From contig NZ_AP025183.1 in the NCBI RefSeq assembly GCF_020885975.1, positions 1,736,001-1,800,000 on the forward strand: a DNA stretch of 64,000 nucleotides, written 5' to 3'. The notes beneath the pieces were generated by a model. The model searched no databases, was not told the DNA's origin, and saw only the letters and a list, made by a program, of their open reading frames with translations. Positions 1-64,000 of the stretch are shown here, piece after piece. The stretch is from Flavobacterium ammonificans (GTDB lineage: Bacteria > Bacteroidota > Bacteroidia > Flavobacteriales > Flavobacteriaceae). Both the position numbers and the translations under genes were made by a program. Position 1 is the stretch's first letter. Every line of letters begins with the position of its first letter.

Positions 1-1758
1 CGTTTTATGAACGTAGAGTTGCAAAAATTGGAATTAAAAAATGACATTCAGTCAAAAGTGCGTTTTGATTTAGACCAACAACAACGTGAATATTTCCTTC
101 ACCAACAAATGAAAACCATTCAAGAAGAATTGGGTGGTGTTTCACATGAAGAGGAGTTTGACGAAATGAGTCAGCGTGCAAAAACTAAAAAATGGGACGA
201 AACAACGCAAAAGCACTTCGAAAAAGAATTGTCAAAATTGCGCAGAATGAATCCGCAAGCGCCTGATTTTAGTATCCAAAGAAACTATTTGGATTTGTTT
301 TTGGATTTGCCTTGGAATGAGTTTTCCGAAGATAATTTTGATTTAAAACGCGCGCAAAAAATTCTGGATCGCGATCACTTTGGTCTAGAAGAAGTAAAGA
401 AAAGAATGATTGAACATTTGGCAGTTCTGAAATTGCGAAATGATATGAAGTCACCCATTATATGTTTAACAGGACCTCCAGGAGTAGGTAAAACTTCTAT
501 TGGACGTTCTATTGCTGAGGCGTTAGGTAGAAAATATGTTCGAATTTCACTAGGCGGATTGCGTGATGAGGCTGAAATTAGAGGACATAGAAAAACATAC
601 ATTGGCGCTTTGCCAGGTCGAATTATTCAAAGTTTGAAAAAAGCGGGAACTTCTAATCCAGTTTTTGTTTTGGACGAGATAGATAAGCTTTCAAATAGCC
701 ATAGTGGAGATCCTTCTTCTGCCTTGTTAGAAGTGTTGGATCCAGAGCAAAACAATTCATTTTACGATAATTTCCTTGAAATGGGATACGATTTATCTAA
801 AGTAATGTTTATAGCTACTTCTAATAATATGGCTACCATTCAACCTGCTTTACGAGACAGAATGGAAGTGATTAAAATGTCAGGCTACACTATTGAAGAG
901 AAAGTAGAAATTGCTCGTCAGCATTTGTTTCCAAGACAATTGAAAGAACACGGACTAACTTCGAAAGAGTTGACAATTGGAAAAAAACAATTAGAAAAAA
1001 TTGTAGAGGGTTATACGCGTGAGTCTGGTGTTCGTGGTTTAGAAAATAAATTAGCACAAGTAATCCGAAATGCAGCAAAATCTGTTGCAATGGAGGAGGA
1101 GTACAATAAAAAAGTAACTGATGAAGACATTGTAAAAGTATTAGGAGTTCCAAGATTGGAAAGAGACAAATACGAAAGCAATGATGTTGCAGGAGTGGTT
1201 ACAGGTTTGGCTTGGACAAGTGTTGGTGGCGATATTTTATTTATCGAATCCTTACTTTCTCCAGGAAAAGGAACCATGACTATTACTGGAAATTTAGGTA
1301 CAGTAATGAAGGAATCAGCTACAATTGCTTTGGAATTCATTAAAGCTAATGCGCAAGCTTTAGGACTTGATTCTGATATTCTAAATAAATTCAATATTCA
1401 TTTGCACGTTCCAGAAGGGGCTACCCCAAAAGACGGTCCAAGTGCTGGAATTGCTATGTTAACTTCTTTAGTTTCCTTATTTTCTCAAAAAAGAGTAAAG
1501 AAAAACTTAGCCATGACAGGAGAAATAACATTAAGAGGAAAGGTATTGCCTGTGGGCGGAATAAAAGAGAAAATATTAGCAGCTAAAAGAGCGAATATTA
1601 AGGAAATTATTTTATGTCACGAAAACAAAAGGGATATAGATGAAATCAAACCGGAATATCTGGATGGTCTTACTTTTCATTATGTGAAGGAGATGAGTGA
1701 AGTATTGCAAATAGCAATAACCGATCAGAAAGTTAAAAACGCTAAGAAACTAGATTAA
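1..1758 (+). CDS. lon: Lon protease, ATP-dependent (5' end cut by the window)
   Basis: ATP-dependent serine protease that degrades misfolded and regulatory proteins in the cytoplasm. The reading frame is open from base 1 (Arg-Phe precede the first visible Met at 7), so the gene starts upstream and roughly the first 230 residues (most of the N-terminal substrate-binding domain) are missing. Visible in order: the coiled-coil end of the N domain ([20 protein letters not shown]), the AAA+ module with Walker [10 protein letters not shown] and Walker [11 protein letters not shown], then the protease domain with the catalytic Ser in DGPSAGIAM and the catalytic Lys in [13 protein letters not shown]. 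The C-terminus is complete. A strong stem-loop follows the stop. Family assignment is secure. Confidence 0.97.
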
Positions 1759-1780
1759 AACTATTTTTTTCAAAATAAAC

Positions 1781-1832
1781 AATTCCAAATTTCAAACTGA
1801 TTATTTTTCAGTTTTGGAGTTTGGAATTTTTC
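1781..1832 (+). terminator. Rho-independent terminator of lon
   Basis: A 20-base left arm (1781-1800) pairs imperfectly with 1808-1827 around a short T-rich loop and is followed by TTTTTC. It lies 23 bases after the lon stop. Confidence 0.75.
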
Positions 1833-1852
1833 ATTTATTGTATTTATAATTT

Positions 1853-1860
1853 TATCTTCG
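1853..1860 (+). promoter_or_regulatory. Possible -7 box of cmk (TATCTTCG)
   Basis: TATCTTCG differs by one base from the Bacteroidota consensus TAnnTTTG. It lies 37 bases before the cmk start and after the lon terminator. No clear -33 element was found. Confidence 0.35.
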
Positions 1861-1897
1861 CAACGCAAGATTTAAAAAGCAACATAAATTTACCATT

Positions 1898-2593
1898 TTG
1901 ACTAAGAAAATAACAATAGCGATTGACGGATTTTCATCTACTGGAAAAAGTACTTTGGCAAAGCAACTGGCAAAGCACTTAGGTTATATCTATGTAGATA
2001 CAGGAGCAATGTACCGAGCCGTAGCATTTTTTGCTATGCAAAATAATTTAATTTCATCTGATTCTTTTAATAAGGTAGAGTTAGTTAATCGATTAAAAGA
2101 CATATTGTTAGAATTTAAATTTAATTCAGATTTAGGTTTTGCAGAAATGTACTTGAATGGAGACAATGTAGAAAAAGATATTCGTACAATTGAAGTGTCT
2201 GGTTTTGTCAGTAAAGTAGCTGAAGTATCTGAGGTTCGGGCTAAATTAGTGGAACAGCAGAAAGAAATGGGAAAAAACAAAGCGATCGTTATGGATGGTC
2301 GAGATATTGGTACGGTTGTATTTCCAGATGCTGAATTGAAAGTATTTATGACTGCAAGTGCTAGCACTCGTGCACAACGTCGTTATGATGAATTACTGCA
2401 AAAAGGAGATGTAGTCACTTACGAAGAAGTCTTAAAAAACGTCGAAGAACGCGACTACATTGACACACATCGCGAGGATTCGCCATTAGTAATGGCTTCA
2501 GATGCTGTAGAAATCGATAATTCGTATTTAAATAGAGAAGAACAGTTTCAAGCTGTTTTGGATTTAGTAAATAACATAATTAAAGGAGATTAA
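1898..2593 (+). CDS. cmk: Cytidylate kinase
   Basis: Phosphorylates CMP/dCMP to the diphosphate with ATP in the cytoplasm (pyrimidine salvage). The 231-residue length fits the family. Motifs: P-loop GFSSTGKSTLAKQL near residue 10, DTGAMYRAV, the DGRDIGTVVFPDA segment near residue 130, and the lid/CMP region RDYIDTHREDSPL. The start is a TTG at 1898: no ATG or GTG fits, and the conserved strand TKKITIAIDG begins immediately after it. The next gene is a nucleoside symporter, so the two may act together in nucleoside use. Confidence 0.95.
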   Translation: MTKKITIAIDGFSSTGKSTLAKQLAKHLGYIYVDTGAMYRAVAFFAMQNNLISSDSFNKVELVNRLKDILLEFKFNSDLGFAEMYLNGDNVEKDIRTIEVSGFVSKVAEVSEVRAKLVEQQKEMGKNKAIVMDGRDIGTVVFPDAELKVFMTASASTRAQRRYDELLQKGDVVTYEEVLKNVEERDYIDTHREDSPLVMASDAVEIDNSYLNREEQFQAVLDLVNNIIKGD

Positions 2594-2659
2594 TTTTTTG
2601 CGTATTTCTTTTTTAATATTAGATTTACAAACTATTTACCACAAAAACCTATAGTAATT

Positions 2660-3913
2660 ATGAGTATAAAATTTAGATTGATTGTAATGAGTTTTTTGCA
2701 GTTCTTCGTTTGGGGAGCTTGGCTTATCACAGTAGCTAATTATTGGTTTGGAACCAGACAATGGGATGGAGCGCAATTTGGCGCTATCTTTTCAACCATG
2801 GGAATTGCTTCCATTTTTATGCCTACGCTTTGTGGAATTATTGCTGACCGTTGGGTAAATGCCGAAAAATTATATGGTATTTTACATATTCTAGGTGGAT
2901 TAACGTTATTATATGTTCCGCAAGTAACTAATCCAGTTGATTTTTTCTGGGTAATCTTAGTAGCTATGCTTTTTTATATGCCAACAATTGCGCTTTCTAA
3001 TTCAGTTGCTTATAATGCATTAAAAAAAGGAAATTTAAATGTGGTGAAAGATTTTCCACCCATTCGTGTTTGGGGAACAGTCGGTTTTATTGTAGCCATG
3101 TGGATTACCAATTTAACCGGAAATAAAGCAAGTGAAAACCAGTTTTATATTGCTGCTATTGCTGCTATTGGTCTTGGTATTTACTCTTTTACATTGCCAA
3201 AATGTATGCCTGAAGGAAAAACTACTGATAGTAAATCATTTGTTGATTTAATTGGATTAAGTTCTTTTAAATTATTTGCCAATTACAAACTTGCTTTATT
3301 CTTTTTGTTTAGTATGTTTTTAGGAGCAGCTTTGCAACTAACGAATGCTTACGGTGATGTTTATTTGGATGACTTTAAACGTTTACCAGAATATTCAGAT
3401 TCACTAGTAGTAAAATATTCTACTTTAATTATGTCTATTTCGCAAGTTTCGGAAACTTTATTCATTTTAGCTATTCCATTTTTCTTAAAACGATTTGGAA
3501 TTAAACAAGTAATGTTGTTGAGTATGGTAGCATGGGTATTGCGTTTTGGATTGTTTGCTTATGGTAATCCAGGCGATGGTTTGTGGATGATTTTTGTATC
3601 TTGTATTGTATATGGTATGGCATTTGATTTTTTCAATATTTCAGGCTCTCTGTTTGTCGAAACTTCTACAGATTCAACAATTCGTTCTTCGGCACAAGGT
3701 TTATTTATGATGATGACAAATGGATTTGGAGCTATTTTTGGTAGTATTACAAGTGGTTATGTTATTGAGAAATATTTTACGACTTCAGCTGGAAAAGATT
3801 GGCATACAATCTGGCTTAGTTTTGCTATTTATGCTTTAGTGATTACTATTGCTTTTGCTATTTTCTTTAAACACAAACACAATCCGGCTGACATAGAGCA
3901 AGTTGGACATTAA
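2660..3913 (+). CDS. Nucleoside:H+ symporter, NupG/XapB-like MFS permease
   Basis: Predicted inner-membrane importer of nucleosides driven by protons. It has 417 residues and about twelve hydrophobic segments. The N-terminal pattern (RLIVMSFLQFFVWGAWLITV, then FSTMGIASIFMPTLCGIIADRW) is typical of the NupG family, and the motif PPIRVWGTVGFI lies around residue 135. It sits 66 bases after cmk with no clear terminator between, so cotranscription is possible. A terminator follows. The substrate is inferred from family only. Confidence 0.85.
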   Translation: MSIKFRLIVMSFLQFFVWGAWLITVANYWFGTRQWDGAQFGAIFSTMGIASIFMPTLCGIIADRWVNAEKLYGILHILGGLTLLYVPQVTNPVDFFWVILVAMLFYMPTIALSNSVAYNALKKGNLNVVKDFPPIRVWGTVGFIVAMWITNLTGNKASENQFYIAAIAAIGLGIYSFTLPKCMPEGKTTDSKSFVDLIGLSSFKLFANYKLALFFLFSMFLGAALQLTNAYGDVYLDDFKRLPEYSDSLVVKYSTLIMSISQVSETLFILAIPFFLKRFGIKQVMLLSMVAWVLRFGLFAYGNPGDGLWMIFVSCIVYGMAFDFFNISGSLFVETSTDSTIRSSAQGLFMMMTNGFGAIFGSITSGYVIEKYFTTSAGKDWHTIWLSFAIYALVITIAFAIFFKHKHNPADIEQVGH

Positions 3914-3936
3914 ATAGGATTTACAGGATACTATAT

Positions 3937-3963
3937 AAACCAAGATTTATTCTTGGTTTTTTT
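3937..3963 (+). terminator. Terminator after the nucleoside symporter
   Basis: AAACCAAGA and TCTTGGTTT form a 9-bp stem around a short loop, followed by a T run. Confidence 0.75.
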
Positions 3964-4069
3964 ATGCTTATTTACCAAATTAGTAAGGAGGTTTTGATTC
4001 AATTATTAGTTAAATGCTATTTGTTCTGATTGTCAGTGAATTAATGATTTGTTTTCTGTTAAAATAAAT

Positions 4070-4100
4070 TTGATAATTGTATAAAGTTGTATTACCTTTG
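4070..4100 (+). promoter_or_regulatory. rpsA promoter, Bacteroidota type
   Basis: The -7 box TACCTTTG is at 4093-4100 and a TTG is at 4070-4072, with a 20-base spacer. This matches the TTG-N17-23-TAnnTTTG layout of Flavobacterium promoters. Confidence 0.65.
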
Positions 4101-4219
4101 CCCACCTTTAGGTGAATAAGGATTTCCTCTAGGTATCAATTAATTATACAAACAACTTCTGTTGTTTTCTTTCGCTTTCAGAAATCCGAGAAAATGCAGA
4201 ATACAAATTTTTAATCAGC

Positions 4220-5998
4220 ATGTCTGAACAATTAAAATCACAAGAAGAGTTTTTAGCAAATTTTAACTGGCATAACTTCCAAGAAGGAATTGATGCAGTA
4301 GATGAGAAAAACTTACAAGAATTCGAAGCACTAGTTTCAAAAACTTTCATCGCTACAGATCAAGAAGAAGTAGTAGAAGGTGTAGTTGTTAGAATTACAG
4401 ATAGAGACGTTATCGTTGATATCAATGCAAAATCGGAAGGTGTTATTTCTTTAAACGAATTCCGTTACAATCCAAACTTAAAAGTAGGTGACAAAGTAGA
4501 AGTATTAATTGACATCCGTGAGGATAAAACAGGTCAATTAGTATTATCACATAGAAAAGCACGTACTATCAAATCTTGGGATAGAGTTATTTCTGCAAAC
4601 GAAACAGGTGAAATCGTTACTGGTTTTGTTAAATGTAGAACTAAAGGAGGTATGATCGTTGACGTTTTCGGAATCGAAGCTTTCTTACCAGGTTCACAAA
4701 TTGATGTGAAACCAATCCGTGATTATGATGTTTACGTGAACAAAAACATGGAATTCAAAGTAGTTAAAATTAACCACGAATTCAAAAATGTTGTTGTATC
4801 TCACAAAGCGCTTATCGAAGCTGATATTGAGGTTCAGAAAAAAGAAATTATTGGTCAATTACAAAAAGGACAAGTATTAGAAGGTGTTGTTAAAAACATT
4901 ACTTCTTATGGTGTGTTTATTGACTTAGGTGGTGTTGATGGATTAATCCACATCACTGACCTTTCTTGGTCAAGAATTAATCACCCAAGTGAAGTTCTTG
5001 AATTAGATCAAAAATTAAATGTTGTAATCCTTGATTTCGATGATGAGAAAACAAGAATTCAATTAGGATTGAAACAATTAAACGCTCACCCATGGGATGC
5101 TTTAGATGCTAACTTAGCTGTTGGAGATAAAGTTAAAGGTAAAGTAGTTGTAATCGCTGATTACGGTGCATTTATCGAAGTTGCTGAAGGTGTTGAAGGT
5201 TTAATCCACGTTTCTGAAATGTCTTGGTCAACTCACTTACGTTCTGCTCAAGATTTCGTAAAAGTGGGTGATATCGTTGAAGGAGTTATCTTAACTTTAG
5301 ATAGAGACGATCGTAAGATGTCTTTAGGTATCAAACAATTGACACAAGATCCATGGACTGACATTACTTCTAAATACCCAGTAGGTTCTAAACATTCTGG
5401 TACAGTTAGAAACTTTACAAACTTTGGTATTTTCGTAGAATTAGAAGAAGGAATCGACGGATTGATTTATATCTCTGACCTTTCTTGGACTAAGAAAATC
5501 AAACATCCATCTGAATTTGTAAATGTTGGTGAAAAATTAGACGTAGTTGTATTAGAATTAGATGTTGAAGGACGTAAATTATCTTTAGGTCATAAACAAA
5601 CTACTGCTAATCCTTGGGATCAATACGAAGATTCATTCGCTGTTGGAACTATCCACAATGGAGCGATTGCTGAGATCGTAGACAAAGGAGCTACTGTAGA
5701 ATTTGGTGATGATATCGTTGCTTTCATTCCTACTCGTCACTTAGAAAAAGAAGACGGTAAGAAATTGAAAAAAGGAGAAACTGCTGATTTCAAAGTAATT
5801 GAGTTCAATAAAGAATTCAAAAGAGTAGTTGCTTCTCATACTGCTATCTTCCGTGAAGAAGAAGAGAAAAATGTGAGAACAGTTTCTGAAAATACTTCAT
5901 CTGCATCAACTAACAATGCACCTGCTGCAACTTTAGGAGATAACAATGATGTATTAGCTGCTTTAAAAGCTAAAATGGAAAAAACAGAGAAAAAATAA
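4220..5998 (+). CDS. rpsA: 30S ribosomal protein S1
   Basis: Binds mRNA at the 30S platform and helps translation start, which matters in a lineage with few Shine-Dalgarno sites. The 592-residue protein carries six S1 (OB-fold) repeats beginning near residues 50, 135, 220, 305, 392 and 478. Repeats 3 to 5 are the most canonical (for example YGVFIDLGGVDGLIH and FGIFVELEEGIDGLIY). The last repeat is divergent, and the tail is rich in Ala, Ser and Lys. Codon use is strongly biased toward a few codons, as in highly expressed genes. The ATG at 4220 comes just before the acidic N-terminus typical of S1, and no Shine-Dalgarno is visible. Confidence 0.96.
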   Translation: MSEQLKSQEEFLANFNWHNFQEGIDAVDEKNLQEFEALVSKTFIATDQEEVVEGVVVRITDRDVIVDINAKSEGVISLNEFRYNPNLKVGDKVEVLIDIREDKTGQLVLSHRKARTIKSWDRVISANETGEIVTGFVKCRTKGGMIVDVFGIEAFLPGSQIDVKPIRDYDVYVNKNMEFKVVKINHEFKNVVVSHKALIEADIEVQKKEIIGQLQKGQVLEGVVKNITSYGVFIDLGGVDGLIHITDLSWSRINHPSEVLELDQKLNVVILDFDDEKTRIQLGLKQLNAHPWDALDANLAVGDKVKGKVVVIADYGAFIEVAEGVEGLIHVSEMSWSTHLRSAQDFVKVGDIVEGVILTLDRDDRKMSLGIKQLTQDPWTDITSKYPVGSKHSGTVRNFTNFGIFVELEEGIDGLIYISDLSWTKKIKHPSEFVNVGEKLDVVVLELDVEGRKLSLGHKQTTANPWDQYEDSFAVGTIHNGAIAEIVDKGATVEFGDDIVAFIPTRHLEKEDGKKLKKGETADFKVIEFNKEFKRVVASHTAIFREEEEKNVRTVSENTSSASTNNAPAATLGDNNDVLAALKAKMEKTEKK

Positions 5999-6019
5999 TT
6001 CTTAGTTTTTTTAAATACA

Positions 6020-6049
6020 AAAGCCTCACAGTAATGTGAGGCTTTTTTT
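6020..6049 (+). terminator. Terminator of rpsA
   Basis: AAGCCTCACA and TGTGAGGCTT pair around a short loop, followed by a run of T. Confidence 0.88.
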
Positions 6050-6080
6050 GTTGGCAACATTAAATTTAAAGTCTACAAAT

Positions 6081-6114
6081 AAAAAACCCTAAATCTTTTG
6101 AAGATGTAGGGTTA
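6081..6114 (-). terminator. Terminator of pheT (minus strand)
   Basis: On the minus strand AACCCTACATCTT pairs with AAGATTTAGGGTT around a small loop and is followed by a T run. It faces the rpsA terminator, as expected for convergent genes. Confidence 0.8.
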
Positions 6115-6135
6115 TTAGAATCTATTCGATAAAAG

Positions 6136-8556
6136 TTATCTCAAAACTGCACCAAGTTCAGTTTCAAAATTCTTCTGTAATTTGTTCATGATTTTATCAA
6201 TCTGTTCTTCAGTCAAAGTTTTAGAGTTGTCCTGAAGAATAAAACTTAAAGCGTAAGACTTTTTACCTTCTGACAAATTATCACCTTGGTACACATCAAA
6301 TAAATCAATATTTTTTAATACCTCTTTTTCTGTTTGTTTGGCAATCTTATAAATACTTTCATAAGTTACCCCATTGTCAATTAGCAATGCTAAATCTCTT
6401 CTAACTTCAGGATACTTTGGAATTTCAGAAAATTTAATCTTATTCGAAATTAATTTTAAAATAGTAGCCCAGTTAAAATCGGCATAAAAAACCTCCTGTT
6501 TGATACCAAACGATTTTAGAATTGATTTTTTTACAACACCAATTTCAACGATTGCATCTCTTCCTATACTTAGAGCAATTCCTTCTGAAAAAATATCAGA
6601 AGTTAAGGGTTGAATTTGTGTTTTCTGAATGCCTAATCGTTCTAAAACAGCATTTACATAACCTTTAAATAAGAAGAAATCTGTTGGTCTTTGACTAGTA
6701 GTCCATGATTCTTGATTTCTATTTCCCGTAAGGAAAAGAGTTAAATGTTTTATCTCTTCATAACCAGAAGGGTAGTTGTGGTAGGTTTTTCCGAATTCAA
6801 ATAATTTTAAATCGGTATTTTTTCTATTGATATTGTATGAAATAGCTTCTAATCCAGAAAACAATAAGGACTGACGCATAGTTGCTAAATCACTACTTAG
6901 CGGATTTAACATGGTTACATTATGTTCCTCTTGTAACATTTCTGAATGTTGAACATAATTGGCGGTAGTTAATGAGTTGGCCATCATTTCATGAAATCCT
7001 TGCGAATTCAATTGTGTTGCTACCACATTTTGTATTTTATAGTCTTCTGTTCTTGGAGAATTTGATACTGTAGCATTTACTTTATTAGAAAATTGGATGT
7101 TATTATAACCGTAAACTCTAAGTATTTCCTCAACTACATCAATTTCTCTTTGAACGTCAACTCTGTATGCAGGAATAGTTAGTCCTAAACCTGAATCAGT
7201 AACGCTGTTTATTTTAATGTCTAAAGAGACTAAGATCTTTTTAATTATATCTTTAGGAATTTCTTGACCTATAATTTTAGCTACTTTATTAAAATTTAGA
7301 AAAACACTAAAATCTTCAATCTTTTTTGGATAAACATCAATCAAGTCGGAGGTTATTTCTCCACCTGCTACTTCTTGAATTAATAAGGCAGCACGTTTCA
7401 ATGCATAATCTGTAATTTCAGGATCAATTCCTCTTTCAAAACGGAAAGAAGCATCAGTATTCAATTGATGTCTTTTAGCAGTTTTTCGAACGCTTACAGG
7501 ATTAAAGTAGGCACTTTCTAAGAAAATAGACGTTGTGCTTTCTGACACACCCGATTCTTTTCCTCCAAAAACACCAGCAATACATAACGGACCATTTTCG
7601 TCACAAATCATAATATCTTCTTCGTGCAAACTTCTTTCTACATCGTCAAGAGTAGTGAATTTTGTTCCGGAAGCTAATGTCTTTACTATTATTTTGCCAT
7701 TTATTTTATCTGCATCAAAGGCATGAAGAGGTTGTCCTAATTCATGTAGTACATAATTAGTAACGTCTACAATATTGTTTTTAGGATTTAATCCAATAGC
7801 TTTTAAACGATTTTGTAACCAAGTAGGAGATGGTTTTACGGTAATTCCTGAAATAGTTAAACCACAATATCTCGGAACTAATTTATTTTCTTTAACGTCA
7901 ATATCAATTTTTAAGGTACGTTTATCAACTCTGAAATTGGTAACAGATGGTGTAATTAACTCAATATTAACTCCACTTTGTAACATTCCAGCACGTAAAT
8001 CACGAGCGGTACCTAAATGACTCATCGCATCAGCACGATTAGGAGTTAATCCAATTTCGAAGACTTCGTCATTTTCAATTTTAAAAACTGTGGCTGCTGG
8101 TGTCCCTGGTTGTAAGGATTCGTCTAAAACCATAATTCCGTCATGACTGTTGCCAAGACCAATTTCGTCTTCAGCACAAATCATTCCGTGACTTTCTTGT
8201 CCACGAATTTTACCTTTCTTAATTGTAAATGATTCGCCTTCTTTATCGTATAAAATTGTACCAATAGTGGCAACCGGTACTTTTTGTCCAGCAGCAACAT
8301 TAGCTGCTCCACATACAATTTGAACAGGAGTTCCATCTCCTAAATCTACGGTAGTTATTTTTAGTCTATCAGCATCAGGATGCTGAACGCAAGTTAGTAC
8401 ATGTCCAACTACAATACCTTCTAAACCTCCTTTTACAGATTGGTACTTCTCAACCATTTCTACCTCCAAGCCTAAATCGGTAAGTAATGCAGCCGTTTCT
8501 TCGGATTGCCAATCTATTTTAATGAACTGTTTTAACCAGTTGTATGATATTTTCAT
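6136..8556 (-). CDS. pheT: Phenylalanyl-tRNA synthetase beta subunit
   Basis: Beta chain of the alpha2-beta2 PheRS that charges tRNA(Phe). The 806-residue length is typical. Domains in order: an EMAP/tRNA-binding fold near residues 40-150 (GIVVGHVLTCVQHPDADRL), the B3/B4 editing domain (residues about 215-390), the B5 domain, the catalytic-like core, and a C-terminal FDX-ACB anticodon-binding domain (FSEIPKYPEVRRDLALLID onward). pheS is not adjacent in this window, which is common in Bacteroidota. The ATG start precedes the conserved MKISYNWLKQFI. Confidence 0.97.
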   Translation of the reverse strand: MKISYNWLKQFIKIDWQSEETAALLTDLGLEVEMVEKYQSVKGGLEGIVVGHVLTCVQHPDADRLKITTVDLGDGTPVQIVCGAANVAAGQKVPVATIGTILYDKEGESFTIKKGKIRGQESHGMICAEDEIGLGNSHDGIMVLDESLQPGTPAATVFKIENDEVFEIGLTPNRADAMSHLGTARDLRAGMLQSGVNIELITPSVTNFRVDKRTLKIDIDVKENKLVPRYCGLTISGITVKPSPTWLQNRLKAIGLNPKNNIVDVTNYVLHELGQPLHAFDADKINGKIIVKTLASGTKFTTLDDVERSLHEEDIMICDENGPLCIAGVFGGKESGVSESTTSIFLESAYFNPVSVRKTAKRHQLNTDASFRFERGIDPEITDYALKRAALLIQEVAGGEITSDLIDVYPKKIEDFSVFLNFNKVAKIIGQEIPKDIIKKILVSLDIKINSVTDSGLGLTIPAYRVDVQREIDVVEEILRVYGYNNIQFSNKVNATVSNSPRTEDYKIQNVVATQLNSQGFHEMMANSLTTANYVQHSEMLQEEHNVTMLNPLSSDLATMRQSLLFSGLEAISYNINRKNTDLKLFEFGKTYHNYPSGYEEIKHLTLFLTGNRNQESWTTSQRPTDFFLFKGYVNAVLERLGIQKTQIQPLTSDIFSEGIALSIGRDAIVEIGVVKKSILKSFGIKQEVFYADFNWATILKLISNKIKFSEIPKYPEVRRDLALLIDNGVTYESIYKIAKQTEKEVLKNIDLFDVYQGDNLSEGKKSYALSFILQDNSKTLTEEQIDKIMNKLQKNFETELGAVLR

Positions 8557-8577
8557 TTTGAATTATTTACAAGTACG

Positions 8578-8585
8578 CAAATATA
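8578..8585 (-). promoter_or_regulatory. -7 box of pheT
   Basis: On the minus strand this reads TATATTTG, an exact TAnnTTTG match 22 bases before the pheT ATG. The nearest upstream TTG is about 24 bases away, slightly longer than usual. Confidence 0.5.
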
Positions 8586-8652
8586 AGGATTGCTTGTTGG
8601 AGTAAGAAACAATTTTTGGATTTTTCAGTAATTAATCAAACTAAAAAGTGTG

Positions 8653-9669
8653 TTAGTTACTTTTATTTAAAAAGGCAATCAAACCTTCAAAATAGGCTTT
8701 TTGATCATCGTAAAACGCCATATGACTTCCTTTTGAACAATATAAATAGGTTCCGTTTTGAACTAATTTTGACATTGCTGACATGTGATTTGGATCCATT
8801 GTGTCGTATTTTGCTCCAATAACTAGAGTAGGAATTGTAATTTTTTTCAAATCAGATTTTCTATCCCATTTTTCTAATTTTCCAGAAATACCAAATTCAC
8901 TTGGTCCTTGCATAGTTACATATAACGATTGATTCATTTTAGCAAAAGAGCGATTTACCGGTTCTGGCCAATCTTTTGAAGGAAAACGGAGAATGTGTTT
9001 TTCATAAAAATTAGGAATTAATAATTCCATATAGCGTGGGTTGGCAAAATCTTTCGCAGCTTCAATTTGGTTAATTTCTGCTAGTACTTTTGGATTCATT
9101 TGTTTGGCTAACACTTCGTCAGCATATCTACCATATTCAGGACAACTCGACATCATATTGGAAATAATCAGACCTTTCATATTGTGTTGGTACTTCAACG
9201 TATATTCCATTGCTAAAATTCCACCCCAAGAATGTCCTAATATATAAAAATTTGTTGTGTCTAAATGCAACGCTTTTCTAACTTGTTCTACTTCTTCTAC
9301 ATAACGTCCCAAATCCCAAAGCGCAACTTCATTTGGATTATCAGAGTTCCCACAACCCAATTGGTCATAATAAATAAATTCAATTCCTTCAGCCGGTAGG
9401 AAATTTTCAAAACACTCAAAATATTCGTGTGTAGCTCCAGGTCCACCATTAAGAAGCAATAATTTAATTTTCGGATTGTTCCCAATACGTTTGGTCCAAA
9501 CATTAAATGTTCCTTTTGAAGTAGTGATTGGAATTACTTTCACACCACCATTTTGAATACTATCGTTTGACTTTTCAAAATATACAGACGAATTTTCTGA
9601 GACAATTTTTTGACAAGAAACAAAAAACGAAAGAAGTACAACTAAAAAAAATGTAGCAAATGTTTTCAT
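8653..9669 (-). CDS. Proline iminopeptidase-like alpha/beta hydrolase, lipoprotein (peptidase family S33)
   Basis: Probably removes N-terminal proline or hydrolyses small amides outside the inner membrane. The 338-residue protein begins with a signal peptide and lipobox (SFFVSC, Cys at residue 19). S33 features follow: oxyanion-loop NGGPG near residue 75, YYDQLGCGNSD, nucleophile elbow GHSWGG near residue 146, Asp in GAKYDTMD, and His in KGSHMAFYDD near the C-terminus. The triad is therefore complete. It lies 16 bases downstream of the bestrophin gene and may be the last gene of the efflux operon. Exact substrate unknown. Confidence 0.85.
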   Translation of the reverse strand: MKTFATFFLVVLLSFFVSCQKIVSENSSVYFEKSNDSIQNGGVKVIPITTSKGTFNVWTKRIGNNPKIKLLLLNGGPGATHEYFECFENFLPAEGIEFIYYDQLGCGNSDNPNEVALWDLGRYVEEVEQVRKALHLDTTNFYILGHSWGGILAMEYTLKYQHNMKGLIISNMMSSCPEYGRYADEVLAKQMNPKVLAEINQIEAAKDFANPRYMELLIPNFYEKHILRFPSKDWPEPVNRSFAKMNQSLYVTMQGPSEFGISGKLEKWDRKSDLKKITIPTLVIGAKYDTMDPNHMSAMSKLVQNGTYLYCSKGSHMAFYDDQKAYFEGLIAFLNKSN

Positions 9670-9685
9670 AGACTAAAAATTGAGT

Positions 9686-10549
9686 TTATAATATTTCTTC
9701 AATATGTTTCTTGATATTTTCGGCGATTTTTTTAGTGGGTAAATCATTAGCATCTTGACCAAAAGGATCTTCGATTTCTTCTGCAATTAATTCTAAACTT
9801 GCCAATACATAGAAAATAAAAACTACCACTGGAATTACAAAATATCCTAAACTAAATACATAGCCAAAAGGCAAAGTCAATACGTAAATAAAAATAAATT
9901 TCTTAATGAAAGCACTGTAAGAATAGGGTATAGGCGTATTTTTTATTCGTTCGCAAGCACCACATATGTCGGTAAAAGATTGTAATTCGCTATTAATTAT
10001 AATTAGTTGGTCTCCCGTTATTTTCTCAGAAAGATACAAACTATTTACTTTCACGAATAATTTATTGGCTACTTGATTGGGACGGTGTTTGTGGTGGTCA
10101 ATTTCTAAATCGACATCATCAAATAATTGTTTCCCTGTATCGCTATCGTTTAAATGTTTTCTTAGAATAGTAGCATAATGCGGAATCATTTTTTTAAAAA
10201 ATTCACGATCATTGTCATCCACTAACATAGCGTTAAGTTTTATTGCTAAATTACGGGAACTGTTCACTAATCCTCCCCATAATTTCCTTCCTTCCCACCA
10301 ACGATCGTAAGCAGTATTGGTTCTGTAAGCTAACAATAATGAAATAACAAAACCCAACATTCCATGCATCATAGAAATATTCTTCACATGACTATCATCT
10401 GGTAAGTGCCAATATTCAATTTCTAGATAAGCGATAATTCCTGAATAAATTCCAATAATAATCATAATTGGAATTAATTTCCTGAAAGTGTCTGCTTTGC
10501 TAAAATGAAAAATAAAGCTAAACCAATCTTTTGGGTTGTATGAAGTCAT
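9686..10549 (-). CDS. Bestrophin family (UPF0187) membrane channel
   Basis: A 287-residue membrane protein of the bacterial bestrophin family, which form pentameric ion channels. Visible hallmarks are the N-terminal hydrophobic segment after YNPKDWFSFIF, the pair MHGMLGFVISLLLAYRTNTA-YDRWWEGRKLWG (the RxNxAYDRWWEGR motif is the family signature), and two C-terminal membrane segments around residues 215-260. Only 9 bases separate it from the upstream OMF gene, so it is likely cotranscribed with the efflux genes. Ion selectivity cannot be read from the sequence. Confidence 0.88.
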   Translation of the reverse strand: MTSYNPKDWFSFIFHFSKADTFRKLIPIMIIIGIYSGIIAYLEIEYWHLPDDSHVKNISMMHGMLGFVISLLLAYRTNTAYDRWWEGRKLWGGLVNSSRNLAIKLNAMLVDDNDREFFKKMIPHYATILRKHLNDSDTGKQLFDDVDLEIDHHKHRPNQVANKLFVKVNSLYLSEKITGDQLIIINSELQSFTDICGACERIKNTPIPYSYSAFIKKFIFIYVLTLPFGYVFSLGYFVIPVVVFIFYVLASLELIAEEIEDPFGQDANDLPTKKIAENIKKHIEEIL

Positions 10550-10558
10550 GAAAATAGA

Positions 10559-11875
10559 TTAGTCTAAGTTAATTATACCTGCTAATTCTTTTAGTACTAT
10601 CTCTGATAATTTAGCTTGAAATTGTGCATTACTATTTCTAACTTTAGCATTCACATAATTCAATTGTGCAGTTCTGAACTCTAAAGTTGTAATTGTTCCA
10701 ATCTTGAATTTATCTAAAGTAATATCTAAATTTTGTTTGGCGTAAAATTCATTTTTATTTTCAATTACAACTAATTGATTATTGGTTAAGTAGGTTTGAT
10801 AAGCTGCGTTTAGCTGAGCTTGCAACTCTAACCGTTGAGAATTTAATGTAAGTTTAGAATTGTCTAACATTATCTTAGCAATCTTTTCATTTCTATTTTG
10901 ATTCCAACCATTAAACAAATTGAGAGCAGCATTAAATCCATAATTAAAACCTCTTGCCGATGTTGCTGCAGCAAAACCAAGACTTGCTTGTGTTTCATTA
11001 AATACATAGCCTGAACTTAATGTAATAACTGGATAACGATCGCCTTTAATTTGTTTAAGTTGTAACTCGGCAACATTTTTTGACAATAATAAACTTACTA
11101 ATTGTGGGTTCTGTTTTTCAACTAAATCAGACAATTCGGTAAGTTTTAGATTTTCATCGACTTTAATTTTTTCGATTACATTGAATTGGGTTTGTAGATC
11201 TCTTGCTAAAATCTTATTTAACAAAGTTTTTGTGTTTTGAAATACTTCTTGCTGCTTTAATAAAACAACATTATCAGTATTTAAATCTACTTGAGCGTTG
11301 AGAACTTCTAATTTAGAAGCTTTACCAATTGCAAACCGATTTTGAGCTAAAGCCAATCTTTGATTAGAAATTACTAAAGTAGAGTCCAAAGCTTTTAATT
11401 GTTGTTGCTGTTGAACCAAATTAAAATAAGTAGATGATACCTCGCTTAACTTTGATATAATTGTTTGTTGAAGTTGAGTAGATCCTAGTTTTTCAAGTTC
11501 TTTTAACTGTTCTAATCGAGTAAACATTTTAAATCCATTAAAAATAGTCCAATCTAAACTTACACCATAATTTAAACTATTATTCAATGCGTTATCTAAT
11601 GCATTGACAACACCATTTTGTAGCGTTAATGTACTGTTCTGAACTCTATTGTTTGCAGCTACTGAGGCTGTCAATGTAGGAAGCATTCCTGCATTTCCAA
11701 TAGTAGAATTAGTTTTTGCAATGTTATAATTGTTAGAGGCAATTTTTATTTCAAAGTTGTTCTCTAACGCAATTTTAATAGCATTTTCAATAGTTAAAAC
11801 TTCCTGCGAATAAGAACTCGAAAAAACAGAAAATACTATTAAATAGAATATTTTGATTCGGTGACAATTTTTCAT
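10559..11875 (-). CDS. TolC-family outer membrane efflux protein
   Basis: Outer-membrane channel partner of the RND pump encoded just upstream. I place the start at the ATG at 11875, one base after the RND stop, because it opens directly into a signal peptide (residues 1-24, ending FSSSYSQ). An upstream in-frame start would overlap the RND gene. The 438-residue mature plan has two OEP repeats rich in long helices (for example LTIENAIKIALENNFEIKIA and the second half starting ITLSSGYVFNETQASLG). It ends at a normal length. Confidence 0.9.
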   Translation of the reverse strand: MKNCHRIKIFYLIVFSVFSSSYSQEVLTIENAIKIALENNFEIKIASNNYNIAKTNSTIGNAGMLPTLTASVAANNRVQNSTLTLQNGVVNALDNALNNSLNYGVSLDWTIFNGFKMFTRLEQLKELEKLGSTQLQQTIISKLSEVSSTYFNLVQQQQQLKALDSTLVISNQRLALAQNRFAIGKASKLEVLNAQVDLNTDNVVLLKQQEVFQNTKTLLNKILARDLQTQFNVIEKIKVDENLKLTELSDLVEKQNPQLVSLLLSKNVAELQLKQIKGDRYPVITLSSGYVFNETQASLGFAAATSARGFNYGFNAALNLFNGWNQNRNEKIAKIMLDNSKLTLNSQRLELQAQLNAAYQTYLTNNQLVVIENKNEFYAKQNLDITLDKFKIGTITTLEFRTAQLNYVNAKVRNSNAQFQAKLSEIVLKELAGIINLD

Positions 11876-11876
11876 T

Positions 11877-14800
11877 TTATTTAATTTCTTTTTCGTATTC
11901 AGCAATATGATCAAATTCAGGATAATGTTTTCTGGTTTTAGACCACATCATATATAAAGCTGGTATAACGAATAACGTTAGTACAAGGGAGAAAACAGTT
12001 CCTCCTACAATAACCACTCCCATACCAATTCTGCTAGTAGAAGCTGCTCCAAGTGATAATGCAATTGGCAAAGCGCCCAAAGCAATGGCTAAACTGGTCA
12101 TTAAGATTGGTCGAAGTCGGGCTTCTGAGGCTTCTAAAATAGCTTCTAATTTTGGTTTTCCTTGTTCGCGTAATTGATTGGCAAATTCGACAATCAAGAT
12201 TCCGTTTTTAGTAACCAAACCGATTAACATTACGGTTCCAATCTGGCTGAATATATTCCAACTTTGGTTAAACAACCATAATGAAAATAAGGCTCCTGCC
12301 ACTGCCATTGGAACAGTTAAAATAATAATTATTGGATCTATAAAACTTTCAAATTGAGCAGCTAAGATTAAAAATATTAATAATAAAGCTAACCCAAAAG
12401 CAAAACTAGTATTGGAACTACTCTCAACAAAATCTCTTGATTCTCCTCCTAAATCAGTAGTAAAGGAATCGTCTAATACTTTGTCTTTAATTTCGTTCAT
12501 AGCTTCAATCCCATCTCCAATACTTTTTCCGGGCGCTAAACCAGCTGAAACTGTAGCAGACATAAATCTATTATTATGATACAATTGCGTTGGATTACTT
12601 TGCTCTTCAATGGTAATGACGTTATCCATCTGAATTAATTCCCCTTTATTATTTTTAACAAACATTGAGGTCAGATCCAATGGCTTAGAACGGTCATTTT
12701 TTTCAAATTGTCCAATAACTTGATACTGTTTTCCGTTGCGTAGAAAGTATCCAAAACGCTGTCCACTTAATGACAATTGCAATGTTTGAGCTACATCAAG
12801 TACTGAAATACCTAAACTTTCTGCTTTCTCTCTGTCAATGGTAACATTGATTTCAGGTTTGTTGAATTTTAAATTCACATCCGTAGTGGAGAAAGTTTCA
12901 TTCTTTGCTGCTTCTTCCATAAACAAAGGAATTTTTTCTCTCAACTTTTCAAAATTAGAAGCTTGTATAATATATTGGATAGGTAATCCACCGCGTCTAT
13001 TAACTGCAATTGTTGGCTGTTCGATAACTGATGTTTTTGCTTCGGAATACCCACTTGTCCATTTGGTTAGTTTTTCAGCTACTTCTTTTTGAGACGCTTT
13101 TCTTTCGTTGGGTTGTAATAACGAAATTCTAACAAAACCACTATTTACAGATGAAGCATTAAAACCAGGTGAAGTAATCACTAAAGCTACTTTCTTTTCC
13201 GGAATAGAATCGTCTACTAATTTTGAAATCTCTTGCATAAAACGATCGGTATATTCATACGAAGAACCTTCTGATGTGGCTACACGCAATACCATTCCGC
13301 TACGGTCATCGTAGGGTGCGGTTTCTTTTTTTAACAAATTGAAGAACAGATAAATTAATCCAAAACAAGCTATTAATATTGGGAAACTCAACCACTTCTT
13401 TTTCATAAAACGGGCTAAAGAATCAGCATAGCCACTGTTTAATTTTTGAAAATACGGTTCTGTCAGATTGTAAAATTTCGACTTTTCTTGCTTTCCACCT
13501 TTCATCAAATACGCATTCAACATTGGTGTTAGCGTAAGTGAAACAAAAGCAGAAACTAAAACGGCTGCTCCAATAACGACGCCAAATTCCCGGAACAATC
13601 GTCCCACAAAACCTTCTAAGAAAATTACTGGTAAGAATACCGCTGCTAAGGTGATTGAAATCGAAATAACTGCAAAAAAGATTTCGTTGGAACCCTTGAT
13701 AGCTGCCTCGATTGGACTCATTCCTTCTTCTACTTTTTTGAAGATGTTTTCGGTTACTACAATTCCGTCATCTACAACTAGACCAGTTGCTAAAACAATA
13801 GCTAATAATGTCAGTACATTAATAGAGAATCCAAACAACCACATAATAAAAAATGTAGCTATTAAAGAAACTGGAATATCAATTAAAGGTCGGAATGCAA
13901 TGGCCCAGTCTCTAAAGAATAAATAAATAATTAAGACTACTAATAGGATTGAAATACCTAATGTTTCTGCCACTTCAATAACCGATTGTTTTACAAAAAC
14001 GGTATTGTCAATTACAATATTTAACTTAATATCTTTAGGAAGTTCTTTTTTAAAGCGTTCAAATTCTTTGTAAAATGCTTTCGCTATATCTAAATAATTA
14101 GCTCCTGGTCTTGGCACAATAGCAACCCCTACAAGAGGAACGCCAGATTGCATCATATTAGTTTCCACATTTTCTGGACCAATTTCGGCTTTTCCAATAT
14201 CACTAAAACGAACAATTTTATCCCCTTCGGAACGAATAATGATATTATTAAATTCTTCTTCTTTTGAAATGTTTCCAATGGTTCTCACCATTAATTCGGT
14301 ATTGGATCCCGTTATTTTACCAGAAGGTAATTCTACATTTTGTTTGCTTAAAGCAGATCGAACTTCAGAAACAGTACAACCATAAGAAGCTAATTTTACA
14401 GGATCTATCCATAAACGCATAGCATAACGTTTTTGACCCCAAATTTGAATTCCACTAACGCCTGGAATAGTTTCTAATCGCTGACCAATAACATTTTCTG
14501 CAAAATCACTTAACTCTAAAGCATTTCGTGAATCACTTTGAACTGTCATCGAAATAATCGCATCACTATTAGCATCTGCTTTTGAGACGACAGGTGGCGC
14601 ATCGATATCTTGAGGTAAGTTTCGAATAGCTTGCGACACTTTATCACGAACATCATTCGCTGCTTCTTCTAAATCTTTGTCTAAGTTAAATTCAACTGTA
14701 ATGTTACTACTTCCTTGAATACTAGACGAAGTAACATTTCGAATACCATCGATGGAATTAATTGCTTTTTCAAGTGGTTCTGTAATTTGTGACTCGATAA

Positions 14801-14972
14801 TATCAGAGTTGGCTCCAGTATAATTCGTACGAATAGAAACTTGTGCAGGATCAATGGAAGGGAATTCTCGAACGCCTAAAAAACTGTACCCAATTAAACC
14901 AAACAAAACAATAGTTAAGTTGACAACAATAGTAAATACAGGTCTTTTTATGCTTAATGTAGATAAACTCAT
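11877..14972 (-). CDS. RND multidrug efflux permease, AcrB/MexB (HAE1) type
   Basis: Inner-membrane, proton-driven drug exporter that works as a trimer with the MFP and OMF encoded on either side. At 1031 residues the length is canonical. It has the N-terminal SIKRPVFTIVVNL segment, two large periplasmic loops, and twelve membrane helices. TM4 carries the Asp pair in GLVVDDGIVVTEN (near residue 400), the HAE1 proton-relay motif rather than the metal-type DFG motif of the other RND gene in this window. The gene is 34 bases after the MFP gene and 1 base before the OMF gene. Confidence 0.95.
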   Translation of the reverse strand: MSLSTLSIKRPVFTIVVNLTIVLFGLIGYSFLGVREFPSIDPAQVSIRTNYTGANSDIIESQITEPLEKAINSIDGIRNVTSSSIQGSSNITVEFNLDKDLEEAANDVRDKVSQAIRNLPQDIDAPPVVSKADANSDAIISMTVQSDSRNALELSDFAENVIGQRLETIPGVSGIQIWGQKRYAMRLWIDPVKLASYGCTVSEVRSALSKQNVELPSGKITGSNTELMVRTIGNISKEEEFNNIIIRSEGDKIVRFSDIGKAEIGPENVETNMMQSGVPLVGVAIVPRPGANYLDIAKAFYKEFERFKKELPKDIKLNIVIDNTVFVKQSVIEVAETLGISILLVVLIIYLFFRDWAIAFRPLIDIPVSLIATFFIMWLFGFSINVLTLLAIVLATGLVVDDGIVVTENIFKKVEEGMSPIEAAIKGSNEIFFAVISISITLAAVFLPVIFLEGFVGRLFREFGVVIGAAVLVSAFVSLTLTPMLNAYLMKGGKQEKSKFYNLTEPYFQKLNSGYADSLARFMKKKWLSFPILIACFGLIYLFFNLLKKETAPYDDRSGMVLRVATSEGSSYEYTDRFMQEISKLVDDSIPEKKVALVITSPGFNASSVNSGFVRISLLQPNERKASQKEVAEKLTKWTSGYSEAKTSVIEQPTIAVNRRGGLPIQYIIQASNFEKLREKIPLFMEEAAKNETFSTTDVNLKFNKPEINVTIDREKAESLGISVLDVAQTLQLSLSGQRFGYFLRNGKQYQVIGQFEKNDRSKPLDLTSMFVKNNKGELIQMDNVITIEEQSNPTQLYHNNRFMSATVSAGLAPGKSIGDGIEAMNEIKDKVLDDSFTTDLGGESRDFVESSSNTSFAFGLALLLIFLILAAQFESFIDPIIIILTVPMAVAGALFSLWLFNQSWNIFSQIGTVMLIGLVTKNGILIVEFANQLREQGKPKLEAILEASEARLRPILMTSLAIALGALPIALSLGAASTSRIGMGVVIVGGTVFSLVLTLFVIPALYMMWSKTRKHYPEFDHIAEYEKEIK

Positions 14973-15006
14973 TTGTGTTTTTTTAGAAATGTAAATTAGC
15001 TGATGC

Positions 15007-16062
15007 TTATTTAATCTTTACTACGATAGGAGATTCGTCTTTTAATGACATTACTCCCGAAGTTAATACAGTATCACCAGCTTTTAAACCTGATAATATA
15101 AGTATTGAGGCATCTGTTCTCGTAGCTGTTTCAACAAGTACTTCTTTTGCCATTCCTTTATTAGCAATAAATACTTTTTTTCCGTTTTGAACAGGAATAA
15201 TTGCTTCGGTAGGAATAACCACGGCGTCTTTAATTATGTCTAAAGGGAGTTCCACATCTGCAAAAGTTCCTGGAAATAATTTACCATCTTTATTACTTGC
15301 TAATGCACGAACTTGAAGGGTTCTTGTTGCTATTTCGACTTCTGGCTCAATAGCATACACTTTGGCTGAATACGATTGATCTGATCCAGATACTTTAAAT
15401 GATATAGTAGCGTTCTTTTTAACTTGAGAAGCATATTTTTCTGGAATTGAAAAAGTGATTTTTAATTGACCACTATTCACCAACTTAGCCACTAAAAGAG
15501 AAGGAGTAACGTAGGTTCCAGGAGAAATAGAACGCAATCCAATCTTTCCTGAAAAAGGAGCACGCACCGAAGTTTTTTCTATTTGGGCTTGAATCAGTTG
15601 GCTTTGCGCTTGAGTAGTTTTGTAATCGGCACGAGCCACTTCATATTCTTCCTGGCTAATAGCTTCTTTTTGGAGTAATAATTTAGCTCTTCTTTCATTT
15701 TCGGCAGACAAACTTTCTTTAGTCTTGGCCTGAGCCAATTGCGCTCTAAGTTCTATATCATTGACTTTGAATAGTAGTTGTCCCTTGCTCACATTACTTC
15801 CTTCTTGAAAATAAATAGCAGTTACAATTCCTGAAACTTCAGAGCGAATCTCCACTTGTTCATCGGCTTCAATTGATCCTGATAACGCTAAATTATTGTC
15901 AAATGTTTGCAAGTTAACTACATAGCCACTGACAGTTATAGGTTTTTCTTCTTTTCCTTTGTCTTTTGGACCGCCATTAGAACTGTTCTTTGTAATTCTG
16001 TAACCAATCAATCCTACTAAACCGATAATTAATAGGGAATAAACGAGAGTTTTTATTTTCAT
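15007..16062 (-). CDS. RND efflux periplasmic adaptor (HlyD/AcrA-type MFP)
   Basis: Bridges the RND pump and the outer-membrane channel. The chosen ATG at 16062 is followed at once by a membrane anchor (KIKTLVYSLLIIGLVGLIGY); a TTG six codons upstream is less likely. Visible parts: barrel-sandwich half (GSIEADEQVEIRSEVSGIVT, with the return half RAPFSGKIGLRSISPGTYV), a short coiled-coil hairpin between them, and beta-barrel and membrane-proximal domains (EPEVEIATRTLQVRA). About 351 residues. First gene of the MFP-RND-OMF operon. Confidence 0.93.
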   Translation of the reverse strand: MKIKTLVYSLLIIGLVGLIGYRITKNSSNGGPKDKGKEEKPITVSGYVVNLQTFDNNLALSGSIEADEQVEIRSEVSGIVTAIYFQEGSNVSKGQLLFKVNDIELRAQLAQAKTKESLSAENERRAKLLLQKEAISQEEYEVARADYKTTQAQSQLIQAQIEKTSVRAPFSGKIGLRSISPGTYVTPSLLVAKLVNSGQLKITFSIPEKYASQVKKNATISFKVSGSDQSYSAKVYAIEPEVEIATRTLQVRALASNKDGKLFPGTFADVELPLDIIKDAVVIPTEAIIPVQNGKKVFIANKGMAKEVLVETATRTDASILILSGLKAGDTVLTSGVMSLKDESPIVVKIK

Positions 16063-16094
16063 ATTTAAATCTTGTGTCAATTTTACGCAATTAA

Positions 16095-16102
16095 CAAATT
16101 TA
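16095..16102 (-). promoter_or_regulatory. Possible -7 box of the efflux operon
   Basis: On the minus strand this reads TAAATTTG, matching TAnnTTTG, 33 bases before the adaptor ATG. No TTG is seen at the expected -33 position, so activation by a regulator is possible. Confidence 0.35.
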
Positions 16103-16315
16103 TAGCTTTGTGTTTTATAAGAGACATTTCATAACCATTAGTTATTAACTCTTTTTAAAAAGTTTTAACATTTAAATTGCAATTCAATAGACATTAAAAA
16201 AGCACAAAGGTTTAAATCGATGTAATAAAATGTAAAGATATTTTAAGATGGGTGATGAGTCAGTCAAGAAGTAGAGTACAATTACTGTGCTAGAATAAGA
16301 AAAGTAAGAACGAAA

Positions 16316-18424
16316 TTAACTTATGTAATTCCAAATATTTTTCTTTTTTGTCATTTCAATGAAGACAGTTCGCATTGTAGCATGTTCTGGTTTTTGCATG
16401 CTTGCATCATCTCGGAGTAATTTCAGAGCATAATTTCTAGCTAGCATGAGAATGTCCCTATCTTTTACAATATCGGCAATTTGAAGATTTAAAACCCCGC
16501 TTTGTTGCGTTCCCATTAAATCACCGGGACCACGTAATTTCAAATCAACTTCAGCAATTTCAAAGCCATCATTAGTACTTACCATCGTTTCCATTCGAGT
16601 TTTACTGTCAGAACTTAATTTGTGGCTGGTCATTAAGATACAATAACTTTGTTCGGCGCCACGTCCTACACGACCGCGCAACTGATGTAATTGGGATAAT
16701 CCAAAACGCTCGGCACTTTCAATAATCATGACACTGGCATTGGGAACATTAACTCCAACCTCAATTACCGTAGTTGCTACCATTATATTGGTTTTTCCTT
16801 CGGCAAAGCGTTTCATTTCTGATTCTTTATCCGCAGGTTTCATTTTTCCGTGTAAAATAGAAATGGAATACTGTGGTAGCGGAAAATCACGAGAGATACT
16901 TTCGTAGCCGTCCATCAAATCTTTGAAATCCATTTTTTCGGATTCCTGAATCAACGGATAGACAATGTAAATTTGTCTCCCTAAAGCGATTTCATCTTTC
17001 AAAAACTTCCAAACTTTCAATCGGTTGCTATCAAATCGATGTACCGTTTGAATGGGTTTTCGTCCGGGAGGTAATTCATCAATGACTGAAATATCCAAAT
17101 CCCCATACAAACTCATCGCTAAAGTACGCGGAATAGGAGTGGCAGTCATTACTAAAACATGTGGTGGGATTTCGTTCTTCTTCCACAATTTGGAACGTTG
17201 CTCTACGCCAAAACGATGTTGTTCATCAATTACGGCGAGTCCCAGATTCTTAAACTGTACTTTATCTTCTAATAAAGCATGGGTTCCGATTAGGATATGT
17301 AAACTGCCGTCTTCCAATGCTTCATGAATTATTTTTCGTTCAGCAGTTTTAGTAGAACCAGTTAATAATTTTATGTTGATGTTGGCGGTCTTCGCCAATT
17401 CGGATAAGCCTATAAAATGTTGATTGGCTAATATTTCGGTGGGTGCCATCAAACAAGCCTGAAAGCCATTGTCAATTGCCAAAAGCATACTCATAAAAGC
17501 GACAATAGTTTTTCCAGAACCTACATCGCCCTGCAACAACCGATTCATTTGGGCATTACTTCCCATATCGGTACGGATTTCCTTAATCACTCTTTTCTGC
17601 GCATTGGTCAACTCAAAAGGCAAATGGTTTTGGTAAAAGTCATTGAAATGTTGCCCAACAGAAGTAAACGGATGTCCTTTAATTTTATGTTTCTGAATCA
17701 GGTTTTTGGTGATTAATTGTAGCTGAATAAAAAATAATTCTTCAAACTTCAATCGGAATTGGGCTTTCGCCAAAGCTTCCGAACTTTGAGGGAAATGAAT
17801 ATTAAATAGCGCGGCTTTCTTAGAAATCAGTTTCAATTCGTCCAGCAAATAATCAGGCAAGGTTTCTGAAAACAAATTTTGTGTTTCCAAAAACAATTGT
17901 TGCATCATTTTGATAATAACTCGGTTCGAAACACCTCGATTCGCCAAGGTTTCGGTAGAAGGATAAATGGCTTGCATGGCCGAGCGAAGACTTTTTTGGT
18001 GTTCGCTAAGCAATTCAATTTCAGGATGTGCCATGTTGAACGTACCATTGAATGAGGAACATTTTCCAAAAATCACAATCACTTCATTCAACTTTAAACT
18101 TTCTCGAATCCATTTATGACCTTGGAACCAAACCAATTCCATTTGGCCGGTATCATCCACAAAAGTAGCGACCAAACGTTTTTTATTTTTGCCAAATTCC
18201 ACCGTTTTAATATGGATGATTTTACCAATGATTTGGACTTCAGAAACGGTGTTTTGTAACTCGTTAACTTTATAATAACGTGTTCTGTCTATGTAGCGAT
18301 TAGGAAAGAAATTCACCAAATCTCCGTACTTAAAAATCCCCAATTCCTTACGCAAGAGTTCGCCCCGATTGGGACCAACGCCTTTAAGGTATTCGATAGG
18401 AGTTTGTAGAAGATTTTGCTGCAT
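16316..18424 (-). CDS. recG: ATP-dependent DNA helicase RecG
   Basis: Branch-migrating helicase that reverses stalled forks and processes recombination intermediates. The 702-residue protein has the N-terminal wedge OB domain (residues about 60-160), then SF2 motifs: Walker A in GDVGSGKTIVAFMS, DEQH box (IDEQHRFGVEQR), motif III TATPIPRTLA, and the motif VI region QLRGRVGRGAEQSY, followed by the TRG-type C-terminus. Length and motif order are normal. It is transcribed away from the divergent gene at 18505. A TATCTTCG box is only a few bases before its ATG. Confidence 0.97.
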   Translation of the reverse strand: MQQNLLQTPIEYLKGVGPNRGELLRKELGIFKYGDLVNFFPNRYIDRTRYYKVNELQNTVSEVQIIGKIIHIKTVEFGKNKKRLVATFVDDTGQMELVWFQGHKWIRESLKLNEVIVIFGKCSSFNGTFNMAHPEIELLSEHQKSLRSAMQAIYPSTETLANRGVSNRVIIKMMQQLFLETQNLFSETLPDYLLDELKLISKKAALFNIHFPQSSEALAKAQFRLKFEELFFIQLQLITKNLIQKHKIKGHPFTSVGQHFNDFYQNHLPFELTNAQKRVIKEIRTDMGSNAQMNRLLQGDVGSGKTIVAFMSMLLAIDNGFQACLMAPTEILANQHFIGLSELAKTANINIKLLTGSTKTAERKIIHEALEDGSLHILIGTHALLEDKVQFKNLGLAVIDEQHRFGVEQRSKLWKKNEIPPHVLVMTATPIPRTLAMSLYGDLDISVIDELPPGRKPIQTVHRFDSNRLKVWKFLKDEIALGRQIYIVYPLIQESEKMDFKDLMDGYESISRDFPLPQYSISILHGKMKPADKESEMKRFAEGKTNIMVATTVIEVGVNVPNASVMIIESAERFGLSQLHQLRGRVGRGAEQSYCILMTSHKLSSDSKTRMETMVSTNDGFEIAEVDLKLRGPGDLMGTQQSGVLNLQIADIVKDRDILMLARNYALKLLRDDASMQKPEHATMRTVFIEMTKKKNIWNYIS

Positions 18425-18428
18425 ACTG

Positions 18429-18436
18429 CGAAGATA
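18429..18436 (-). promoter_or_regulatory. Possible -7 box of recG, nearly leaderless
   Basis: On the minus strand this reads TATCTTCG, one base off TAnnTTTG. It ends 4 bases before the ATG, so transcription from it would give a leaderless or almost leaderless mRNA. Weak evidence. Confidence 0.25.
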
Positions 18437-18476
18437 GTTTTTTGTTAGGAAAATAGAAAGTAGCGTTTGAAAATGA

Positions 18477-18484
18477 TATATTTG
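18477..18484 (+). promoter_or_regulatory. Possible -7 box for the YhcH-like gene
   Basis: Exact TATATTTG, 20 bases before the ATG at 18505. A properly spaced TTG is not visible. Confidence 0.4.
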
Positions 18485-18504
18485 AAAATTATTAAAACTA
18501 CAAA

Positions 18505-18954
18505 ATGATTCTCGATACTCTAGATAACTATCACCTTTACCAGTCTATTAATGAACGTATAGCCAAAGGATTTGAATTTATACACAATACCGATTTAGAT
18601 GCTATTCCTCCAGGAAAACATGATATCGATGGTGATACGATTTTTGCTTTGGTACAAGAATACCAAACCAAACCTTTAGCGGAATGTAAATTAGAAAGCC
18701 ATAAAAAATACATTGACATTCAATATGTAATTCGTGGTGAAGAGTTTATGGGAATAACTATTATGAACAATCAGAAGATTCTGGAAGTCAATGAAGATAA
18801 AGATTATACTTTTTATGAGGGAAGCACTTCTTTAGTGCTTGTTTCAAAAGGAATGTTTACTATTTTTTTTCCAGATGATTTGCACCAACCCTGTGTTCAA
18901 ACAGAATCCGCTGCTGAAGTAAAGAAAGTAGTCATTAAAGTCTTAATTCAATAA
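18505..18954 (+). CDS. YhcH/YjgK/YiaL family protein (DUF386)
   Basis: A 149-residue member of the YhcH/YjgK/YiaL cupin-like family; some members act as sugar anomerases in sialic-acid or other sugar use. Family marks are KHDIDGDTIFALVQEYQTKP near residue 38, SHKKYIDIQYVIRGEE near residue 67 (metal-ligand-type His and Asp), and the C-terminal MFTIFFPDDLHQPCVQ segment with the last conserved His. No sugar-catabolic genes are next to it, so its substrate cannot be inferred from context. Confidence 0.9.
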   Translation: MILDTLDNYHLYQSINERIAKGFEFIHNTDLDAIPPGKHDIDGDTIFALVQEYQTKPLAECKLESHKKYIDIQYVIRGEEFMGITIMNNQKILEVNEDKDYTFYEGSTSLVLVSKGMFTIFFPDDLHQPCVQTESAAEVKKVVIKVLIQ

Positions 18955-18997
18955 ATCGTACTTCGTATCGTAAATCTACCATCGTAAATCGTAAATT
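18955..18997. repeat. Short direct repeats of ATCGTAAAT
   Basis: ATCGTAAATC occurs at 18967-18976 and 18981-18990, overlapping a third copy ATCGTAAATT at 18988-18997, with a partial ATCGTA at 18955. The array fills the whole gap between two genes. Confidence 0.7.
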
Positions 18998-19000
18998 ATT

Positions 19001-19549
19001 ATGACAACCCATCTCGCTTTACTTCGTGGTATCAATGTTTCTGGACACAATATGATTAAAATGGAAGCATTAAAAACGGCTTTGGAAAATATTGGATTTC
19101 AAAACGTGACCACCTACATTCAATCTGGAAATGTGTTTGTGACCACAGAAGAAGACAATCCCGCTAAAGTAGGTTTCCTGATCAAACAAGAAATCTTCAA
19201 AGCATTTGGTCACGAAGTGCCTGTGGTTGTGATTGCAAAAAAGGATTTGGAAGCTTGTATGACAAATAATCCCTATTTGAAAGAAAAAGACTTGGATACC
19301 AAAAAACTCTATGTCGCTTTTGTATCGATGGCTTTACGTAGCGACTCCATTAACGATTTAAAAATGAGTCAGGTGAAACCGGATCAAGCGCATATTGATG
19401 CCAATAGAATTTACATCAAATACGCAGTAGGCGCAGGAAAAACCAGACTAGACCAAAAATACATAGAGAAAAAACTGAATGTCACGACTACGACACGAAA
19501 TTGGAATACAGTGACGCAGTTGTTGGAAATGTATGATGAGTTTGATTAA
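19001..19549 (+). CDS. DUF1697 family protein
   Basis: A 182-residue cytoplasmic protein of the DUF1697 family. The N-terminal signature is clear: HLALLRGINVSGHNMIKM, then ALENIGFQNVTTYIQSGNVF. The C-terminal half ends TTTRNWNTVTQLLEM, also typical. The biochemical role of the family is unknown to me. The gene stands alone between a repeat-filled gap and a convergent amidohydrolase. Confidence 0.9.
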   Translation: MTTHLALLRGINVSGHNMIKMEALKTALENIGFQNVTTYIQSGNVFVTTEEDNPAKVGFLIKQEIFKAFGHEVPVVVIAKKDLEACMTNNPYLKEKDLDTKKLYVAFVSMALRSDSINDLKMSQVKPDQAHIDANRIYIKYAVGAGKTRLDQKYIEKKLNVTTTTRNWNTVTQLLEMYDEFD

Positions 19550-19671
19550 AACACTAAATATTTCGATTGAGAGAAAGTTTTTGTTTTGGTTTAGAAAAAT
19601 TTTTAAAAAATAAACTTTTCGTTAAGTATTGAAAATAAGATTAAAAACGAATGTTACCGGTTCGTTGTTTT

Positions 19672-21087
19672 CTATTTTCTATTATTTATAAATATTTTCC
19701 AATCAAATTTATCTTTTTCTGCTGTATTACGATTTGCCAAGTCAGTAAGCATTCCATTTAGTTTTTTTTTGTCTAACCAATTGCCATTTACAAATACACC
19801 TGCAATTTTGCGAGTGTTTTTAATATCAGTAAATGGGTTATCCTCAAGCAAAATAAGGTCTGCAAACTTTCCTATTTCTATGCTACCAATTTGTTTTTCA
19901 ATACCAAGCCATTGGGCAGAAAGTAATGTTGCAGAATTTAAAGCTTCTTGTGGAGTTAAACCTGCTTGTACTAAAAGTTCTAACTCATCATGTAGTGAAA
20001 AGCCTGCTACAACACCCGAAACTCCGGCATCTGTACCTGCAACTATTGGAACTCCTGCATCTTTAAAAGCTTTTACTAATTGAAAGTGAAACTTTACCAT
20101 ATTATCAAAGTAAGTTACATTTTCAGGTGAAGAATTTTTTACATAGTTATTTGCAGTTAGCCATTTACTTTGTAAAAGTGGGTGAACATATTTTAGTGAA
20201 CTTAGATTTTTTATGCTATCAACGGAGTGAGTCTGCTTTGCAATCCAAAGCATTGTTGTTAAAGTAGGAGATAACCAAGTATCATTATCTTTTGAAAGTT
20301 TTGCGAACTTTACTGCGTCTTGTTCACTAAAACTAACAGAGTTTTTTGAAAATTCTTCTGCGTGGGCTACCATTCCGAAATGAGGAATAAATGCTTGCTC
20401 TAATTTACCTTGAAAAGCATTTGGAATATGTCCAATTGTTTTTAGTCCTTGTTTGTTTGCTTCGTCAATAATAGCATTGTAGGTTTCCATATTCAATTTA
20501 GAATAAACTTTTATAAAATCGTAACCCTCGAATTTTGCATTTTTTACCATTAGTCGTCCTTCTTCTGCTGTATTGGCAATTCTGCCTTGTCCATTGCCTC
20601 CATTTATGAGTGCTGCAAGTGCGATACGAGGCCCAATTACATAACCTTTTTCAATAGCTTTTTTTTGTCCAAAAGTTTCCATTTTGGAATCTAGGTCTAA
20701 CACAGTTGTAACACCATTGGCAATAATTGGTGTCATAACATCTTGTGCGTTGAAAGTTAAGTCTGGTTTTTGAGTTGCAAACTTTTGTCCAAAATACGCA
20801 TCAGTTGGTAAATGAACGTGAGCATCTATAAGCCCTGGAATAAGCCACTTTCCTTTACCATCAATAATTTTAGCATTTTTTGGAATCCTTCCGTTGATAG
20901 ATTCGATTCGATTTTCAGAAACAATCACCGTTGCATTGTTTATGATAGCGTTTGAAGAGGTCATTGTAATGACATTTACATTTTTGATGACATAAGTTGT
21001 TTGCTTTTGTGAATATCCTTTTACTGGTTTTAAAAATGAGAAAATTAATAGACTCATAAAAAAAACTAAATAGTTTGCTGATTTCAT
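19672..21087 (-). CDS. Amidohydrolase family protein, secreted
   Basis: Metal-dependent hydrolase related to imidazolonepropionase-like and prolidase-like amidohydrolases. I start at the ATG at 21087, which opens a signal peptide (residues 1-27, ending KPVKGYSQ); the longer frame adds an unlikely lysine-rich leader. Active-site features: HxH in GLIDAHVHLP, the bridging Lys region in FIKVYSK, His in TIGHIPN and in MVAHAEEF, and Asp in AGTDAGVSGV. About 471 residues. It lies 43 bases after the C10-type peptidase gene on the same strand, so the two are probably coexpressed and may act on peptides outside the cytoplasm. Confidence 0.88.
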   Translation of the reverse strand: MKSANYLVFFMSLLIFSFLKPVKGYSQKQTTYVIKNVNVITMTSSNAIINNATVIVSENRIESINGRIPKNAKIIDGKGKWLIPGLIDAHVHLPTDAYFGQKFATQKPDLTFNAQDVMTPIIANGVTTVLDLDSKMETFGQKKAIEKGYVIGPRIALAALINGGNGQGRIANTAEEGRLMVKNAKFEGYDFIKVYSKLNMETYNAIIDEANKQGLKTIGHIPNAFQGKLEQAFIPHFGMVAHAEEFSKNSVSFSEQDAVKFAKLSKDNDTWLSPTLTTMLWIAKQTHSVDSIKNLSSLKYVHPLLQSKWLTANNYVKNSSPENVTYFDNMVKFHFQLVKAFKDAGVPIVAGTDAGVSGVVAGFSLHDELELLVQAGLTPQEALNSATLLSAQWLGIEKQIGSIEIGKFADLILLEDNPFTDIKNTRKIAGVFVNGNWLDKKKLNGMLTDLANRNTAEKDKFDWKIFINNRK

Positions 21088-21130
21088 TTTGATTGTTAAT
21101 TTTTGTTTTTTATAAAAAAATTGTTTCTGT

Positions 21131-21910
21131 TTAATATGGCTTAAAAGTATAAACAACTCTTAAGGCATTGTCATCTTTTCGCAAAATCCCTTTGTAAAAG
21201 TCATACCAACCATCATCTTGTCCACCTTGACCCTGATTTGTGTGCACCCAAAACCTTCCATTTTTATAACAGTAACCATCAACGACAATAGAGTGACCAA
21301 AGTCTTTTAGGTTTGCAAAATGTAAAAAAATCGGTCTTTTTTTGTTTATTTCTAAATAGATTATTTTTTCAAGTTTACTAAGTTTATTTGGTACAAGTTT
21401 TTGCCAAGAAATGTAACGTTTTACTTTTACTCTGTAATGTTTTTCCAATAATTTTGAAGCTGCCAATTTGTTCATATAACGATCTGTTCCAAAGTCTTTT
21501 TGAACAGCCAAAGCTGCATAATAATTATACTTTGCCATTTGGTTAATTGCTTCTTTCGAAGTCATAGAATCAATCGAGAGGGTAAACAAATCAAAATCGA
21601 ATTTAGAACTATCAAGGTCTTCTTTTATTTTATAGTTTTGTCTTGAAACGTATTCAACGTGACCATAAGGTTTGAGTTTATGATAATAAACAATTTGTGC
21701 TAAAGCAGTACTCCAACATCCTGTCCGTAAAGAATCTGGAGTATATTTTTCAAAACCTCCCATTTGTTGCCAATGTGTTTTTGTCAAACAATCAGCGTCC
21801 GACATACATTTTGATTTGTCAGGAAAAAAAGGGAATGATGAGCAAGCGGATAAATTGATCAAAACGAATAATCCTAAAGCAAGAGCAGTTATTTTGTGTT
21901 TTCTTTTCAT
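21131..21910 (-). CDS. C10 (streptopain)-like cysteine peptidase, lipoprotein
   Basis: A 259-residue exported protein with a signal peptide and lipobox (LINLSAC, Cys 23). The segment RTGCWSTALAQIVYYH (Cys 65) resembles the catalytic GCVATAxAQ region of peptidase family C10. DFGHSIVVDGY (His 206) matches the family catalytic His, and HTNQGQGGQDDGWYDF corresponds to the NWGWGG-DGFF block. In this protein both Trp of NWGWGG are Gln. No long propeptide is seen, unlike SpeB. Activity is likely but unproven; C39-like folds are the main alternative. Confidence 0.7.
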   Translation of the reverse strand: MKRKHKITALALGLFVLINLSACSSFPFFPDKSKCMSDADCLTKTHWQQMGGFEKYTPDSLRTGCWSTALAQIVYYHKLKPYGHVEYVSRQNYKIKEDLDSSKFDFDLFTLSIDSMTSKEAINQMAKYNYYAALAVQKDFGTDRYMNKLAASKLLEKHYRVKVKRYISWQKLVPNKLSKLEKIIYLEINKKRPIFLHFANLKDFGHSIVVDGYCYKNGRFWVHTNQGQGGQDDGWYDFYKGILRKDDNALRVVYTFKPY

Positions 21911-21973
21911 AATTTTAATTATTTCAAATTAAAAAACCAGACTCATTATTTAATTTTAATTTAATGTTTTACT

Positions 21974-22495
21974 CTACCACAACTGTCCCACTTCTTGCTT
22001 AATCAAGTCTAAGGCGGCATAAGTAGGAGCGGCTTTATCTACTAAACTACTCACTACAAATTCTCTCAAATCAGCAGCGGTTTGAACTTTTTCGTTTTGA
22101 GAGGCAATACGAATCATTTGAATAGTAGCATTTTTAGCCGTTTGAATGATAGACCAACATTCACCAGACACATAAATTTGTTGGCTTAGATTGTGTTCAA
22201 ATTCTTGTTGGATTTGGTCAATGATAAAATTTTCATATTCTATTTTATCATTGGTTACTGGGGTATTTCGCAATAGTATTTGTGCTGGATGAATGCGTTC
22301 CATCAACAAAGTTAGACGTTCGTAGGCTTGCAAGCGCAGCGGTAAAATGTCTTTTTTGTTTTCTTTTTGTAATAACCAACGACGGGTGTTTTGTTGGTCT
22401 TTAAAAGAACCTTCAAATAAAAAATAAGCAACACCTCCAGTTACTAATGAAGGTAAAGTATATCCAAGGATTTCAAGTATTTTGGCTGTTTCCAT
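21974..22495 (-). CDS. Conserved hypothetical membrane-anchored protein
   Basis: Not recognised by function. I use the ATG at 22495 because it precedes METAKILEILGYTLPSLVTG, a single N-terminal membrane helix (residues about 7-26) with the rest probably cytoplasmic. The C-terminal domain (about 145 residues) is mostly helical, with ERLTLLMERIHP and EFEHNLSQQIYVSGECWSII segments. About 173 residues in total. It is divergent from the TauE gene and 63 bases upstream of the C10-like gene on the same strand. Confidence 0.75.
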   Translation of the reverse strand: METAKILEILGYTLPSLVTGGVAYFLFEGSFKDQQNTRRWLLQKENKKDILPLRLQAYERLTLLMERIHPAQILLRNTPVTNDKIEYENFIIDQIQQEFEHNLSQQIYVSGECWSIIQTAKNATIQMIRIASQNEKVQTAADLREFVVSSLVDKAAPTYAALDLIKQEVGQLW

Positions 22496-22602
22496 TTGTT
22501 TTTTTCTATTTTTGAAACACAAAAATACGCTTTTTGAGTTTGTAACGAAATAGTTTGTCATTCTAGAATCATAAATAGCGTATCAATTGCAACGAAACCT
22601 TT

Positions 22603-23370
22603 ATGGAAAATTACATTATCATTTTACTCTGTTTGGCTGCCTTTTTTGCAGGATTTATTGATGCTGTCGTAGGTGGTGGCGGACTAATTCAAACTCCAAT
22701 GGGATTGATATTACTGCCCAATTTACCTGTTTCTACAGTAGTGGGAAGTTTGAAAATTCCTGCTTTTAGTGGTACTTCTTTCGCGGCCTACCAATACCTC
22801 AAAAAAGTGGATATGAATTGGAAATTACTTTCCATTATGATGTTATTAGCATTTCCATCGGCTTTTTTAGGTTCGACTTTACTGACTTATGTGAGTAACG
22901 ATTTTATGAAACCTATTTTGTTGGTGGTTCTTTCTTTTTTAGTGATTTACACTTATGCCAAGAAAAATTTCGGACAACAAATTGAAAAGAATATTTCCGC
23001 TAAAAGACAATTATTCAATGCTGTCAGTATTAGTTTCGTGATCGGTTTGTATGATGGTTTTATCGGACCTGGAACAGGAAGTTTTTTGGTGGTAGCCTTT
23101 ATTGCTATTATGGGATTTGATTTTTTACACGCTTCCGCGAATGCGAAAATGGTCAATTTGGCTACTAATTTTGGTTCGATTTGTTTGTTTTTTATCAAAG
23201 GAAAAATCATTTGGGCGATTGCCATTCCGATGGCGTTTAGCAATGCTTTAGGTGGATTTTTAGGCGCTAAAATGGCTATTAATAAAGGGAATAATTTTAT
23301 ACGAATCTTCTTTTTGGTGGTGGTAATTGGTACATTAATTCGTTTTGGATATGATGTGTTTTTTAAGTAG
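22603..23370 (+). CDS. TauE/SafE family permease (UPF0721)
   Basis: A 255-residue inner-membrane protein with about eight hydrophobic helices, of the TauE/SafE family that exports sulfite, sulfoacetate or related anions. The family marks are AAFFAGFIDAVVGGGGLIQTP at the N-terminus and the internal repeat SFVIGLYDGFIGPGTGSF around residue 145. No sulfur-metabolism gene is adjacent, so the substrate is not known. Confidence 0.9.
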   Translation: MENYIIILLCLAAFFAGFIDAVVGGGGLIQTPMGLILLPNLPVSTVVGSLKIPAFSGTSFAAYQYLKKVDMNWKLLSIMMLLAFPSAFLGSTLLTYVSNDFMKPILLVVLSFLVIYTYAKKNFGQQIEKNISAKRQLFNAVSISFVIGLYDGFIGPGTGSFLVVAFIAIMGFDFLHASANAKMVNLATNFGSICLFFIKGKIIWAIAIPMAFSNALGGFLGAKMAINKGNNFIRIFFLVVVIGTLIRFGYDVFFK

Positions 23371-23408
23371 AATGCATTGGAAATGAATTTGTTATTAAAA
23401 AAATTCTA

Positions 23409-23543
23409 ACCACATAAAAACATAGATTGAAGCACTCTCAAAAGAAAGTATAGAAATAATTATATTTCCCACAGAGCTATGTGAATAGTGAAACGTTTAA
23501 CTCTTTCTTTTACTATAATTTATAGGCTATGTTTCTATGTGGT
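23409..23543. repeat. Interspersed inverted repeat, REP/MITE-like
   Basis: ACCACATAAAAACATAG (23409-23425) pairs with CTATGTTTCTATGTGGT (23527-23543), 16 of 17 bases. Further inside, AAAAGAAAG faces CTTTCTTTT. The loop carries the related palindrome-like piece CACAGAGCTATGTG. It occupies the gap between the TauE gene and uvrD. Similar CCACATAGAAACATAG arms are familiar to me from Flavobacterium intergenic regions. Confidence 0.6.
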
Positions 23544-23603
23544 AAAAAAAACTTTAAATCAATTTTAATTTTCCAATTGTTACATTAATAGATTGCTAAT
23601 CCT

Positions 23604-23611
23604 TATTTTTG
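23604..23611 (+). promoter_or_regulatory. -7 box of uvrD/pcrA
   Basis: Exact TATTTTTG, 22 bases before the ATG at 23634. A TTG lies at 23577-23579, with a 24-base spacer. Confidence 0.45.
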
Positions 23612-23633
23612 CTTTCCATAATTTAATTTCCAA

Positions 23634-25970
23634 ATGCAGCACTATATTGATCAATTGAACGAAGCGCAACGCGAACCAGTCCTTCAAAAGGACGGCCCGA
23701 TGATTATCATTGCGGGTGCAGGTTCTGGTAAAACGAGAGTGTTGACTATTCGAATTGCGTATTTGATGAGTCAAGGCGTAGATGCGTTTAATATTTTGTC
23801 TTTGACCTTTACCAACAAAGCCGCGCGCGAAATGAAGAATCGTATTGCGTCTATTGTTGGAGCCAGTGAGGCTAAAAATCTTTGGATGGGAACCTTTCAC
23901 TCAGTGTTTGCGCGCATTTTACGTTCAGAAGCGGAACATTTAGGATATCCTTCTAATTTTACCATTTATGACTCGCAAGATTCAGTGCGTTTGATTTCTT
24001 CGATTATTAAGGAAATGCAATTGGATCGCGATATTTACAAACCCAAACAGGTGTTGAGCCGAATTTCCACCTATAAAAATAGTTTAATTACCGTAAAGGC
24101 CTATTTCAATAATCCCGAATTACAAGAAGCCGATGCGATGTCTAAGAAACCGCGTTTGGGCGAGATTTACCAAAATTATGTGGAGCGTTGTTTTAAAGCA
24201 GGTGCCATGGATTTTGATGATTTATTATTAAAAACGAATGAGTTACTCACTCGATTTCCAGAAATATTAGCCAAATACCAAAACCGTTTTCGCTATATTT
24301 TGGTGGATGAGTACCAAGATACCAATCATTCTCAGTATTTGATTGTTCGCGCATTGTCGGATAAATTCCAAAACATTTGTGTGGTGGGAGATGATGCGCA
24401 AAGTATTTACGCATTCCGTGGTGCCAACATTAATAACATCTTGAATTTCCAAAAGGATTATGATAATGTAAGAACCTTTCGTTTGGAACAAAATTACCGT
24501 TCGACACGTAATATAGTGGAAGCGGCGAATACCATTATTGATAAGAATAAAACCAAACTGGATAAGATTGTTTGGACAGCCAATGATTTTGGACCAAAAA
24601 TAAAAGTACACCGCAGTTTGACCGATGCGGAAGAAGGACGTTTTGTAGCGAGTACAATTTTTGAACAAAAGATGCAAAACCAAATGTTAAATGGTCAATT
24701 TGCTATTTTGTATCGTACCAATGCGCAATCGCGTGCTATGGAAGATGCCTTGCGTAAACGTGATATTCCATATCGAATTTATGGCGGACTCTCTTTTTAT
24801 CAAAGAAAAGAAATCAAAGATGTTTTGTGCTATTTGCGTTTGATAATAAATCCAAAGGATGAAGAAGCCTTGATTCGTGTGATTAATTATCCCGCAAGAG
24901 GAATAGGGGATACCACTGTCGAAAAGTTGACTATTGCAGCCAATCATTACAAGCGCTCGATTTTTGAAGTGATGCAAAACATTGACAAAATCGACTTGAA
25001 ACTGAATTCGGGAACCAAACAAAAGCTAACCGATTTCGTCAATATGATTAAGAGTTTTCAGATTATTAATGAAAGCCAAGATGCTTTTTACATTACTGAT
25101 CACGTAGCCAAAAAAACAGGTTTAGTACAAGAATTGAAAAAAGATGCTACACCAGAAGGGATGGCTAAAATCCAAAACATTGAGGAATTACTCAATGGTA
25201 TTAAGGATTTTACCGAAGGCCAAAAAGAAATTGATGGCGCACGTGGGGCCTTATCCGAATTTATGGAAGATGTGGCTTTGGCTACCGATTTAGATAAAGA
25301 CACCAGCGATGAAGACCGCGTAGCTTTGATGACGATTCACTTGGCCAAAGGATTGGAATTTCCACACGTTTTTGTAGTGGGAATGGAAGAAGATTTGTTT
25401 CCAAGCGCGATGAGTATGAGTACCCGTTCAGAGTTGGAAGAAGAACGTCGTTTATTCTATGTAGCGTTAACTCGTGCCGAACATCAAGCGTATTTAACCT
25501 ATGCGCAATCACGTTATCGTTGGGGAAAACTAACGGATAGTGAACCTTCTCGTTTTATTGAAGAAATTGACGGACAGTATTTAGAATATTTAACAGCTGC
25601 CGAATCTAATTACCGCTACAAACCGATGATTGATAGTGATATTTTTGGCGATGTAGACAAATCCAAATTGCGTCTAGCAAAACCCGTTTCAGGAACGCCA
25701 CCTAAATACATTATCGATAATCAACCTAAACCAGACAGTCCTATTAGACGTTTGAAACCAGTAACTGGAAATGCTCCCAATTCTGGCAATGCTAATTTAT
25801 TCGATAATAAATTAGTAGTTGGAAATATTGTAATGCACGAGCGTTTTGGCAAAGGCGAAGTGATCAATATGGAAGGTGTTGGAGCCGACAGAAAAGCGGA
25901 AATTCGTTTTGAGGTAGGAGGGATAAAGAAATTGTTATTGCGTTTTGCAAAATTGGAAATAATAGGATAG
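23634..25970 (+). CDS. uvrD: UvrD/PcrA-type SF1 DNA helicase
   Basis: 3'-5' DNA helicase for excision repair and removal of replication blocks. The 778-residue protein has all SF1A motifs: LNEAQREPV (Q motif), Walker A AGAGSGKTRVL, LSLTFTNKAAREM, Walker B VDEYQDTN, DDAQSIYAFRGA, LEQNYRST, MTIHLAKGLEFPHVFVVG and EERRLFYVALTRA. The C-terminal tail (residues about 725-778) has the MHERFGKGEVINMEGVG segment seen in PcrA, which binds RNA polymerase in other bacteria. The next gene begins 13 bases downstream. Confidence 0.96.
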   Translation: MQHYIDQLNEAQREPVLQKDGPMIIIAGAGSGKTRVLTIRIAYLMSQGVDAFNILSLTFTNKAAREMKNRIASIVGASEAKNLWMGTFHSVFARILRSEAEHLGYPSNFTIYDSQDSVRLISSIIKEMQLDRDIYKPKQVLSRISTYKNSLITVKAYFNNPELQEADAMSKKPRLGEIYQNYVERCFKAGAMDFDDLLLKTNELLTRFPEILAKYQNRFRYILVDEYQDTNHSQYLIVRALSDKFQNICVVGDDAQSIYAFRGANINNILNFQKDYDNVRTFRLEQNYRSTRNIVEAANTIIDKNKTKLDKIVWTANDFGPKIKVHRSLTDAEEGRFVASTIFEQKMQNQMLNGQFAILYRTNAQSRAMEDALRKRDIPYRIYGGLSFYQRKEIKDVLCYLRLIINPKDEEALIRVINYPARGIGDTTVEKLTIAANHYKRSIFEVMQNIDKIDLKLNSGTKQKLTDFVNMIKSFQIINESQDAFYITDHVAKKTGLVQELKKDATPEGMAKIQNIEELLNGIKDFTEGQKEIDGARGALSEFMEDVALATDLDKDTSDEDRVALMTIHLAKGLEFPHVFVVGMEEDLFPSAMSMSTRSELEEERRLFYVALTRAEHQAYLTYAQSRYRWGKLTDSEPSRFIEEIDGQYLEYLTAAESNYRYKPMIDSDIFGDVDKSKLRLAKPVSGTPPKYIIDNQPKPDSPIRRLKPVTGNAPNSGNANLFDNKLVVGNIVMHERFGKGEVINMEGVGADRKAEIRFEVGGIKKLLLRFAKLEIIG

Positions 25971-25983
25971 ACTCATAAATACT

Positions 25984-26604
25984 ATGGCTGAATTTATAAA
26001 AATATACCCTGACAATCCGAGTGAAGCGGCTATTGCCAAAGTGGTAAAAGTCTTGAAAGAGGGTGGTTTGGTTATTTATCCAACTGATACGGTTTATGGA
26101 TTGGGTTGTGATATTACCAATACAAAAGCCCTGGAACGTATTGCCAGAATTAAAGGGGTTAAATTAGAGAAAGCTAATTTCTCTTTTATCTGTCATGATT
26201 TGAGTAATCTGTCGGATTATGTAAAGCAAATCGATACGGCTACTTTTAAAATCTTAAAAAGAGCGTTACCAGGTCCGTATACCTTCATTTTACCTGGAAG
26301 TACTAATTTACCAAAAGAGTTTAAAAAGAAAACGACTGTTGGTATGCGTGTGCCAGACAATTCTATTGCTTTAGAAATTGTTCGTCAATTAGGAAATCCA
26401 ATTGTATCCACTTCTATTCACGATGAAGATGAAGTAATTGAATATACAACGGATCCAGAATTAATCTTTGAAAAGTGGCAAAATTGTGTGGATATGGTAA
26501 TTGATGGTGGCTATGGAGACAATACCGCATCTACTATAATTGACTTATCAGGTCAAGAACCAATAGTAATCAGAGAAGGAAAAGGAGACGTAGATATACT
26601 TTAG
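25984..26604 (+). CDS. L-threonylcarbamoyladenylate synthase family (Sua5/YciO/YrdC)
   Basis: YrdC-fold protein that may make threonylcarbamoyl-AMP for the t6A37 modification of tRNA. The 206-residue protein has KEGGLVIYPTDTVYGLGCD near residue 27, the ALPGPYTFILPGS loop near residue 97, and GMRVPDN, followed by the C-terminal STIIDLSGQEPIVIREGKG. The length and overall look are closer to YciO than to two-domain Sua5. A tsaE gene occurs elsewhere in this window. It probably shares a transcript with uvrD. Confidence 0.88.
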   Translation: MAEFIKIYPDNPSEAAIAKVVKVLKEGGLVIYPTDTVYGLGCDITNTKALERIARIKGVKLEKANFSFICHDLSNLSDYVKQIDTATFKILKRALPGPYTFILPGSTNLPKEFKKKTTVGMRVPDNSIALEIVRQLGNPIVSTSIHDEDEVIEYTTDPELIFEKWQNCVDMVIDGGYGDNTASTIIDLSGQEPIVIREGKGDVDIL

Positions 26605-26641
26605 ATAATCATATTTAACTGTTTGTATTTTAAAATTTTAA

Positions 26642-26680
26642 ATAAAAAAACGTCTTGAATATTCAAGACGTTTTTTTTAT
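26642..26680. terminator. Bidirectional terminator
   Basis: AAAAAAACGTCTTGAATATTCAAGACGTTTTTTTT is an almost perfect inverted repeat with A/T runs on both sides. It can end the plus-strand helicase operon and the minus-strand OmpA gene. Confidence 0.88.
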
Positions 26681-26695
26681 GAGATGAGAAGAAAA

Positions 26696-27529
26696 TTATT
26701 TTTGTTGTTTCTTCATTTCTTTTTCTACCATTTCATAGAATTGGTCAATTTTAGGTAAAACTACGATACGTGTTCTTCTATTACGCGCTTTATTTTCTGA
26801 GGTTGTGTTGTCCACTAATGGAACATAAGAACTTCTACCAGCAGCAATTAATTGAGACGGTTTTACTCCTAAACTATTGGTTAATACACGAACTATAGAT
26901 GTAGAACGTTTCACACTTAAATCCCAGTTGTCAAGTAAAATTCCGCTTCCAGTAAAAGGAACATTATCTGTGTGTCCTTCAACCATACATTCGAAATCTG
27001 GCTTGTCGTTTATTACTTTAGCGACTTTAGCTAAAACACCTTTTGCTTTGTCAGTTACTTCGTAGCTTCCGCTTTTAAATAACAATTTATCTGCAATAGA
27101 AATGAAAACCACTCCTTTTTCTACATTAATTTCGATATCTGGATCAGATAATCCAACTGCACTTTTTAAGCTAGTAACAACTGCTAAAGTAACACTGTCT
27201 TTTCTAGTCAAAGCGTCTTGCATTCTGCTAATTTTCAAATCTTTTTCTTTGATAGATTCTAAAGCTTTTTCAATATTTTCAGCTCCTTTAGTAGACAAGA
27301 TAGCCATCTCTTTAGAAGTTTCCATTAAATTTTGATTTTGGTCTTTTAGAGCAATAGTAGTTGCAGATAATGCTGCCTTTTCCTCTAAACAAGTATTCAA
27401 TTTAACGGTACAAGTATTTAATAAATCTTGTGTTTCTTTGTTTTTAGCTTCTAGTTCAGCATATTTCTTTTTTGAAACACATGAACTCAATAGTGCTAAA
27501 ACTGATAAAGCTAATACAACTTTTCTCAT
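26696..27529 (-). CDS. OmpA-family lipoprotein with coiled coil
   Basis: Envelope protein that probably ties the outer membrane to peptidoglycan. A lipobox ALLSSC (Cys about residue 17) follows a short signal peptide. Residues about 20-110 form a coiled coil (many Glu, Lys and Leu heptads). The C-terminal OmpA/MotB domain has CMVEGHTDNVPF near residue 180, LSVKRSTSIVRVL and NKARNRRTRIVVLPK, which include the Asp and Arg that bind diaminopimelate in the family. 277 residues. Confidence 0.92.
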   Translation of the reverse strand: MRKVVLALSVLALLSSCVSKKKYAELEAKNKETQDLLNTCTVKLNTCLEEKAALSATTIALKDQNQNLMETSKEMAILSTKGAENIEKALESIKEKDLKISRMQDALTRKDSVTLAVVTSLKSAVGLSDPDIEINVEKGVVFISIADKLLFKSGSYEVTDKAKGVLAKVAKVINDKPDFECMVEGHTDNVPFTGSGILLDNWDLSVKRSTSIVRVLTNSLGVKPSQLIAAGRSSYVPLVDNTTSENKARNRRTRIVVLPKIDQFYEMVEKEMKKQQK

Positions 27530-27556
27530 AAAATGAAATTTTTAATTAATGTTAAA

Positions 27557-27564
27557 CAAATTTA
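27557..27564 (-). promoter_or_regulatory. -7 box of the OmpA lipoprotein gene
   Basis: On the minus strand this reads TAAATTTG, an exact TAnnTTTG match, 27 bases before the ATG and just after the upstream gene's stop. Confidence 0.45.
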
Positions 27565-27569
27565 GTTTT

Positions 27570-28577
27570 TTAAATTTTAGTTTTTCTAAATAAATTGCTA
27601 AAAAATAGTTTTTTTTCAATGTAATAACTAAAAACGATACTTTTTGAGAAATAGTATTTCGGTTGTTGGTAACTATCCCTTTTTTCATAATTAGCTTTAA
27701 ATAATCTATAAAAAGCAAAATGAGCTTTCAAGATGGCTATACAATGCTTGGGTTGTTTTTCTAATAGGAATTTGATACCTGCAATTCCGTCCAAAACCAT
27801 TCGTATGAAAAGTATTCGATACAAGTCTTTTTGTGGAACATTTTTAGTTAGCATCAACAACGAATTTCTAAAATTCAATTCCGTTTTTCTTGGATTTCCT
27901 TGTTGTAATGTCGCTCCACCAACATGGTATACTTTTGACTCAAATAGATATTTAATGCTAAATCCTTTATTTATAGCACGCCAACATAAGTCGATTTCTT
28001 CTTGGTGTGCAAAAAAGGAAGAGTCAAATCCATTCAGTTCTTTGTAAACAGAACTTCTAATAAAGAAGCATGCTCCCGATGCCCAAAAAATTTCTTGATT
28101 GGAATCGTATTGACCGTTGTCTTTTTCCAAAGTATCGAAAATACGACCACGACAAAATGGATAACCGTATTGATCAATAAAACCTCCTGCTGCTCCAGCA
28201 TATTCAAAATAGTCTTTGTTCTTAAAATCTAATATTTTAGGTTGAATTATAGCAGTCTTAGGTTCGTTTTGAAACGTTTTAATAATAGGTTGTAACCAAT
28301 TTTCGGTCACTTCTATATCCGAATTCACTAATGCATAAACATCAGCTTCGATGTGTTGTAATGCCTCATTATACCCACCAGCGTAACCTGTGTTAGTTGG
28401 ATTAACTACAATCGAAACCTCTGGAAATTTAGCTTTGACAAAATCAACTGAATCATCTGTCGAAGCATTATCAGCAACATAAACAGTCGCTTCTGGAGAA
28501 AATTGAACTACTGAAGGTAAAAACTGTTCTAATAATTGTTTTCCATTCCAATTCAGTATGACAACAGCTATTTTCAT
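27570..28577 (-). CDS. Family 2 glycosyltransferase (rhamnosyltransferase-like)
   Basis: A GT-A fold inverting glycosyltransferase acting at the cytoplasmic face, probably on cell-surface glycans. The 335-residue protein has VVILNWNGKQLLEQFLPSV at the start, VADNASTDDSV near residue 35, the metal-binding NSDIEV near residue 88, and the acceptor-side motif SFFAHQEEIDLCWRAINKGF near residue 190. It starts one base after the stop of the HSDR_N-type gene, so they are probably cotranscribed. Donor and acceptor unknown. Confidence 0.9.
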   Translation of the reverse strand: MKIAVVILNWNGKQLLEQFLPSVVQFSPEATVYVADNASTDDSVDFVKAKFPEVSIVVNPTNTGYAGGYNEALQHIEADVYALVNSDIEVTENWLQPIIKTFQNEPKTAIIQPKILDFKNKDYFEYAGAAGGFIDQYGYPFCRGRIFDTLEKDNGQYDSNQEIFWASGACFFIRSSVYKELNGFDSSFFAHQEEIDLCWRAINKGFSIKYLFESKVYHVGGATLQQGNPRKTELNFRNSLLMLTKNVPQKDLYRILFIRMVLDGIAGIKFLLEKQPKHCIAILKAHFAFYRLFKANYEKRDSYQQPKYYFSKSIVFSYYIEKKLFFSNLFRKTKI

Positions 28578-29033
28578 CTAGATTGTATTGGGTTGATAGT
28601 TGGGTAATTCGTGTAAAAATTGGTATTTTTCATTTTCAAAATCCATTTGGCAAAAGTAATGATTCAAACCATTGGTTACCATAAGATAATTGGATTTTAA
28701 AGTCATATTGTACTGAGCAATTTGATCAAAAGTACTTTGAGAAATACTTATTTCAGGTGCTTTGCATTCGATTAGGATCAAAATAGAACCATCTGAATTG
28801 TATACTACCACATCGTATCTTTTTCGTAAACCATTGACTTTTAAAACTTTTTCAACATTAATCAATGACTTTGGATAGTTCTTTTCAGCAATTAAAAATT
28901 GAACTACGTGTTGACGCACCCATTCTTCAGGAGTAAGAATTATAAATTTTTTCCTGATAGTATCAAAAATAGCCACTTTATTTTCGCTATTTTTGAAACG
29001 GAAAGAGTAGGATGGAAAATTCAATTGTTGCAT
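28578..29033 (-). CDS. Type I restriction R-subunit N-terminal domain protein (HSDR_N), stand-alone
   Basis: A 151-residue protein consisting of little more than an HSDR_N domain, a PD-(D/E)xK nuclease fold. The core is visible: GLRKRYDVVVYNSDGSILI then LIECKAPEIS (Asp, then Glu-x-Lys), followed by the conserved helix QSTFDQIAQYNM. No helicase, methylase or specificity subunit is nearby, so it is not a working restriction system. Stand-alone copies occur widely in Bacteroidota; their role is unknown to me. It is divergent from holA (63-base gap). Confidence 0.85.
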   Translation of the reverse strand: MQQLNFPSYSFRFKNSENKVAIFDTIRKKFIILTPEEWVRQHVVQFLIAEKNYPKSLINVEKVLKVNGLRKRYDVVVYNSDGSILILIECKAPEISISQSTFDQIAQYNMTLKSNYLMVTNGLNHYFCQMDFENEKYQFLHELPNYQPNTI

Positions 29034-29096
29034 CTGCCAAATTTACTATTTTAAATTTCAAATTTCCGAATTAACGCAAAACCAAAATACCTTTTT

Positions 29097-30098
29097 GTGG
29101 ACGACGTAGTAAAAATTGTAAATGATATCAAGGCTGGAAACATTAAACCGATCTATTTTTTGATGGGAGAAGAGCCTTATTATATAGACAAATTATCTGA
29201 TTTTATTGAACAAAATGTATTGACTGAAGAAGAAAAAGGTTTCAATCAAACAGTTTTTTATGGTCGTGATGTTACAATTGAAGATATTGTTTCGACAGCT
29301 AAGCGCTATCCAATGATGGCAGAACGTCAAGTGGTGATTGTTAAAGAGGCCCAAGATTTATCTCGCACCATCGATAAGATTGAAAGTTATCTAGAAAACC
29401 CTATGGAATCTACCGTTTTAGTCTTTTGTTACAAATACAAAACCTTAGACAAACGAAAAAAAGTAACTAAGTTATTGGCACAAAAAGGCATTGTTTACGA
29501 GAGTAAAAAGTTATATGAAAATCAAGTAGGAGATTGGATAAAGCGTGTTTTAGCTGGTAAAAAATATACTATTGAACCAAAAGCTAGCGCAATGTTGGTG
29601 GAATTTTTGGGGACTGATTTGAGTAAAATCAATAATGAATTAGAAAAATTACAGATTATACTTCCACTAGGAAGTACTATCGATCCAAAGCATATTGAAG
29701 AGAATATTGGTTTTAGTAAGGACTTTAACAATTTTGAGTTATTGAACGCTTTAGGGTCCCGCAATCAAGCAAAGGCATTTCACATTGCACACTATTTTTC
29801 TAATAATCCAAAGGCAAATCCTTTAGTTGTTACTACAAGTACTGTTTTTGGTTTTTTTGTAAAAATTTTAAAATACCACGGTATGAAAGATAGAAATCCT
29901 AAAAATGTATCGGCAGCCTTAGGAATTAATCCTTTCTTTTTAAAGGATTATGATTTGGCTTTAAAAAATTATCCAATGAAAAAAGTAAGTCAGATTATTT
30001 CGTCGTTACGAGAAGTTGATGTTAAAAGTAAAGGAGTAGGCGCTAATCTATCTCAATCTGATTTGCTAAAAGAAATGTTATTTAAGATTTTTAATTAG
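29097..30098 (+). CDS. holA: DNA polymerase III delta subunit
   Basis: Clamp-loader subunit that opens the beta clamp. The 333-residue length fits. Visible: IKPIYFLMGEEPYYIDKLSDF at the N-terminus, the segment RYPMMAERQVVIVKEA near residue 70, and a helical C-terminal collar domain. The start is GTG at 29097; the conserved strand begins about 15 residues later and no better start is seen. Delta lacks a working Walker motif, as expected. Confidence 0.92.
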   Translation: MDDVVKIVNDIKAGNIKPIYFLMGEEPYYIDKLSDFIEQNVLTEEEKGFNQTVFYGRDVTIEDIVSTAKRYPMMAERQVVIVKEAQDLSRTIDKIESYLENPMESTVLVFCYKYKTLDKRKKVTKLLAQKGIVYESKKLYENQVGDWIKRVLAGKKYTIEPKASAMLVEFLGTDLSKINNELEKLQIILPLGSTIDPKHIEENIGFSKDFNNFELLNALGSRNQAKAFHIAHYFSNNPKANPLVVTTSTVFGFFVKILKYHGMKDRNPKNVSAALGINPFFLKDYDLALKNYPMKKVSQIISSLREVDVKSKGVGANLSQSDLLKEMLFKIFN

Positions 30099-30143
30099 TT
30101 TAAAATTTAGATATTTGTACCTCAAAAATACGATATTACATAT

Positions 30144-30326
30144 ATGGGAATGAATAAAAATACAATTTTAGGATGGGCAACACTAATTATGATAGTGATG
30201 GGTTTACTGTTAATTGGACTTGGTGCTTTCCGCTATGACGATGTTGCAGGATGGGGCTTTGCCGCTGTTGGTGTTGGTTTTCTAGCCAATGCTTGGGTTT
30301 TTAGTTCCCTAAAAGGTCGCGTTTAA
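30144..30326 (+). CDS. CAL67264-family small membrane protein
   Basis: A 60-residue inner-membrane protein with two hydrophobic helices (residues about 9-28 and 35-53) joined by RYDDVAGWGF. The sequence closely matches the small CAL67264 family that I know only from Flavobacteriia. Function unknown. It follows holA by 45 bases and converges on the MetX-like gene. Confidence 0.88.
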   Translation: MGMNKNTILGWATLIMIVMGLLLIGLGAFRYDDVAGWGFAAVGVGFLANAWVFSSLKGRV

Positions 30327-30350
30327 ACCCAAGATATATCTTTTCAATTT

Positions 30351-31370
30351 TTAAGAAAGCATCGAATATTTACTTACGTTATATTTAAATTGATTTTGAA
30401 CATTTACTGTTTTGGAGTTAAAAATAGGACTTAAAAGTGTTGCTATAGTTTCAAATTCCTTTATATAAGCATCTTGGGAATGTATTGATTTGAATTCCTG
30501 ATAAAAAGTATTCGATTTTATTTTCATCATTTCTATATCTGTCTTTCTATTTTCTAAAATTGGGAAAAGGCTTTCTGAATCAATTCCAATACTATGTATT
30601 GTTCCTTTAATTGTTTTGATTATTGATTTAAAATCTACTCTTTTTCGACAAATATCAATTGAATTTAGTAAGTGATTCATTAATCGATAACTTGCAATTT
30701 TATCCCTATTGTTTTCTATTATAATGTTTTCAATTCCTTCGATTGAATTAGTATCGATATTATTTCTTTTAAAAATTTGGTTGACATAATCTGGATTTTT
30801 AAAGTACATATTGGCGTAATATCTCGCATCAACTAATGGATCTTCAGAATTATTTAATAATTGCTCTTGAATCAGACTTGTTGCTATAACTCGGTCAGAT
30901 GTTTTCCAATCGGTTGCAATAGGAATTAAGTGTTCTATTCGATTCGGTTGTAATGCAGCCATTTCCCAAGCGATTGCACCTCCGAGTTCTCCTCCAATAA
31001 CTGCAAAAACGGTATTGATTTTTATGCTAAACAAACCTTCCCAATAAAGTGCTGCAATATCTCTAATGGTAAATTTGCGATAATTTTGATTTGGATTCCA
31101 ATGTTCATCTTCAAATTCATTACTTGGAAAATTAAATGAAATAATAGTGTATATTAAAGTATCAATAGCTTTAGAATTAACTATAATCTCTTTCCACCAA
31201 CCTGTATTTCCTCCACAATTTGAATTACCTGTTAAGGAATGATTTACAACTATAATAGGTGCTAATCCAATCGGTTGACCAAAAATTTGATATGACAATT
31301 TAATTGAGTTAATTGGAGTACCATTTTCTAAATTAAATCGCTTGATTTCGGTAGAGTAGAAGTTTTTCAT
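30351..31370 (-). CDS. MetX-like alpha/beta-hydrolase with degenerate active site
   Basis: Resembles homoserine O-acetyltransferase: PIIVVNHSLTGNSN near residue 38, GGNTGWWKEIIVNSKAIDT, FTIRDIAALYW near residue 100, and AWEMAALQPNRIEHLI. The nucleophile elbow, GGSMGG or GGSLGG in active enzymes, reads GGELGG here (Glu128 in place of Ser). The C-terminal GHDA motif reads SQDA (Gln299 in place of His). The Asp in GIDSESLFP (Asp264) is kept. Two of three triad residues are therefore lost, so acyl transfer by the normal mechanism is unlikely. No methionine gene adjoins it. 339 residues, intact frame. Confidence 0.8.
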   Translation of the reverse strand: MKNFYSTEIKRFNLENGTPINSIKLSYQIFGQPIGLAPIIVVNHSLTGNSNCGGNTGWWKEIIVNSKAIDTLIYTIISFNFPSNEFEDEHWNPNQNYRKFTIRDIAALYWEGLFSIKINTVFAVIGGELGGAIAWEMAALQPNRIEHLIPIATDWKTSDRVIATSLIQEQLLNNSEDPLVDARYYANMYFKNPDYVNQIFKRNNIDTNSIEGIENIIIENNRDKIASYRLMNHLLNSIDICRKRVDFKSIIKTIKGTIHSIGIDSESLFPILENRKTDIEMMKIKSNTFYQEFKSIHSQDAYIKEFETIATLLSPIFNSKTVNVQNQFKYNVSKYSMLS

Positions 31371-31500
31371 AATTACTATTTTTTATTGAGATTAAAACTA
31401 CAACCAAACAACTGTTTTGATAACTAATATCTTCTACTAACCTGAATCATCGACTAGCGGTAGCATTTATCTTTAATCTAAATAATTTCAATACTGATTA

Positions 31501-31530
31501 TTGTATTGTTTTTATTTAAAACTATCTTTG
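31501..31530 (+). promoter_or_regulatory. ettA promoter, Bacteroidota type
   Basis: The -7 box TATCTTTG is at 31523-31530 and a TTG is at 31501-31503, with a 19-base spacer, near-ideal for this phylum. The ATG is 30 bases downstream. Confidence 0.7.
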
Positions 31531-31560
31531 TAGTTTCAAGAAATTAAAACAATAAATTAT

Positions 31561-33255
31561 ATGTCAGACGATAAGAAAGTAATATTCTCAATGTCCAAAT
31601 TGAGTAAGACGTATTCAAGCAGTAACAAACAAGTATTAAAAGATATTTATTTAAGTTTCTTTTATGGAGCTAAAATTGGTATTCTAGGATTGAATGGTTC
31701 TGGAAAATCTTCTCTATTGAAAATTATTGCTGGAGTTGATAAAAATTACCAAGGTGATGTTGTTTTTGCTCCAGGTTACACCGTTGGTTATTTAGAGCAA
31801 GAACCACAACTAGACGATTCAAAAACAGTTTTGGAAATTGTTCAAGAAGGTGTTGCAGAAACAATGGCAGTTTTAGAAGAATACAATCAAATTAACGATT
31901 TATTCGGACTTCCTGAGAACTATGAAGACCAGGATAAAATGGATAAATTAATGGATCGTCAAGCGGCTTTGCAGGATAAAATTGATGCTTTAGGCGCTTG
32001 GGAAATCGATACAAAATTAGAAATTGCTATGGATGCGTTACGTACTCCAGAAGGTGATACACCGATAAAGAATTTATCAGGTGGAGAACGTCGTCGTGTG
32101 GCTTTATGTCGTTTGTTATTACAACAGCCTGATGTATTGCTTTTGGATGAGCCAACGAACCACTTGGATGCTGAAAGTGTACTTTGGTTAGAACAACACT
32201 TAGCGCAGTATGCTGGTACTGTAATCGCAGTAACGCACGACCGTTATTTCTTGGATAATGTTGCAGGATGGATTTTGGAATTGGATAGAGGAGAAGGCAT
32301 TCCGTGGAAAGGAAATTATTCTTCTTGGTTAGACCAAAAATCAAACCGAATGGCATTAGAAGAAAAAGTGGCATCTAAACGTAGAAAAACCTTAGAGCGT
32401 GAATTGGATTGGGTTCGTCAAGGAGCCAAAGGTCGTCAAACCAAACAAAAAGCACGTTTACAGAACTACGATAAATTATTGAATGAAGATCAAAAACAAC
32501 TGGATGAAAATCTAGAAATCTATATTCCAAATGGTCCTCGTTTGGGAACTAATGTTATTGAGGCTACCAATGTTGCGAAAGCTTTTGGGGATAAATTACT
32601 GTATGATAATTTGAACTTTACACTTCCACAAGCTGGAATTGTGGGGATTATTGGTCCAAATGGTGCTGGTAAATCGACTATTTTCCGAATGATTATGGGC
32701 GAAGAACAACCTGATGGAGGTCAATTTTCTATTGGAGAAACAGTAAAAATTGCCTACGTAGATCAGTCGCATTCTAATATTAATCCTGACAAAACTATTT
32801 GGGAAAACTTTGCTGATGGTCAAGAATTAGTAATGATGGGAGGGAAGCAAGTAAATTCAAGAGCGTACTTATCTCGCTTTAACTTTGGCGGAAGCGATCA
32901 AAACAAAAAAGTATCGATGCTTTCTGGTGGTGAAAGAAACCGTTTGCACTTAGCCATGACTTTAAAAGAAGAAGGAAACGTTTTGTTACTGGATGAGCCA
33001 ACGAATGACTTGGATGTAAATACATTGCGTGCTTTAGAAGAAGGATTAGAAAATTTTGCAGGTTGTGCTGTAGTAATTTCTCACGACAGATGGTTCTTGG
33101 ATAGAATTTGTACTCACATCTTAGCTTTTGAAGGAAATTCAGAAGTATATTTCTTTGAAGGAAGTTTCTCTGATTACGAAGAAAACAAAAAGAAACGTTT
33201 AGGTGGTGATTTAACTCCAAAACGATTGAAATACAGAAAATTAATTAGAAATTAA
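31561..33255 (+). CDS. ettA: Energy-dependent translational throttle protein EttA (ABC-F)
   Basis: ABC-F ATPase that binds the ribosomal E site and gates the first peptide bonds according to the ATP/ADP ratio. The 564-residue protein has two nucleotide-binding domains: Walker A GLNGSGKSSLLK and signature LSGGERRRVALCR in the first, GPNGAGKSTIFRM and LSGGERNRLHLAM in the second, with DEPTNHLD and DEPTNDLD Walker B motifs. The EttA-specific arm is in the first domain, and the linker (residues about 245-320) is charged. No membrane segments. Confidence 0.94.
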   Translation: MSDDKKVIFSMSKLSKTYSSSNKQVLKDIYLSFFYGAKIGILGLNGSGKSSLLKIIAGVDKNYQGDVVFAPGYTVGYLEQEPQLDDSKTVLEIVQEGVAETMAVLEEYNQINDLFGLPENYEDQDKMDKLMDRQAALQDKIDALGAWEIDTKLEIAMDALRTPEGDTPIKNLSGGERRRVALCRLLLQQPDVLLLDEPTNHLDAESVLWLEQHLAQYAGTVIAVTHDRYFLDNVAGWILELDRGEGIPWKGNYSSWLDQKSNRMALEEKVASKRRKTLERELDWVRQGAKGRQTKQKARLQNYDKLLNEDQKQLDENLEIYIPNGPRLGTNVIEATNVAKAFGDKLLYDNLNFTLPQAGIVGIIGPNGAGKSTIFRMIMGEEQPDGGQFSIGETVKIAYVDQSHSNINPDKTIWENFADGQELVMMGGKQVNSRAYLSRFNFGGSDQNKKVSMLSGGERNRLHLAMTLKEEGNVLLLDEPTNDLDVNTLRALEEGLENFAGCAVVISHDRWFLDRICTHILAFEGNSEVYFFEGSFSDYEENKKKRLGGDLTPKRLKYRKLIRN

Positions 33256-33263
33256 TTTAATAC

Positions 33264-33297
33264 AAAAAGAGGATATCATTTGATATCCTCTTTTTTT
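33264..33297. terminator. Terminator of ettA, probably bidirectional
   Basis: AAAAAGAGGATATCA and TGATATCCTCTTTTT pair around a 2-base loop and are followed by more T. It also lies just after the minus-strand 41-codon gene. Confidence 0.88.
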
Positions 33298-33303
33298 ATC
33301 TTC

Positions 33304-33429
33304 TTATTTCTTCTTACCAGAATTCATCATTATTAGCACGGCACCAACTAAAGCTAGTATGACCAAACCAAAAACAACTATCATAATAAAGGAGCCGTTT
33401 GCCCAAGAATACAATGGTAAATTTCTCAT
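33304..33429 (-). CDS. Small membrane protein, 41 residues
   Basis: A short frame that standard length limits miss. The translation begins MRNLPLYSWANGSFIMIVVF, continues with one strongly hydrophobic helix (residues about 14-35) and ends NSGKKK, so the lysine tail probably faces the cytoplasm. A TACATTTG box lies 23 bases before the ATG and a perfect 6+6 inverted repeat sits just upstream of that. Its own promoter, the nearby ettA terminator and the membrane-protein composition support a real gene. Function unknown. Confidence 0.7.
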   Translation of the reverse strand: MRNLPLYSWANGSFIMIVVFGLVILALVGAVLIMMNSGKKK

Positions 33430-33451
33430 AATTAAGATTTTTAAGATGAAT

Positions 33452-33459
33452 CAAATGTA
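33452..33459 (-). promoter_or_regulatory. -7 box of the 41-residue gene
   Basis: On the minus strand this reads TACATTTG, an exact TAnnTTTG match, 23 bases before the ATG. Confidence 0.5.
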
Positions 33460-33481
33460 ATTCATGCCAACTTCTTATTTT

Positions 33482-33495
33482 ATGACATTTGTCAT
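33482..33495. promoter_or_regulatory. Inverted repeat ATGACA-TT-TGTCAT, possible operator
   Basis: The two six-base arms match perfectly. The element lies at about -30 to -45 relative to the start predicted from the -7 box at 33452. The TGAC-N4-GTCA form resembles sites of Crp/Fnr-family regulators. Regulator unknown. Confidence 0.45.
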
Positions 33496-33505
33496 ATAAG
33501 CCAAT

Positions 33506-33922
33506 TTATCCTAAAAATTTTGATTGTAAATCTTTTGATGGAACTAAACAACTTTCTTTTTTGCCCCACCATCTATAGCGGTTTTTAGCTATAAAGTCAT
33601 AGACTGCATTGGTAATAGTATTTGGAAGTAGTTTGAAAATTAGTAAACAATAATAAATTCCACCGATACTTTTTACAATTTCAAAAAAAGCTTGCGATTT
33701 ATAAAAAAACACTTTTTCTGATTCGTATAGGATTGCACTGTCCGTTAGTTGAAATTCAATTGGGAGTTTTTGAAGTAGTTCGCGTCCCAAATCCGATTGC
33801 AAAGAAACAAACCTAAAAACATCTTTGGTATCTCTTTTAATAATGAATTGCACCGTGGCATCACATAAATTGCAAAGTCCGTCAAACAAAATGATTTTTT
33901 TATGTTGAGGGAGATGTTGCAT
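33506..33922 (-). CDS. DCC family (DUF393) thiol-disulfide oxidoreductase-like protein
   Basis: A 138-residue protein of the DCC family, named for its DxLCxxC start. The motif is seen as ILFDGLCNLCDATVQFII (residues about 10-27), followed by DVFRFVSLQSDLGRELL. The CxxC pair suggests a thioredoxin-like redox or metal role, but no reaction is established to my knowledge. It starts 2 bases after the mutS2 stop and is likely cotranscribed with it. Confidence 0.9.
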   Translation of the reverse strand: MQHLPQHKKIILFDGLCNLCDATVQFIIKRDTKDVFRFVSLQSDLGRELLQKLPIEFQLTDSAILYESEKVFFYKSQAFFEIVKSIGGIYYCLLIFKLLPNTITNAVYDFIAKNRYRWWGKKESCLVPSKDLQSKFLG

Positions 33923-33924
33923 AC

Positions 33925-36090
33925 TTACTTTTTAACAGCTTCTACCAACTCTAGTAATTCCAAACCAACTTTTGAAGTAAACAAACCATAATTGACAGTA
34001 GCTTTATTTCGTTCAATAGCATCGATACTTCCTACTGCTTTTCCGTCAAACATTCTAACACGATCTCCCACTTTAAGAATTGGACGTGGTTTTTCAATTA
34101 CAACTTTAACTTTTTTGGCTTTTTTCTCAGCACGTATTTCCTCTACCTGAACCGCTACTTCTTTAATAACTTCTTTTTTCTTTTCGGCAATTACTTTCGT
34201 TTCTTTTGCAGATGCTTTTTTACGCTTGGAATTTTCAATTTCAACAATTTTTAAAAATTCGCCAATTAGCTCTTTCTTATTTTTATTATTGAAATACTTA
34301 TCTGCTAAATCTTCAATTTTTTGACCAATATAAATCGTCTTTTGATTGCTATCATACAATTCCTGATAACTCTCTAATTTCTGCTTGATTTTAACATTGA
34401 TAGTCTCCATTTTTTTACTTTCTTCACGTGCTTTGGTTTCCTCTTCTTTAAGCGTTAATGAAGTCTTTTCTAATTTGGAGCGTTCTTTTTGAAGCGTGGC
34501 TATGGTTTTGTCAAAACGTACTTTGCCTACTTCAATTTTCTTTTTAGCACGGTTTATTAAACCATAAGGAATACCATTTTTTTGAGCCACCTCAAAAGTA
34601 AATGAACTACCGGCTTGACCTAAAACCAATTTATACATCGGTTCTAATGATTTTTCATCGAAAAGCATATTGGCATTAGTGGCAAAAGGCAATTCATTAG
34701 CCAAAATCTTTAAGTTTGAATAGTGAGTTGTAATGATTCCGAAAGCCTCACGATGGTAGAATTCTTCTAAGAAAATTTCTGCCAATGCACCACCTAATTC
34801 GGGATCAGAACCCGTTCCAAATTCATCGATCAAAAACATCGTTTTCTTGTTGCACTTTTTCAAGAAATAATTCATATTCTTTAAGCGATAGCTATACGTA
34901 CTCAAATGATTTTCTATCGATTGGTTGTCGCCAATGTCTGTCAGAATTCTATCAAATAAAAAGGTTTCACTGCGCTCGTGAACGGGAATCAACATTCCGG
35001 ATTGCAACATTAATTGGAGTAATCCTACTGTTTTTAGCGAAATGGTTTTTCCACCCGCATTTGGACCCGAAATAACAATGATTCTATTTTCTTGTTCTAA
35101 TTCGATAGTTTGTGGATAGGTAATTTCGTTTTTCTCTTTATTGGATAAAAATAAAATTGGATGGAAGGCATCTCTAAAAAACAAACGTCTTTCTTCTGTA
35201 ATGGTTGGTAAAATAGCATTGATTTTATTGGCATATTTTGCTTTGGCAGCAATTACATCAACATCGCTTAAAAAGTTCTGGTATTCAATCAATAAATCTA
35301 AAAAAGGACGAATTCTATTCGATAATTGTTTTAAAATTCGGTTGATTTCTTCCTTTTCTTCGTATTCTAAATTACTTAATTCACGAGAATATTTTAAGGT
35401 AGTTTCGGGTTCGATATAAGCAATACTTCCCGTTTTGGAACTCCCTAAAATCGATCCTTTAACTTTCCGACGATACATTGCTAAAACAGCCAAAACACGA
35501 CGGTTTTGAACAAAACTTTCTCTAATGTCATCCAAATATCCTAGTGAATTGTATTGCGTTAAAGCTACTCCAAAACTTTGATTGACTTTGCCTCGAACCA
35601 CATTCATATCACGGCGGATATTCAATAAATCAGGTGAAGCATTGTCTTTGATTTCGCCATATTTATCGACCACTTCATCCACCATTGTAATGATGTCTTT
35701 GGTCAATTCAACTTTCGAAGCTCTATTGTTTAAGTTGGGATAATAATCATGGAATTTTCTCAAGAAATTCAATAAGAAATTAACGGTACTGGATAAGTTG
35801 GCAATTTTTCTAAAACTTCCGACTTCCAAAAAGCTATCCTCAATAGCTAAAAATTTAATTTCGTGAGTTATGGCATCAAATCCATGATTGGGAATGGCAT
35901 TATTGTTTTGGAAAGAAGAAACGTATTCCGAAGTCTGCAACAATGCTTCCATCAAGCTTTCCTTGTCTTTGAAAGGTGTAATTTCAAGTGCTTTTTGTTT
36001 TCCAATATCGGTATTACAAATAGCAGACAACGTTTCTAAAACTGTTGGGAATTGTAAATCTTGTAAAGTCTTTTCGGTGATGGATATCAT
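33925..36090 (-). CDS. mutS2: MutS2-family ATPase lacking the Smr domain
   Basis: MutS paralogue, in other bacteria an anti-recombination factor or a rescuer of collided ribosomes. The 721-residue protein has the helical core, Walker A GPNAGGKTISLKTVGL near residue 340, Walker B FLIDEFGTGSDP, and THYSNLK, then a long charged coiled coil (residues about 510-660). The C-terminus is a small KOW-like piece (VGDRVRMFDGKAVGSID) and then the gene stops. The Smr nuclease domain with its LDLRG motif, present in classical MutS2 of about 780 residues, is missing. No frameshift is evident. Confidence 0.92.
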   Translation of the reverse strand: MISITEKTLQDLQFPTVLETLSAICNTDIGKQKALEITPFKDKESLMEALLQTSEYVSSFQNNNAIPNHGFDAITHEIKFLAIEDSFLEVGSFRKIANLSSTVNFLLNFLRKFHDYYPNLNNRASKVELTKDIITMVDEVVDKYGEIKDNASPDLLNIRRDMNVVRGKVNQSFGVALTQYNSLGYLDDIRESFVQNRRVLAVLAMYRRKVKGSILGSSKTGSIAYIEPETTLKYSRELSNLEYEEKEEINRILKQLSNRIRPFLDLLIEYQNFLSDVDVIAAKAKYANKINAILPTITEERRLFFRDAFHPILFLSNKEKNEITYPQTIELEQENRIIVISGPNAGGKTISLKTVGLLQLMLQSGMLIPVHERSETFLFDRILTDIGDNQSIENHLSTYSYRLKNMNYFLKKCNKKTMFLIDEFGTGSDPELGGALAEIFLEEFYHREAFGIITTHYSNLKILANELPFATNANMLFDEKSLEPMYKLVLGQAGSSFTFEVAQKNGIPYGLINRAKKKIEVGKVRFDKTIATLQKERSKLEKTSLTLKEEETKAREESKKMETINVKIKQKLESYQELYDSNQKTIYIGQKIEDLADKYFNNKNKKELIGEFLKIVEIENSKRKKASAKETKVIAEKKKEVIKEVAVQVEEIRAEKKAKKVKVVIEKPRPILKVGDRVRMFDGKAVGSIDAIERNKATVNYGLFTSKVGLELLELVEAVKK

Positions 36091-36195
36091 TTATAGTACT
36101 ATTGGAAAGAAGCAAAGTTACAAAGATTAAGAGGAGTTTCTTGAAGAAAAAGTATAATTTTACACCTAACAGATTTCAGATAGACATTTATATTT

Positions 36196-36873
36196 ATGGA
36201 ACTCCAATTGAATCCAGAATGGCAATCCATTTTAGCTGAAGAAATTCAGAAACCCTATTTTAGTGAGTTACTAGAAATGGTGGATTTGGAGTATCAAAAT
36301 TATACCTGTTACCCACCCAAAGAATTCATTTTTTCGGCTTTTGACTCTTGTAGCTTCTCAAATACCAAAGTGGTGATTATTGGGCAAGATCCCTATCACG
36401 GAAAAGGTGAAGCTAATGGATTATGTTTTTCGGTAAACGAAGGGGTGAAAATCCCACCTTCGTTACGAAATATTTACAGAGAGTTAGTAGATGATTTGGA
36501 CAGTATTTTTATTCCTTCTTCAGGAAATTTAGAGTCGTGGGCTAATCAAGGTGTTTTATTATTAAATGCTGGATTCACCGTTAGGGAAGATTTGCCTAAT
36601 AGTCATAAACATTTAAAATGGGGGGAATTTACGGATGCTGTGATCCAAAAGTTATCTGATGAAAAAGAACAGGTGGTTTTTCTACTTTGGGGAAGTTTTG
36701 CTCAGAAAAAAGGCGTTAAGATTGATCGCGAAAAGCATTTGGTTTTAGAATGCGGACATCCATCACCATTAAGTGCAAATCAAGGAAAATGGTTCGGTAA
36801 TAAGCATTTTAGTAAAACGAATGCTTATTTAGAATCTAGAGGTTTACAACCAATTAATTGGCTAAATCTATAG
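36196..36873 (+). CDS. ung: Uracil-DNA glycosylase
   Basis: Removes uracil from DNA in base-excision repair. The 225-residue protein has the family-1 motifs: water-activating GQDPYHGKGEANGLCFSV near residue 62 with catalytic Asp, LLLNAGFTVRE, and the minor-groove loop GHPSPLSANQGKWFG near residue 187 with catalytic His. Its stop codon directly abuts the stop of the convergent DUF4258-like gene, so there is no space for separate terminators. Confidence 0.97.
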   Translation: MELQLNPEWQSILAEEIQKPYFSELLEMVDLEYQNYTCYPPKEFIFSAFDSCSFSNTKVVIIGQDPYHGKGEANGLCFSVNEGVKIPPSLRNIYRELVDDLDSIFIPSSGNLESWANQGVLLLNAGFTVREDLPNSHKHLKWGEFTDAVIQKLSDEKEQVVFLLWGSFAQKKGVKIDREKHLVLECGHPSPLSANQGKWFGNKHFSKTNAYLESRGLQPINWLNL

Positions 36874-37248
36874 TTATTTTTTAACGATATCCTCTAAAAC
36901 TGCTTTATCAGAATAATTTATTATTGTTAAGATTATTTCTTGATTTTTTACAGTTTTCCCTTCGATTATGTATTTTTTTCCATTACCAACAGCAATGTTA
37001 CTTTGATCAAAATCAACATCTCCATGTTCTAAGGAATTTTTAATATCTGTTGTATCAATCCAGGATTCACTTAAAACTTGATTAGCTTTTGGAGAATAAT
37101 TAAAGGGTTTGTTTCTTAAATCATTCAAAACACGGGCATTTGGAAAATAGTTACAACGAGTATCTTTTCCACTGAACACCATTGAAACAAAGAATAGACC
37201 CATAATAAGTCCTACAAAATAATACGCAAAACGTTGAAAGAATTTCAT
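36874..37248 (-). CDS. DUF4258-like exported or anchored protein
   Basis: A 124-residue protein with one N-terminal membrane helix (FAYYFVGLIMGLFFVSMVF, residues about 6-24) and a soluble domain beginning TRCNYFPNARVLNDLRNKPF. The C-terminal half (KYIIEGKTVKNQEIILTIIN) resembles DUF4258. Function unknown. It has its own promoter and lies between ung and the alanine dehydrogenase gene. Confidence 0.75.
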   Translation of the reverse strand: MKFFQRFAYYFVGLIMGLFFVSMVFSGKDTRCNYFPNARVLNDLRNKPFNYSPKANQVLSESWIDTTDIKNSLEHGDVDFDQSNIAVGNGKKYIIEGKTVKNQEIILTIINYSDKAVLEDIVKK

Positions 37249-37263
37249 ATCTTATTTTTTTGG

Positions 37264-37292
37264 CAAAGGTAAAGGAAAGTTAATTTAAAAAA
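37264..37292 (-). promoter_or_regulatory. Promoter of the DUF4258-like gene
   Basis: On the minus strand the -7 box TACCTTTG is at 37271-37264, and a TTG lies about 21 bases upstream of it, inside the end of the alanine dehydrogenase gene. Confidence 0.55.
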
Positions 37293-38478
37293 CAATTAAA
37301 TTGATATCACTATTCGTTAATCCAAACCAATCACCAATTGCTTTGTTAGTCAGGATTCCGTGATACATATAGACTCCATTTTTTAAACCTTTGTTACAAC
37401 GAATAGCACTTTCGATCCCGCCATCTTCTGCAATTTGCATCAAATAAGGTGTAATGATATTACTAATTGAAAGAGAAGCTGTTTTTGAATAGCGTGACGG
37501 TATGTTAGGCACACAATAATGCACAACATTGTTTTTGATAAAAGTAGGTTTTTCGTGAGTAGTCACTTCCGAAGTTTCAAAACAACCACCTGTATCAATA
37601 CTAACATCAACAATCACGGCTCCTTTTTTCATATGTTCGACCATAGTTTCAGTTACAACAATTGGACAACGTTCTATACCGCGCATAGCGCCAATAGCAA
37701 CATCACAACGTCTCAATGCTTTTAATAATGATTTAGGTTGAATAGTAGAAGTAAAAATACGTTGGTTTAAATTGTTTTGCAAACGGCGTAATTTGGTAAT
37801 TGAATTATCAAAAACTTTAACATTGGCACCCAAACCAATAGCGGTTTTAGCAGCGAATTCGCCCACAGTCCCAGCACCCAATATAACTACATCAGTAGGA
37901 GGAACGCCAGTAATATTTCCAAATAGCAATCCTTTTCCAAATTGATTCGCAATCATTAATTCAGATGCAATTAATATTGATGCCGTACCTGCTATTTCGC
38001 TTAATGATTTGACTGCAGGATAGGTACCGTCTTCGTCTTTGATGAATTCAAATGCTAAAGCCGTTATTTTTTTCTTCGACAAAGCCTCAAAATAAGCTTT
38101 ATTTCTTGTTTTAATTTGGATGGCTGAAATGATGATTGTATTTTGATTCATCATTTCGATTTCAGCTAGACTTGCTGGTTCTACTTTCAAAATCATCGGA
38201 CAACCAAAAACACGTTTTGGGTCTTGAGTTACTTCGGCACCTGCATCGGAATATTCTTTATCTGAATAACTAGAACTTTCACCTGCACCAGATTCTATCA
38301 TAACACGATGGCCTTGATAGGTCAATGAATTAACAGCATCTGGCGTCAAACAAATGCGTCGTTCTTGATGACTGGTTTCTTTTGGTATACCAATAAAGAG
38401 TTCGCTTTTTTGTTTGGAAATTTCTAATTTCTCCTCCTGAGGCAAAAGTTGTTCTTTGGTAAATGGTGATAAAGACAT
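37285..38478 (-). CDS. ald: Alanine dehydrogenase
   Basis: NAD-dependent oxidative deamination of L-alanine to pyruvate and ammonium. The 397-residue protein has the AlaDH/PNT N-terminal domain (IGIPKETSHQERRICLTPDA near residue 30, and RVMIESGAGESS), the Rossmann segment VVILGAGTVGEFAAKTAI near residue 205, and the C-terminal VPNIPSRYSKTASLSISN block. It is a little longer at the N-terminus than classical Ald and could belong to the related transhydrogenase-alpha-like group; single-gene context favours AlaDH. Confidence 0.88.
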   Translation of the reverse strand: MSLSPFTKEQLLPQEEKLEISKQKSELFIGIPKETSHQERRICLTPDAVNSLTYQGHRVMIESGAGESSSYSDKEYSDAGAEVTQDPKRVFGCPMILKVEPASLAEIEMMNQNTIIISAIQIKTRNKAYFEALSKKKITALAFEFIKDEDGTYPAVKSLSEIAGTASILIASELMIANQFGKGLLFGNITGVPPTDVVILGAGTVGEFAAKTAIGLGANVKVFDNSITKLRRLQNNLNQRIFTSTIQPKSLLKALRRCDVAIGAMRGIERCPIVVTETMVEHMKKGAVIVDVSIDTGGCFETSEVTTHEKPTFIKNNVVHYCVPNIPSRYSKTASLSISNIITPYLMQIAEDGGIESAIRCNKGLKNGVYMYHGILTNKAIGDWFGLTNSDINLIVF

Positions 38479-38509
38479 TGTAAGTTCAGTTTTAAAGGTA
38501 CAATTTAGA

Positions 38510-38517
38510 CAAAAATA
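38510..38517 (-). promoter_or_regulatory. -7 box of the alanine dehydrogenase gene
   Basis: On the minus strand this reads TATTTTTG, an exact TAnnTTTG match, 31 bases before the ATG. Confidence 0.45.
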
Positions 38518-38549
38518 ATTAAAGATGTAAAAAATGAAATATTTGTATA

Positions 38550-39017
38550 CTACAAAATGGATTTTTCCATCTTAATATCAGCTCTCTCGTATATACCTGC
38601 TTCTAATGGAATTTCTTTAAAACCGTATTTAGTATACAAATGAATTGCAGATTGTAAACTACTATTGGAATATAAAATCAACTTATTTATGTTATTGTTT
38701 TTTGAAAATTCAAAACAATGCTCTAACATTTGTTTTCCTATTCCAATTCCCTGAACTGTTGATGAAACTGCCATTTTACTGAGTTCGAATGTAACTTCAT
38801 CTATTTTTAAAAGTGAAACGGTTCCCACAATTGAACCTTGATATTGAGCATAAAAAATGAATCCGCCTTTGTCAATGATTTCAGATTTCGGATTTGACAA
38901 TACCATTTCGTCCTTAGGCTCGACTTTAAAGTATTTCGTCAACCATTCTAGATTTAGTATCTTGATTGAGTCGGAATAAGTGTCAGAGAAAGGAATAATT
39001 ACCACATTTGAATTCAT
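38550..39017 (-). CDS. GNAT-family N-acetyltransferase
   Basis: A 155-residue acetyl-CoA-dependent acyltransferase. The acetyl-CoA loop is visible as STVQGIGIGKQMLEH near residue 86 (pattern Q/RxxGxG/A), preceded by the FELSKMAVS strand and followed by NKLILYSNSSLQSAIHLYTK and KYGFKEI. It lies 12 bases after tsaE on the same strand, so it is probably part of the porX-tsaE transcript. Substrate unknown; a RimI-like role is possible but not shown. Confidence 0.88.
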   Translation of the reverse strand: MNSNVVIIPFSDTYSDSIKILNLEWLTKYFKVEPKDEMVLSNPKSEIIDKGGFIFYAQYQGSIVGTVSLLKIDEVTFELSKMAVSSTVQGIGIGKQMLEHCFEFSKNNNINKLILYSNSSLQSAIHLYTKYGFKEIPLEAGIYERADIKMEKSIL

Positions 39018-39029
39018 AGCAATACACTT

Positions 39030-39437
39030 TTATTGTAATTGAAGTGAACGTTTTCCATCGGGTAGTTGTTCCAAATGAATGATTGAATGATTGTCGGGAA
39101 TCAAATTTGGAATTTTTTCTGCCCACTCAATAAAACACCAATTGCCGGAATAAAAATAATCATCAGCTCCCATATCCAAGGCTTCTGTTTCAGTCTTTAA
39201 TCGGTAAAAATCAAAATGATAAACTAATTGATTAGCAGTTATTTCGTATTCATTAACTAAAGAAAAAGTTGGACTACTTGTAGTAGTATTTACACCTAAT
39301 GTTTTACACAATTGCTTGATTAAAGTTGTTTTTCCAACTCCCATTTCTCCATGAAAAAGAATCACTTTATTTGGTTTATAAGCCACTATTTGATTCGCAA
39401 CTGACTCTAATTCATCTATTGAAAATATAATTTCCAT
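39030..39437 (-). CDS. tsaE: tRNA threonylcarbamoyladenosine biosynthesis ATPase TsaE
   Basis: ATPase of the TsaBDE complex that puts threonylcarbamoyl on A37 of ANN-decoding tRNAs. The 135-residue length is right. Motifs: Walker A FHGEMGVGKTTLIKQL near residue 30, SSPTFSLVNEY (switch region), YHFDFYRL, and WCFIEWAEKIPNLIP. It starts at the base right after the porX stop. The last base-pair of context suggests translational coupling. Confidence 0.95.
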   Translation of the reverse strand: MEIIFSIDELESVANQIVAYKPNKVILFHGEMGVGKTTLIKQLCKTLGVNTTTSSPTFSLVNEYEITANQLVYHFDFYRLKTETEALDMGADDYFYSGNWCFIEWAEKIPNLIPDNHSIIHLEQLPDGKRSLQLQ

Positions 39438-40994
39438 TTATCGAGGATTAAATACCAAAAAAGGGACAATCATCTCTTCCAATGATATTCCCCCGTGTTG
39501 GTAGGTGTTTTTATAATAACTTACATAGTGATTAAAATTATTGGCATAGGCCAAAAACAAATCATTTTTTGCAAAAATATACGAACTACTCAAATTGATA
39601 CTAGGTAGACCGATTTTTTTTGGATCTTTAATTGCGTATACCTCTTTATTCTCATAAGATAAACTTCTACCTGTTTTGTACCTTAAATTCAAACTCGTGT
39701 TTTTATCACCCACTACTTTTGATGGGTTTTTGACATTAATTGTTCCGTGATCAGTTGTAATAATCAACTTGAATCCCATTTTTTGAGCCTGTTGAATAAT
39801 GCCTAAAAGTGGTGAATTTTTGAACCAACTAGAAGTCAAAGAACGATAGGCTTTATCATCAGGAGCTAATTCTTTAATCACATCCATTTCCGTTTTTGCG
39901 TGAGAAAGCATATCAACAAAATTATACACCACACTCACCAAGTCATTATTTTTTAATGTTTTAAAGTTATCTACTAATTTTTTACCACTAGCGAGGTTTG
40001 TAATTTTAAAATAATCATGTTGAATATTTAACCCCAATCGTTTTAATTGTGCGTCAAGAAATTCCGCTTCAAAAAGATTTTTTCCTCCTTCGTCAGTATC
40101 ATTTTTCCAAAATTGCGGAAACTGTTTTTCCATCTCAATTGGAAGTAATCCAGAAAAAATAGCATTTCTAGCATATTGAGTTGCAGTTGGTAGAATAGCG
40201 AAATAAGGAATCTCTTTTTCTAATTTGTAGTGCTTATTTACCACGTCTTCAAGCACTTCCCATTGGTCGTAACGCATATTGTCAATTACTACAAACAAAA
40301 CTGACTTGTCTTTTTTTATGAGCTCAGGAACTACCAATTCTTTGAACAAAGTATGAGATAAAATTGGCGATTGGTTTTTTGGTTCAAACCAAGTTTCATA
40401 ATTACGTTCAATGAACTTCCCGAATTGTGAATTGGCTTCAGCTTTTTGAGATTCTAAAATAGCACCCATCCCAGCATCATTGTTAGTCTCCAGTTGCAAT
40501 TCCCAATAGATTAATTTTTTATACAATTCAATCCAATCTTCAAAAGAATGAACCGAAGCCATTTCTTGAGTAATTTTTCTGAATTCTTTTTGATAATCTA
40601 AAGTGGTTTTCTGAGAAATTAAACGAGAATGATCTAAGTTCTTTTTTAAACTCAATAAAATTTGGTTGGGATTCACCGGTTTAATTAGATAATCGGCAAT
40701 TTTAGATCCAATTGCCTCTTCCATTATATATTCTTCTTCGCTTTTGGTAATCATAATCATAGGTACAGAAGATTTTTTCTCTTTCATTTCAGAAAGAGTC
40801 TCTAAACCACTCATCCCTGGCATATTTTCGTCTAAGAAAACAATATCAAAGTTATTATTTTCAAATATTCCAATGGCATCTAATCCGTTGTTGCAAGTAG
40901 TTACCTCATAGTTTTTCTTTTCAAGAAATAAAATATGCGGTTTTAAAAGATCAATTTCATCGTCTACCCAAAGTATTTTAATAGTTTCTTCCAT
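39438..40994 (-). CDS. porX: PorX response regulator with PglZ/alkaline-phosphatase-like domain
   Basis: Regulator of the type IX secretion system in Bacteroidota. The 518-residue protein has a receiver domain at residues 5-120 with phospho-acceptor Asp55 (VFLDENMPG), ILWVDDE and the Lys in LIKPVNPNQ. A helical linker follows, and then a PglZ domain of the alkaline-phosphatase superfamily with metal-ligand-like segments VLFVVIDNMRYDQWEVLE and LIITTDHGTINV. The architecture is diagnostic. It sits at the head of a porX-tsaE-GNAT run, with its partner kinase porY outside this window. Confidence 0.95.
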   Translation of the reverse strand: MEETIKILWVDDEIDLLKPHILFLEKKNYEVTTCNNGLDAIGIFENNNFDIVFLDENMPGMSGLETLSEMKEKKSSVPMIMITKSEEEYIMEEAIGSKIADYLIKPVNPNQILLSLKKNLDHSRLISQKTTLDYQKEFRKITQEMASVHSFEDWIELYKKLIYWELQLETNNDAGMGAILESQKAEANSQFGKFIERNYETWFEPKNQSPILSHTLFKELVVPELIKKDKSVLFVVIDNMRYDQWEVLEDVVNKHYKLEKEIPYFAILPTATQYARNAIFSGLLPIEMEKQFPQFWKNDTDEGGKNLFEAEFLDAQLKRLGLNIQHDYFKITNLASGKKLVDNFKTLKNNDLVSVVYNFVDMLSHAKTEMDVIKELAPDDKAYRSLTSSWFKNSPLLGIIQQAQKMGFKLIITTDHGTINVKNPSKVVGDKNTSLNLRYKTGRSLSYENKEVYAIKDPKKIGLPSINLSSSYIFAKNDLFLAYANNFNHYVSYYKNTYQHGGISLEEMIVPFLVFNPR

Positions 40995-41159
40995 AATCCA
41001 AATAGCTCTTAACGAAGGGCAATTTACAGTTTTTAAAACGTTGCTTTGCTAAAATAATTATAAATTTTATAATTCAGTAAGACTAAAAATAATCAAACAT
41101 TAATTTGCACGTCAAAACGAAAATACTACTTTTATACTTTATTCAATTAACTAAAAACT

Positions 41160-41951
41160 ATGAAAACTAAAACTATTAAATACGCTGTATTAGTTACTGT
41201 ATTTTCGGTAACGGCTTCTTTTGCTCAACATGCTTTTGTAAACACTCCTCCAGAAGTTTCTCCCATGCCAATGAAACCAGAAATGACTGAAATTTGGAAT
41301 CCAGAAGTAAAAGTAATCACACCTGGAGTTAAATTGGGTGATGCTCCTTCTGATGCAATTATTTTGTTTGATGGAAAGAATTTGAACCAATGGGTGAGTA
41401 AAAAAGATCCTTCAAAGCCTGCCGCATGGAAAATAGTTAACAATGATCACTTTGAAGTAGTTCCTGAGACTGGTGATATTCAAACTTTAATGAAATTTGG
41501 TGATTGTCAGTTGCATATCGAATGGAGTGCACCTGATGAAGTTCTTGACGGAGGTCAAATGCGAGGTAATAGCGGCGTTTTTTTACAAAACCGTTATGAA
41601 CTACAAATATTAGATTCTTACAAGAATAGAACCTATAATAATGGTCAAGCTGGTAGTATTTACAAAGATCACCCACCATTAGTAAATGCTATGAAAGCAC
41701 CACTTGAATGGAATGTTTACGATATTATTTATACAGCTCCAAGGTTTAAAGCCAATGGATTAATTGATGCTCCAGCTCGAATTACTGTATTTCATAATGG
41801 AGTAGTGGTACAAAATAATGCCACTATTAACGGATTAACTTTGTATATGGGATTGCATAATTATCCTGAATCTCATGGGGAAGATGTTATTTCGCTTCAA
41901 GATCATGGTTGTAAAACCCAATTCAGAAATATCTGGTTGAGAAGATTGTAA
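41160..41951 (+). CDS. DUF1080 (3-keto-disaccharide hydrolase-type) secreted protein
   Basis: A 263-residue exported protein with a signal peptide ending TASFAQ (residue about 22). The DUF1080 lectin-like fold is marked by AIILFDGKNLNQWVSK near residue 67, FGDCQLHIEWSAP, RGNSGVFLQNRYELQILDSY near residue 138, and the C-terminal YPESHGEDVISLQDHGCKTQ-FRNIWLR. Family members bind or hydrolyse 3-keto sugars. Monocistronic, with a strong terminator; no sugar genes are adjacent, so its substrate is open. Confidence 0.9.
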   Translation: MKTKTIKYAVLVTVFSVTASFAQHAFVNTPPEVSPMPMKPEMTEIWNPEVKVITPGVKLGDAPSDAIILFDGKNLNQWVSKKDPSKPAAWKIVNNDHFEVVPETGDIQTLMKFGDCQLHIEWSAPDEVLDGGQMRGNSGVFLQNRYELQILDSYKNRTYNNGQAGSIYKDHPPLVNAMKAPLEWNVYDIIYTAPRFKANGLIDAPARITVFHNGVVVQNNATINGLTLYMGLHNYPESHGEDVISLQDHGCKTQFRNIWLRRL

Positions 41952-41989
41952 ACTAAAAAGGGAGAGCATTGCTCTCCCTTTTTAGTTTT
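41951..41989 (+). terminator. Terminator of the DUF1080 gene
   Basis: AACTAAAAAGGGAGAGCA pairs with TGCTCTCCCTTTTTAGTT almost perfectly. A and T runs on both sides. Confidence 0.88.
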
Positions 41990-42061
41990 AGTAGATTTAT
42001 AACAAGATAATAAAACATTAATTTAGAATAAAGCGGCCTTCCAACCCAATTGAAATTTCTT

Positions 42062-42069
42062 TATATTTG
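42062..42069 (+). promoter_or_regulatory. -7 box of the HD-domain gene
   Basis: Exact TATATTTG, 20 bases before the TTG start at 42090. Confidence 0.45.
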
Positions 42070-42089
42070 TTGCCCTAAAGCACTTAAAA

Positions 42090-43319
42090 TTGAGCCAAAT
42101 TAATAAACTGAAAATATTCAACGATCCTATTTACGGATTCATCACTATCCCAAATGCTTTAATCTACGATTTAATTCAGCATCCTTATTTTCAAAGACTA
42201 CGTCGCATTTCGCAAATGGGATTGTCTTATTTAGTCTATCCTGGTGCCAATCACACTCGCTTACATCATGCTTTAGGCTGTATGCATTTAATGCAAAAAG
42301 CAGTTGAAGTTTTACGTTTTAAAGGAGTTGTGATATCCGAAGCAGAGGAAAATGCACTATATATTGCCATATTGTTACACGACATTGGACATGGTCCGTT
42401 TTCTCATGCCATGGAAAGAAGTATTGTAGAGGATGTACAACATGAAGCGATTTCTCTATTATTTATGAACCAATTGAATATAGAATTTGATGGACAATTG
42501 AGTTTGGCTATTCAAGTTTTTAAAGGAGAGTATCATAGAAAGTTCATGTTGCAACTGATTTCAAGCCAACTGGATATGGATCGTATGGATTATTTGAAAC
42601 GTGATAGCTTTTATTCTGGTGTAGCAGAAGGAAATGTTAATTCTGAGCGTTTAATTCAGATGATGAATGTAGTTGATGACGTTTTAGTAATTGAAGAAAA
42701 AGGAATTTACTCTGTTGAAAAATTCCTAATGTCAAGACGTTTGATGTATTGGCAGGTATATTTGCATAAAACGAGTTTGGTAGCCGAGTTAATCCTTACC
42801 AAAGTATTGAAACGAGCGAAAGAGTTAACTCTCCATGGCATCCAATTGTCGTGCAGTGAACCGTTACTATTTTTCATGCAAAACCGAGTAAATATTGAGA
42901 ATTTTAATGTGATTACACTCGACTTGTTTTCACAATTAGACGATTTTGATATTATTAGCGCTTTAAAATCTTGGCAAAAGCACGACGATTTTATCCTTTC
43001 TTCATTAAGTAAAATGATTATTAATAGGGATTTACCAAAGATTAAAGTAGTTGCCGACAAACAGCATTTAGATCTCATAGATCCTATCAAATCTCGATTT
43101 GCCTCTGAAAATAATATATCCATTTTAAACACAGATTATTTTATTTTCGAAGGAGCTATTAAAAATCAAGCCTACAGTAAAGAAGCAGAACCTATAAGAA
43201 TATTGAAAAAAGATAAAACCGTTGAAGATGTTGTTGATGTATCAGATCAACTAAATATAGAATCGTTATCTAAATTAGTGACAAAATATTATATCTGTTA
43301 TCCGAAATCATTAGCATAA
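42090..43319 (+). CDS. HD-domain phosphohydrolase (dNTPase/SAMHD1-like)
   Basis: Metal-dependent HD hydrolase, probably acting on nucleotides. The 409-residue protein has the conserved N-terminus KIFNDPIYGFITIP, FQRLRRISQMGLSYLVYPGA-NHTRLHHALG (first His), and LLHDIGHGPFSHAME (HD pair) near residue 96, then SQLDMDRMDYLKRDSFYSG (last Asp). This layout matches the YwfO/SAMHD1-like dNTP triphosphohydrolase group. The start is a TTG at 42090, required to include the conserved N-terminus. The lpxD gene follows 124 bases later with its own promoter. Confidence 0.9.
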   Translation: MSQINKLKIFNDPIYGFITIPNALIYDLIQHPYFQRLRRISQMGLSYLVYPGANHTRLHHALGCMHLMQKAVEVLRFKGVVISEAEENALYIAILLHDIGHGPFSHAMERSIVEDVQHEAISLLFMNQLNIEFDGQLSLAIQVFKGEYHRKFMLQLISSQLDMDRMDYLKRDSFYSGVAEGNVNSERLIQMMNVVDDVLVIEEKGIYSVEKFLMSRRLMYWQVYLHKTSLVAELILTKVLKRAKELTLHGIQLSCSEPLLFFMQNRVNIENFNVITLDLFSQLDDFDIISALKSWQKHDDFILSSLSKMIINRDLPKIKVVADKQHLDLIDPIKSRFASENNISILNTDYFIFEGAIKNQAYSKEAEPIRILKKDKTVEDVVDVSDQLNIESLSKLVTKYYICYPKSLA

Positions 43320-43345
43320 AAATAGGGTAATACTATCTATTTTTA

Positions 43346-43353
43346 TATTTTTG
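43346..43353 (+). promoter_or_regulatory. -7 box of the lpx operon
   Basis: Exact TATTTTTG, 90 bases before the lpxD ATG, in the gap after the HD gene. It would give a leader of about 85 bases. Confidence 0.4.
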
Positions 43354-43443
43354 CCAAATAGAAACTATTTCGACTATCTTTATGGTAGAATCAAATCAAA
43401 TTGAGACCTTTTTTAATTGTAGTACCAATATTTAACTTTTAGA

Positions 43444-44487
43444 ATGAAGTTTACAGCAGAGCAAATAGCGGAAATTTTAGAAGGTGAAGTAGTGGGTAAT
43501 CCAAATGCATTAGTTTCTAAATTATCCAAAATTGAAGAGGGTGAAGAGGGAGCTTTGACTTTCTTGTCCAATCCAAAATATCAAAATTTTATATATACTA
43601 CCAAGGCTTCAGTTACTATTGTTAATTCAACCTTTGTTCCAGATGCTGCTCTTAGCACTACTTTGATTAAAGTTGCAGATGCGTATTCTGCATTTACAAA
43701 ACTATTAGAGTTTTACAATCAAGTTAAACTTAATAAAACAGGAATTGAGCAGCCTTCTGTTATAGATGAAAGTGTACACTATGAATCCGATTTGTATTTA
43801 GGAAGTTTTAGTTACGTTGGTAAAAATGTAAAATTAGGAACCAATGTAAAAATTTATCCCAATTCTTATGTAGGAGATAATGTAACTATTGGAGACAATG
43901 TAACCTTATTTGCAGGTGTTAAAGTATATTCTGAAACGGTAATTGGAAACAATTGCACTGTTCATTCTGGTTCGATAATTGGATCCGATGGATTTGGTTT
44001 TGCACCAAATACGGATGGAACATATTCTAAAATTCCACAAATTGGAAATGTAGTAATTGAAGATAATGTAGAGATTGGTGCTTGTACAACTATAGATAGA
44101 GCTACGATGGGATCTACTATTATTCGTAAAGGCGTCAAATTAGACAATCAAATTCAGGTTGGACATAATGTTGTAATTGGTGAAAATACAGTTATTGCTG
44201 CTCAAACAGGAATAGCTGGTTCTACAAAAATCGGAAAAAACGGAATGATTGGAGGTCAAGTAGGTTTTGCTGGACATATCGCCATTGGTGATAACGTTAG
44301 AATAAAAGCAAAATCTGGTATTTCAAAAAATGTTAAAGATGGTGAAATACTTCAAGGACCTGTTGCTTTTAATGACACTAACTATTCTAAATCGTATATC
44401 CATTTTAAAAATTTACCCAAGATTATAACCGAAATTGAAGAGTTAAAAAAAGAAATACTAAATCTAAAAAAGAATTACAATGGTTAA
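43444..44487 (+). CDS. lpxD: UDP-3-O-acylglucosamine N-acyltransferase LpxD
   Basis: Third step of lipid A synthesis: adds the N-linked hydroxyacyl chain from acyl-ACP to UDP-3-O-acyl-glucosamine. The 347-residue protein has the N-terminal uridine-binding domain (KFTAEQIAEILEGEVVGNP), then a left-handed beta helix of hexapeptide repeats (residues about 110-300), with the catalytic His in IQVGHNVVIG. A C-terminal coiled-coil helix ends ILNLKKNYNG. Its end overlaps the lpxC/fabZ start by 8 bases, so translation is coupled. Confidence 0.95.
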   Translation: MKFTAEQIAEILEGEVVGNPNALVSKLSKIEEGEEGALTFLSNPKYQNFIYTTKASVTIVNSTFVPDAALSTTLIKVADAYSAFTKLLEFYNQVKLNKTGIEQPSVIDESVHYESDLYLGSFSYVGKNVKLGTNVKIYPNSYVGDNVTIGDNVTLFAGVKVYSETVIGNNCTVHSGSIIGSDGFGFAPNTDGTYSKIPQIGNVVIEDNVEIGACTTIDRATMGSTIIRKGVKLDNQIQVGHNVVIGENTVIAAQTGIAGSTKIGKNGMIGGQVGFAGHIAIGDNVRIKAKSGISKNVKDGEILQGPVAFNDTNYSKSYIHFKNLPKIITEIEELKKEILNLKKNYNG

Positions 44488-45865
44488 ACAAAAAACCATC
44501 AAATCAGAAATTTCACTTACAGGTGTAGGATTACATACTGGAAAAGAAGTGAAAATGACTTTTAAACCTGCCCCAGCTAATAACGGATTTACTTTTGTAC
44601 GTGTAGATCTTGAAGGTCAACCTGTGATTGAAGCTGATGCAAATTATGTAGTCAATACACAACGTGGAACTAATTTAGAAAAATTAGGGGTTCAAATTCA
44701 AACACCTGAGCATGTTTTAGCAGCTTTAACTGGATGTGACTTGGATAATGTTATTATAGAATTGAATGCTTCGGAACTACCTATAATGGATGGTTCTTCA
44801 AAATATTTTGTTGAAGCAATTGAAAAAGCTGGAATTGAAGAGCAGGAAGCAAAACGTAATGTGTATGTAGTAAAAGAAGTTATTTCTTATACCGATGAAG
44901 CAACAGGAAGCGAAATATTAGTAATGCCAAGTGATAGCTATTGTATTACAACAATGGTTGATTTTGGTACTAAAATTTTGGGCACTCAAAATGCAACAAT
45001 GAAATGTCTGTCTGAATTTAAAGACGAGATTTCAGATTCAAGAACATTTAGTTTCTTACACGAATTGGAATCACTTTTAGACAATGGTTTAATCAAAGGT
45101 GGCGATTTAAATAACGCTATTGTTTATGTAGATAAAGAAATATCTTCATCTACAATGGAAAATCTAAAAAAGGCATTTGGTAAAGACGAGATTACAGTGA
45201 AGCCTAATGGAATTTTAGACAACCTTACACTGCATTATCCTAATGAGGCTGCTCGACATAAATTATTGGACGTTGTAGGCGATTTATCTTTAATTGGAAC
45301 TAGAATTCAAGGTAAAGTAATTGCAAACAAACCTGGACATTATGTAAATACACAGTTTGCTAAAAAATTAGCGAAAATTATAAAAATAGAACAACGCAAT
45401 TTTGTTCCTACTTATGATCTACATCAAGAGCCATTGATGGATATTCATAAAATTATGGAAACTTTACCTCATAGACCCCCATTTTTGTTGATTGACCGCA
45501 TTATCGAAATGTCTGAAAATCACGTTGTGGGAATGAAAAATGTAACAATGAATGAAAATTTCTTTGTTGGGCATTTTCCAGAAGCACCGGTTATGCCTGG
45601 TGTTTTAATTGTTGAGGCTATGGCACAAACAGGAGGAGTATTGGTGTTAAGTACCGTTCCTGATCCTGAAAATTACTTGACGTATTTCATGAAAATGGAT
45701 AATGTTAAATTCAAGCATAAAGTACTACCTGGTGATACTTTAATATTTAAATGTGAATTGATTACACCTATCAGAAGAGGGATTTGTCATATGCAAGCCA
45801 ATGCGTATGCCAACGGTAAATTAGTAGCTGAAGCTGAATTAATGGCACAAATTGCTAAAAAATAA
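44480..45865 (+). CDS. lpxC/fabZ: Fused LpxC deacetylase / FabZ dehydratase
   Basis: One polypeptide with two activities: LpxC removes acetate from UDP-3-O-acyl-GlcNAc (first committed lipid A step), and FabZ dehydrates 3-hydroxyacyl-ACP. LpxC (residues about 1-300) has the Zn ligand His in TPEHVLAALTG and the HYPNEAARHKLLDVVGDL block with His and Asp ligands. FabZ (residues about 320-461) has LPHRPPFLLIDRI and the active-site GHFPEAPVMPGVLIVEAMAQ. This fusion is characteristic of Bacteroidota and couples acyl supply to lipid A synthesis. Confidence 0.97.
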   Translation: MVKQKTIKSEISLTGVGLHTGKEVKMTFKPAPANNGFTFVRVDLEGQPVIEADANYVVNTQRGTNLEKLGVQIQTPEHVLAALTGCDLDNVIIELNASELPIMDGSSKYFVEAIEKAGIEEQEAKRNVYVVKEVISYTDEATGSEILVMPSDSYCITTMVDFGTKILGTQNATMKCLSEFKDEISDSRTFSFLHELESLLDNGLIKGGDLNNAIVYVDKEISSSTMENLKKAFGKDEITVKPNGILDNLTLHYPNEAARHKLLDVVGDLSLIGTRIQGKVIANKPGHYVNTQFAKKLAKIIKIEQRNFVPTYDLHQEPLMDIHKIMETLPHRPPFLLIDRIIEMSENHVVGMKNVTMNENFFVGHFPEAPVMPGVLIVEAMAQTGGVLVLSTVPDPENYLTYFMKMDNVKFKHKVLPGDTLIFKCELITPIRRGICHMQANAYANGKLVAEAELMAQIAKK

Positions 45866-45935
45866 TAGAATTTAGAAAATTCGCTGTAGTTTTACTGCTA
45901 ATTTTCTAAAGATTACAAATTATAAATAATATTAG

Positions 45936-46721
45936 ATGAATCAACCGTTAGCCTACGTTCATCCTGGTGCGAAAATCGCCAAAAATGTCGTGATAGAACC
46001 TTTTACAACTATTCATAATAATGTTGTTATTGGAGATGGAACCTGGATTGGTTCTAATGTAACTATTATGGAAGGTGCCCGAATTGGAAAAAATTGCAAT
46101 ATTTTTCCAGGAGCAGTTATATCTGCTGTACCACAAGATTTAAAGTTTGGAGGAGAAGATTCATTGGCAATTATTGGTGATAACTGCACCATCAGAGAGT
46201 GTGTTACTATTAACAGAGGAACATCTGCTTCTGGTCAAACTGTTATTGGTGATAATTGTCTTGTAATGGCTTATGCACATATTGCACACGACTGTGTAGT
46301 TGGAAATAATGCTATTATTGTGAATGGTGTTGCCTTAGCAGGACATGTAATCGTTGGTAATTATGCAGTTATTGGCGGATTGGCAGCAGTTCATCAATTT
46401 ATTCATATTGGAGATCACGCTATGATTTCTGGTGGTTCGTTAGTTAGAAAAGATGTTCCTCCTTTTACAAAAGCAGCCAAAGAGCCTTTGTCTTATGTGG
46501 GGATTAATTCTATTGGATTAAGACGAAGAGGTTTTACGACAGAAAAAATTAGAGAAATTCAAGATATTTATAGAATACTATACCAAAAAAATTACAATAC
46601 TACTCAAGCAATTGGAATAATTGAAGCTGAGATGGAGGCGACTCCAGAGCGTGATGAAATTTTAGATTTTATTCGAAATTCATCAAGAGGAGTAATGAAA
46701 GGATATAGCGGAAATTATTAA
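45936..46721 (+). CDS. lpxA: UDP-N-acetylglucosamine acyltransferase LpxA
   Basis: First lipid A step: moves a hydroxyacyl chain from ACP to the 3-OH of UDP-GlcNAc. The 261-residue protein is a left-handed beta helix (PGAKIAKNVVIEPFTTIH, VVIGDGTWIGSNVTI and further hexapeptides). The catalytic His lies in AYAHIAHDCVVG, and the C-terminal helical part starts GLRRRGFTTEKIREI. It follows lpxC/fabZ by 70 bases, without a clear terminator, and precedes efp by 24. Confidence 0.96.
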   Translation: MNQPLAYVHPGAKIAKNVVIEPFTTIHNNVVIGDGTWIGSNVTIMEGARIGKNCNIFPGAVISAVPQDLKFGGEDSLAIIGDNCTIRECVTINRGTSASGQTVIGDNCLVMAYAHIAHDCVVGNNAIIVNGVALAGHVIVGNYAVIGGLAAVHQFIHIGDHAMISGGSLVRKDVPPFTKAAKEPLSYVGINSIGLRRRGFTTEKIREIQDIYRILYQKNYNTTQAIGIIEAEMEATPERDEILDFIRNSSRGVMKGYSGNY

Positions 46722-46745
46722 CATTAGCAATTAAATACATTTAAA

Positions 46746-47312
46746 ATGGCAAGTACATCAGATATTAGAAACGGATTATGTATCAAATACAACAACGATA
46801 TTTACAAAATCATTGAATTTCTTCACGTTAAACCAGGTAAAGGACCTGCTTTTGTGAGAACTAAACTAAAATCCTTGACTAATGGTAAAGTATTAGATAA
46901 TACTTTTTCCGCTGGTCATAAAATTGATGAAGTTCGTGTTGAAACACATACTTTTCAATATTTATATGCAGAGGGAGATCAGTTTCATTTTATGAATAAT
47001 GAATCTTTCGAACAAATTACATTGAATAAAAATGTTTTAGACAATCCTGATTTGTTAAAAGAAGGAACGAACGTAATGATTCAAATCAATGCAGAAACAG
47101 AAGCACCACTTTCTGTTGATATGCCAGCTTCTATTATTTTAGAAGTTACTTATGCTGAACCAGGTGTAAAAGGAAACACTGCAACAAATGCAACAAAGTC
47201 AGCAACTGTTGAAACTGGAGCAACTGTAAACGTACCTTTATTTATTAATGAAGGAGATAAAATTAAAATTGATACCGCTTCAGGTTCGTATATGGAGCGT
47301 GTCAAAGAATAA
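46746..47312 (+). CDS. efp: Translation elongation factor P
   Basis: Relieves ribosome stalling at polyproline stretches. The 188-residue protein has three beta domains. The tip loop of domain I is LHVKPGKGPAFVR, with Lys32 at the position that is modified in E. coli (Lys34). The family signature lies near the C-terminus (GDKIKIDTASGSYMERV). No epmA or epmB gene is in the window. Its place inside the lipid A cluster is a known Bacteroidota arrangement. Confidence 0.96.
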   Translation: MASTSDIRNGLCIKYNNDIYKIIEFLHVKPGKGPAFVRTKLKSLTNGKVLDNTFSAGHKIDEVRVETHTFQYLYAEGDQFHFMNNESFEQITLNKNVLDNPDLLKEGTNVMIQINAETEAPLSVDMPASIILEVTYAEPGVKGNTATNATKSATVETGATVNVPLFINEGDKIKIDTASGSYMERVKE

Positions 47313-47328
47313 ACCATAAACTATAATT

Positions 47329-47360
47329 AAAGGTTGATTATCAAATGGTAATCAACCTTT
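47329..47360 (+). terminator. Stem-loop after efp, possible partial terminator
   Basis: AAAGGTTGATTATC (from 47329) pairs with GATTACC-type arm GTAATCAACCTTT around a 5-base loop. The T run after it is poor (ACTATTTT), so readthrough to the next gene is likely. Confidence 0.55.
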
Positions 47361-47380
47361 ACTATTTTAAATAAAAATCA

Positions 47381-48310
47381 ATGAAATTTCCTAAACAACA
47401 TACTCTTCAAGAAATCGCAAGTCTTATTCAATGTGAATTTGTAGGTGATTCAAACTTTCCTGTTTTAGGGATGAATGAGATTCATGTTGTTGAACCAGGA
47501 GACATTGTATTTGTTGATCATCCCAAGTATTACGATAAAGCATTACAATCCAAAGCTACTATTGTTTTAATCAATAAAAAAGTAGATTGTCCAGAAGGAA
47601 AAGCCTTATTGATTTCAGAGGATCCATTTCGAGACTTCAATACCTTAACAAGGCATTTTATGCCATTTCAAGGAGCAAATGTTTCCATTGCAGCGACTGC
47701 TAAAATTGGGATTGGTACACAAATCCAACCCAATACTTTTATTGGTAATCATGTCACCATTGGAACAAATTGTTTGATTCACTCGAATGTAGCAATTTAC
47801 GATCATACAGTGATTGGAGATAATGTAATTATACATGCCGGTACTGTAATTGGTGCTGATGCTTTTTATTACAAAAAACGTACAGAAGGTTTTGATCAAT
47901 TGCTTTCAGGCGGTAGAGTAGTAATTGAGAATAATGTAGGTATAGGTGCGCTTTGTACCATAGATAAAGGAGTTACGGGCGATACAACTATTGGAGAAGG
48001 AACCAAAATTGACAATCAAGTTCATGTTGGCCACGATACAGTTATAGGTAAAAAATGTTTAATTGCTTCACAAACTGGTATAGCAGGTTGTGTTATTATT
48101 GAGGATGAAGTGACACTTTGGGGACAAGTTGGTACTACAAGTGGAATAACTATTGGTGCTAAAGCTGTGGTATTGGGACAAACAGGTGTAACCAAGTCTA
48201 TTGAAGGTGGCAAATCTTATTTTGGAACACCAATTGAAGAATCGAGAGAGAAATTAAAACAATTAGCTAATATTAAACGAATTCCTGAAATTTTAAATCA
48301 ATTAAAATAA
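47381..48310 (+). CDS. Second LpxD-like N-acyltransferase
   Basis: A 309-residue paralogue of LpxD. It keeps the N-terminal domain (TLQEIASLIQCEFVGDSNFP) and the hexapeptide beta helix (residues about 105-280). The putative catalytic His is present in QVHVGHDTVIG. It differs from the first LpxD in the loop DAFYYKKRTEGFDQLLSGG and lacks the long C-terminal helix. Different acyl-chain or acceptor specificity is plausible but not shown. Its TAA overlaps the next ATG by one base. Confidence 0.88.
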   Translation: MKFPKQHTLQEIASLIQCEFVGDSNFPVLGMNEIHVVEPGDIVFVDHPKYYDKALQSKATIVLINKKVDCPEGKALLISEDPFRDFNTLTRHFMPFQGANVSIAATAKIGIGTQIQPNTFIGNHVTIGTNCLIHSNVAIYDHTVIGDNVIIHAGTVIGADAFYYKKRTEGFDQLLSGGRVVIENNVGIGALCTIDKGVTGDTTIGEGTKIDNQVHVGHDTVIGKKCLIASQTGIAGCVIIEDEVTLWGQVGTTSGITIGAKAVVLGQTGVTKSIEGGKSYFGTPIEESREKLKQLANIKRIPEILNQLK

Positions 48311-48672
48311 TGGCCTCAAAAAAACTAATTCAAAATTTTTACAAATCAGATGCACTAATTGATGCTGACGTAATGAAGGAATATCTTCATCCTGAAATAA
48401 TTTTAGATTGGAATAGTAGTAAAGGTTTTGTTCAATTGAATTATGAATCTATTCTAAATCTTTCTCTTGAATTAAGTAAAGCGTACGTTCGTTCAAAAGT
48501 AAGAATTAGTCATATTCTTGCTGAAAACGACCTAGTATCTGTTCGCTATTCCCATTATGTAAAAACGATTGAAAATCCTCGTGAAGAAATGTTTTTAGCA
48601 AATTTTATAGTTATTTGGCAAATAAAAGACGATAAATTGTATCGAGGGTATCAAATGAGTCAAATTTCTTAA
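48310..48672 (+). CDS. NTF2-like (SnoaL-type) protein
   Basis: A 120-residue single-domain protein with the cone-shaped NTF2-like pattern: N-terminal helices (KKLIQNFYKSDALIDADVM), YLHPEIILDWNSSKG, then strands ending FIVIWQIKDDKLYRGYQMSQ. Such proteins act as small enzymes or binding domains, and no catalytic residues can be assigned. The start codon shares one base with the preceding stop, so it is translationally coupled to the LpxD-like gene. Confidence 0.8.
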   Translation: MASKKLIQNFYKSDALIDADVMKEYLHPEIILDWNSSKGFVQLNYESILNLSLELSKAYVRSKVRISHILAENDLVSVRYSHYVKTIENPREEMFLANFIVIWQIKDDKLYRGYQMSQIS

Positions 48673-48713
48673 TTTATTTTCAATTTAAAAGTTAGAAAAT
48701 AATTTCAAAATCG

Positions 48714-48721
48714 TATTTTTG
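48714..48721 (+). promoter_or_regulatory. -7 box of sucD
   Basis: Exact TATTTTTG, 36 bases before the sucD ATG. Confidence 0.45.
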
Positions 48722-48757
48722 CGTATCAAATTTAAAAAATCACATAAAAAATAGATC

Positions 48758-49630
48758 ATGAGTGTTTTAGTTAATAAAAATTCCAAAATAATTGTTCAAG
48801 GTTTTACAGGTAGTGAAGGAACATTTCACGCGTCTCAAATGATTGAATACGGAACCAATGTTGTAGGTGGAGTTACTCCAGGTAAAGGAGGTTCAACGCA
48901 TTTAGACCGTCCCGTATTTAACACAGTAAAAGATGCAGTAGAACAAGCTGGTGCTGATACTTCTATTATTTTTGTACCACCTGCTTTTGCTGCTGATGCG
49001 ATTATGGAAGCAGCTGATGCTGGAATTAAAGTTATTATAGCTATCACTGAAGGAATTCCTGTTGCTGATATGATCAAAGCTAACAGTTATGTTAAAGAAA
49101 GAAACGCTCGTTTGATAGGTCCTAACTGTCCAGGAGTTATTACTGCTGATGAAGCAAAAGTAGGTATTATGCCAGGTTTTGTTTTCAAAAAAGGAACTGT
49201 TGGAATTGTGTCAAAATCAGGAACTTTAACGTATGAAGCTGCTGATCAAGTTGCTAAACAAGGATTAGGAATTACTACTGCTATTGGTATTGGTGGAGAT
49301 CCAATTATTGGAACAACAACTAAAGAAGCAGTTGAATTATTGATGAATGATCCTGAAACTAACTGTATCGTAATGATTGGAGAAATTGGTGGACAATTAG
49401 AAGCTGATGCTGCTAAGTGGATTAAAGCTGATGGAAATCGCAAACCAGTTGTTGGATTTATTGCCGGAGTTACTGCTCCAGCAGGTCGTACAATGGGTCA
49501 CGCTGGTGCAATTGTTGGAGGTTCTGATGATACTGCTGAAGCTAAAAAACAAATTATGAGAGAAAACGGAATTCACGTAGTTGACTCTCCAGCTGAAATT
49601 GGTAAAAAAGTAAAAGAAGTTTTAGGGTAA
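48758..49630 (+). CDS. sucD: Succinyl-CoA ligase alpha subunit
   Basis: TCA-cycle enzyme that makes ATP/GTP from succinyl-CoA. The 290-residue protein has the CoA-binding Rossmann domain ([19 protein letters not shown] near residue 10), [15 protein letters not shown], the segment [19 protein letters not shown], and the phospho-His loop [13 protein letters not shown] near residue 247. The beta-subunit gene sucC is not adjacent. Monocistronic between its promoter and terminator. Confidence 0.97.
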
Positions 49631-49653
49631 TCCTAAATAACACTATACAATAT

Positions 49654-49684
49654 AAAATACCTCACGGTTTCGTGGGGTATTTTG
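49654..49684 (+). terminator. Terminator of sucD
   Basis: AAAATACCTCACG and CGTGGGGTATTTT pair around a GTTT loop, ending in T-rich sequence. Confidence 0.8.
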
Positions 49685-49707
49685 TTTAATAAATACAGTA
49701 AAGAATA

Positions 49708-50136
49708 ATGTACAAAGAATTAAAAAAGTTTAAAGTAACTAAGAGTTTTACTTTTGGTCAAGAAGATAGTTTAGAAGAGGTTTGTAATGCTCCAGAAAGC
49801 GCTAGTGGAATTTTCTTAGTGTATGCTATTGAAGGTGATGAGAAAGAATTGATTATGGTAGGTTCTACTGGTACAGTTCAAAATGATGGTAGTTTAAAAA
49901 GTAAAAATGGCGGATTGTATGACAAAATTGTAAATGGTCATCAATTTGCTAAAACAGGAAGAAAATATTCTTGGCCAGCCCAAATGAAATTAGAAAATAT
50001 AGAACGATTAGAAGTGGTTTGGTACGATACTTTTAACGATAAAGTTAAAGTAATCCCAACCTTTATAGAAGGTCAAGTTTTACAAAATTTCTTAGATGAA
50101 AAAGGAAGTTTACCAAGATGGAATGTTGCCTTTTAA
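49708..50136 (+). CDS. GIY-YIG-like domain protein
   Basis: A 142-residue protein. After an N-terminal strand region, SGIFLVYAIEG and LIMVGSTG occupy the places of the GIY and YIG motifs, and FIEGQVLQNFLDEKGSLPRWN resembles the Glu-bearing C-terminal helix of GIY-YIG nucleases. The usual catalytic Arg after YIG is not clear; the matching stretch reads GGLYDKIVNG. It may bind rather than cut nucleic acid. Assignment is by pattern only. Confidence 0.5.
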   Translation: MYKELKKFKVTKSFTFGQEDSLEEVCNAPESASGIFLVYAIEGDEKELIMVGSTGTVQNDGSLKSKNGGLYDKIVNGHQFAKTGRKYSWPAQMKLENIERLEVVWYDTFNDKVKVIPTFIEGQVLQNFLDEKGSLPRWNVAF

Positions 50137-50158
50137 AGCTAGTATTTTTTCAACTTAC

Positions 50159-50193
50159 AAAAGCGCTCACTATTTATAGTAAGCGCTTTTTTT
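50159..50193 (+). terminator. Terminator of the GIY-YIG-like gene
   Basis: AAAAGCGCTCACTA and TAGTAAGCGCTTTT pair around a TTTA loop, followed by T. Confidence 0.85.
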
Positions 50194-50210
50194 CAATCCA
50201 CAATTATTCT

Positions 50211-50218
50211 TATATTTG
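50211..50218 (+). promoter_or_regulatory. -7 box of fabG
   Basis: Exact TATATTTG, about 78 bases before the ATG chosen for fabG. Confidence 0.45.
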
Positions 50219-50295
50219 AGAATTAAAATAACGTCTTGATTACTCTATTTTGTTGGAACAAGATTTTTAGAATTAATTTGAATTACCATTACATT

Positions 50296-51042
50296 ATGAA
50301 ATTACTTGAAGGAAAAGTGGCTATCATTACAGGTGCCAGTCGTGGAATTGGAAAAGGAGTTGCAGAAGTGTTTGCAAAACATGGAGCCAATATTGCATTT
50401 ACTTACAGCTCGTCTGTAGAATCTGCTATTGCATTAGAAAATGAATTGAATGCTTTGGGAATTAAAGCCAAAGGATATCAATCTAACGCAGCTGATTTTA
50501 ACGAAGCACAAACTTTTGTTGACGCTGTGATTGAGGAATTTGGTACGGTTGATGTCTTAATCAATAATGCCGGAATCACAAAAGATAATTTGTTAATGCG
50601 TATGTCAGAAGCGGATTATGATCAAGTAATTGATGTAAATTTAAAATCGGTTTTTAATATGACAAAAGCGATTCAAAAAACATTTTTAAAGCAACGTTCG
50701 GGCTCCATTATCAATATGAGTAGCGTAGTAGGAGTAAAGGGTAATGCGGGTCAAGCCAATTATGCCGCATCTAAGGCTGGAGTTATTGGTTTTACAAAAT
50801 CAGTTGCCTTAGAATTAGGTTCAAGAAATATTCGTTGTAATGCAATTGCACCTGGTTTTATTGAAACTGAAATGACAGCCAAATTAAGTCCTGAAGTAGT
50901 TCAAGGTTGGAGAGACGGAATTCCGTTAAAACGTGGCGGAACTACTGATGATGTAGCTAATGCTTGCCTTTTCTTCGCTTCAGATATGAGTGCTTTCGTA
51001 ACTGGTCAAGTACTTAATGTTTGTGGTGGAATGTTAACATAA
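50296..51042 (+). CDS. fabG: 3-oxoacyl-[ACP] reductase FabG
   Basis: NADPH-dependent reduction of 3-oxoacyl-ACP in fatty-acid synthesis. I start at the ATG at 50296 (248 residues), which opens MKLLEGKVAIITGASRGIG, the canonical N-terminus; a frame open 20 codons further upstream lies in leader sequence. SDR marks: TGASRGIGKG, NNAGITKDNLLMRM, catalytic Ser in NMSSVVG and YxxxK in NYAASKAG, and the C-terminal FVTGQVLNVCGGM. Length is typical. Confidence 0.94.
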   Translation: MKLLEGKVAIITGASRGIGKGVAEVFAKHGANIAFTYSSSVESAIALENELNALGIKAKGYQSNAADFNEAQTFVDAVIEEFGTVDVLINNAGITKDNLLMRMSEADYDQVIDVNLKSVFNMTKAIQKTFLKQRSGSIINMSSVVGVKGNAGQANYAASKAGVIGFTKSVALELGSRNIRCNAIAPGFIETEMTAKLSPEVVQGWRDGIPLKRGGTTDDVANACLFFASDMSAFVTGQVLNVCGGMLT

Positions 51043-51093
51043 CAGTTTGCTACTAGTTTGAATAGATTATTTGAACTATAATTCAATAAAAAA

Positions 51094-53121
51094 ATGGAGA
51101 CCAACACAATCCTATTACTGATCATTTCTGTTTTGATTGCTGCGGGTTTAGCTTTTTTTCAATACATCTACAAAGCTAAAAATAAATCTAATTTGAATTT
51201 GTTTTTGGCTTTTTTGCGTTTTATTACTTTTTTGGGACTTTTTATTTTAATAATTAATCCTACTGTAACTAGAAATACATTTAAAACTGTAAAAACACCT
51301 TTAGTTATAGTAATGGATAATTCCAGTTCTATACCTTTTTTAAATGCCAATAAAGAAGCATTAGCTAGTTATCAAAAATTAGTAAATCATCCAGCTTTAC
51401 AAGAAAAATTTGAAATTCAGTCCTATCAATTGGACTCTGACTTGCAGCTTTCCAATTCATTTAATTTTAAAGGAAAACAAACTAATTTAGAGGCTGCAGC
51501 GCGTTTATTACAAAAAAATTACAAAAACAAATCATTCCCTACAGTACTATTAACTGATGGAAATCAAACCAATGGGAACGAATACGAATTTAGTTTTGAT
51601 CCATTAAATAAAGTATTTCCCATTGTTTTAGGGGATACTACCAAAGTAACGGATTTGAAAATTACCCAAGTCAATGTCAATAAGTATGCTTTTTATAAAA
51701 ACCAATTTCCAGTTGAAATATTTGCAACCTATTCAGGTAAAGAAGCAATCACAGCTAATTTTAAGATTTTTCAAGGAAAATCAATACTTGTTAATCAAAT
51801 AATTTCATTCTCACCACAAAAGAAAACTGCAGTAGTTCAAGTAGTATTACCAGCAAATAAAATTGGACTACAGCTTTACAAAGCTCAAATTATTGCATCT
51901 AAAAAAGAAAAAAATCCATTTAACAATACTTCTAGCTTTGCCGTAGAAGTAATGGATCAAAAAACTGAAATAGCATTACTATCTGCAATTAATCATCCCG
52001 ATATTGGAGCTTTAAAACGCGCGATTGAATCTAATGTACAACGAAAGGTAACTGTAATTAAACCGCAATATATCAACGAATTAAAAAAGTACAAACTTGT
52101 TATTTTTTACCAGCCTAACAAACATTTTAATACTGCATTTGAAACTACTAAACAAGCTGGTTTAAATTCGTTCATAATAACAGGTACATCGACTGATTAT
52201 TCGTTTTTAAACCAACAACAATCTGATGTAGTTTTCAAAATGTCCAATCAAATGGAAGACTATTTTGCTAATTTTAATTCGGAGTTTACTCTTTTTTCAT
52301 CTGAAAATATAGGTTTTGAATCATTTCCGCCATTACAAAATAGTTTTGGAACTATAAATGCTAAAGGGAATAGTTCTGTGCTACTTTCTTCAAAAATTAG
52401 AGGTATCGATACAGAATCACCGATGTTAGTTTTTTCGGAGAATCAAGGGAAACGAGCAGCCTATCTTTTTGGTGAAAACAGTTGGAAATGGCGCTCTCAC
52501 TATTTTATTGAAAATCAAAATTTTGAAAAATACGATACTTTTATAGATAAAATAATTCAGTATTTATCCACTAATTCCGTTAAGCAATCGCTTGTAGTGG
52601 AACATCAATTAGTTTATAACTTAGGAGACCCAATTGAAATCAGTGCGTATTATTTAAATAAAAATTTTGAATTTGACGAGAAAGCTAGATTTGAAATTTC
52701 CATTGTGAATACAACATCAAAAATGAATAGAAAATACGATTTTAGTAGGGCTTCGAATTCATTTAAAGTTAATTTGGAATCACTTCCTGCTGGTAAATAT
52801 AATTTCATCGTCACAGAATTAAATTCAAAAGAACGTTTTTCTAATACGTTAGAAATTTTGGATTTTGATGTTGAAAAACAGTTTGTTAATCCTGATGAAC
52901 TTAGATTACAACAACTTGCCAATTATACAAAAGGAAATCTTTTCTATCCAGATAAAACGGATCAATTAATACAGAAATTGCTTGCTGAATCAGAATACCA
53001 ACCGATTCAAAAAGATGTAGTGATTAAATCACCACTTATCGAATGGGTAAGCCTATTAATTTTTCTGTTATTCATTCTTTCATTGGAATGGTTTGTTAGA
53101 AAATATAATGGTTTATTGTAG
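51094..53121 (+). CDS. Membrane-anchored von Willebrand factor A-like protein
   Basis: A 675-residue protein with two N-terminal membrane helices (residues about 5-24 and 37-55), a VWA-type domain with a MIDAS-like DNSSS at residues 74-78 and LLTDGNQTNGNE near residue 155, a long periplasmic beta-rich region, and one C-terminal membrane helix (SLLIFLLFILSLEWFVRKY). This layout resembles Bat/aerotolerance-type and glutamine-amidotransferase-like membrane proteins of Bacteroidota. No MoxR ATPase is nearby, so the role is unknown. It ends 4 bases from the convergent phosphotransferase gene. Confidence 0.75.
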   Translation: METNTILLLIISVLIAAGLAFFQYIYKAKNKSNLNLFLAFLRFITFLGLFILIINPTVTRNTFKTVKTPLVIVMDNSSSIPFLNANKEALASYQKLVNHPALQEKFEIQSYQLDSDLQLSNSFNFKGKQTNLEAAARLLQKNYKNKSFPTVLLTDGNQTNGNEYEFSFDPLNKVFPIVLGDTTKVTDLKITQVNVNKYAFYKNQFPVEIFATYSGKEAITANFKIFQGKSILVNQIISFSPQKKTAVVQVVLPANKIGLQLYKAQIIASKKEKNPFNNTSSFAVEVMDQKTEIALLSAINHPDIGALKRAIESNVQRKVTVIKPQYINELKKYKLVIFYQPNKHFNTAFETTKQAGLNSFIITGTSTDYSFLNQQQSDVVFKMSNQMEDYFANFNSEFTLFSSENIGFESFPPLQNSFGTINAKGNSSVLLSSKIRGIDTESPMLVFSENQGKRAAYLFGENSWKWRSHYFIENQNFEKYDTFIDKIIQYLSTNSVKQSLVVEHQLVYNLGDPIEISAYYLNKNFEFDEKARFEISIVNTTSKMNRKYDFSRASNSFKVNLESLPAGKYNFIVTELNSKERFSNTLEILDFDVEKQFVNPDELRLQQLANYTKGNLFYPDKTDQLIQKLLAESEYQPIQKDVVIKSPLIEWVSLLIFLLFILSLEWFVRKYNGLL

Positions 53122-53125
53122 TAGT

Positions 53126-55219
53126 TTATTTTTCGTACTTCTTTTTCTTCAATAAATCGGAAGCTGTTTGATAATATGAAATTGTTTCTCTGACTAAATC
53201 GGTTCTTTCTTTATTCAAAACCTCTTGATCATAATAGAGTTGAAATTCAGGAGCCATTTTCTGGTCGTGTTTCAAACTCAATTGGAATTGTTTAACTTTT
53301 TGTTTTGGCGAAATGATTGTTAATACATCATCTTTTATTAAACCTAAATCTTGGTAAGTAGCAATTAATGCTCTGGGTTTATAATCAGATTGAAGTACGT
53401 CTTGTCCGTAAAATTTACTTTGATAATTAAAATTCAACAATCCCATTAAGGTAGGCATTACATCAATTTGCGACATCAATTGTATGTATTTTTGCGGTGC
53501 AATAAATCCAGGACTATATATTAATGCAGGAATTCTGTATTTTTCTAAAGGAAGTTCAGTTTTTCCAGCACTAGATGCACAGTGGTCAGCGACAATAACA
53601 AAAACGGTATTCTTAAACCAAGATTGTTTTTTAGCCAGTGTAAAAAACTGTTTTAATGCATAGTCCGTATATTTTACTCCACCATCTCTGGACTTAGCGT
53701 CACCTGGTATATCAATTTTATTATTAGGATAGGTAAAGGGTCTGTGATTACTCACCGTCATCCAATGATTAAAGAAGGGTTTACCTGATTCTGATTCAGT
53801 ATTCATTATTTGAATGGCTTTATTAGCCATATCCTCATCACAAACACCCCAAACATTAGAAAAAGTAATTTCGTGCAGACTCAAAGTTTTATTATCTACT
53901 ATATCATAACCATTACCTGTAAAGAAATCTTCCATATTATCAAAGAAAGCATCACCACCATACAGGTATTTTACATTATAACCTTTTTGCTTAAAGATAT
54001 TTCCAGTAGAAAATTTATTTTTATTGTCTTTTCGTTTCACTACACTTTCTCCGGCTGTAGGAGGAAAACACAGTGTAACAGCTTCAAGTCCTCGAACGGT
54101 TCTGTTCCCAACAGCATACAAATTAGTAAATTGTAAACTTTCTAAAGCTAGCTTGTCTAAGAAAGGAGTAATATTATTTTCATTTCCATACGCTTTCATA
54201 AAATCAGCACTGAAGCTTTCAATAGTAATTAAGACAACATTTTTATGAATTTCTTGTCCTTTTCCAATAATTTTTCTAGTTGTTGATTCATTTTTAATTC
54301 CATTGATTTGATTTTTCAAAATAGCATATGCTTCATTACTTGGAATCGTTTTATAAAATTTAAAATAATCCAATTCACTATTAAGGAAAGCTAAATAAAA
54401 CTTATAAATCCCATTAGATTGTAACTCATTAGCAAAAATATTCTGAGAGTTTTCTTTTGTTGCTAAATATGGAATTGTGGCCAATGAAAGGCCTAACATA
54501 ACAAAATACAATCCTGAAATTTTTAATTTTTCAGAAAAGGTAGGGATAGCTTCTATGTAGGTTTTAGAATATTTTACTATAAAATAAGTGATTATTCCTG
54601 AAGATATAAATAGTACTGTAAATAGAGGAATTACCGGATACGATTCCATAATATTCCCAATCACTTCGTTTGTATATACTAAATAATTTACAGCGATGAA
54701 ATTGTATTTTACGCCAAATTCATTCCAAAAGAAAAATTCACTAATAGCATTTTGAAGTATTAAAGTGACAAAAAGAAAAATCACAAAGGAAAACAACCAA
54801 AAACGAATGGTGTTTCTGTATTTTGGAAGGAATAATAATAGACCAAAAAGTAGTGTTTTAAGTCCGATAAAAGCCATTCCTATTTCAGGTAAAGCACCAC
54901 CATATTCGTTTAAAATAGTATTTCCAAAAGCAATATATAAGAACAAACAAACAAGCAATCCAAAAATAATATAACCTGTTGGTTTGAGGTATTTTGAATT
55001 CGATATAAAAATCAAGTACAACCATAGTAGACTGCTTAAGACTGTAAAAACTAAAAAGTCAGATAGAATTCCGAATGTAAATATTTTGATTATATCAAAA
55101 CCAGAAAATGAAGCCTGTGTTATGGGATGGAATAATAATACTATTCTTAAGATGAGGCTTACTAGTATGTAGAATAAAGTTAAAGAATAAAAAGGAGAAA
55201 GTTTTTTAACGAGTGGCAT
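53126..55219 (-). CDS. LTA-synthase-family phosphotransferase (sulfatase fold)
   Basis: A 697-residue membrane enzyme with five hydrophobic helices (residues about 10-230) and a periplasmic alkaline-phosphatase-superfamily domain. Metal and catalytic segments: VVLITIESFSADFMKAYGNE, the Thr in GNRTVRGLEAV, NHWMTVSNHRPF and VFVIVADHCASS. Family members move phosphoglycerol or phosphoethanolamine-type groups onto envelope glycans. In a Gram-negative it probably decorates a surface glycan or lipid. Its promoter faces the CTTAAG repeats upstream. Confidence 0.9.
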   Translation of the reverse strand: MPLVKKLSPFYSLTLFYILVSLILRIVLLFHPITQASFSGFDIIKIFTFGILSDFLVFTVLSSLLWLYLIFISNSKYLKPTGYIIFGLLVCLFLYIAFGNTILNEYGGALPEIGMAFIGLKTLLFGLLLFLPKYRNTIRFWLFSFVIFLFVTLILQNAISEFFFWNEFGVKYNFIAVNYLVYTNEVIGNIMESYPVIPLFTVLFISSGIITYFIVKYSKTYIEAIPTFSEKLKISGLYFVMLGLSLATIPYLATKENSQNIFANELQSNGIYKFYLAFLNSELDYFKFYKTIPSNEAYAILKNQINGIKNESTTRKIIGKGQEIHKNVVLITIESFSADFMKAYGNENNITPFLDKLALESLQFTNLYAVGNRTVRGLEAVTLCFPPTAGESVVKRKDNKNKFSTGNIFKQKGYNVKYLYGGDAFFDNMEDFFTGNGYDIVDNKTLSLHEITFSNVWGVCDEDMANKAIQIMNTESESGKPFFNHWMTVSNHRPFTYPNNKIDIPGDAKSRDGGVKYTDYALKQFFTLAKKQSWFKNTVFVIVADHCASSAGKTELPLEKYRIPALIYSPGFIAPQKYIQLMSQIDVMPTLMGLLNFNYQSKFYGQDVLQSDYKPRALIATYQDLGLIKDDVLTIISPKQKVKQFQLSLKHDQKMAPEFQLYYDQEVLNKERTDLVRETISYYQTASDLLKKKKYEK

Positions 55220-55230
55220 TTTTTTTAAAT

Positions 55231-55238
55231 CAAATTTA
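55231..55238 (-). promoter_or_regulatory. -7 box of the phosphotransferase gene
   Basis: On the minus strand this reads TAAATTTG, an exact TAnnTTTG match, 11 bases before the ATG. Confidence 0.4.
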
Positions 55239-55259
55239 AATAAATAGTAATGTTATATA

Positions 55260-55287
55260 CTTAATTTAAACTTAAGAATAGCTTAAG
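55260..55287. promoter_or_regulatory. Operator A: three CTTAAG-type half-sites at 11-bp spacing
   Basis: CTTAAT (55260-55265), CTTAAG (55271-55276) and CTTAAG (55282-55287) are each separated by 5 bases. Direct repeats one helical turn apart are the usual target of OmpR-family regulators. It lies 21 bases upstream of the -7 box of the minus-strand phosphotransferase gene. Confidence 0.55.
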
Positions 55288-55318
55288 ATTTCACTGACTA
55301 TTAAGTTGTTAGGATTAA

Positions 55319-55335
55319 CTTAAGTTTAGCTTAAG
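55319..55335. promoter_or_regulatory. Operator B: CTTAAG-N5-CTTAAG before the redox cluster
   Basis: CTTAAG at 55319-55324 and 55330-55335, again one helical turn apart, with the same TAG before the second half-site as operator A. It lies 37 bases before the -7 box of the thioredoxin-fold gene, a normal activator position. Confidence 0.6.
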
Positions 55336-55372
55336 AAATCTCTATTGCAAAATATTCTCGCTAAATCTGTGT

Positions 55373-55380
55373 TATTTTTG
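55373..55380 (+). promoter_or_regulatory. -7 box of the redox cluster
   Basis: Exact TATTTTTG, 26 bases before the ATG at 55407. The nearest TTG is 25 bases upstream, a poor -33, consistent with dependence on an activator. Confidence 0.5.
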
Positions 55381-55406
55381 TATTACTATAATTTAAAACT
55401 TCATCG

Positions 55407-55841
55407 ATGAAAAAAATCCTCTTACTTTCCCTTTTATTATTTTTCAAAATAAGTTTTTCACAAAATTGGAAAAGTTCTTTTGAGGAAGCGAAATCTCAAG
55501 CATTAGCTGAAAACAAAAATATAGTTTTGGTTTTTTCAGGATCTGATTGGTGCGCTCCTTGTATCAAATTAGATAAAGCCGTTTGGCAATCTGAAGAGTT
55601 TAAAAAGGAGGCCGAAACAAATTGGGTAATTTACAAAGCTGATTTTCCAAAGAAAAAAGCAAACCAATTAAGTCCAGCATTAACTGCTGCTAATAAACTG
55701 TTGGCAGAAAAATACAATACTTCAGGAAATTTTCCTTTGGTGCTTTTACTCGATAAAAACGGAGTCGTTTTAGGGATTGAAGGGTATAAAAATTATGCTG
55801 CAGCTGACTATATTCAACTCATTCATTCCTTCGAAAAATGA
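55407..55841 (+). CDS. Exported thioredoxin-fold protein
   Basis: A 144-residue periplasmic thiol-disulfide protein. It has a signal peptide (residues 1-19, ending SFSQ), then the thioredoxin active site SGSDWCAPCIKLDKAVW (Cys49 and Cys52) and the cis-Pro region NFPLVLLLDKNG. It is DsbD-gamma or thioredoxin_7-like. It is the first gene of the cluster, and its stop overlaps the apbE start by 4 bases (ATGA), so the two are translationally coupled. It may keep cysteines of the DUF4266 lipoprotein reduced; this is inference. Confidence 0.9.
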   Translation: MKKILLLSLLLFFKISFSQNWKSSFEEAKSQALAENKNIVLVFSGSDWCAPCIKLDKAVWQSEEFKKEAETNWVIYKADFPKKKANQLSPALTAANKLLAEKYNTSGNFPLVLLLDKNGVVLGIEGYKNYAAADYIQLIHSFEK

Positions 55842-56824
55842 TAAAAAACACCACTTCACTTATAGTATTAATGATCTGTTTTGTTTCATTTGGACAAACA
55901 GAATACAAACGTAAAGTATCTATGTTGGGTAGTCCGTTTGAGATTACCGTTGTAGCCAAAGACTCAATAGAAGGGAAGCAGTTTACAGATTTAGCAATCA
56001 CAGAGGTTAAACGTATAGAAAATTTAATTTCTGATTGGATTCCAACAACCCAAATTTCATTAGTTAATAAAAATGCTGGGGTTCAATCCATAAAAGTAGA
56101 TTCCGAAGTATTTGAATTAGTTGAAAGAGCCATAAAAATTTCACAATTAACTGATGGTGCTTTTGACATTTCGTATGCCTCAATGGATAAAATATGGAAA
56201 TTCGATGGTAGTATGAAAGAAATGCCTTCAGAAGAGGCAATAAAAAAATCAGTGTCGAAAATTGGTTTTAAGAACATTCTTTTAAATAAGCAAGATCAAA
56301 CTATTTTCTTAAAAAACGAAGGAATGAAATTAGGACTTGGTGGGATAGGCCAAGGCTATATTGCTGATAAAGTTAAAGATAAGTTACTCTCTAACGGTTG
56401 TAAGTCTGGAATAGTTAATGTTTCTGGCGATATCAATGCGTGGGGGAAACAAAGCAATCAAAAACCCTGGACAGTTGGAATTGTAAACCCAATGAATAAG
56501 AATAAAGTATTTGCCACTTTCCCTTTAGAGAATAGTTCTGTAGAAACCTCAGGGAATTATGAGAAGTATGTCCTATTTAATGGGATACGATATTCTCATA
56601 TTATTGATCCAAGAACTGGATATCCAGCTAGAGGAATAGTAAGTGTATCGGTTTTTTCTAAACAAACTGAAATCGCTGATGCTTTAGCAACCGGAATTTT
56701 TGTTTTGGGGGTAGAAGTAGGTTTGGATCTAGTAAACCAATTAAAAGGGATTGAATGTATTATTGTTGATGATAAAGGCAAAATTCATTCTTCCAAAGGA
56801 ATTGACATTAAAAAATATAAATAA
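55838..56824 (+). CDS. apbE: FAD:protein FMN transferase ApbE
   Basis: Periplasmic Mg-dependent enzyme that attaches FMN from FAD to Thr/Ser of target proteins. The 328-residue protein has a signal peptide (residues 1-20, ending VSFGQ). Family motifs: MLGSPFEITVVA near residue 30, LGLGGIGQGYIADKV near residue 170, VNVSGDINAWG, YSHIIDPRTGYPARG near residue 255, and ADALATGIFVLG with the metal-ligand Asp. No protein with a full FMN-binding domain (DGxSGAT) is encoded nearby; possible partial motifs are in the DUF3570 protein two genes downstream. Confidence 0.94.
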   Translation: MIKNTTSLIVLMICFVSFGQTEYKRKVSMLGSPFEITVVAKDSIEGKQFTDLAITEVKRIENLISDWIPTTQISLVNKNAGVQSIKVDSEVFELVERAIKISQLTDGAFDISYASMDKIWKFDGSMKEMPSEEAIKKSVSKIGFKNILLNKQDQTIFLKNEGMKLGLGGIGQGYIADKVKDKLLSNGCKSGIVNVSGDINAWGKQSNQKPWTVGIVNPMNKNKVFATFPLENSSVETSGNYEKYVLFNGIRYSHIIDPRTGYPARGIVSVSVFSKQTEIADALATGIFVLGVEVGLDLVNQLKGIECIIVDDKGKIHSSKGIDIKKYK

Positions 56825-56830
56825 ACAATC

Positions 56831-57043
56831 ATGTTAAAAAAAATCTGTTTAACCCTCTTAGTACTGTTTGCGTTACAGTCATGTACTGTTGTTAAAGAAT
56901 ATGAAAAAGAAAAAATCAATGATATTGATATGAAAATAGCTGCGCGAACGTCGGAGCGATATGAAACTACGTTTCAGGTATATCGAGAAGCTGCTGCTGG
57001 AGCAAATGGTGGGAAATCTGGTGGTGGTTGTGGCTGTAATTAA
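56831..57043 (+). CDS. DUF4266 lipoprotein ending GGGCGCN
   Basis: A 70-residue lipoprotein with a signal peptide and lipobox FALQSC (Cys18). The middle is charged (KEYEKEKINDIDMKIAARTS), and the C-terminus ends in a glycine-rich tail with two cysteines, GGKSGGGCGCN. The tail matches what I know of DUF4266, which is usually found with DUF3570. The C-terminal CGC could bind a metal, form a disulfide with the thioredoxin-fold partner, or be modified. Function is not established. It is 6 bases after apbE and 19 before the DUF3570 gene. Confidence 0.88.
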   Translation: MLKKICLTLLVLFALQSCTVVKEYEKEKINDIDMKIAARTSERYETTFQVYREAAAGANGGKSGGGCGCN

Positions 57044-57062
57044 TGATTTCAATAAATTGAAA

Positions 57063-58526
57063 ATGAAAAAATATTTAATATATAGTATATTGTTCCTATC
57101 GGTAACAACATTTGCTCAAACCCAAACCGCAACTCCTACATTCAAAAAAAGAGTTTTGGAAAGTACAGAAGTTGATTTTTTGGCAAGCTATTATGTTCAA
57201 GATGGTTCAAGATCAGCGGTTTCAGGCGGAATTGGTTCTGAGAAGTTAACCGACATTGCTTCAAATATCACTATTGCTATGCCACTCAATGATGATGACG
57301 TACTAACCGTAGATGTCGGAATTTCAGCCTATTCTTCAGCCTCCTCTAGTAATATTAATCCGTTTAATTCTTCTGGGGCATCAGGTGGAAACGGAGATGA
57401 TGATGATGATGACGATTATAGAAATGGTTATGCTAATACAGGTGTTAGTCCACAGCCCTACGGAAGTCCTTGGCAAGCCTCATCAGGCGCTTCAAGAAGT
57501 GATCAACTAGTTTCAGTAATGGCCAATTACAGTCACAGCAGTGATTCAAGAAATTTTATATGGAATGCCGATGTTTCTTTCTCTAATGAGTATGATTATA
57601 CCTCTGTCGGATTTGGTGGTGGAGTTGCCGCTCTTTTTAATGAAAAAAACACTGAAATTAGTGTAAAGGCTAATGCCTATTTAGACCAATGGCGACCTAT
57701 TTACCCAACAGAGCTTCATGAATACTCCAAATACGGAACTAATTTATTATCACAAGGCTATTTTAATGGAGTAACTGTTTATAACGAAAATGGCGTGGCA
57801 GCTACTGAAAATTATTTACCAAGTAATTTTAAAGATTTGGCTTTAACCAATAGAAACTCTTATTCGGCCTCTTTTGGCTTTTCTCAAATAGTAACTAAAC
57901 GTCTTCAGCTTTCATTGTTTTTTGATGTTTTACATCAGCAAGGATTATTATCGACTCCCTATCATCGGGTTTATTTTGCTGACAAGTCTAACTTTTACAT
58001 TGGTCAATCTCAGTTTATTTCTAGCTATGAAAACAATGCCAATACTGGAGTATTTAAATTAGCAGATGACATTGAGCGATTGCCAAATAACCGATTCAAA
58101 TTACCTGTTGGCGCACGTTTGAATTATTACATTAATGAGTATTTTATTTTAAGAACCTATTACAGGTATTATTCTGACGATTGGAATATTCACGCGCATA
58201 CTGCAAGTATAGAGTTGCCTATCAAACTTTCAGATAGATTTACTGTGTTTCCAACCTTTAGATACTATACTCAAACAGAGTCAAAATTTTATGCGCCTTA
58301 CGAAAAACATCTTTCTTCGGAACAATTTTATACTTCTGATCCAGATTTAGCTACCTTTGATACCAAGCAAATAGGTTTTGGAATCAATTACACAGATATT
58401 TTTGCCACATCAAAAATTTGGCAATTTGGACTCAAAAATATTGATTTTAGGTTTCATCAATATGATCGTTCTGACCGACTTAAGGCTAGTATAGCTACAA
58501 TTGCTTTTAAATTTATAATGCAATAA
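57063..58526 (+). CDS. DUF3570 outer-membrane beta-barrel protein
   Basis: A 487-residue exported protein. I start at the ATG at 57063, which opens a signal peptide ending TTFAQ (residue 19); a longer frame from 56961 would overlap the DUF4266 gene in another frame. Alternating aromatic strands and the final FKFIMQ (terminal aromatic-type strand) indicate an outer-membrane barrel. The DUF3570 mark YYRYYSDDWNIHAHTASIEL is near residue 360. Residues 112-118 are seven Asp in a row. Two SSGAS motifs (residues 103-107 and 140-144) flank this acidic loop. Confidence 0.88.
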   Translation: MKKYLIYSILFLSVTTFAQTQTATPTFKKRVLESTEVDFLASYYVQDGSRSAVSGGIGSEKLTDIASNITIAMPLNDDDVLTVDVGISAYSSASSSNINPFNSSGASGGNGDDDDDDDYRNGYANTGVSPQPYGSPWQASSGASRSDQLVSVMANYSHSSDSRNFIWNADVSFSNEYDYTSVGFGGGVAALFNEKNTEISVKANAYLDQWRPIYPTELHEYSKYGTNLLSQGYFNGVTVYNENGVAATENYLPSNFKDLALTNRNSYSASFGFSQIVTKRLQLSLFFDVLHQQGLLSTPYHRVYFADKSNFYIGQSQFISSYENNANTGVFKLADDIERLPNNRFKLPVGARLNYYINEYFILRTYYRYYSDDWNIHAHTASIELPIKLSDRFTVFPTFRYYTQTESKFYAPYEKHLSSEQFYTSDPDLATFDTKQIGFGINYTDIFATSKIWQFGLKNIDFRFHQYDRSDRLKASIATIAFKFIMQ

Positions 58527-58544
58527 ATAGAGTATAAAAGAAAC

Positions 58545-59207
58545 ATGAGAATTTTAATTGTTGAGGACGAAATTGGAATTGTTCAATTCTTACAACAAGG
58601 GTTGGAAGAAGAAGGATATACTGTTACAACAGCTTCCGATGGTGAACAAGGACTTCAACTTCTTTTAAAAGAAAAATTTGATTTAGTATTGCTAGATTGG
58701 ATGCTACCAAAAATGACAGGTATAGAAGTATGTAAGTCATTTAGACAACACAATACAACTACAGCAGTTATTTTTTTAACAGCTAAAGACACCATTCAAG
58801 AAACAATAGAAGGCCTAAGAGTTGGTGCGAATGACTATATCAAAAAACCGTTTAGCTTTGATGAATTGTTAGAGCGAATGAAAGTTCATTTTCGTACTTT
58901 AGAAAAAGTGGAGACTCTTCATTTAGGGCCAGTTGAAATTAATCTAAGTCAACATCTTGTGTTAGTTAATAAGAAAGAAGTAAGTTTAACTAATCGAGAG
59001 TATGATTTACTACATTACTTAGTTAAAAATAAAGGAAAAGTATGCACACGAACTCAAATAATTGAAGATGTTTGGGATATTCATTTTGATTATGACACAG
59101 GAGTAATTGATGTGTTTATGAATTCCATTCGAAAAAAAATTAACTTTAAAAAAGAAGAAGACTACATCAAAACCATTCGTGGTGTGGGGTATATTGCAAA
59201 CGATTAA
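58545..59207 (+). CDS. OmpR-family response regulator
   Basis: DNA-binding response regulator of 220 residues. The receiver domain has phospho-acceptor Asp51 (LVLLDWMLPKMTG), the acidic pair in IVEDE and Lys in YIKKPFSFDE. The winged-helix domain (residues about 125-220) ends TIRGVGYIAND, with TNREYDLLHYLVKNKGKV. It resembles CusR/CzcR-type metal regulators and is followed 2 bases later by its kinase. The CTTAAG repeats are its likely targets. Confidence 0.93.
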   Translation: MRILIVEDEIGIVQFLQQGLEEEGYTVTTASDGEQGLQLLLKEKFDLVLLDWMLPKMTGIEVCKSFRQHNTTTAVIFLTAKDTIQETIEGLRVGANDYIKKPFSFDELLERMKVHFRTLEKVETLHLGPVEINLSQHLVLVNKKEVSLTNREYDLLHYLVKNKGKVCTRTQIIEDVWDIHFDYDTGVIDVFMNSIRKKINFKKEEDYIKTIRGVGYIAND

Positions 59208-59209
59208 CT

Positions 59210-60598
59210 ATGATGCAACTTTCCTTTAAAAATAAAATTGCCTCCCTTTACATAGTAACAACTGCACTATTAATTGCTTTTGTTTTTTGTGTTATTTATA
59301 TCAGCGTAAGCTATACAATGTACAGTGATATCAATGAAGATATTGAATCAGAATCTCAAAAACATCTGACAGAAATTGATGTAAGTAATAATAGTTTTCG
59401 TCTCATCCATCTTGAAGAATGGATGGAAAGAGAACATAATACAGAGGATGTTAATCCTGTCTACGTACAATTTATCGACAATAAAAAGAATGTTGTTGAA
59501 AAATCTCCTAACCTCAAAAGAAATCTTCAATTTAATTCTGAAATTCCATTCAATACACTCTTTGATTATCAATTGGATGGAAAAGCTGTACGCCAAATAC
59601 AATTACCAATTTATGAGGGAAAATTGATTATTGGTTACCTATTGGTAGCCATGTCTTTGGAAAATACCTATTTAGTTCAAAATAATTTATTAGAAGTATT
59701 GACAATTGCCTATCCAACAATTTTAGGAATTCTATTTCTAATTGCGCGTTTGATTGCTGGACGAAGTATAAAGCCAATTAATGCTATAATCAATACTGCT
59801 AATGAAATTACAAAAGATAATTTAAAATCCCGAATTCCTTTGCCGAGAACCAAAGATGAATTATTCATTCTATCCCAAACTATTAATGATTTATTAGATC
59901 GTTTAGAAACAGCTATAGAACGAGAAAAACAATTTACTTCAGATGCTTCGCATGAGTTAAGAACACCCTTAACGGTAATAAAAGGTACTTTAGAAGTTTT
60001 AATTAGGAAACCAAGAGCTACCAAAGAATATGAAGAAAAGATTAATTTTTGCGTTGCAGAAGTAGATCGATTAAATCATCTAGTAGATCAATTACTATTA
60101 CTTGCGCGTTACGAAAATGAAAAGCAGACATTCAAGAATGAGAAAGTATATTTAAATGGTATCATTCAAGATATTTTAGTTCGAAAGGCATCTTTACTTA
60201 AGTTAAAAGATATTAAAATTCATCTAAAAATGGAAGAGGACTATTATTGTGAATCAGACCAGCAATTTGTTACAATAATTATCACCAATTTAATTTCTAA
60301 TGCAATCAAATATTCTAACCAAAGTGATGCCATAGAAATTCATTTAAATCAAAGAAAACAAGAAATAATTTGTTCTATTATTGATAATGGAATTGGAATA
60401 CCCCCAGCTGATTTAGAGAAAGTATTTCAACCTTTCTTCCGGTCAAAAGCATTAAATCACCCAACAATTAAAGGAATAGGCGTGGGATTATCCATAGTGC
60501 AACGATTATGTTCTCTTCTGTCCATTGGTATTAATTTAACGAGTGTTGAAAATGCGGGAACCAAAGTTGAATTAGTTTTTCAAGAATCGTCTAATTAA
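59210..60598 (+). CDS. Sensor histidine kinase
   Basis: A 462-residue inner-membrane kinase. Two membrane helices (residues about 12-34 and 162-184) bracket a periplasmic sensor of about 125 residues. It continues with HAMP, HisKA with His248 (FTSDASHELRTPL), and HATPase with N-box NLISNAIKYS, DNGIGIPPADLEKVF and GIGVGLSIVQRL. The tandem ATG (59210 and 59213) leaves the exact start open by one codon. No obvious metal-binding His/Met cluster is seen in the sensor, so its signal is unknown. Confidence 0.93.
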   Translation: MMQLSFKNKIASLYIVTTALLIAFVFCVIYISVSYTMYSDINEDIESESQKHLTEIDVSNNSFRLIHLEEWMEREHNTEDVNPVYVQFIDNKKNVVEKSPNLKRNLQFNSEIPFNTLFDYQLDGKAVRQIQLPIYEGKLIIGYLLVAMSLENTYLVQNNLLEVLTIAYPTILGILFLIARLIAGRSIKPINAIINTANEITKDNLKSRIPLPRTKDELFILSQTINDLLDRLETAIEREKQFTSDASHELRTPLTVIKGTLEVLIRKPRATKEYEEKINFCVAEVDRLNHLVDQLLLLARYENEKQTFKNEKVYLNGIIQDILVRKASLLKLKDIKIHLKMEEDYYCESDQQFVTIIITNLISNAIKYSNQSDAIEIHLNQRKQEIICSIIDNGIGIPPADLEKVFQPFFRSKALNHPTIKGIGVGLSIVQRLCSLLSIGINLTSVENAGTKVELVFQESSN

Positions 60599-60610
60599 TC
60601 CTTCATCAGC

Positions 60611-60627
60611 ATTAAGTAATTCTTAAG
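60611..60627. promoter_or_regulatory. Operator C: ATTAAG-N5-CTTAAG before the metal pump gene
   Basis: ATTAAG (60611-60616) and CTTAAG (60622-60627) at the same 11-bp spacing as operators A and B. The right half continues ATTT, as it does in operator A. It lies 21 bases upstream of the -7 box TACTTTTG. Confidence 0.55.
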
Positions 60628-60648
60628 ATTTAGCTTATATTTATGACT

Positions 60649-60656
60649 TACTTTTG
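60649..60656 (+). promoter_or_regulatory. -7 box of the metal pump gene
   Basis: Exact TACTTTTG, 23 bases before the ATG at 60680. No TTG at -33; operator C occupies that zone, as expected for an activated promoter. Confidence 0.5.
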
Positions 60657-60679
60657 AAGTACATAAATAGTATTCAATT

Positions 60680-63600
60680 ATGCTCGAAAAAATTATAGCA
60701 TTTAGTTTAAAAAACAAACTGATTATTCTACTCTTTACATTAGGAGTTTTTAGTTTTGGAATTTATTCTGTTTTCCAAATTTCGATTGGTGCAGTTCCTG
60801 ATGTAACTAATAATCAAGTGCAAGTAATTACTACTTCTAGAAATCTTTCTACACAAGATATTGAACAGTTTATTACCTATCCAGTTGAAATCGAAATGGC
60901 TAATTTACCTGGCGTAAAAGAAATTAGGTCTATTTCTAAGTTTGGATTATCAGTGGTTACTATTGTTTTTGAAGATGATTTAGGAACCTATTTACCACGA
61001 CAACTAATTGCTGAAAAAATTAAATCAGCTTCCGAAAAAATCCCTGCCGGTTTCGGCACCCCTGAAATGGGGCCAATAACCACTGGCTTAGGAGAAATTT
61101 ACCAATATACTCTTGAAGTTAAACCCGAATTTAAAGATAATTATTCTGTTACCGATTTACGAACTATTCAAGATTGGATAGTTAAACGACAATTGTCTGG
61201 AATCAAAGGTGTAGTAGAAATCAATACTTGGGGTGGTTTTTTAAAACAATATGAAATCGCCATAATTCCAGAACGTTTAAAAGCTATTAATATAAGCATG
61301 ACAGATGTTTTTGTGGCTTTGGAAAAAAACAATAGTATCGCTGGTGGAGCCTATATCGAAAAAGTAAATCAAAGTTATTTCATTCGAGCTGAAGGAAAAG
61401 TAAATTCACTTGAGGATATTGAAAATATTGTAGTTAAAAATACCAATGGTATTCCAGTTTACATTAAAAATATTGCTGAAGTTAATTTTGGACATGCAAA
61501 TCGTTTCGGCGCTATCACAGGGAATGGTGAGGGTGAAAAGGTATTAGGACAAGTAATGATGTTAAAAGGTGGAAACTCTAAGCAGGTTATTACTGATGTC
61601 AAAAATCGGGTGGCTGAAATTCAAAAGACATTACCGGAAGGTGTTTATATCAATGGTTTCTTGGAACGAAGCGAATTGGTGGGTAAAACTACTTTCACAG
61701 TGGCAGAAAATTTAATTCTAGGTTGTTTAATTGTAATTTTTGTAGTGGTGCTGTTATTGGGAAATTGGCGTTCGGGATTGGTAGTTGCATCTGTAATTCC
61801 ATTATGCTTATTATTTGCTATTTCGTTCATGAATATTTTTGGAATTGATGCCAATTTGATGAGTTTAGGCGCTATAGATTTCGGAATCATTATTGATGGA
61901 GCGGTAATTATTGTAGAATTTATTGCATTCAAAATAGCTAGTAAATCGTCAAGTTTAGTTGGACTATCAAAAGAAAACCAACAACTAGAAATTGACCAAA
62001 TCACTTTTAAAAGTGCCTCTAAAATGATGAACTCAGCTGTTTTTGGACAGTTAATTATTTTGATCGTTTTTATACCTATTTTGTCTTTATCAGGAATTGA
62101 AGGTAAAATGTTCAAGCCTATGGCAATGACATTTAGCTTCGCTTTATTAGGTGCAATGCTTTTATGTATCACGTATGTTCCTGTAGTGGCATCGATTTTT
62201 TTAAAGCCTAAAGAAGAAAATCCAAATTCGTTTTCTCATCAATTGATTCATAAATTCAATTCGATATATTTACCTATTATTACTTGGTCTTTGAGTAATA
62301 CTAAAAAAGTACTGTTGGGCGCTGTAGGACTTTTGTTATTTTCTATTGTAATTTTCACTAGAATGGGTGGCGAATTTATTCCGACACTAGACGAAGGCGA
62401 TTTCGTAATTCAGCCTGTTTTAAAAACGGGAACTTCATTGACAAAAACTATTGCTACTACTACAAAGATTGAACAAATTATTTTGAAAAATTTCCCTGAA
62501 GTTAATCAAGTGGTGAGTAGGATTGGTGCTGCCGAAGTACCAACAGATCCAATGTCAATGGAAGAAAGCGATATTATTGTCAAATTAAAACCAAAATCAG
62601 AATGGGTTTCTGCCGAATCCAAAGATGAGTTAGCTGACAAAATCAAAACTGCAATTGAAACTCAAATTCCGAATATGGAAATTGAATTTACACAACCTAT
62701 CGAAATGCGATTTAACGAATTGATTTCTGGAACACGTTCTGACGTAGCTGTGAAGTTATTCGGTGAAGATTTGAATATTTTGGCTAGTAAAGCTCATGAA
62801 ATTCAAAATGCAATTAAAAATGTGGAAGGTGCTTCGGATATTATTATTGAAAAAACCGAAGGATTACCACAAATGTTAGTACAATATGATCGCTCAAAAA
62901 TAGCTCGCTACGGATTAAATATTGCCGACTTAAACGATATGATAGCGCTTAGTTTTGCTGGTAAAACAGTCGGAAATGTATTTGAAGGCGAAAAACGATT
63001 TGACATGGTGGTTCGTTTAGATAAGATAAACCGTAAGGATATTGAAGACTTACAATATTTATACATTTCAACTCCAAACGGACAACAAATTCCGTTAAAT
63101 GAATTAGCTACAATTGAGTATTCTCAAGGTCCTGCAAAAATTTCAAGAGACAATACCAATAGAAGAATTGTTGTTGGTATTAATGTAAGAAATAGAGATT
63201 TACAAAGTGTAGTTACTGATATTCAAAATATAGTTAGTTCAAAGATACAGCTACCTGCAGGTTATTATATAAAATATGGAGGGCAATTTGAAAACTTAGA
63301 ATCTGCAAAAAACAGATTGCTAATTGCTGTTCCTATAGCTTTATTCTTAATTTTTATTCTATTGTATTTTGCTTTCGGTTCTATCAAAGAGGCGTTGATG
63401 GTGTATTCAGCAATTCCACTTTCTGCTGTAGGTGGTATTTTATTTCTATGGCTGCGTGGATTGCCGTTTAGTATTTCAGCAGGAGTTGGTTTTATTGCTC
63501 TTTTTGGAATTGCAGTGTTAAATGGAATTGTTTTAATTGAGCATTTTAAAGAACTTAAGCACAGCGGAATGAAAGATATGGATCAATTAATACTAAAAGG

Positions 63601-64000
63601 TACTACAGATCGTTTAAGACCTGTTTTGTTGACTGCCGCCGCTGCAGCTTTAGGATTTTTGCCAATGGCAATTTCAACCTCTGCCGGTGCTGAAGTACAA
63701 AGACCTTTGGCCACTGTCGTTATTGGAGGCCTAGTAACTGCAACACTTTTAACCTTAATTGTACTACCTATACTTTTCAAAGTTTTAGATAAAAAAGATT
63801 TTACGAAGCCGCAATTTAAAGTGAATAACAAAGCAATCATTCTGTTCTTTTTATTGAGTTGTTCATTTCTAAGTGCTCAAAATACAAGCGCCGAACGAGA
63901 ACGAATTATCAATTTAGCAATGGATAATAATAAAGAAATTAAAGCGGCTCAATTGCAACTTGATAAAGCAAAAGCTGCTATTCAATCTGCCTATTCATTT
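60680..64000 (+). CDS. CzcA-type heavy-metal RND pump fused to a TolC-like domain (3' end cut)
   Basis: Inner-membrane metal exporter driven by protons. The frame is open from the ATG at 60680 to the window edge (1107 codons, no stop). The RND part spans residues 1-1045. TM4 has DFGIIIDGAVIIVE with Asp400 and Asp406, the divalent-cation (CzcA-like) motif rather than the copper/silver CusA type. After the last RND helix the frame continues through a signal-like hydrophobic stretch (NKAIILFFLLSCSFLSAQ, residues about 1049-1067) into ERIINLAMDNNKEIKAAQLQLDKAK, the start of an OEP/TolC repeat. Pump and outer-membrane factor are therefore one polypeptide. Confidence 0.88.
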   Translation, partial: MLEKIIAFSLKNKLIILLFTLGVFSFGIYSVFQISIGAVPDVTNNQVQVITTSRNLSTQDIEQFITYPVEIEMANLPGVKEIRSISKFGLSVVTIVFEDDLGTYLPRQLIAEKIKSASEKIPAGFGTPEMGPITTGLGEIYQYTLEVKPEFKDNYSVTDLRTIQDWIVKRQLSGIKGVVEINTWGGFLKQYEIAIIPERLKAINISMTDVFVALEKNNSIAGGAYIEKVNQSYFIRAEGKVNSLEDIENIVVKNTNGIPVYIKNIAEVNFGHANRFGAITGNGEGEKVLGQVMMLKGGNSKQVITDVKNRVAEIQKTLPEGVYINGFLERSELVGKTTFTVAENLILGCLIVIFVVVLLLGNWRSGLVVASVIPLCLLFAISFMNIFGIDANLMSLGAIDFGIIIDGAVIIVEFIAFKIASKSSSLVGLSKENQQLEIDQITFKSASKMMNSAVFGQLIILIVFIPILSLSGIEGKMFKPMAMTFSFALLGAMLLCITYVPVVASIFLKPKEENPNSFSHQLIHKFNSIYLPIITWSLSNTKKVLLGAVGLLLFSIVIFTRMGGEFIPTLDEGDFVIQPVLKTGTSLTKTIATTTKIEQIILKNFPEVNQVVSRIGAAEVPTDPMSMEESDIIVKLKPKSEWVSAESKDELADKIKTAIETQIPNMEIEFTQPIEMRFNELISGTRSDVAVKLFGEDLNILASKAHEIQNAIKNVEGASDIIIEKTEGLPQMLVQYDRSKIARYGLNIADLNDMIALSFAGKTVGNVFEGEKRFDMVVRLDKINRKDIEDLQYLYISTPNGQQIPLNELATIEYSQGPAKISRDNTNRRIVVGINVRNRDLQSVVTDIQNIVSSKIQLPAGYYIKYGGQFENLESAKNRLLIAVPIALFLIFILLYFAFGSIKEALMVYSAIPLSAVGGILFLWLRGLPFSISAGVGFIALFGIAVLNGIVLIEHFKELKHSGMKDMDQLILKGTTDRLRPVLLTAAAAALGFLPMAISTSAGAEVQRPLATVVIGGLVTATLLTLIVLPILFKVLDKKDFTKPQFKVNNKAIILFFLLSCSFLSAQNTSAERERIINLAMDNNKEIKAAQLQLDKAKAAIQSAYSF

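Follow-up and report, generated by a model that had tools for sequence, protein, structure and literature searches.

What is the purpose of a locus in which a flavin transferase, a thioredoxin and an outer-membrane protein are encoded together with a two-component system and a heavy-metal pump? In the stretch of Flavobacterium ammonificans DNA analysed here (64,000 nucleotides, the window), all seven genes lie on the + strand and belong to the families originally predicted: an exported thioredoxin-fold protein with a CAPC site (Thioredoxin_7, 55407–55841, Pfam 3.6e-13), the FMN transferase ApbE (55838–56824, Pfam 1.8e-81), a DUF4266 lipoprotein with the C-terminal end GGGCGCN (56831–57043, Pfam 3.7e-18), a DUF3570 protein predicted to form an outer-membrane barrel (57063–58526, with the ATG at 57063 as the likely start, Pfam 4.8e-39), an OmpR-type response regulator (RR; 58545–59207, Pfam and NCBIfam), a sensor histidine kinase (HK) with HLEEWMEREHN in its periplasmic part (59210–60598, Pfam and NCBIfam) and a CzcA-type pump with a fused CzcC-type domain (60680–64000, open at the window end). 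The tight packing of the first six genes was borne out as well: a 4-base overlap is followed by gaps of 6, 19, 18 and 2 bases, and 81 bases separate the kinase gene from czcA. The best NCBIfam match of the exported thioredoxin is DsbH, with a score under the cut-off, and ApbE starts with a signal-like stretch, as read by eye from its translation. The czcA reading frame runs unbroken past the window end into an OEP (CzcC-type) domain, and the operon extends about 3.8 kb beyond the window, with CzcC fused to CzcA and then CzcB, VIT1 and DUF2231 (positions 2022–4780 of L003).

The first four genes, taken in the original prediction for an undescribed system whose DUF4266 and DUF3570 proteins had no assigned role, were already described in 2021: the main text of Méheust et al. 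(2021, eLife; PMC8238504) names ApbE, DUF3570, a PF13899 thioredoxin and DUF4266 as a thioredoxin/flavinylation hybrid ("DsbD systems"), proposes a role in electron transfer with DsbD as the source, and reports demonstrated flavinylation for one DUF3570 protein, that of Chlorobium. Our locus shares with that system, as presented there, ApbE, a DUF3570 with [S/T]GA[S/T] motifs, the PF13899 thioredoxin, the terminal CxC of DUF4266 and, in some cases, VIT1. Similarly, no DsbD gene lies beside the cluster (the single one is at 1620600, about 170 kb off), as in 316 of the published clusters, and the published account does not require one. Unlike the system described there, our locus has an RR–HK pair with shared boxes, CzcABC and a protein predicted to be an outer-membrane barrel whose long loop probably faces outward; in that main text, Rieske, barrel and CzcA have no match, and two-component systems and the outer membrane are mentioned for other systems only. 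Among the open-access papers searched, we found none joining FMN transferase, Flavobacterium, efflux and thioredoxin, none joining ApbE, CzcA and a two-component system, and none on a flavinylated surface-exposed outer membrane protein in connection with ferric substrates. What looks new relative to the published core is the RR–HK control common to core and pump, and the likely outward position of the flavins.

Among 101 loci chosen solely for DUF3570 (set A: 100 selected loci and our own, counted without regard to kinship), DUF3570 is accompanied by DUF4266 in 100, by ApbE in 98 and by the thioredoxin in 93, with nearly always the same gene order. This association is far above chance, and neighbourhood conservation outside this strain, whose absence had been named as refuting, is present. 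Metal as the general theme of the core was dropped, since CzcA occurs in just 18 of these 101 loci. The order RR–HK–CzcA directly downstream of DUF3570 was found in Flavobacterium and in a few contigs named to family or order level or misnamed; RR–HK follows DUF3570 in 8 of 12 same-genus genomes (12 of the 19 other DUF3570-bearing genomes of the genus were taken and seven left out). Collection strains with the cluster include F. xanthum DSM 3661 (L173), F. micromati DSM 17659 (L180) and F. gelidilacus DSM 15343 (L196). In the pump tally, a different count, 12 rows lack a pump, among them three (L175, L183 and L188) whose contig or locus ends too early to tell. Pump and VIT1 adjoin the core in other genera too, but in a different order: within 11 kb of the core, CzcA was present in 7 of 55 genomes (0.41 expected) and VIT1 in 4 (0.11 expected), in a sample of 55 of the 76 positive family genomes whose neighbours were tallied by eye; more distant genes, a pump at 19 kb in G403 and VIT1 at 23 kb in G424, were left uncounted. 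Other blocks, named by Pfam, beside the core in other genera (RF-1/OMP decarboxylase/AIRS, Fe-S/MlaD/amidase and sigma factor/FecR) were read as chromosomal context and rejected as parts of the module.

ApbE and DUF3570 are each encoded once in the genome, and DUF3570 is the only one present of the four substrate families sought: FMN_bind, NqrB/RnfD and DUF2271 gave none, and Na+-NQR or RNF was accordingly rejected as the client of ApbE. The proposal that a flavin is placed on an envelope protein gains support from this single ApbE and its one known substrate family. DUF3570 contains SSAS at 91, SGAS at 104 and SGAS at 141, together with seven Asp at 112–118; the motifs at 104 and 141 are the two [S/T]GA[S/T] sites expected of the published hybrid system, and in the first site Ser replaces Gly. 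Because [S/T]GA[S/T] is missing from 20 of the 101 DUF3570 proteins in set A, and the Asp that opens the published motif is present in 6 of 181, flavinylation here is not certain; the review that is the source of this motif describes a minor effect of losing the Asp in one enzyme. An SGAN/AGAN stretch in DUF4266 was rejected as a flavin site because its last residue is not Ser or Thr.

The structure model of DUF3570 (pLDDT 84.9, pTM 0.80; 16 strands read from the model) has porin-like structural matches, among them MtrB (6r2q_B; Z 15.7, rmsd 8.5, 298 aligned), which is tied with many porins. The model predicts an outer-membrane barrel with the flavin motifs flanking one long loop (93–146), which is probably extracellular. 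In porin-cytochrome conduits of the MtrCAB type, a barrel with a multihaem cytochrome inside it carries electrons across the outer membrane. If our reading is right, the DUF3570 barrel would likewise conduct electrons through the outer membrane, but without CxxCH (none in the 11 translated stretches of the cluster) and with predicted covalent FMN and thiols where MtrCAB has haems.

The terminal CxC of DUF4266 is present in 100 of 100 relatives, in support of the predicted cysteine redox chemistry in the lipoprotein. Thiols of the encoded proteins probably hand their electrons to flavins carried by an outer-membrane pore. The invariant tail, like the control held in common with the pump, would also suit a protective role, in which toxic metal binds or oxidises the tail, thioredoxin restores it, and the DUF3570 flavin serves as terminal oxidant or sensor while electrons stay inside. 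We consider this improbable, however, as it leaves unexplained both the predicted position of the flavin sites on the long-loop side of the barrel and the Rieske protein that adjoins the thioredoxin in 19 of the 101 loci.

Heavy-metal RND efflux by CzcCBA and CusCBA is controlled by CzcRS or CopRS two-component systems. The present locus resembles these in that its pump scores above the family cut-off (1181.5 bits against 701.45 for TIGR00914), is partnered by OEP and HlyD-type domains (outer-membrane component and adaptor) and adjoins an OmpR-type RR and an HK; judged by sequence, the pump is predicted to export heavy metal. It differs in that CzcA and CzcC are one protein, that the RR and HK fall below the cut-offs of their best-matching subfamilies (212.3 against 279.2 for TIGR01387, CzcR/CopR, and 197.9 against 292.55 for TIGR01386, CzcS/CopS), and that the regulon would also cover the flavin module.

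A direct repeat of the CTTAAG-N5-CTTAAG type precedes both the thioredoxin operon and czcA. On the + strand upstream of thioredoxin, three CTTAAG-like half-sites with an 11-base period (CTTAAT, CTTAAG, CTTAAG; 55260–55287) form a candidate RR box, with a second exact box at 55319–55335 and TAnnTTTG, a possible -7 element, at 55373–55380; upstream of czcA, also on the + strand, ATTAAG-N5-CTTAAG (60611–60627) is followed after 21 bases by TAnnTTTG (60649–60656). The exact box has two copies in the 2.27 Mb genome, both in the cluster (55271–55287 and 55319–55335), and allowing up to one mismatch gives six sites, four of them within it; the one-mismatch site at 1930690 was rejected as a regulatory box because it is inside a coding gene. 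With up to two mismatches, the reversed control pattern outnumbers the box genome-wide (287 against 52). Across loci (170 of 181 usable, 166 once identical promoters were removed, near copies remaining), the box stands upstream of thioredoxin in 35 of 43 with the cluster's RR, our own locus, the source of the pattern, included, versus 9 of 123 without it. Two of these nine (L142 and L211) have an RR–HK pair upstream of thioredoxin and L185 has an RR further down; in four of the eight box-negative RR loci, a Rieske gene precedes thioredoxin and the box precedes the Rieske gene. Downstream of the kinase, the distance from the end of the box to TAnnTTTG is exactly 21 bases in 30 of 35 rows. Before thioredoxin the distance is not constant: of 37 rows, 7 have 37 or 38 bases and 3 another value, and the element is missing in 27. 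In the kinase tree (42 of 45 rows, the near copies L130, L135 and L139 dropped), the Glu-His sensor motif and the pump-side box occur together in 32 and are both absent in 7, with the motif alone in 3 and the box alone in none: wherever the kinase lost its motif, the pump-side box is missing (7 of 7).

That nothing but proximity links pump, kinase and flavin module, with the RR governing the pump alone, might be argued from the lack of RR, HK and CzcA in most DUF3570 clusters and from a linked order mostly confined to one genus. Against this, the same box precedes both operons, and in loci with DUF2231 or VIT1 next after the kinase (8 loci, seven of them usable with L195 set aside, and with shorter windows of 63–197 bases behind the HK), the box before thioredoxin is kept in five (L178, L185, L194, L197 and L210), stands before the Rieske gene in L192 and is reduced to 9/12 in L181; we regard an accidental neighbourhood as very improbable. 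The predicted two-component system thus probably controls both flavin module and pump, given the common box and best matches, though below cut-off, to heavy-metal subfamilies, and core and pump seem to be switched on together by one sensor.

For DUF3570 clusters with VIT1, the main text of PMC8238504 suggests assimilatory ferric reduction, and counts 25 clusters with VIT1. Here the relay would reduce Fe(III) in the envelope for Fe(II) uptake, with VIT1 and the pump handling Fe(II) excess. In 13 of 101 loci VIT1 lies close to the core, besides its enrichment in other genera, and an acidic loop adjoins the flavin motifs in our DUF3570. However, VIT1 is absent from most loci, and the control in Flavobacterium, efflux pump included, resembles that of metal-excess systems, which makes iron acquisition an unlikely purpose. 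Acidic runs of at least four residues occur in 19 of the 101 DUF3570 proteins of set A and in 38 of 80 in set B (the best 80 of at least 590 matches, some genomes being in both sets).

The best explanation, to which we give about an even chance, is a metal-sensing regulon that pairs export by the pump with a thiol-to-flavin electron relay. It draws on what was computed: the gene set and its conservation, the presence of just one ApbE and, for it, one known substrate family, the conserved motifs, the distribution of the boxes, the predicted barrel, and the observation that kinases without the sensor motif also lack the pump-side box. From these we infer flavinylation of this DUF3570, surface exposure of its loop, the direction of flow, the acceptor and the metal. 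Counting against it are the RR and HK scores below cut-off, the incomplete conservation of the flavin motif and of the acidic run, the lack of a pump in most DUF3570 clusters and of a DsbD gene beside ours, the variable spacing at the thioredoxin promoter and the genome-wide excess of the reversed pattern. The HK would respond to a divalent metal on the periplasmic side, with the conserved Glu/His cluster W-x-E-R-E-H-N as its probable sensor, and the RR would activate two promoters through the CTTAAG-N5-CTTAAG boxes. In one arm, CzcABC would export the metal; in the other, DsbD, encoded elsewhere, would reduce the exported thioredoxin, which would reduce the CxC tail of DUF4266, and this in turn would hand electrons to ApbE-attached FMN on the DUF3570 barrel loop; the flavins would then pass them to an acceptor on the cell surface or beyond it, for example oxidised metal. 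More tentatively, the module may be a haem-free conduit: two or three covalent flavins would sit on one outward loop of DUF3570, beside seven Asp that in this protein may hold metal, and the flexible CxC tail of DUF4266, reduced by the periplasmic thioredoxin, would feed them through the barrel. In Flavobacterium, metal excess would induce this conduit with the Czc pump, so that metal is exported and the redox state of surface metal changed simultaneously. With a named regulator, named candidate binding sites, a partner pump and Flavobacterium strains in collections, the purpose of the core becomes directly testable. Should the flavins prove to be on the outside, a thiol-fed route for electrons across the outer membrane would exist in bacteria that lack multihaem cytochromes.

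Gene calls and Pfam assignment confirm the seven-gene layout of the original prediction: an exported thioredoxin (Thioredoxin_7, PF13899), ApbE, DUF4266, DUF3570, a response regulator (RR), a histidine kinase (HK) and CzcA, at 55260-64000 of the window, which spans positions 1736001-1800000 of a genome that is a single 2.27-Mb contig and 99.8% complete. Beyond the window end, an OEP domain is fused to CzcA in the same open reading frame (ORF), and the next genes encode, in order, a CzcB-type adaptor, VIT1 and a membrane protein of the DUF2231 family; this CzcA scores above the NCBIfam cut-off for CusA/CzcA and is the only close one in the genome (runner-up match, 25% identical). By DUF3570, the closest named relatives among the matches listed are a Crocinitomicaceae-named MAG (81%) and Flavobacterium species. 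The VIT1 protein (3145-4266 of L003, the stretch past the window) has 373 aa, with about 150 extra N-terminal residues and the VIT1 domain starting at 154, versus 232-256 aa for many frames in relatives. The DUF2231 protein (L003 4292-4780) and 19 relatives have conserved histidines (in HLHMVVNHFPI, HEHEE and GGEIRH); it could bind haem and have a role in the electron path. Divergent to the cluster lies a sulfatase-family membrane protein (window 53126-55219, minus strand), whose relatives (u10) occupy the same spot in several Flavobacterium loci.

The four-gene core was predicted to be undescribed, but it is a known kind of system, because the available text of Méheust et al. 2021 (PMC8238504) describes clusters that unite the same four genes, ApbE, DUF3570, DUF4266 and a PF13899 thioredoxin, and that may or may not include DsbD, demonstrates flavinylation of a Chlorobium luteolum DUF3570 at two [S/T]GA[S/T] sites, and terms the function uncertain. 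The available text of a 2024 paper by partly the same authors (PMC11334425) models other flavinylated domains and has no match to thioredoxin or DsbD. Relative to the accessible portions of the literature searched, the additions made here are a regulon, sensor covariation, a Rieske neighbour and a predicted outward flavin loop.

Because the genome encodes a sole ApbE and no FMN_bind, NqrB/RnfD or DUF2271, its one DUF3570 is the only possible substrate among the families sought; the single DsbD is unlinked to the cluster. The structure model of DUF3570 (63 rows; mean pLDDT 84.9, pTM 0.80) reads as 16 strands, joined by short turns at one face and by long loops at the opposite one, and matches FadL, OmpG and other barrels at low TM-scores (0.27-0.40 of the query; best Z, 21.8). 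Residues Y90, S92, A93, S94 and S144, invariant in alignments of both 33 and 63 rows, bracket a loop (93-146) that contains SGAS at 104-107 and seven Asp (112-118) in a low-confidence stretch of the model, and that, by strand count from a periplasmic N-terminus, would lie outside the cell. Both loop-end sites match relaxed patterns in 91 of 101 DUF3570 loci that include our own (set A) and in 76 of 80 named loci, the best 80 of at least 590 matches (set B). The leading Asp of the published flavinylation motif, given as D-x-x-[S/T]-G-A-[S/T] in the available text of PMC12052999, occurs in only 6 of 181 DUF3570 loci; an Asp is usually found three residues past the motif, at 158 of at least 236 sites. 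Twenty set A members lack [S/T]GA[S/T] altogether, those inspected mostly having Ser in place of Gly. All 100 DUF4266 proteins end in CxC on a Gly-rich, nearly invariant tail, reminiscent of the flexible, cysteine-bearing tails that some flavin disulfide reductases have.

A survey of 395 genomes from across the phylum found DUF3570 in 118; of 199 genomes sampled from the family, 76 have it. Counting genes anywhere within the fetched stretch, set A has DUF4266 in 100 of 101 loci, ApbE in 98, thioredoxin in 93, RR in 23, HK in 18 and CzcA in 18; CzcC and CzcB were each present in 20 loci, VIT1 in 13 and DUF2231 in 6. Among the best 80 of at least 590, the counts were thioredoxin 76, ApbE 79, DUF4266 78, RR 44, HK 42, CzcA 29, CzcC 26, CzcB 24, VIT1 5 and DUF2231 14. 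The order thioredoxin-ApbE-DUF4266-DUF3570 is almost constant in set A, except that ApbE lies 3' of DUF3570 in L162 and L165-L169. Four distant members (L162, L165, L166, L167) have a signal-bearing protein ending in C-x-H-K-x-C between these two genes, which we take to be reminiscent of the NusG domain II proteins found in Rnf clusters. In both sets, RR-HK directly 3' of DUF3570 was observed in Flavobacterium and in contigs misnamed or named to family or order only; L175 (titled Klebsiella pneumoniae MAG) and L186 (titled Chryseobacterium gleum MAG), with Flavobacterium-type clusters, are probably misnamed bins. Other genera have CzcA-CzcB upstream of thioredoxin on the same strand (L077, L081, L082, L095, L104, L105, L109, L156), at times with VIT1, DUF2231, an HD protein and a Crp-type regulator. 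Among 55 family genomes outside the genus, CzcA lies within 11 kb in 7 (expected 0.41; 67 copies) and VIT1 in 4 (expected 0.11; 18 copies). A small Rieske-like lipoprotein, absent from our own cluster, occurs in 19 set A loci, directly 5' of thioredoxin in 17 of them, and in 2 of the best 80 of at least 590. Three Flavobacterium loci (L188, L189, L191) have a 294-aa ORF between RR and HK, and in 11 Flavobacterium-type loci inspected, HK and czcA are separated by the gene for a small protein of about 125-140 aa that bears His and looks exported (..IEHY..EHQDLPFKT..SIWLPPK; e.g., L182 11578-11955, L214 13097-13495).

CTTAAG half-sites with an 11-base period precede thioredoxin, and another pair precedes czcA. 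The exact candidate RR box, CTTAAG-N5-CTTAAG, has two copies genome-wide, both at this cluster, and four of the six sites with at most one mismatch are here as well; at up to two mismatches there are 52 sites versus 287 for the reversed control, so that only near-exact sites carry evidential weight. One intergenic near-match (genome 55475-55491; position 1501 of the fetched locus L006), which lies 158 bases upstream of an RNase HII-like gene, is possibly a further regulator site, or chance. In relatives, at a threshold of at least 10 of 12 matches, the thioredoxin box is present in 35 of 43 loci with RR downstream versus 9 of 123 without (Fisher, 6e-20, uncorrected for kinship), the background from shuffles being about 2%. 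Among those nine, an RR-HK pair lies 5' of thioredoxin in L142 and L211, and L185 has its RR past the distance limit used; of the eight RR loci missing the box, L131, L137, L184 and L192 have a Rieske gene ahead of thioredoxin and the box 5' of that gene. A pump box lies behind HK in 35 of 45 rows, ending in 30 of these 35 exactly 21 bases from TAnnTTTG, a possible Bacteroidota -7 element. Where HK is followed by DUF2231 or VIT1, the score behind HK, from shorter windows, is at most 9 in all eight loci; the thioredoxin box is retained in five of the eight, while L181 scores 9, L192 has its box 5' of the Rieske gene and L195 was left out of this scoring.

Kinase orthologues have E-W-x-E-R-E-H-N in common in their periplasmic part, with REH in 33 of 35 rows with the pump versus 4 of 12 without. 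Allowing KEH, sensor motif and pump box were both present in 32 of 42 rows and both absent in 7, with the motif alone in 3 and the box alone in none (Fisher, 4e-6); L198 keeps the pump and lacks both. Losses fall at two places on the drawn HK tree (L178/L181/L185, and L192/L194/L198 with L210), although the branches separating them are not all well supported and the tool's change count omitted 32 ungrouped rows. This joint loss ties the motif to pump control and suggests that a metal is bound by its Glu and His.

Read most simply, the cluster would be a metal-sensing regulon in which export is joined with a thiol-to-flavin relay to the outer membrane. Our confidence is slightly lowered because the first candidate flavin site of our DUF3570 (SSAS at 91) has no Gly, few members carry the leading Asp, and the reversed control pattern occurs often. 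Since the flavin operon mostly keeps its RR box in loci where the pump has been lost, the relay would be more than an accessory of the pump.
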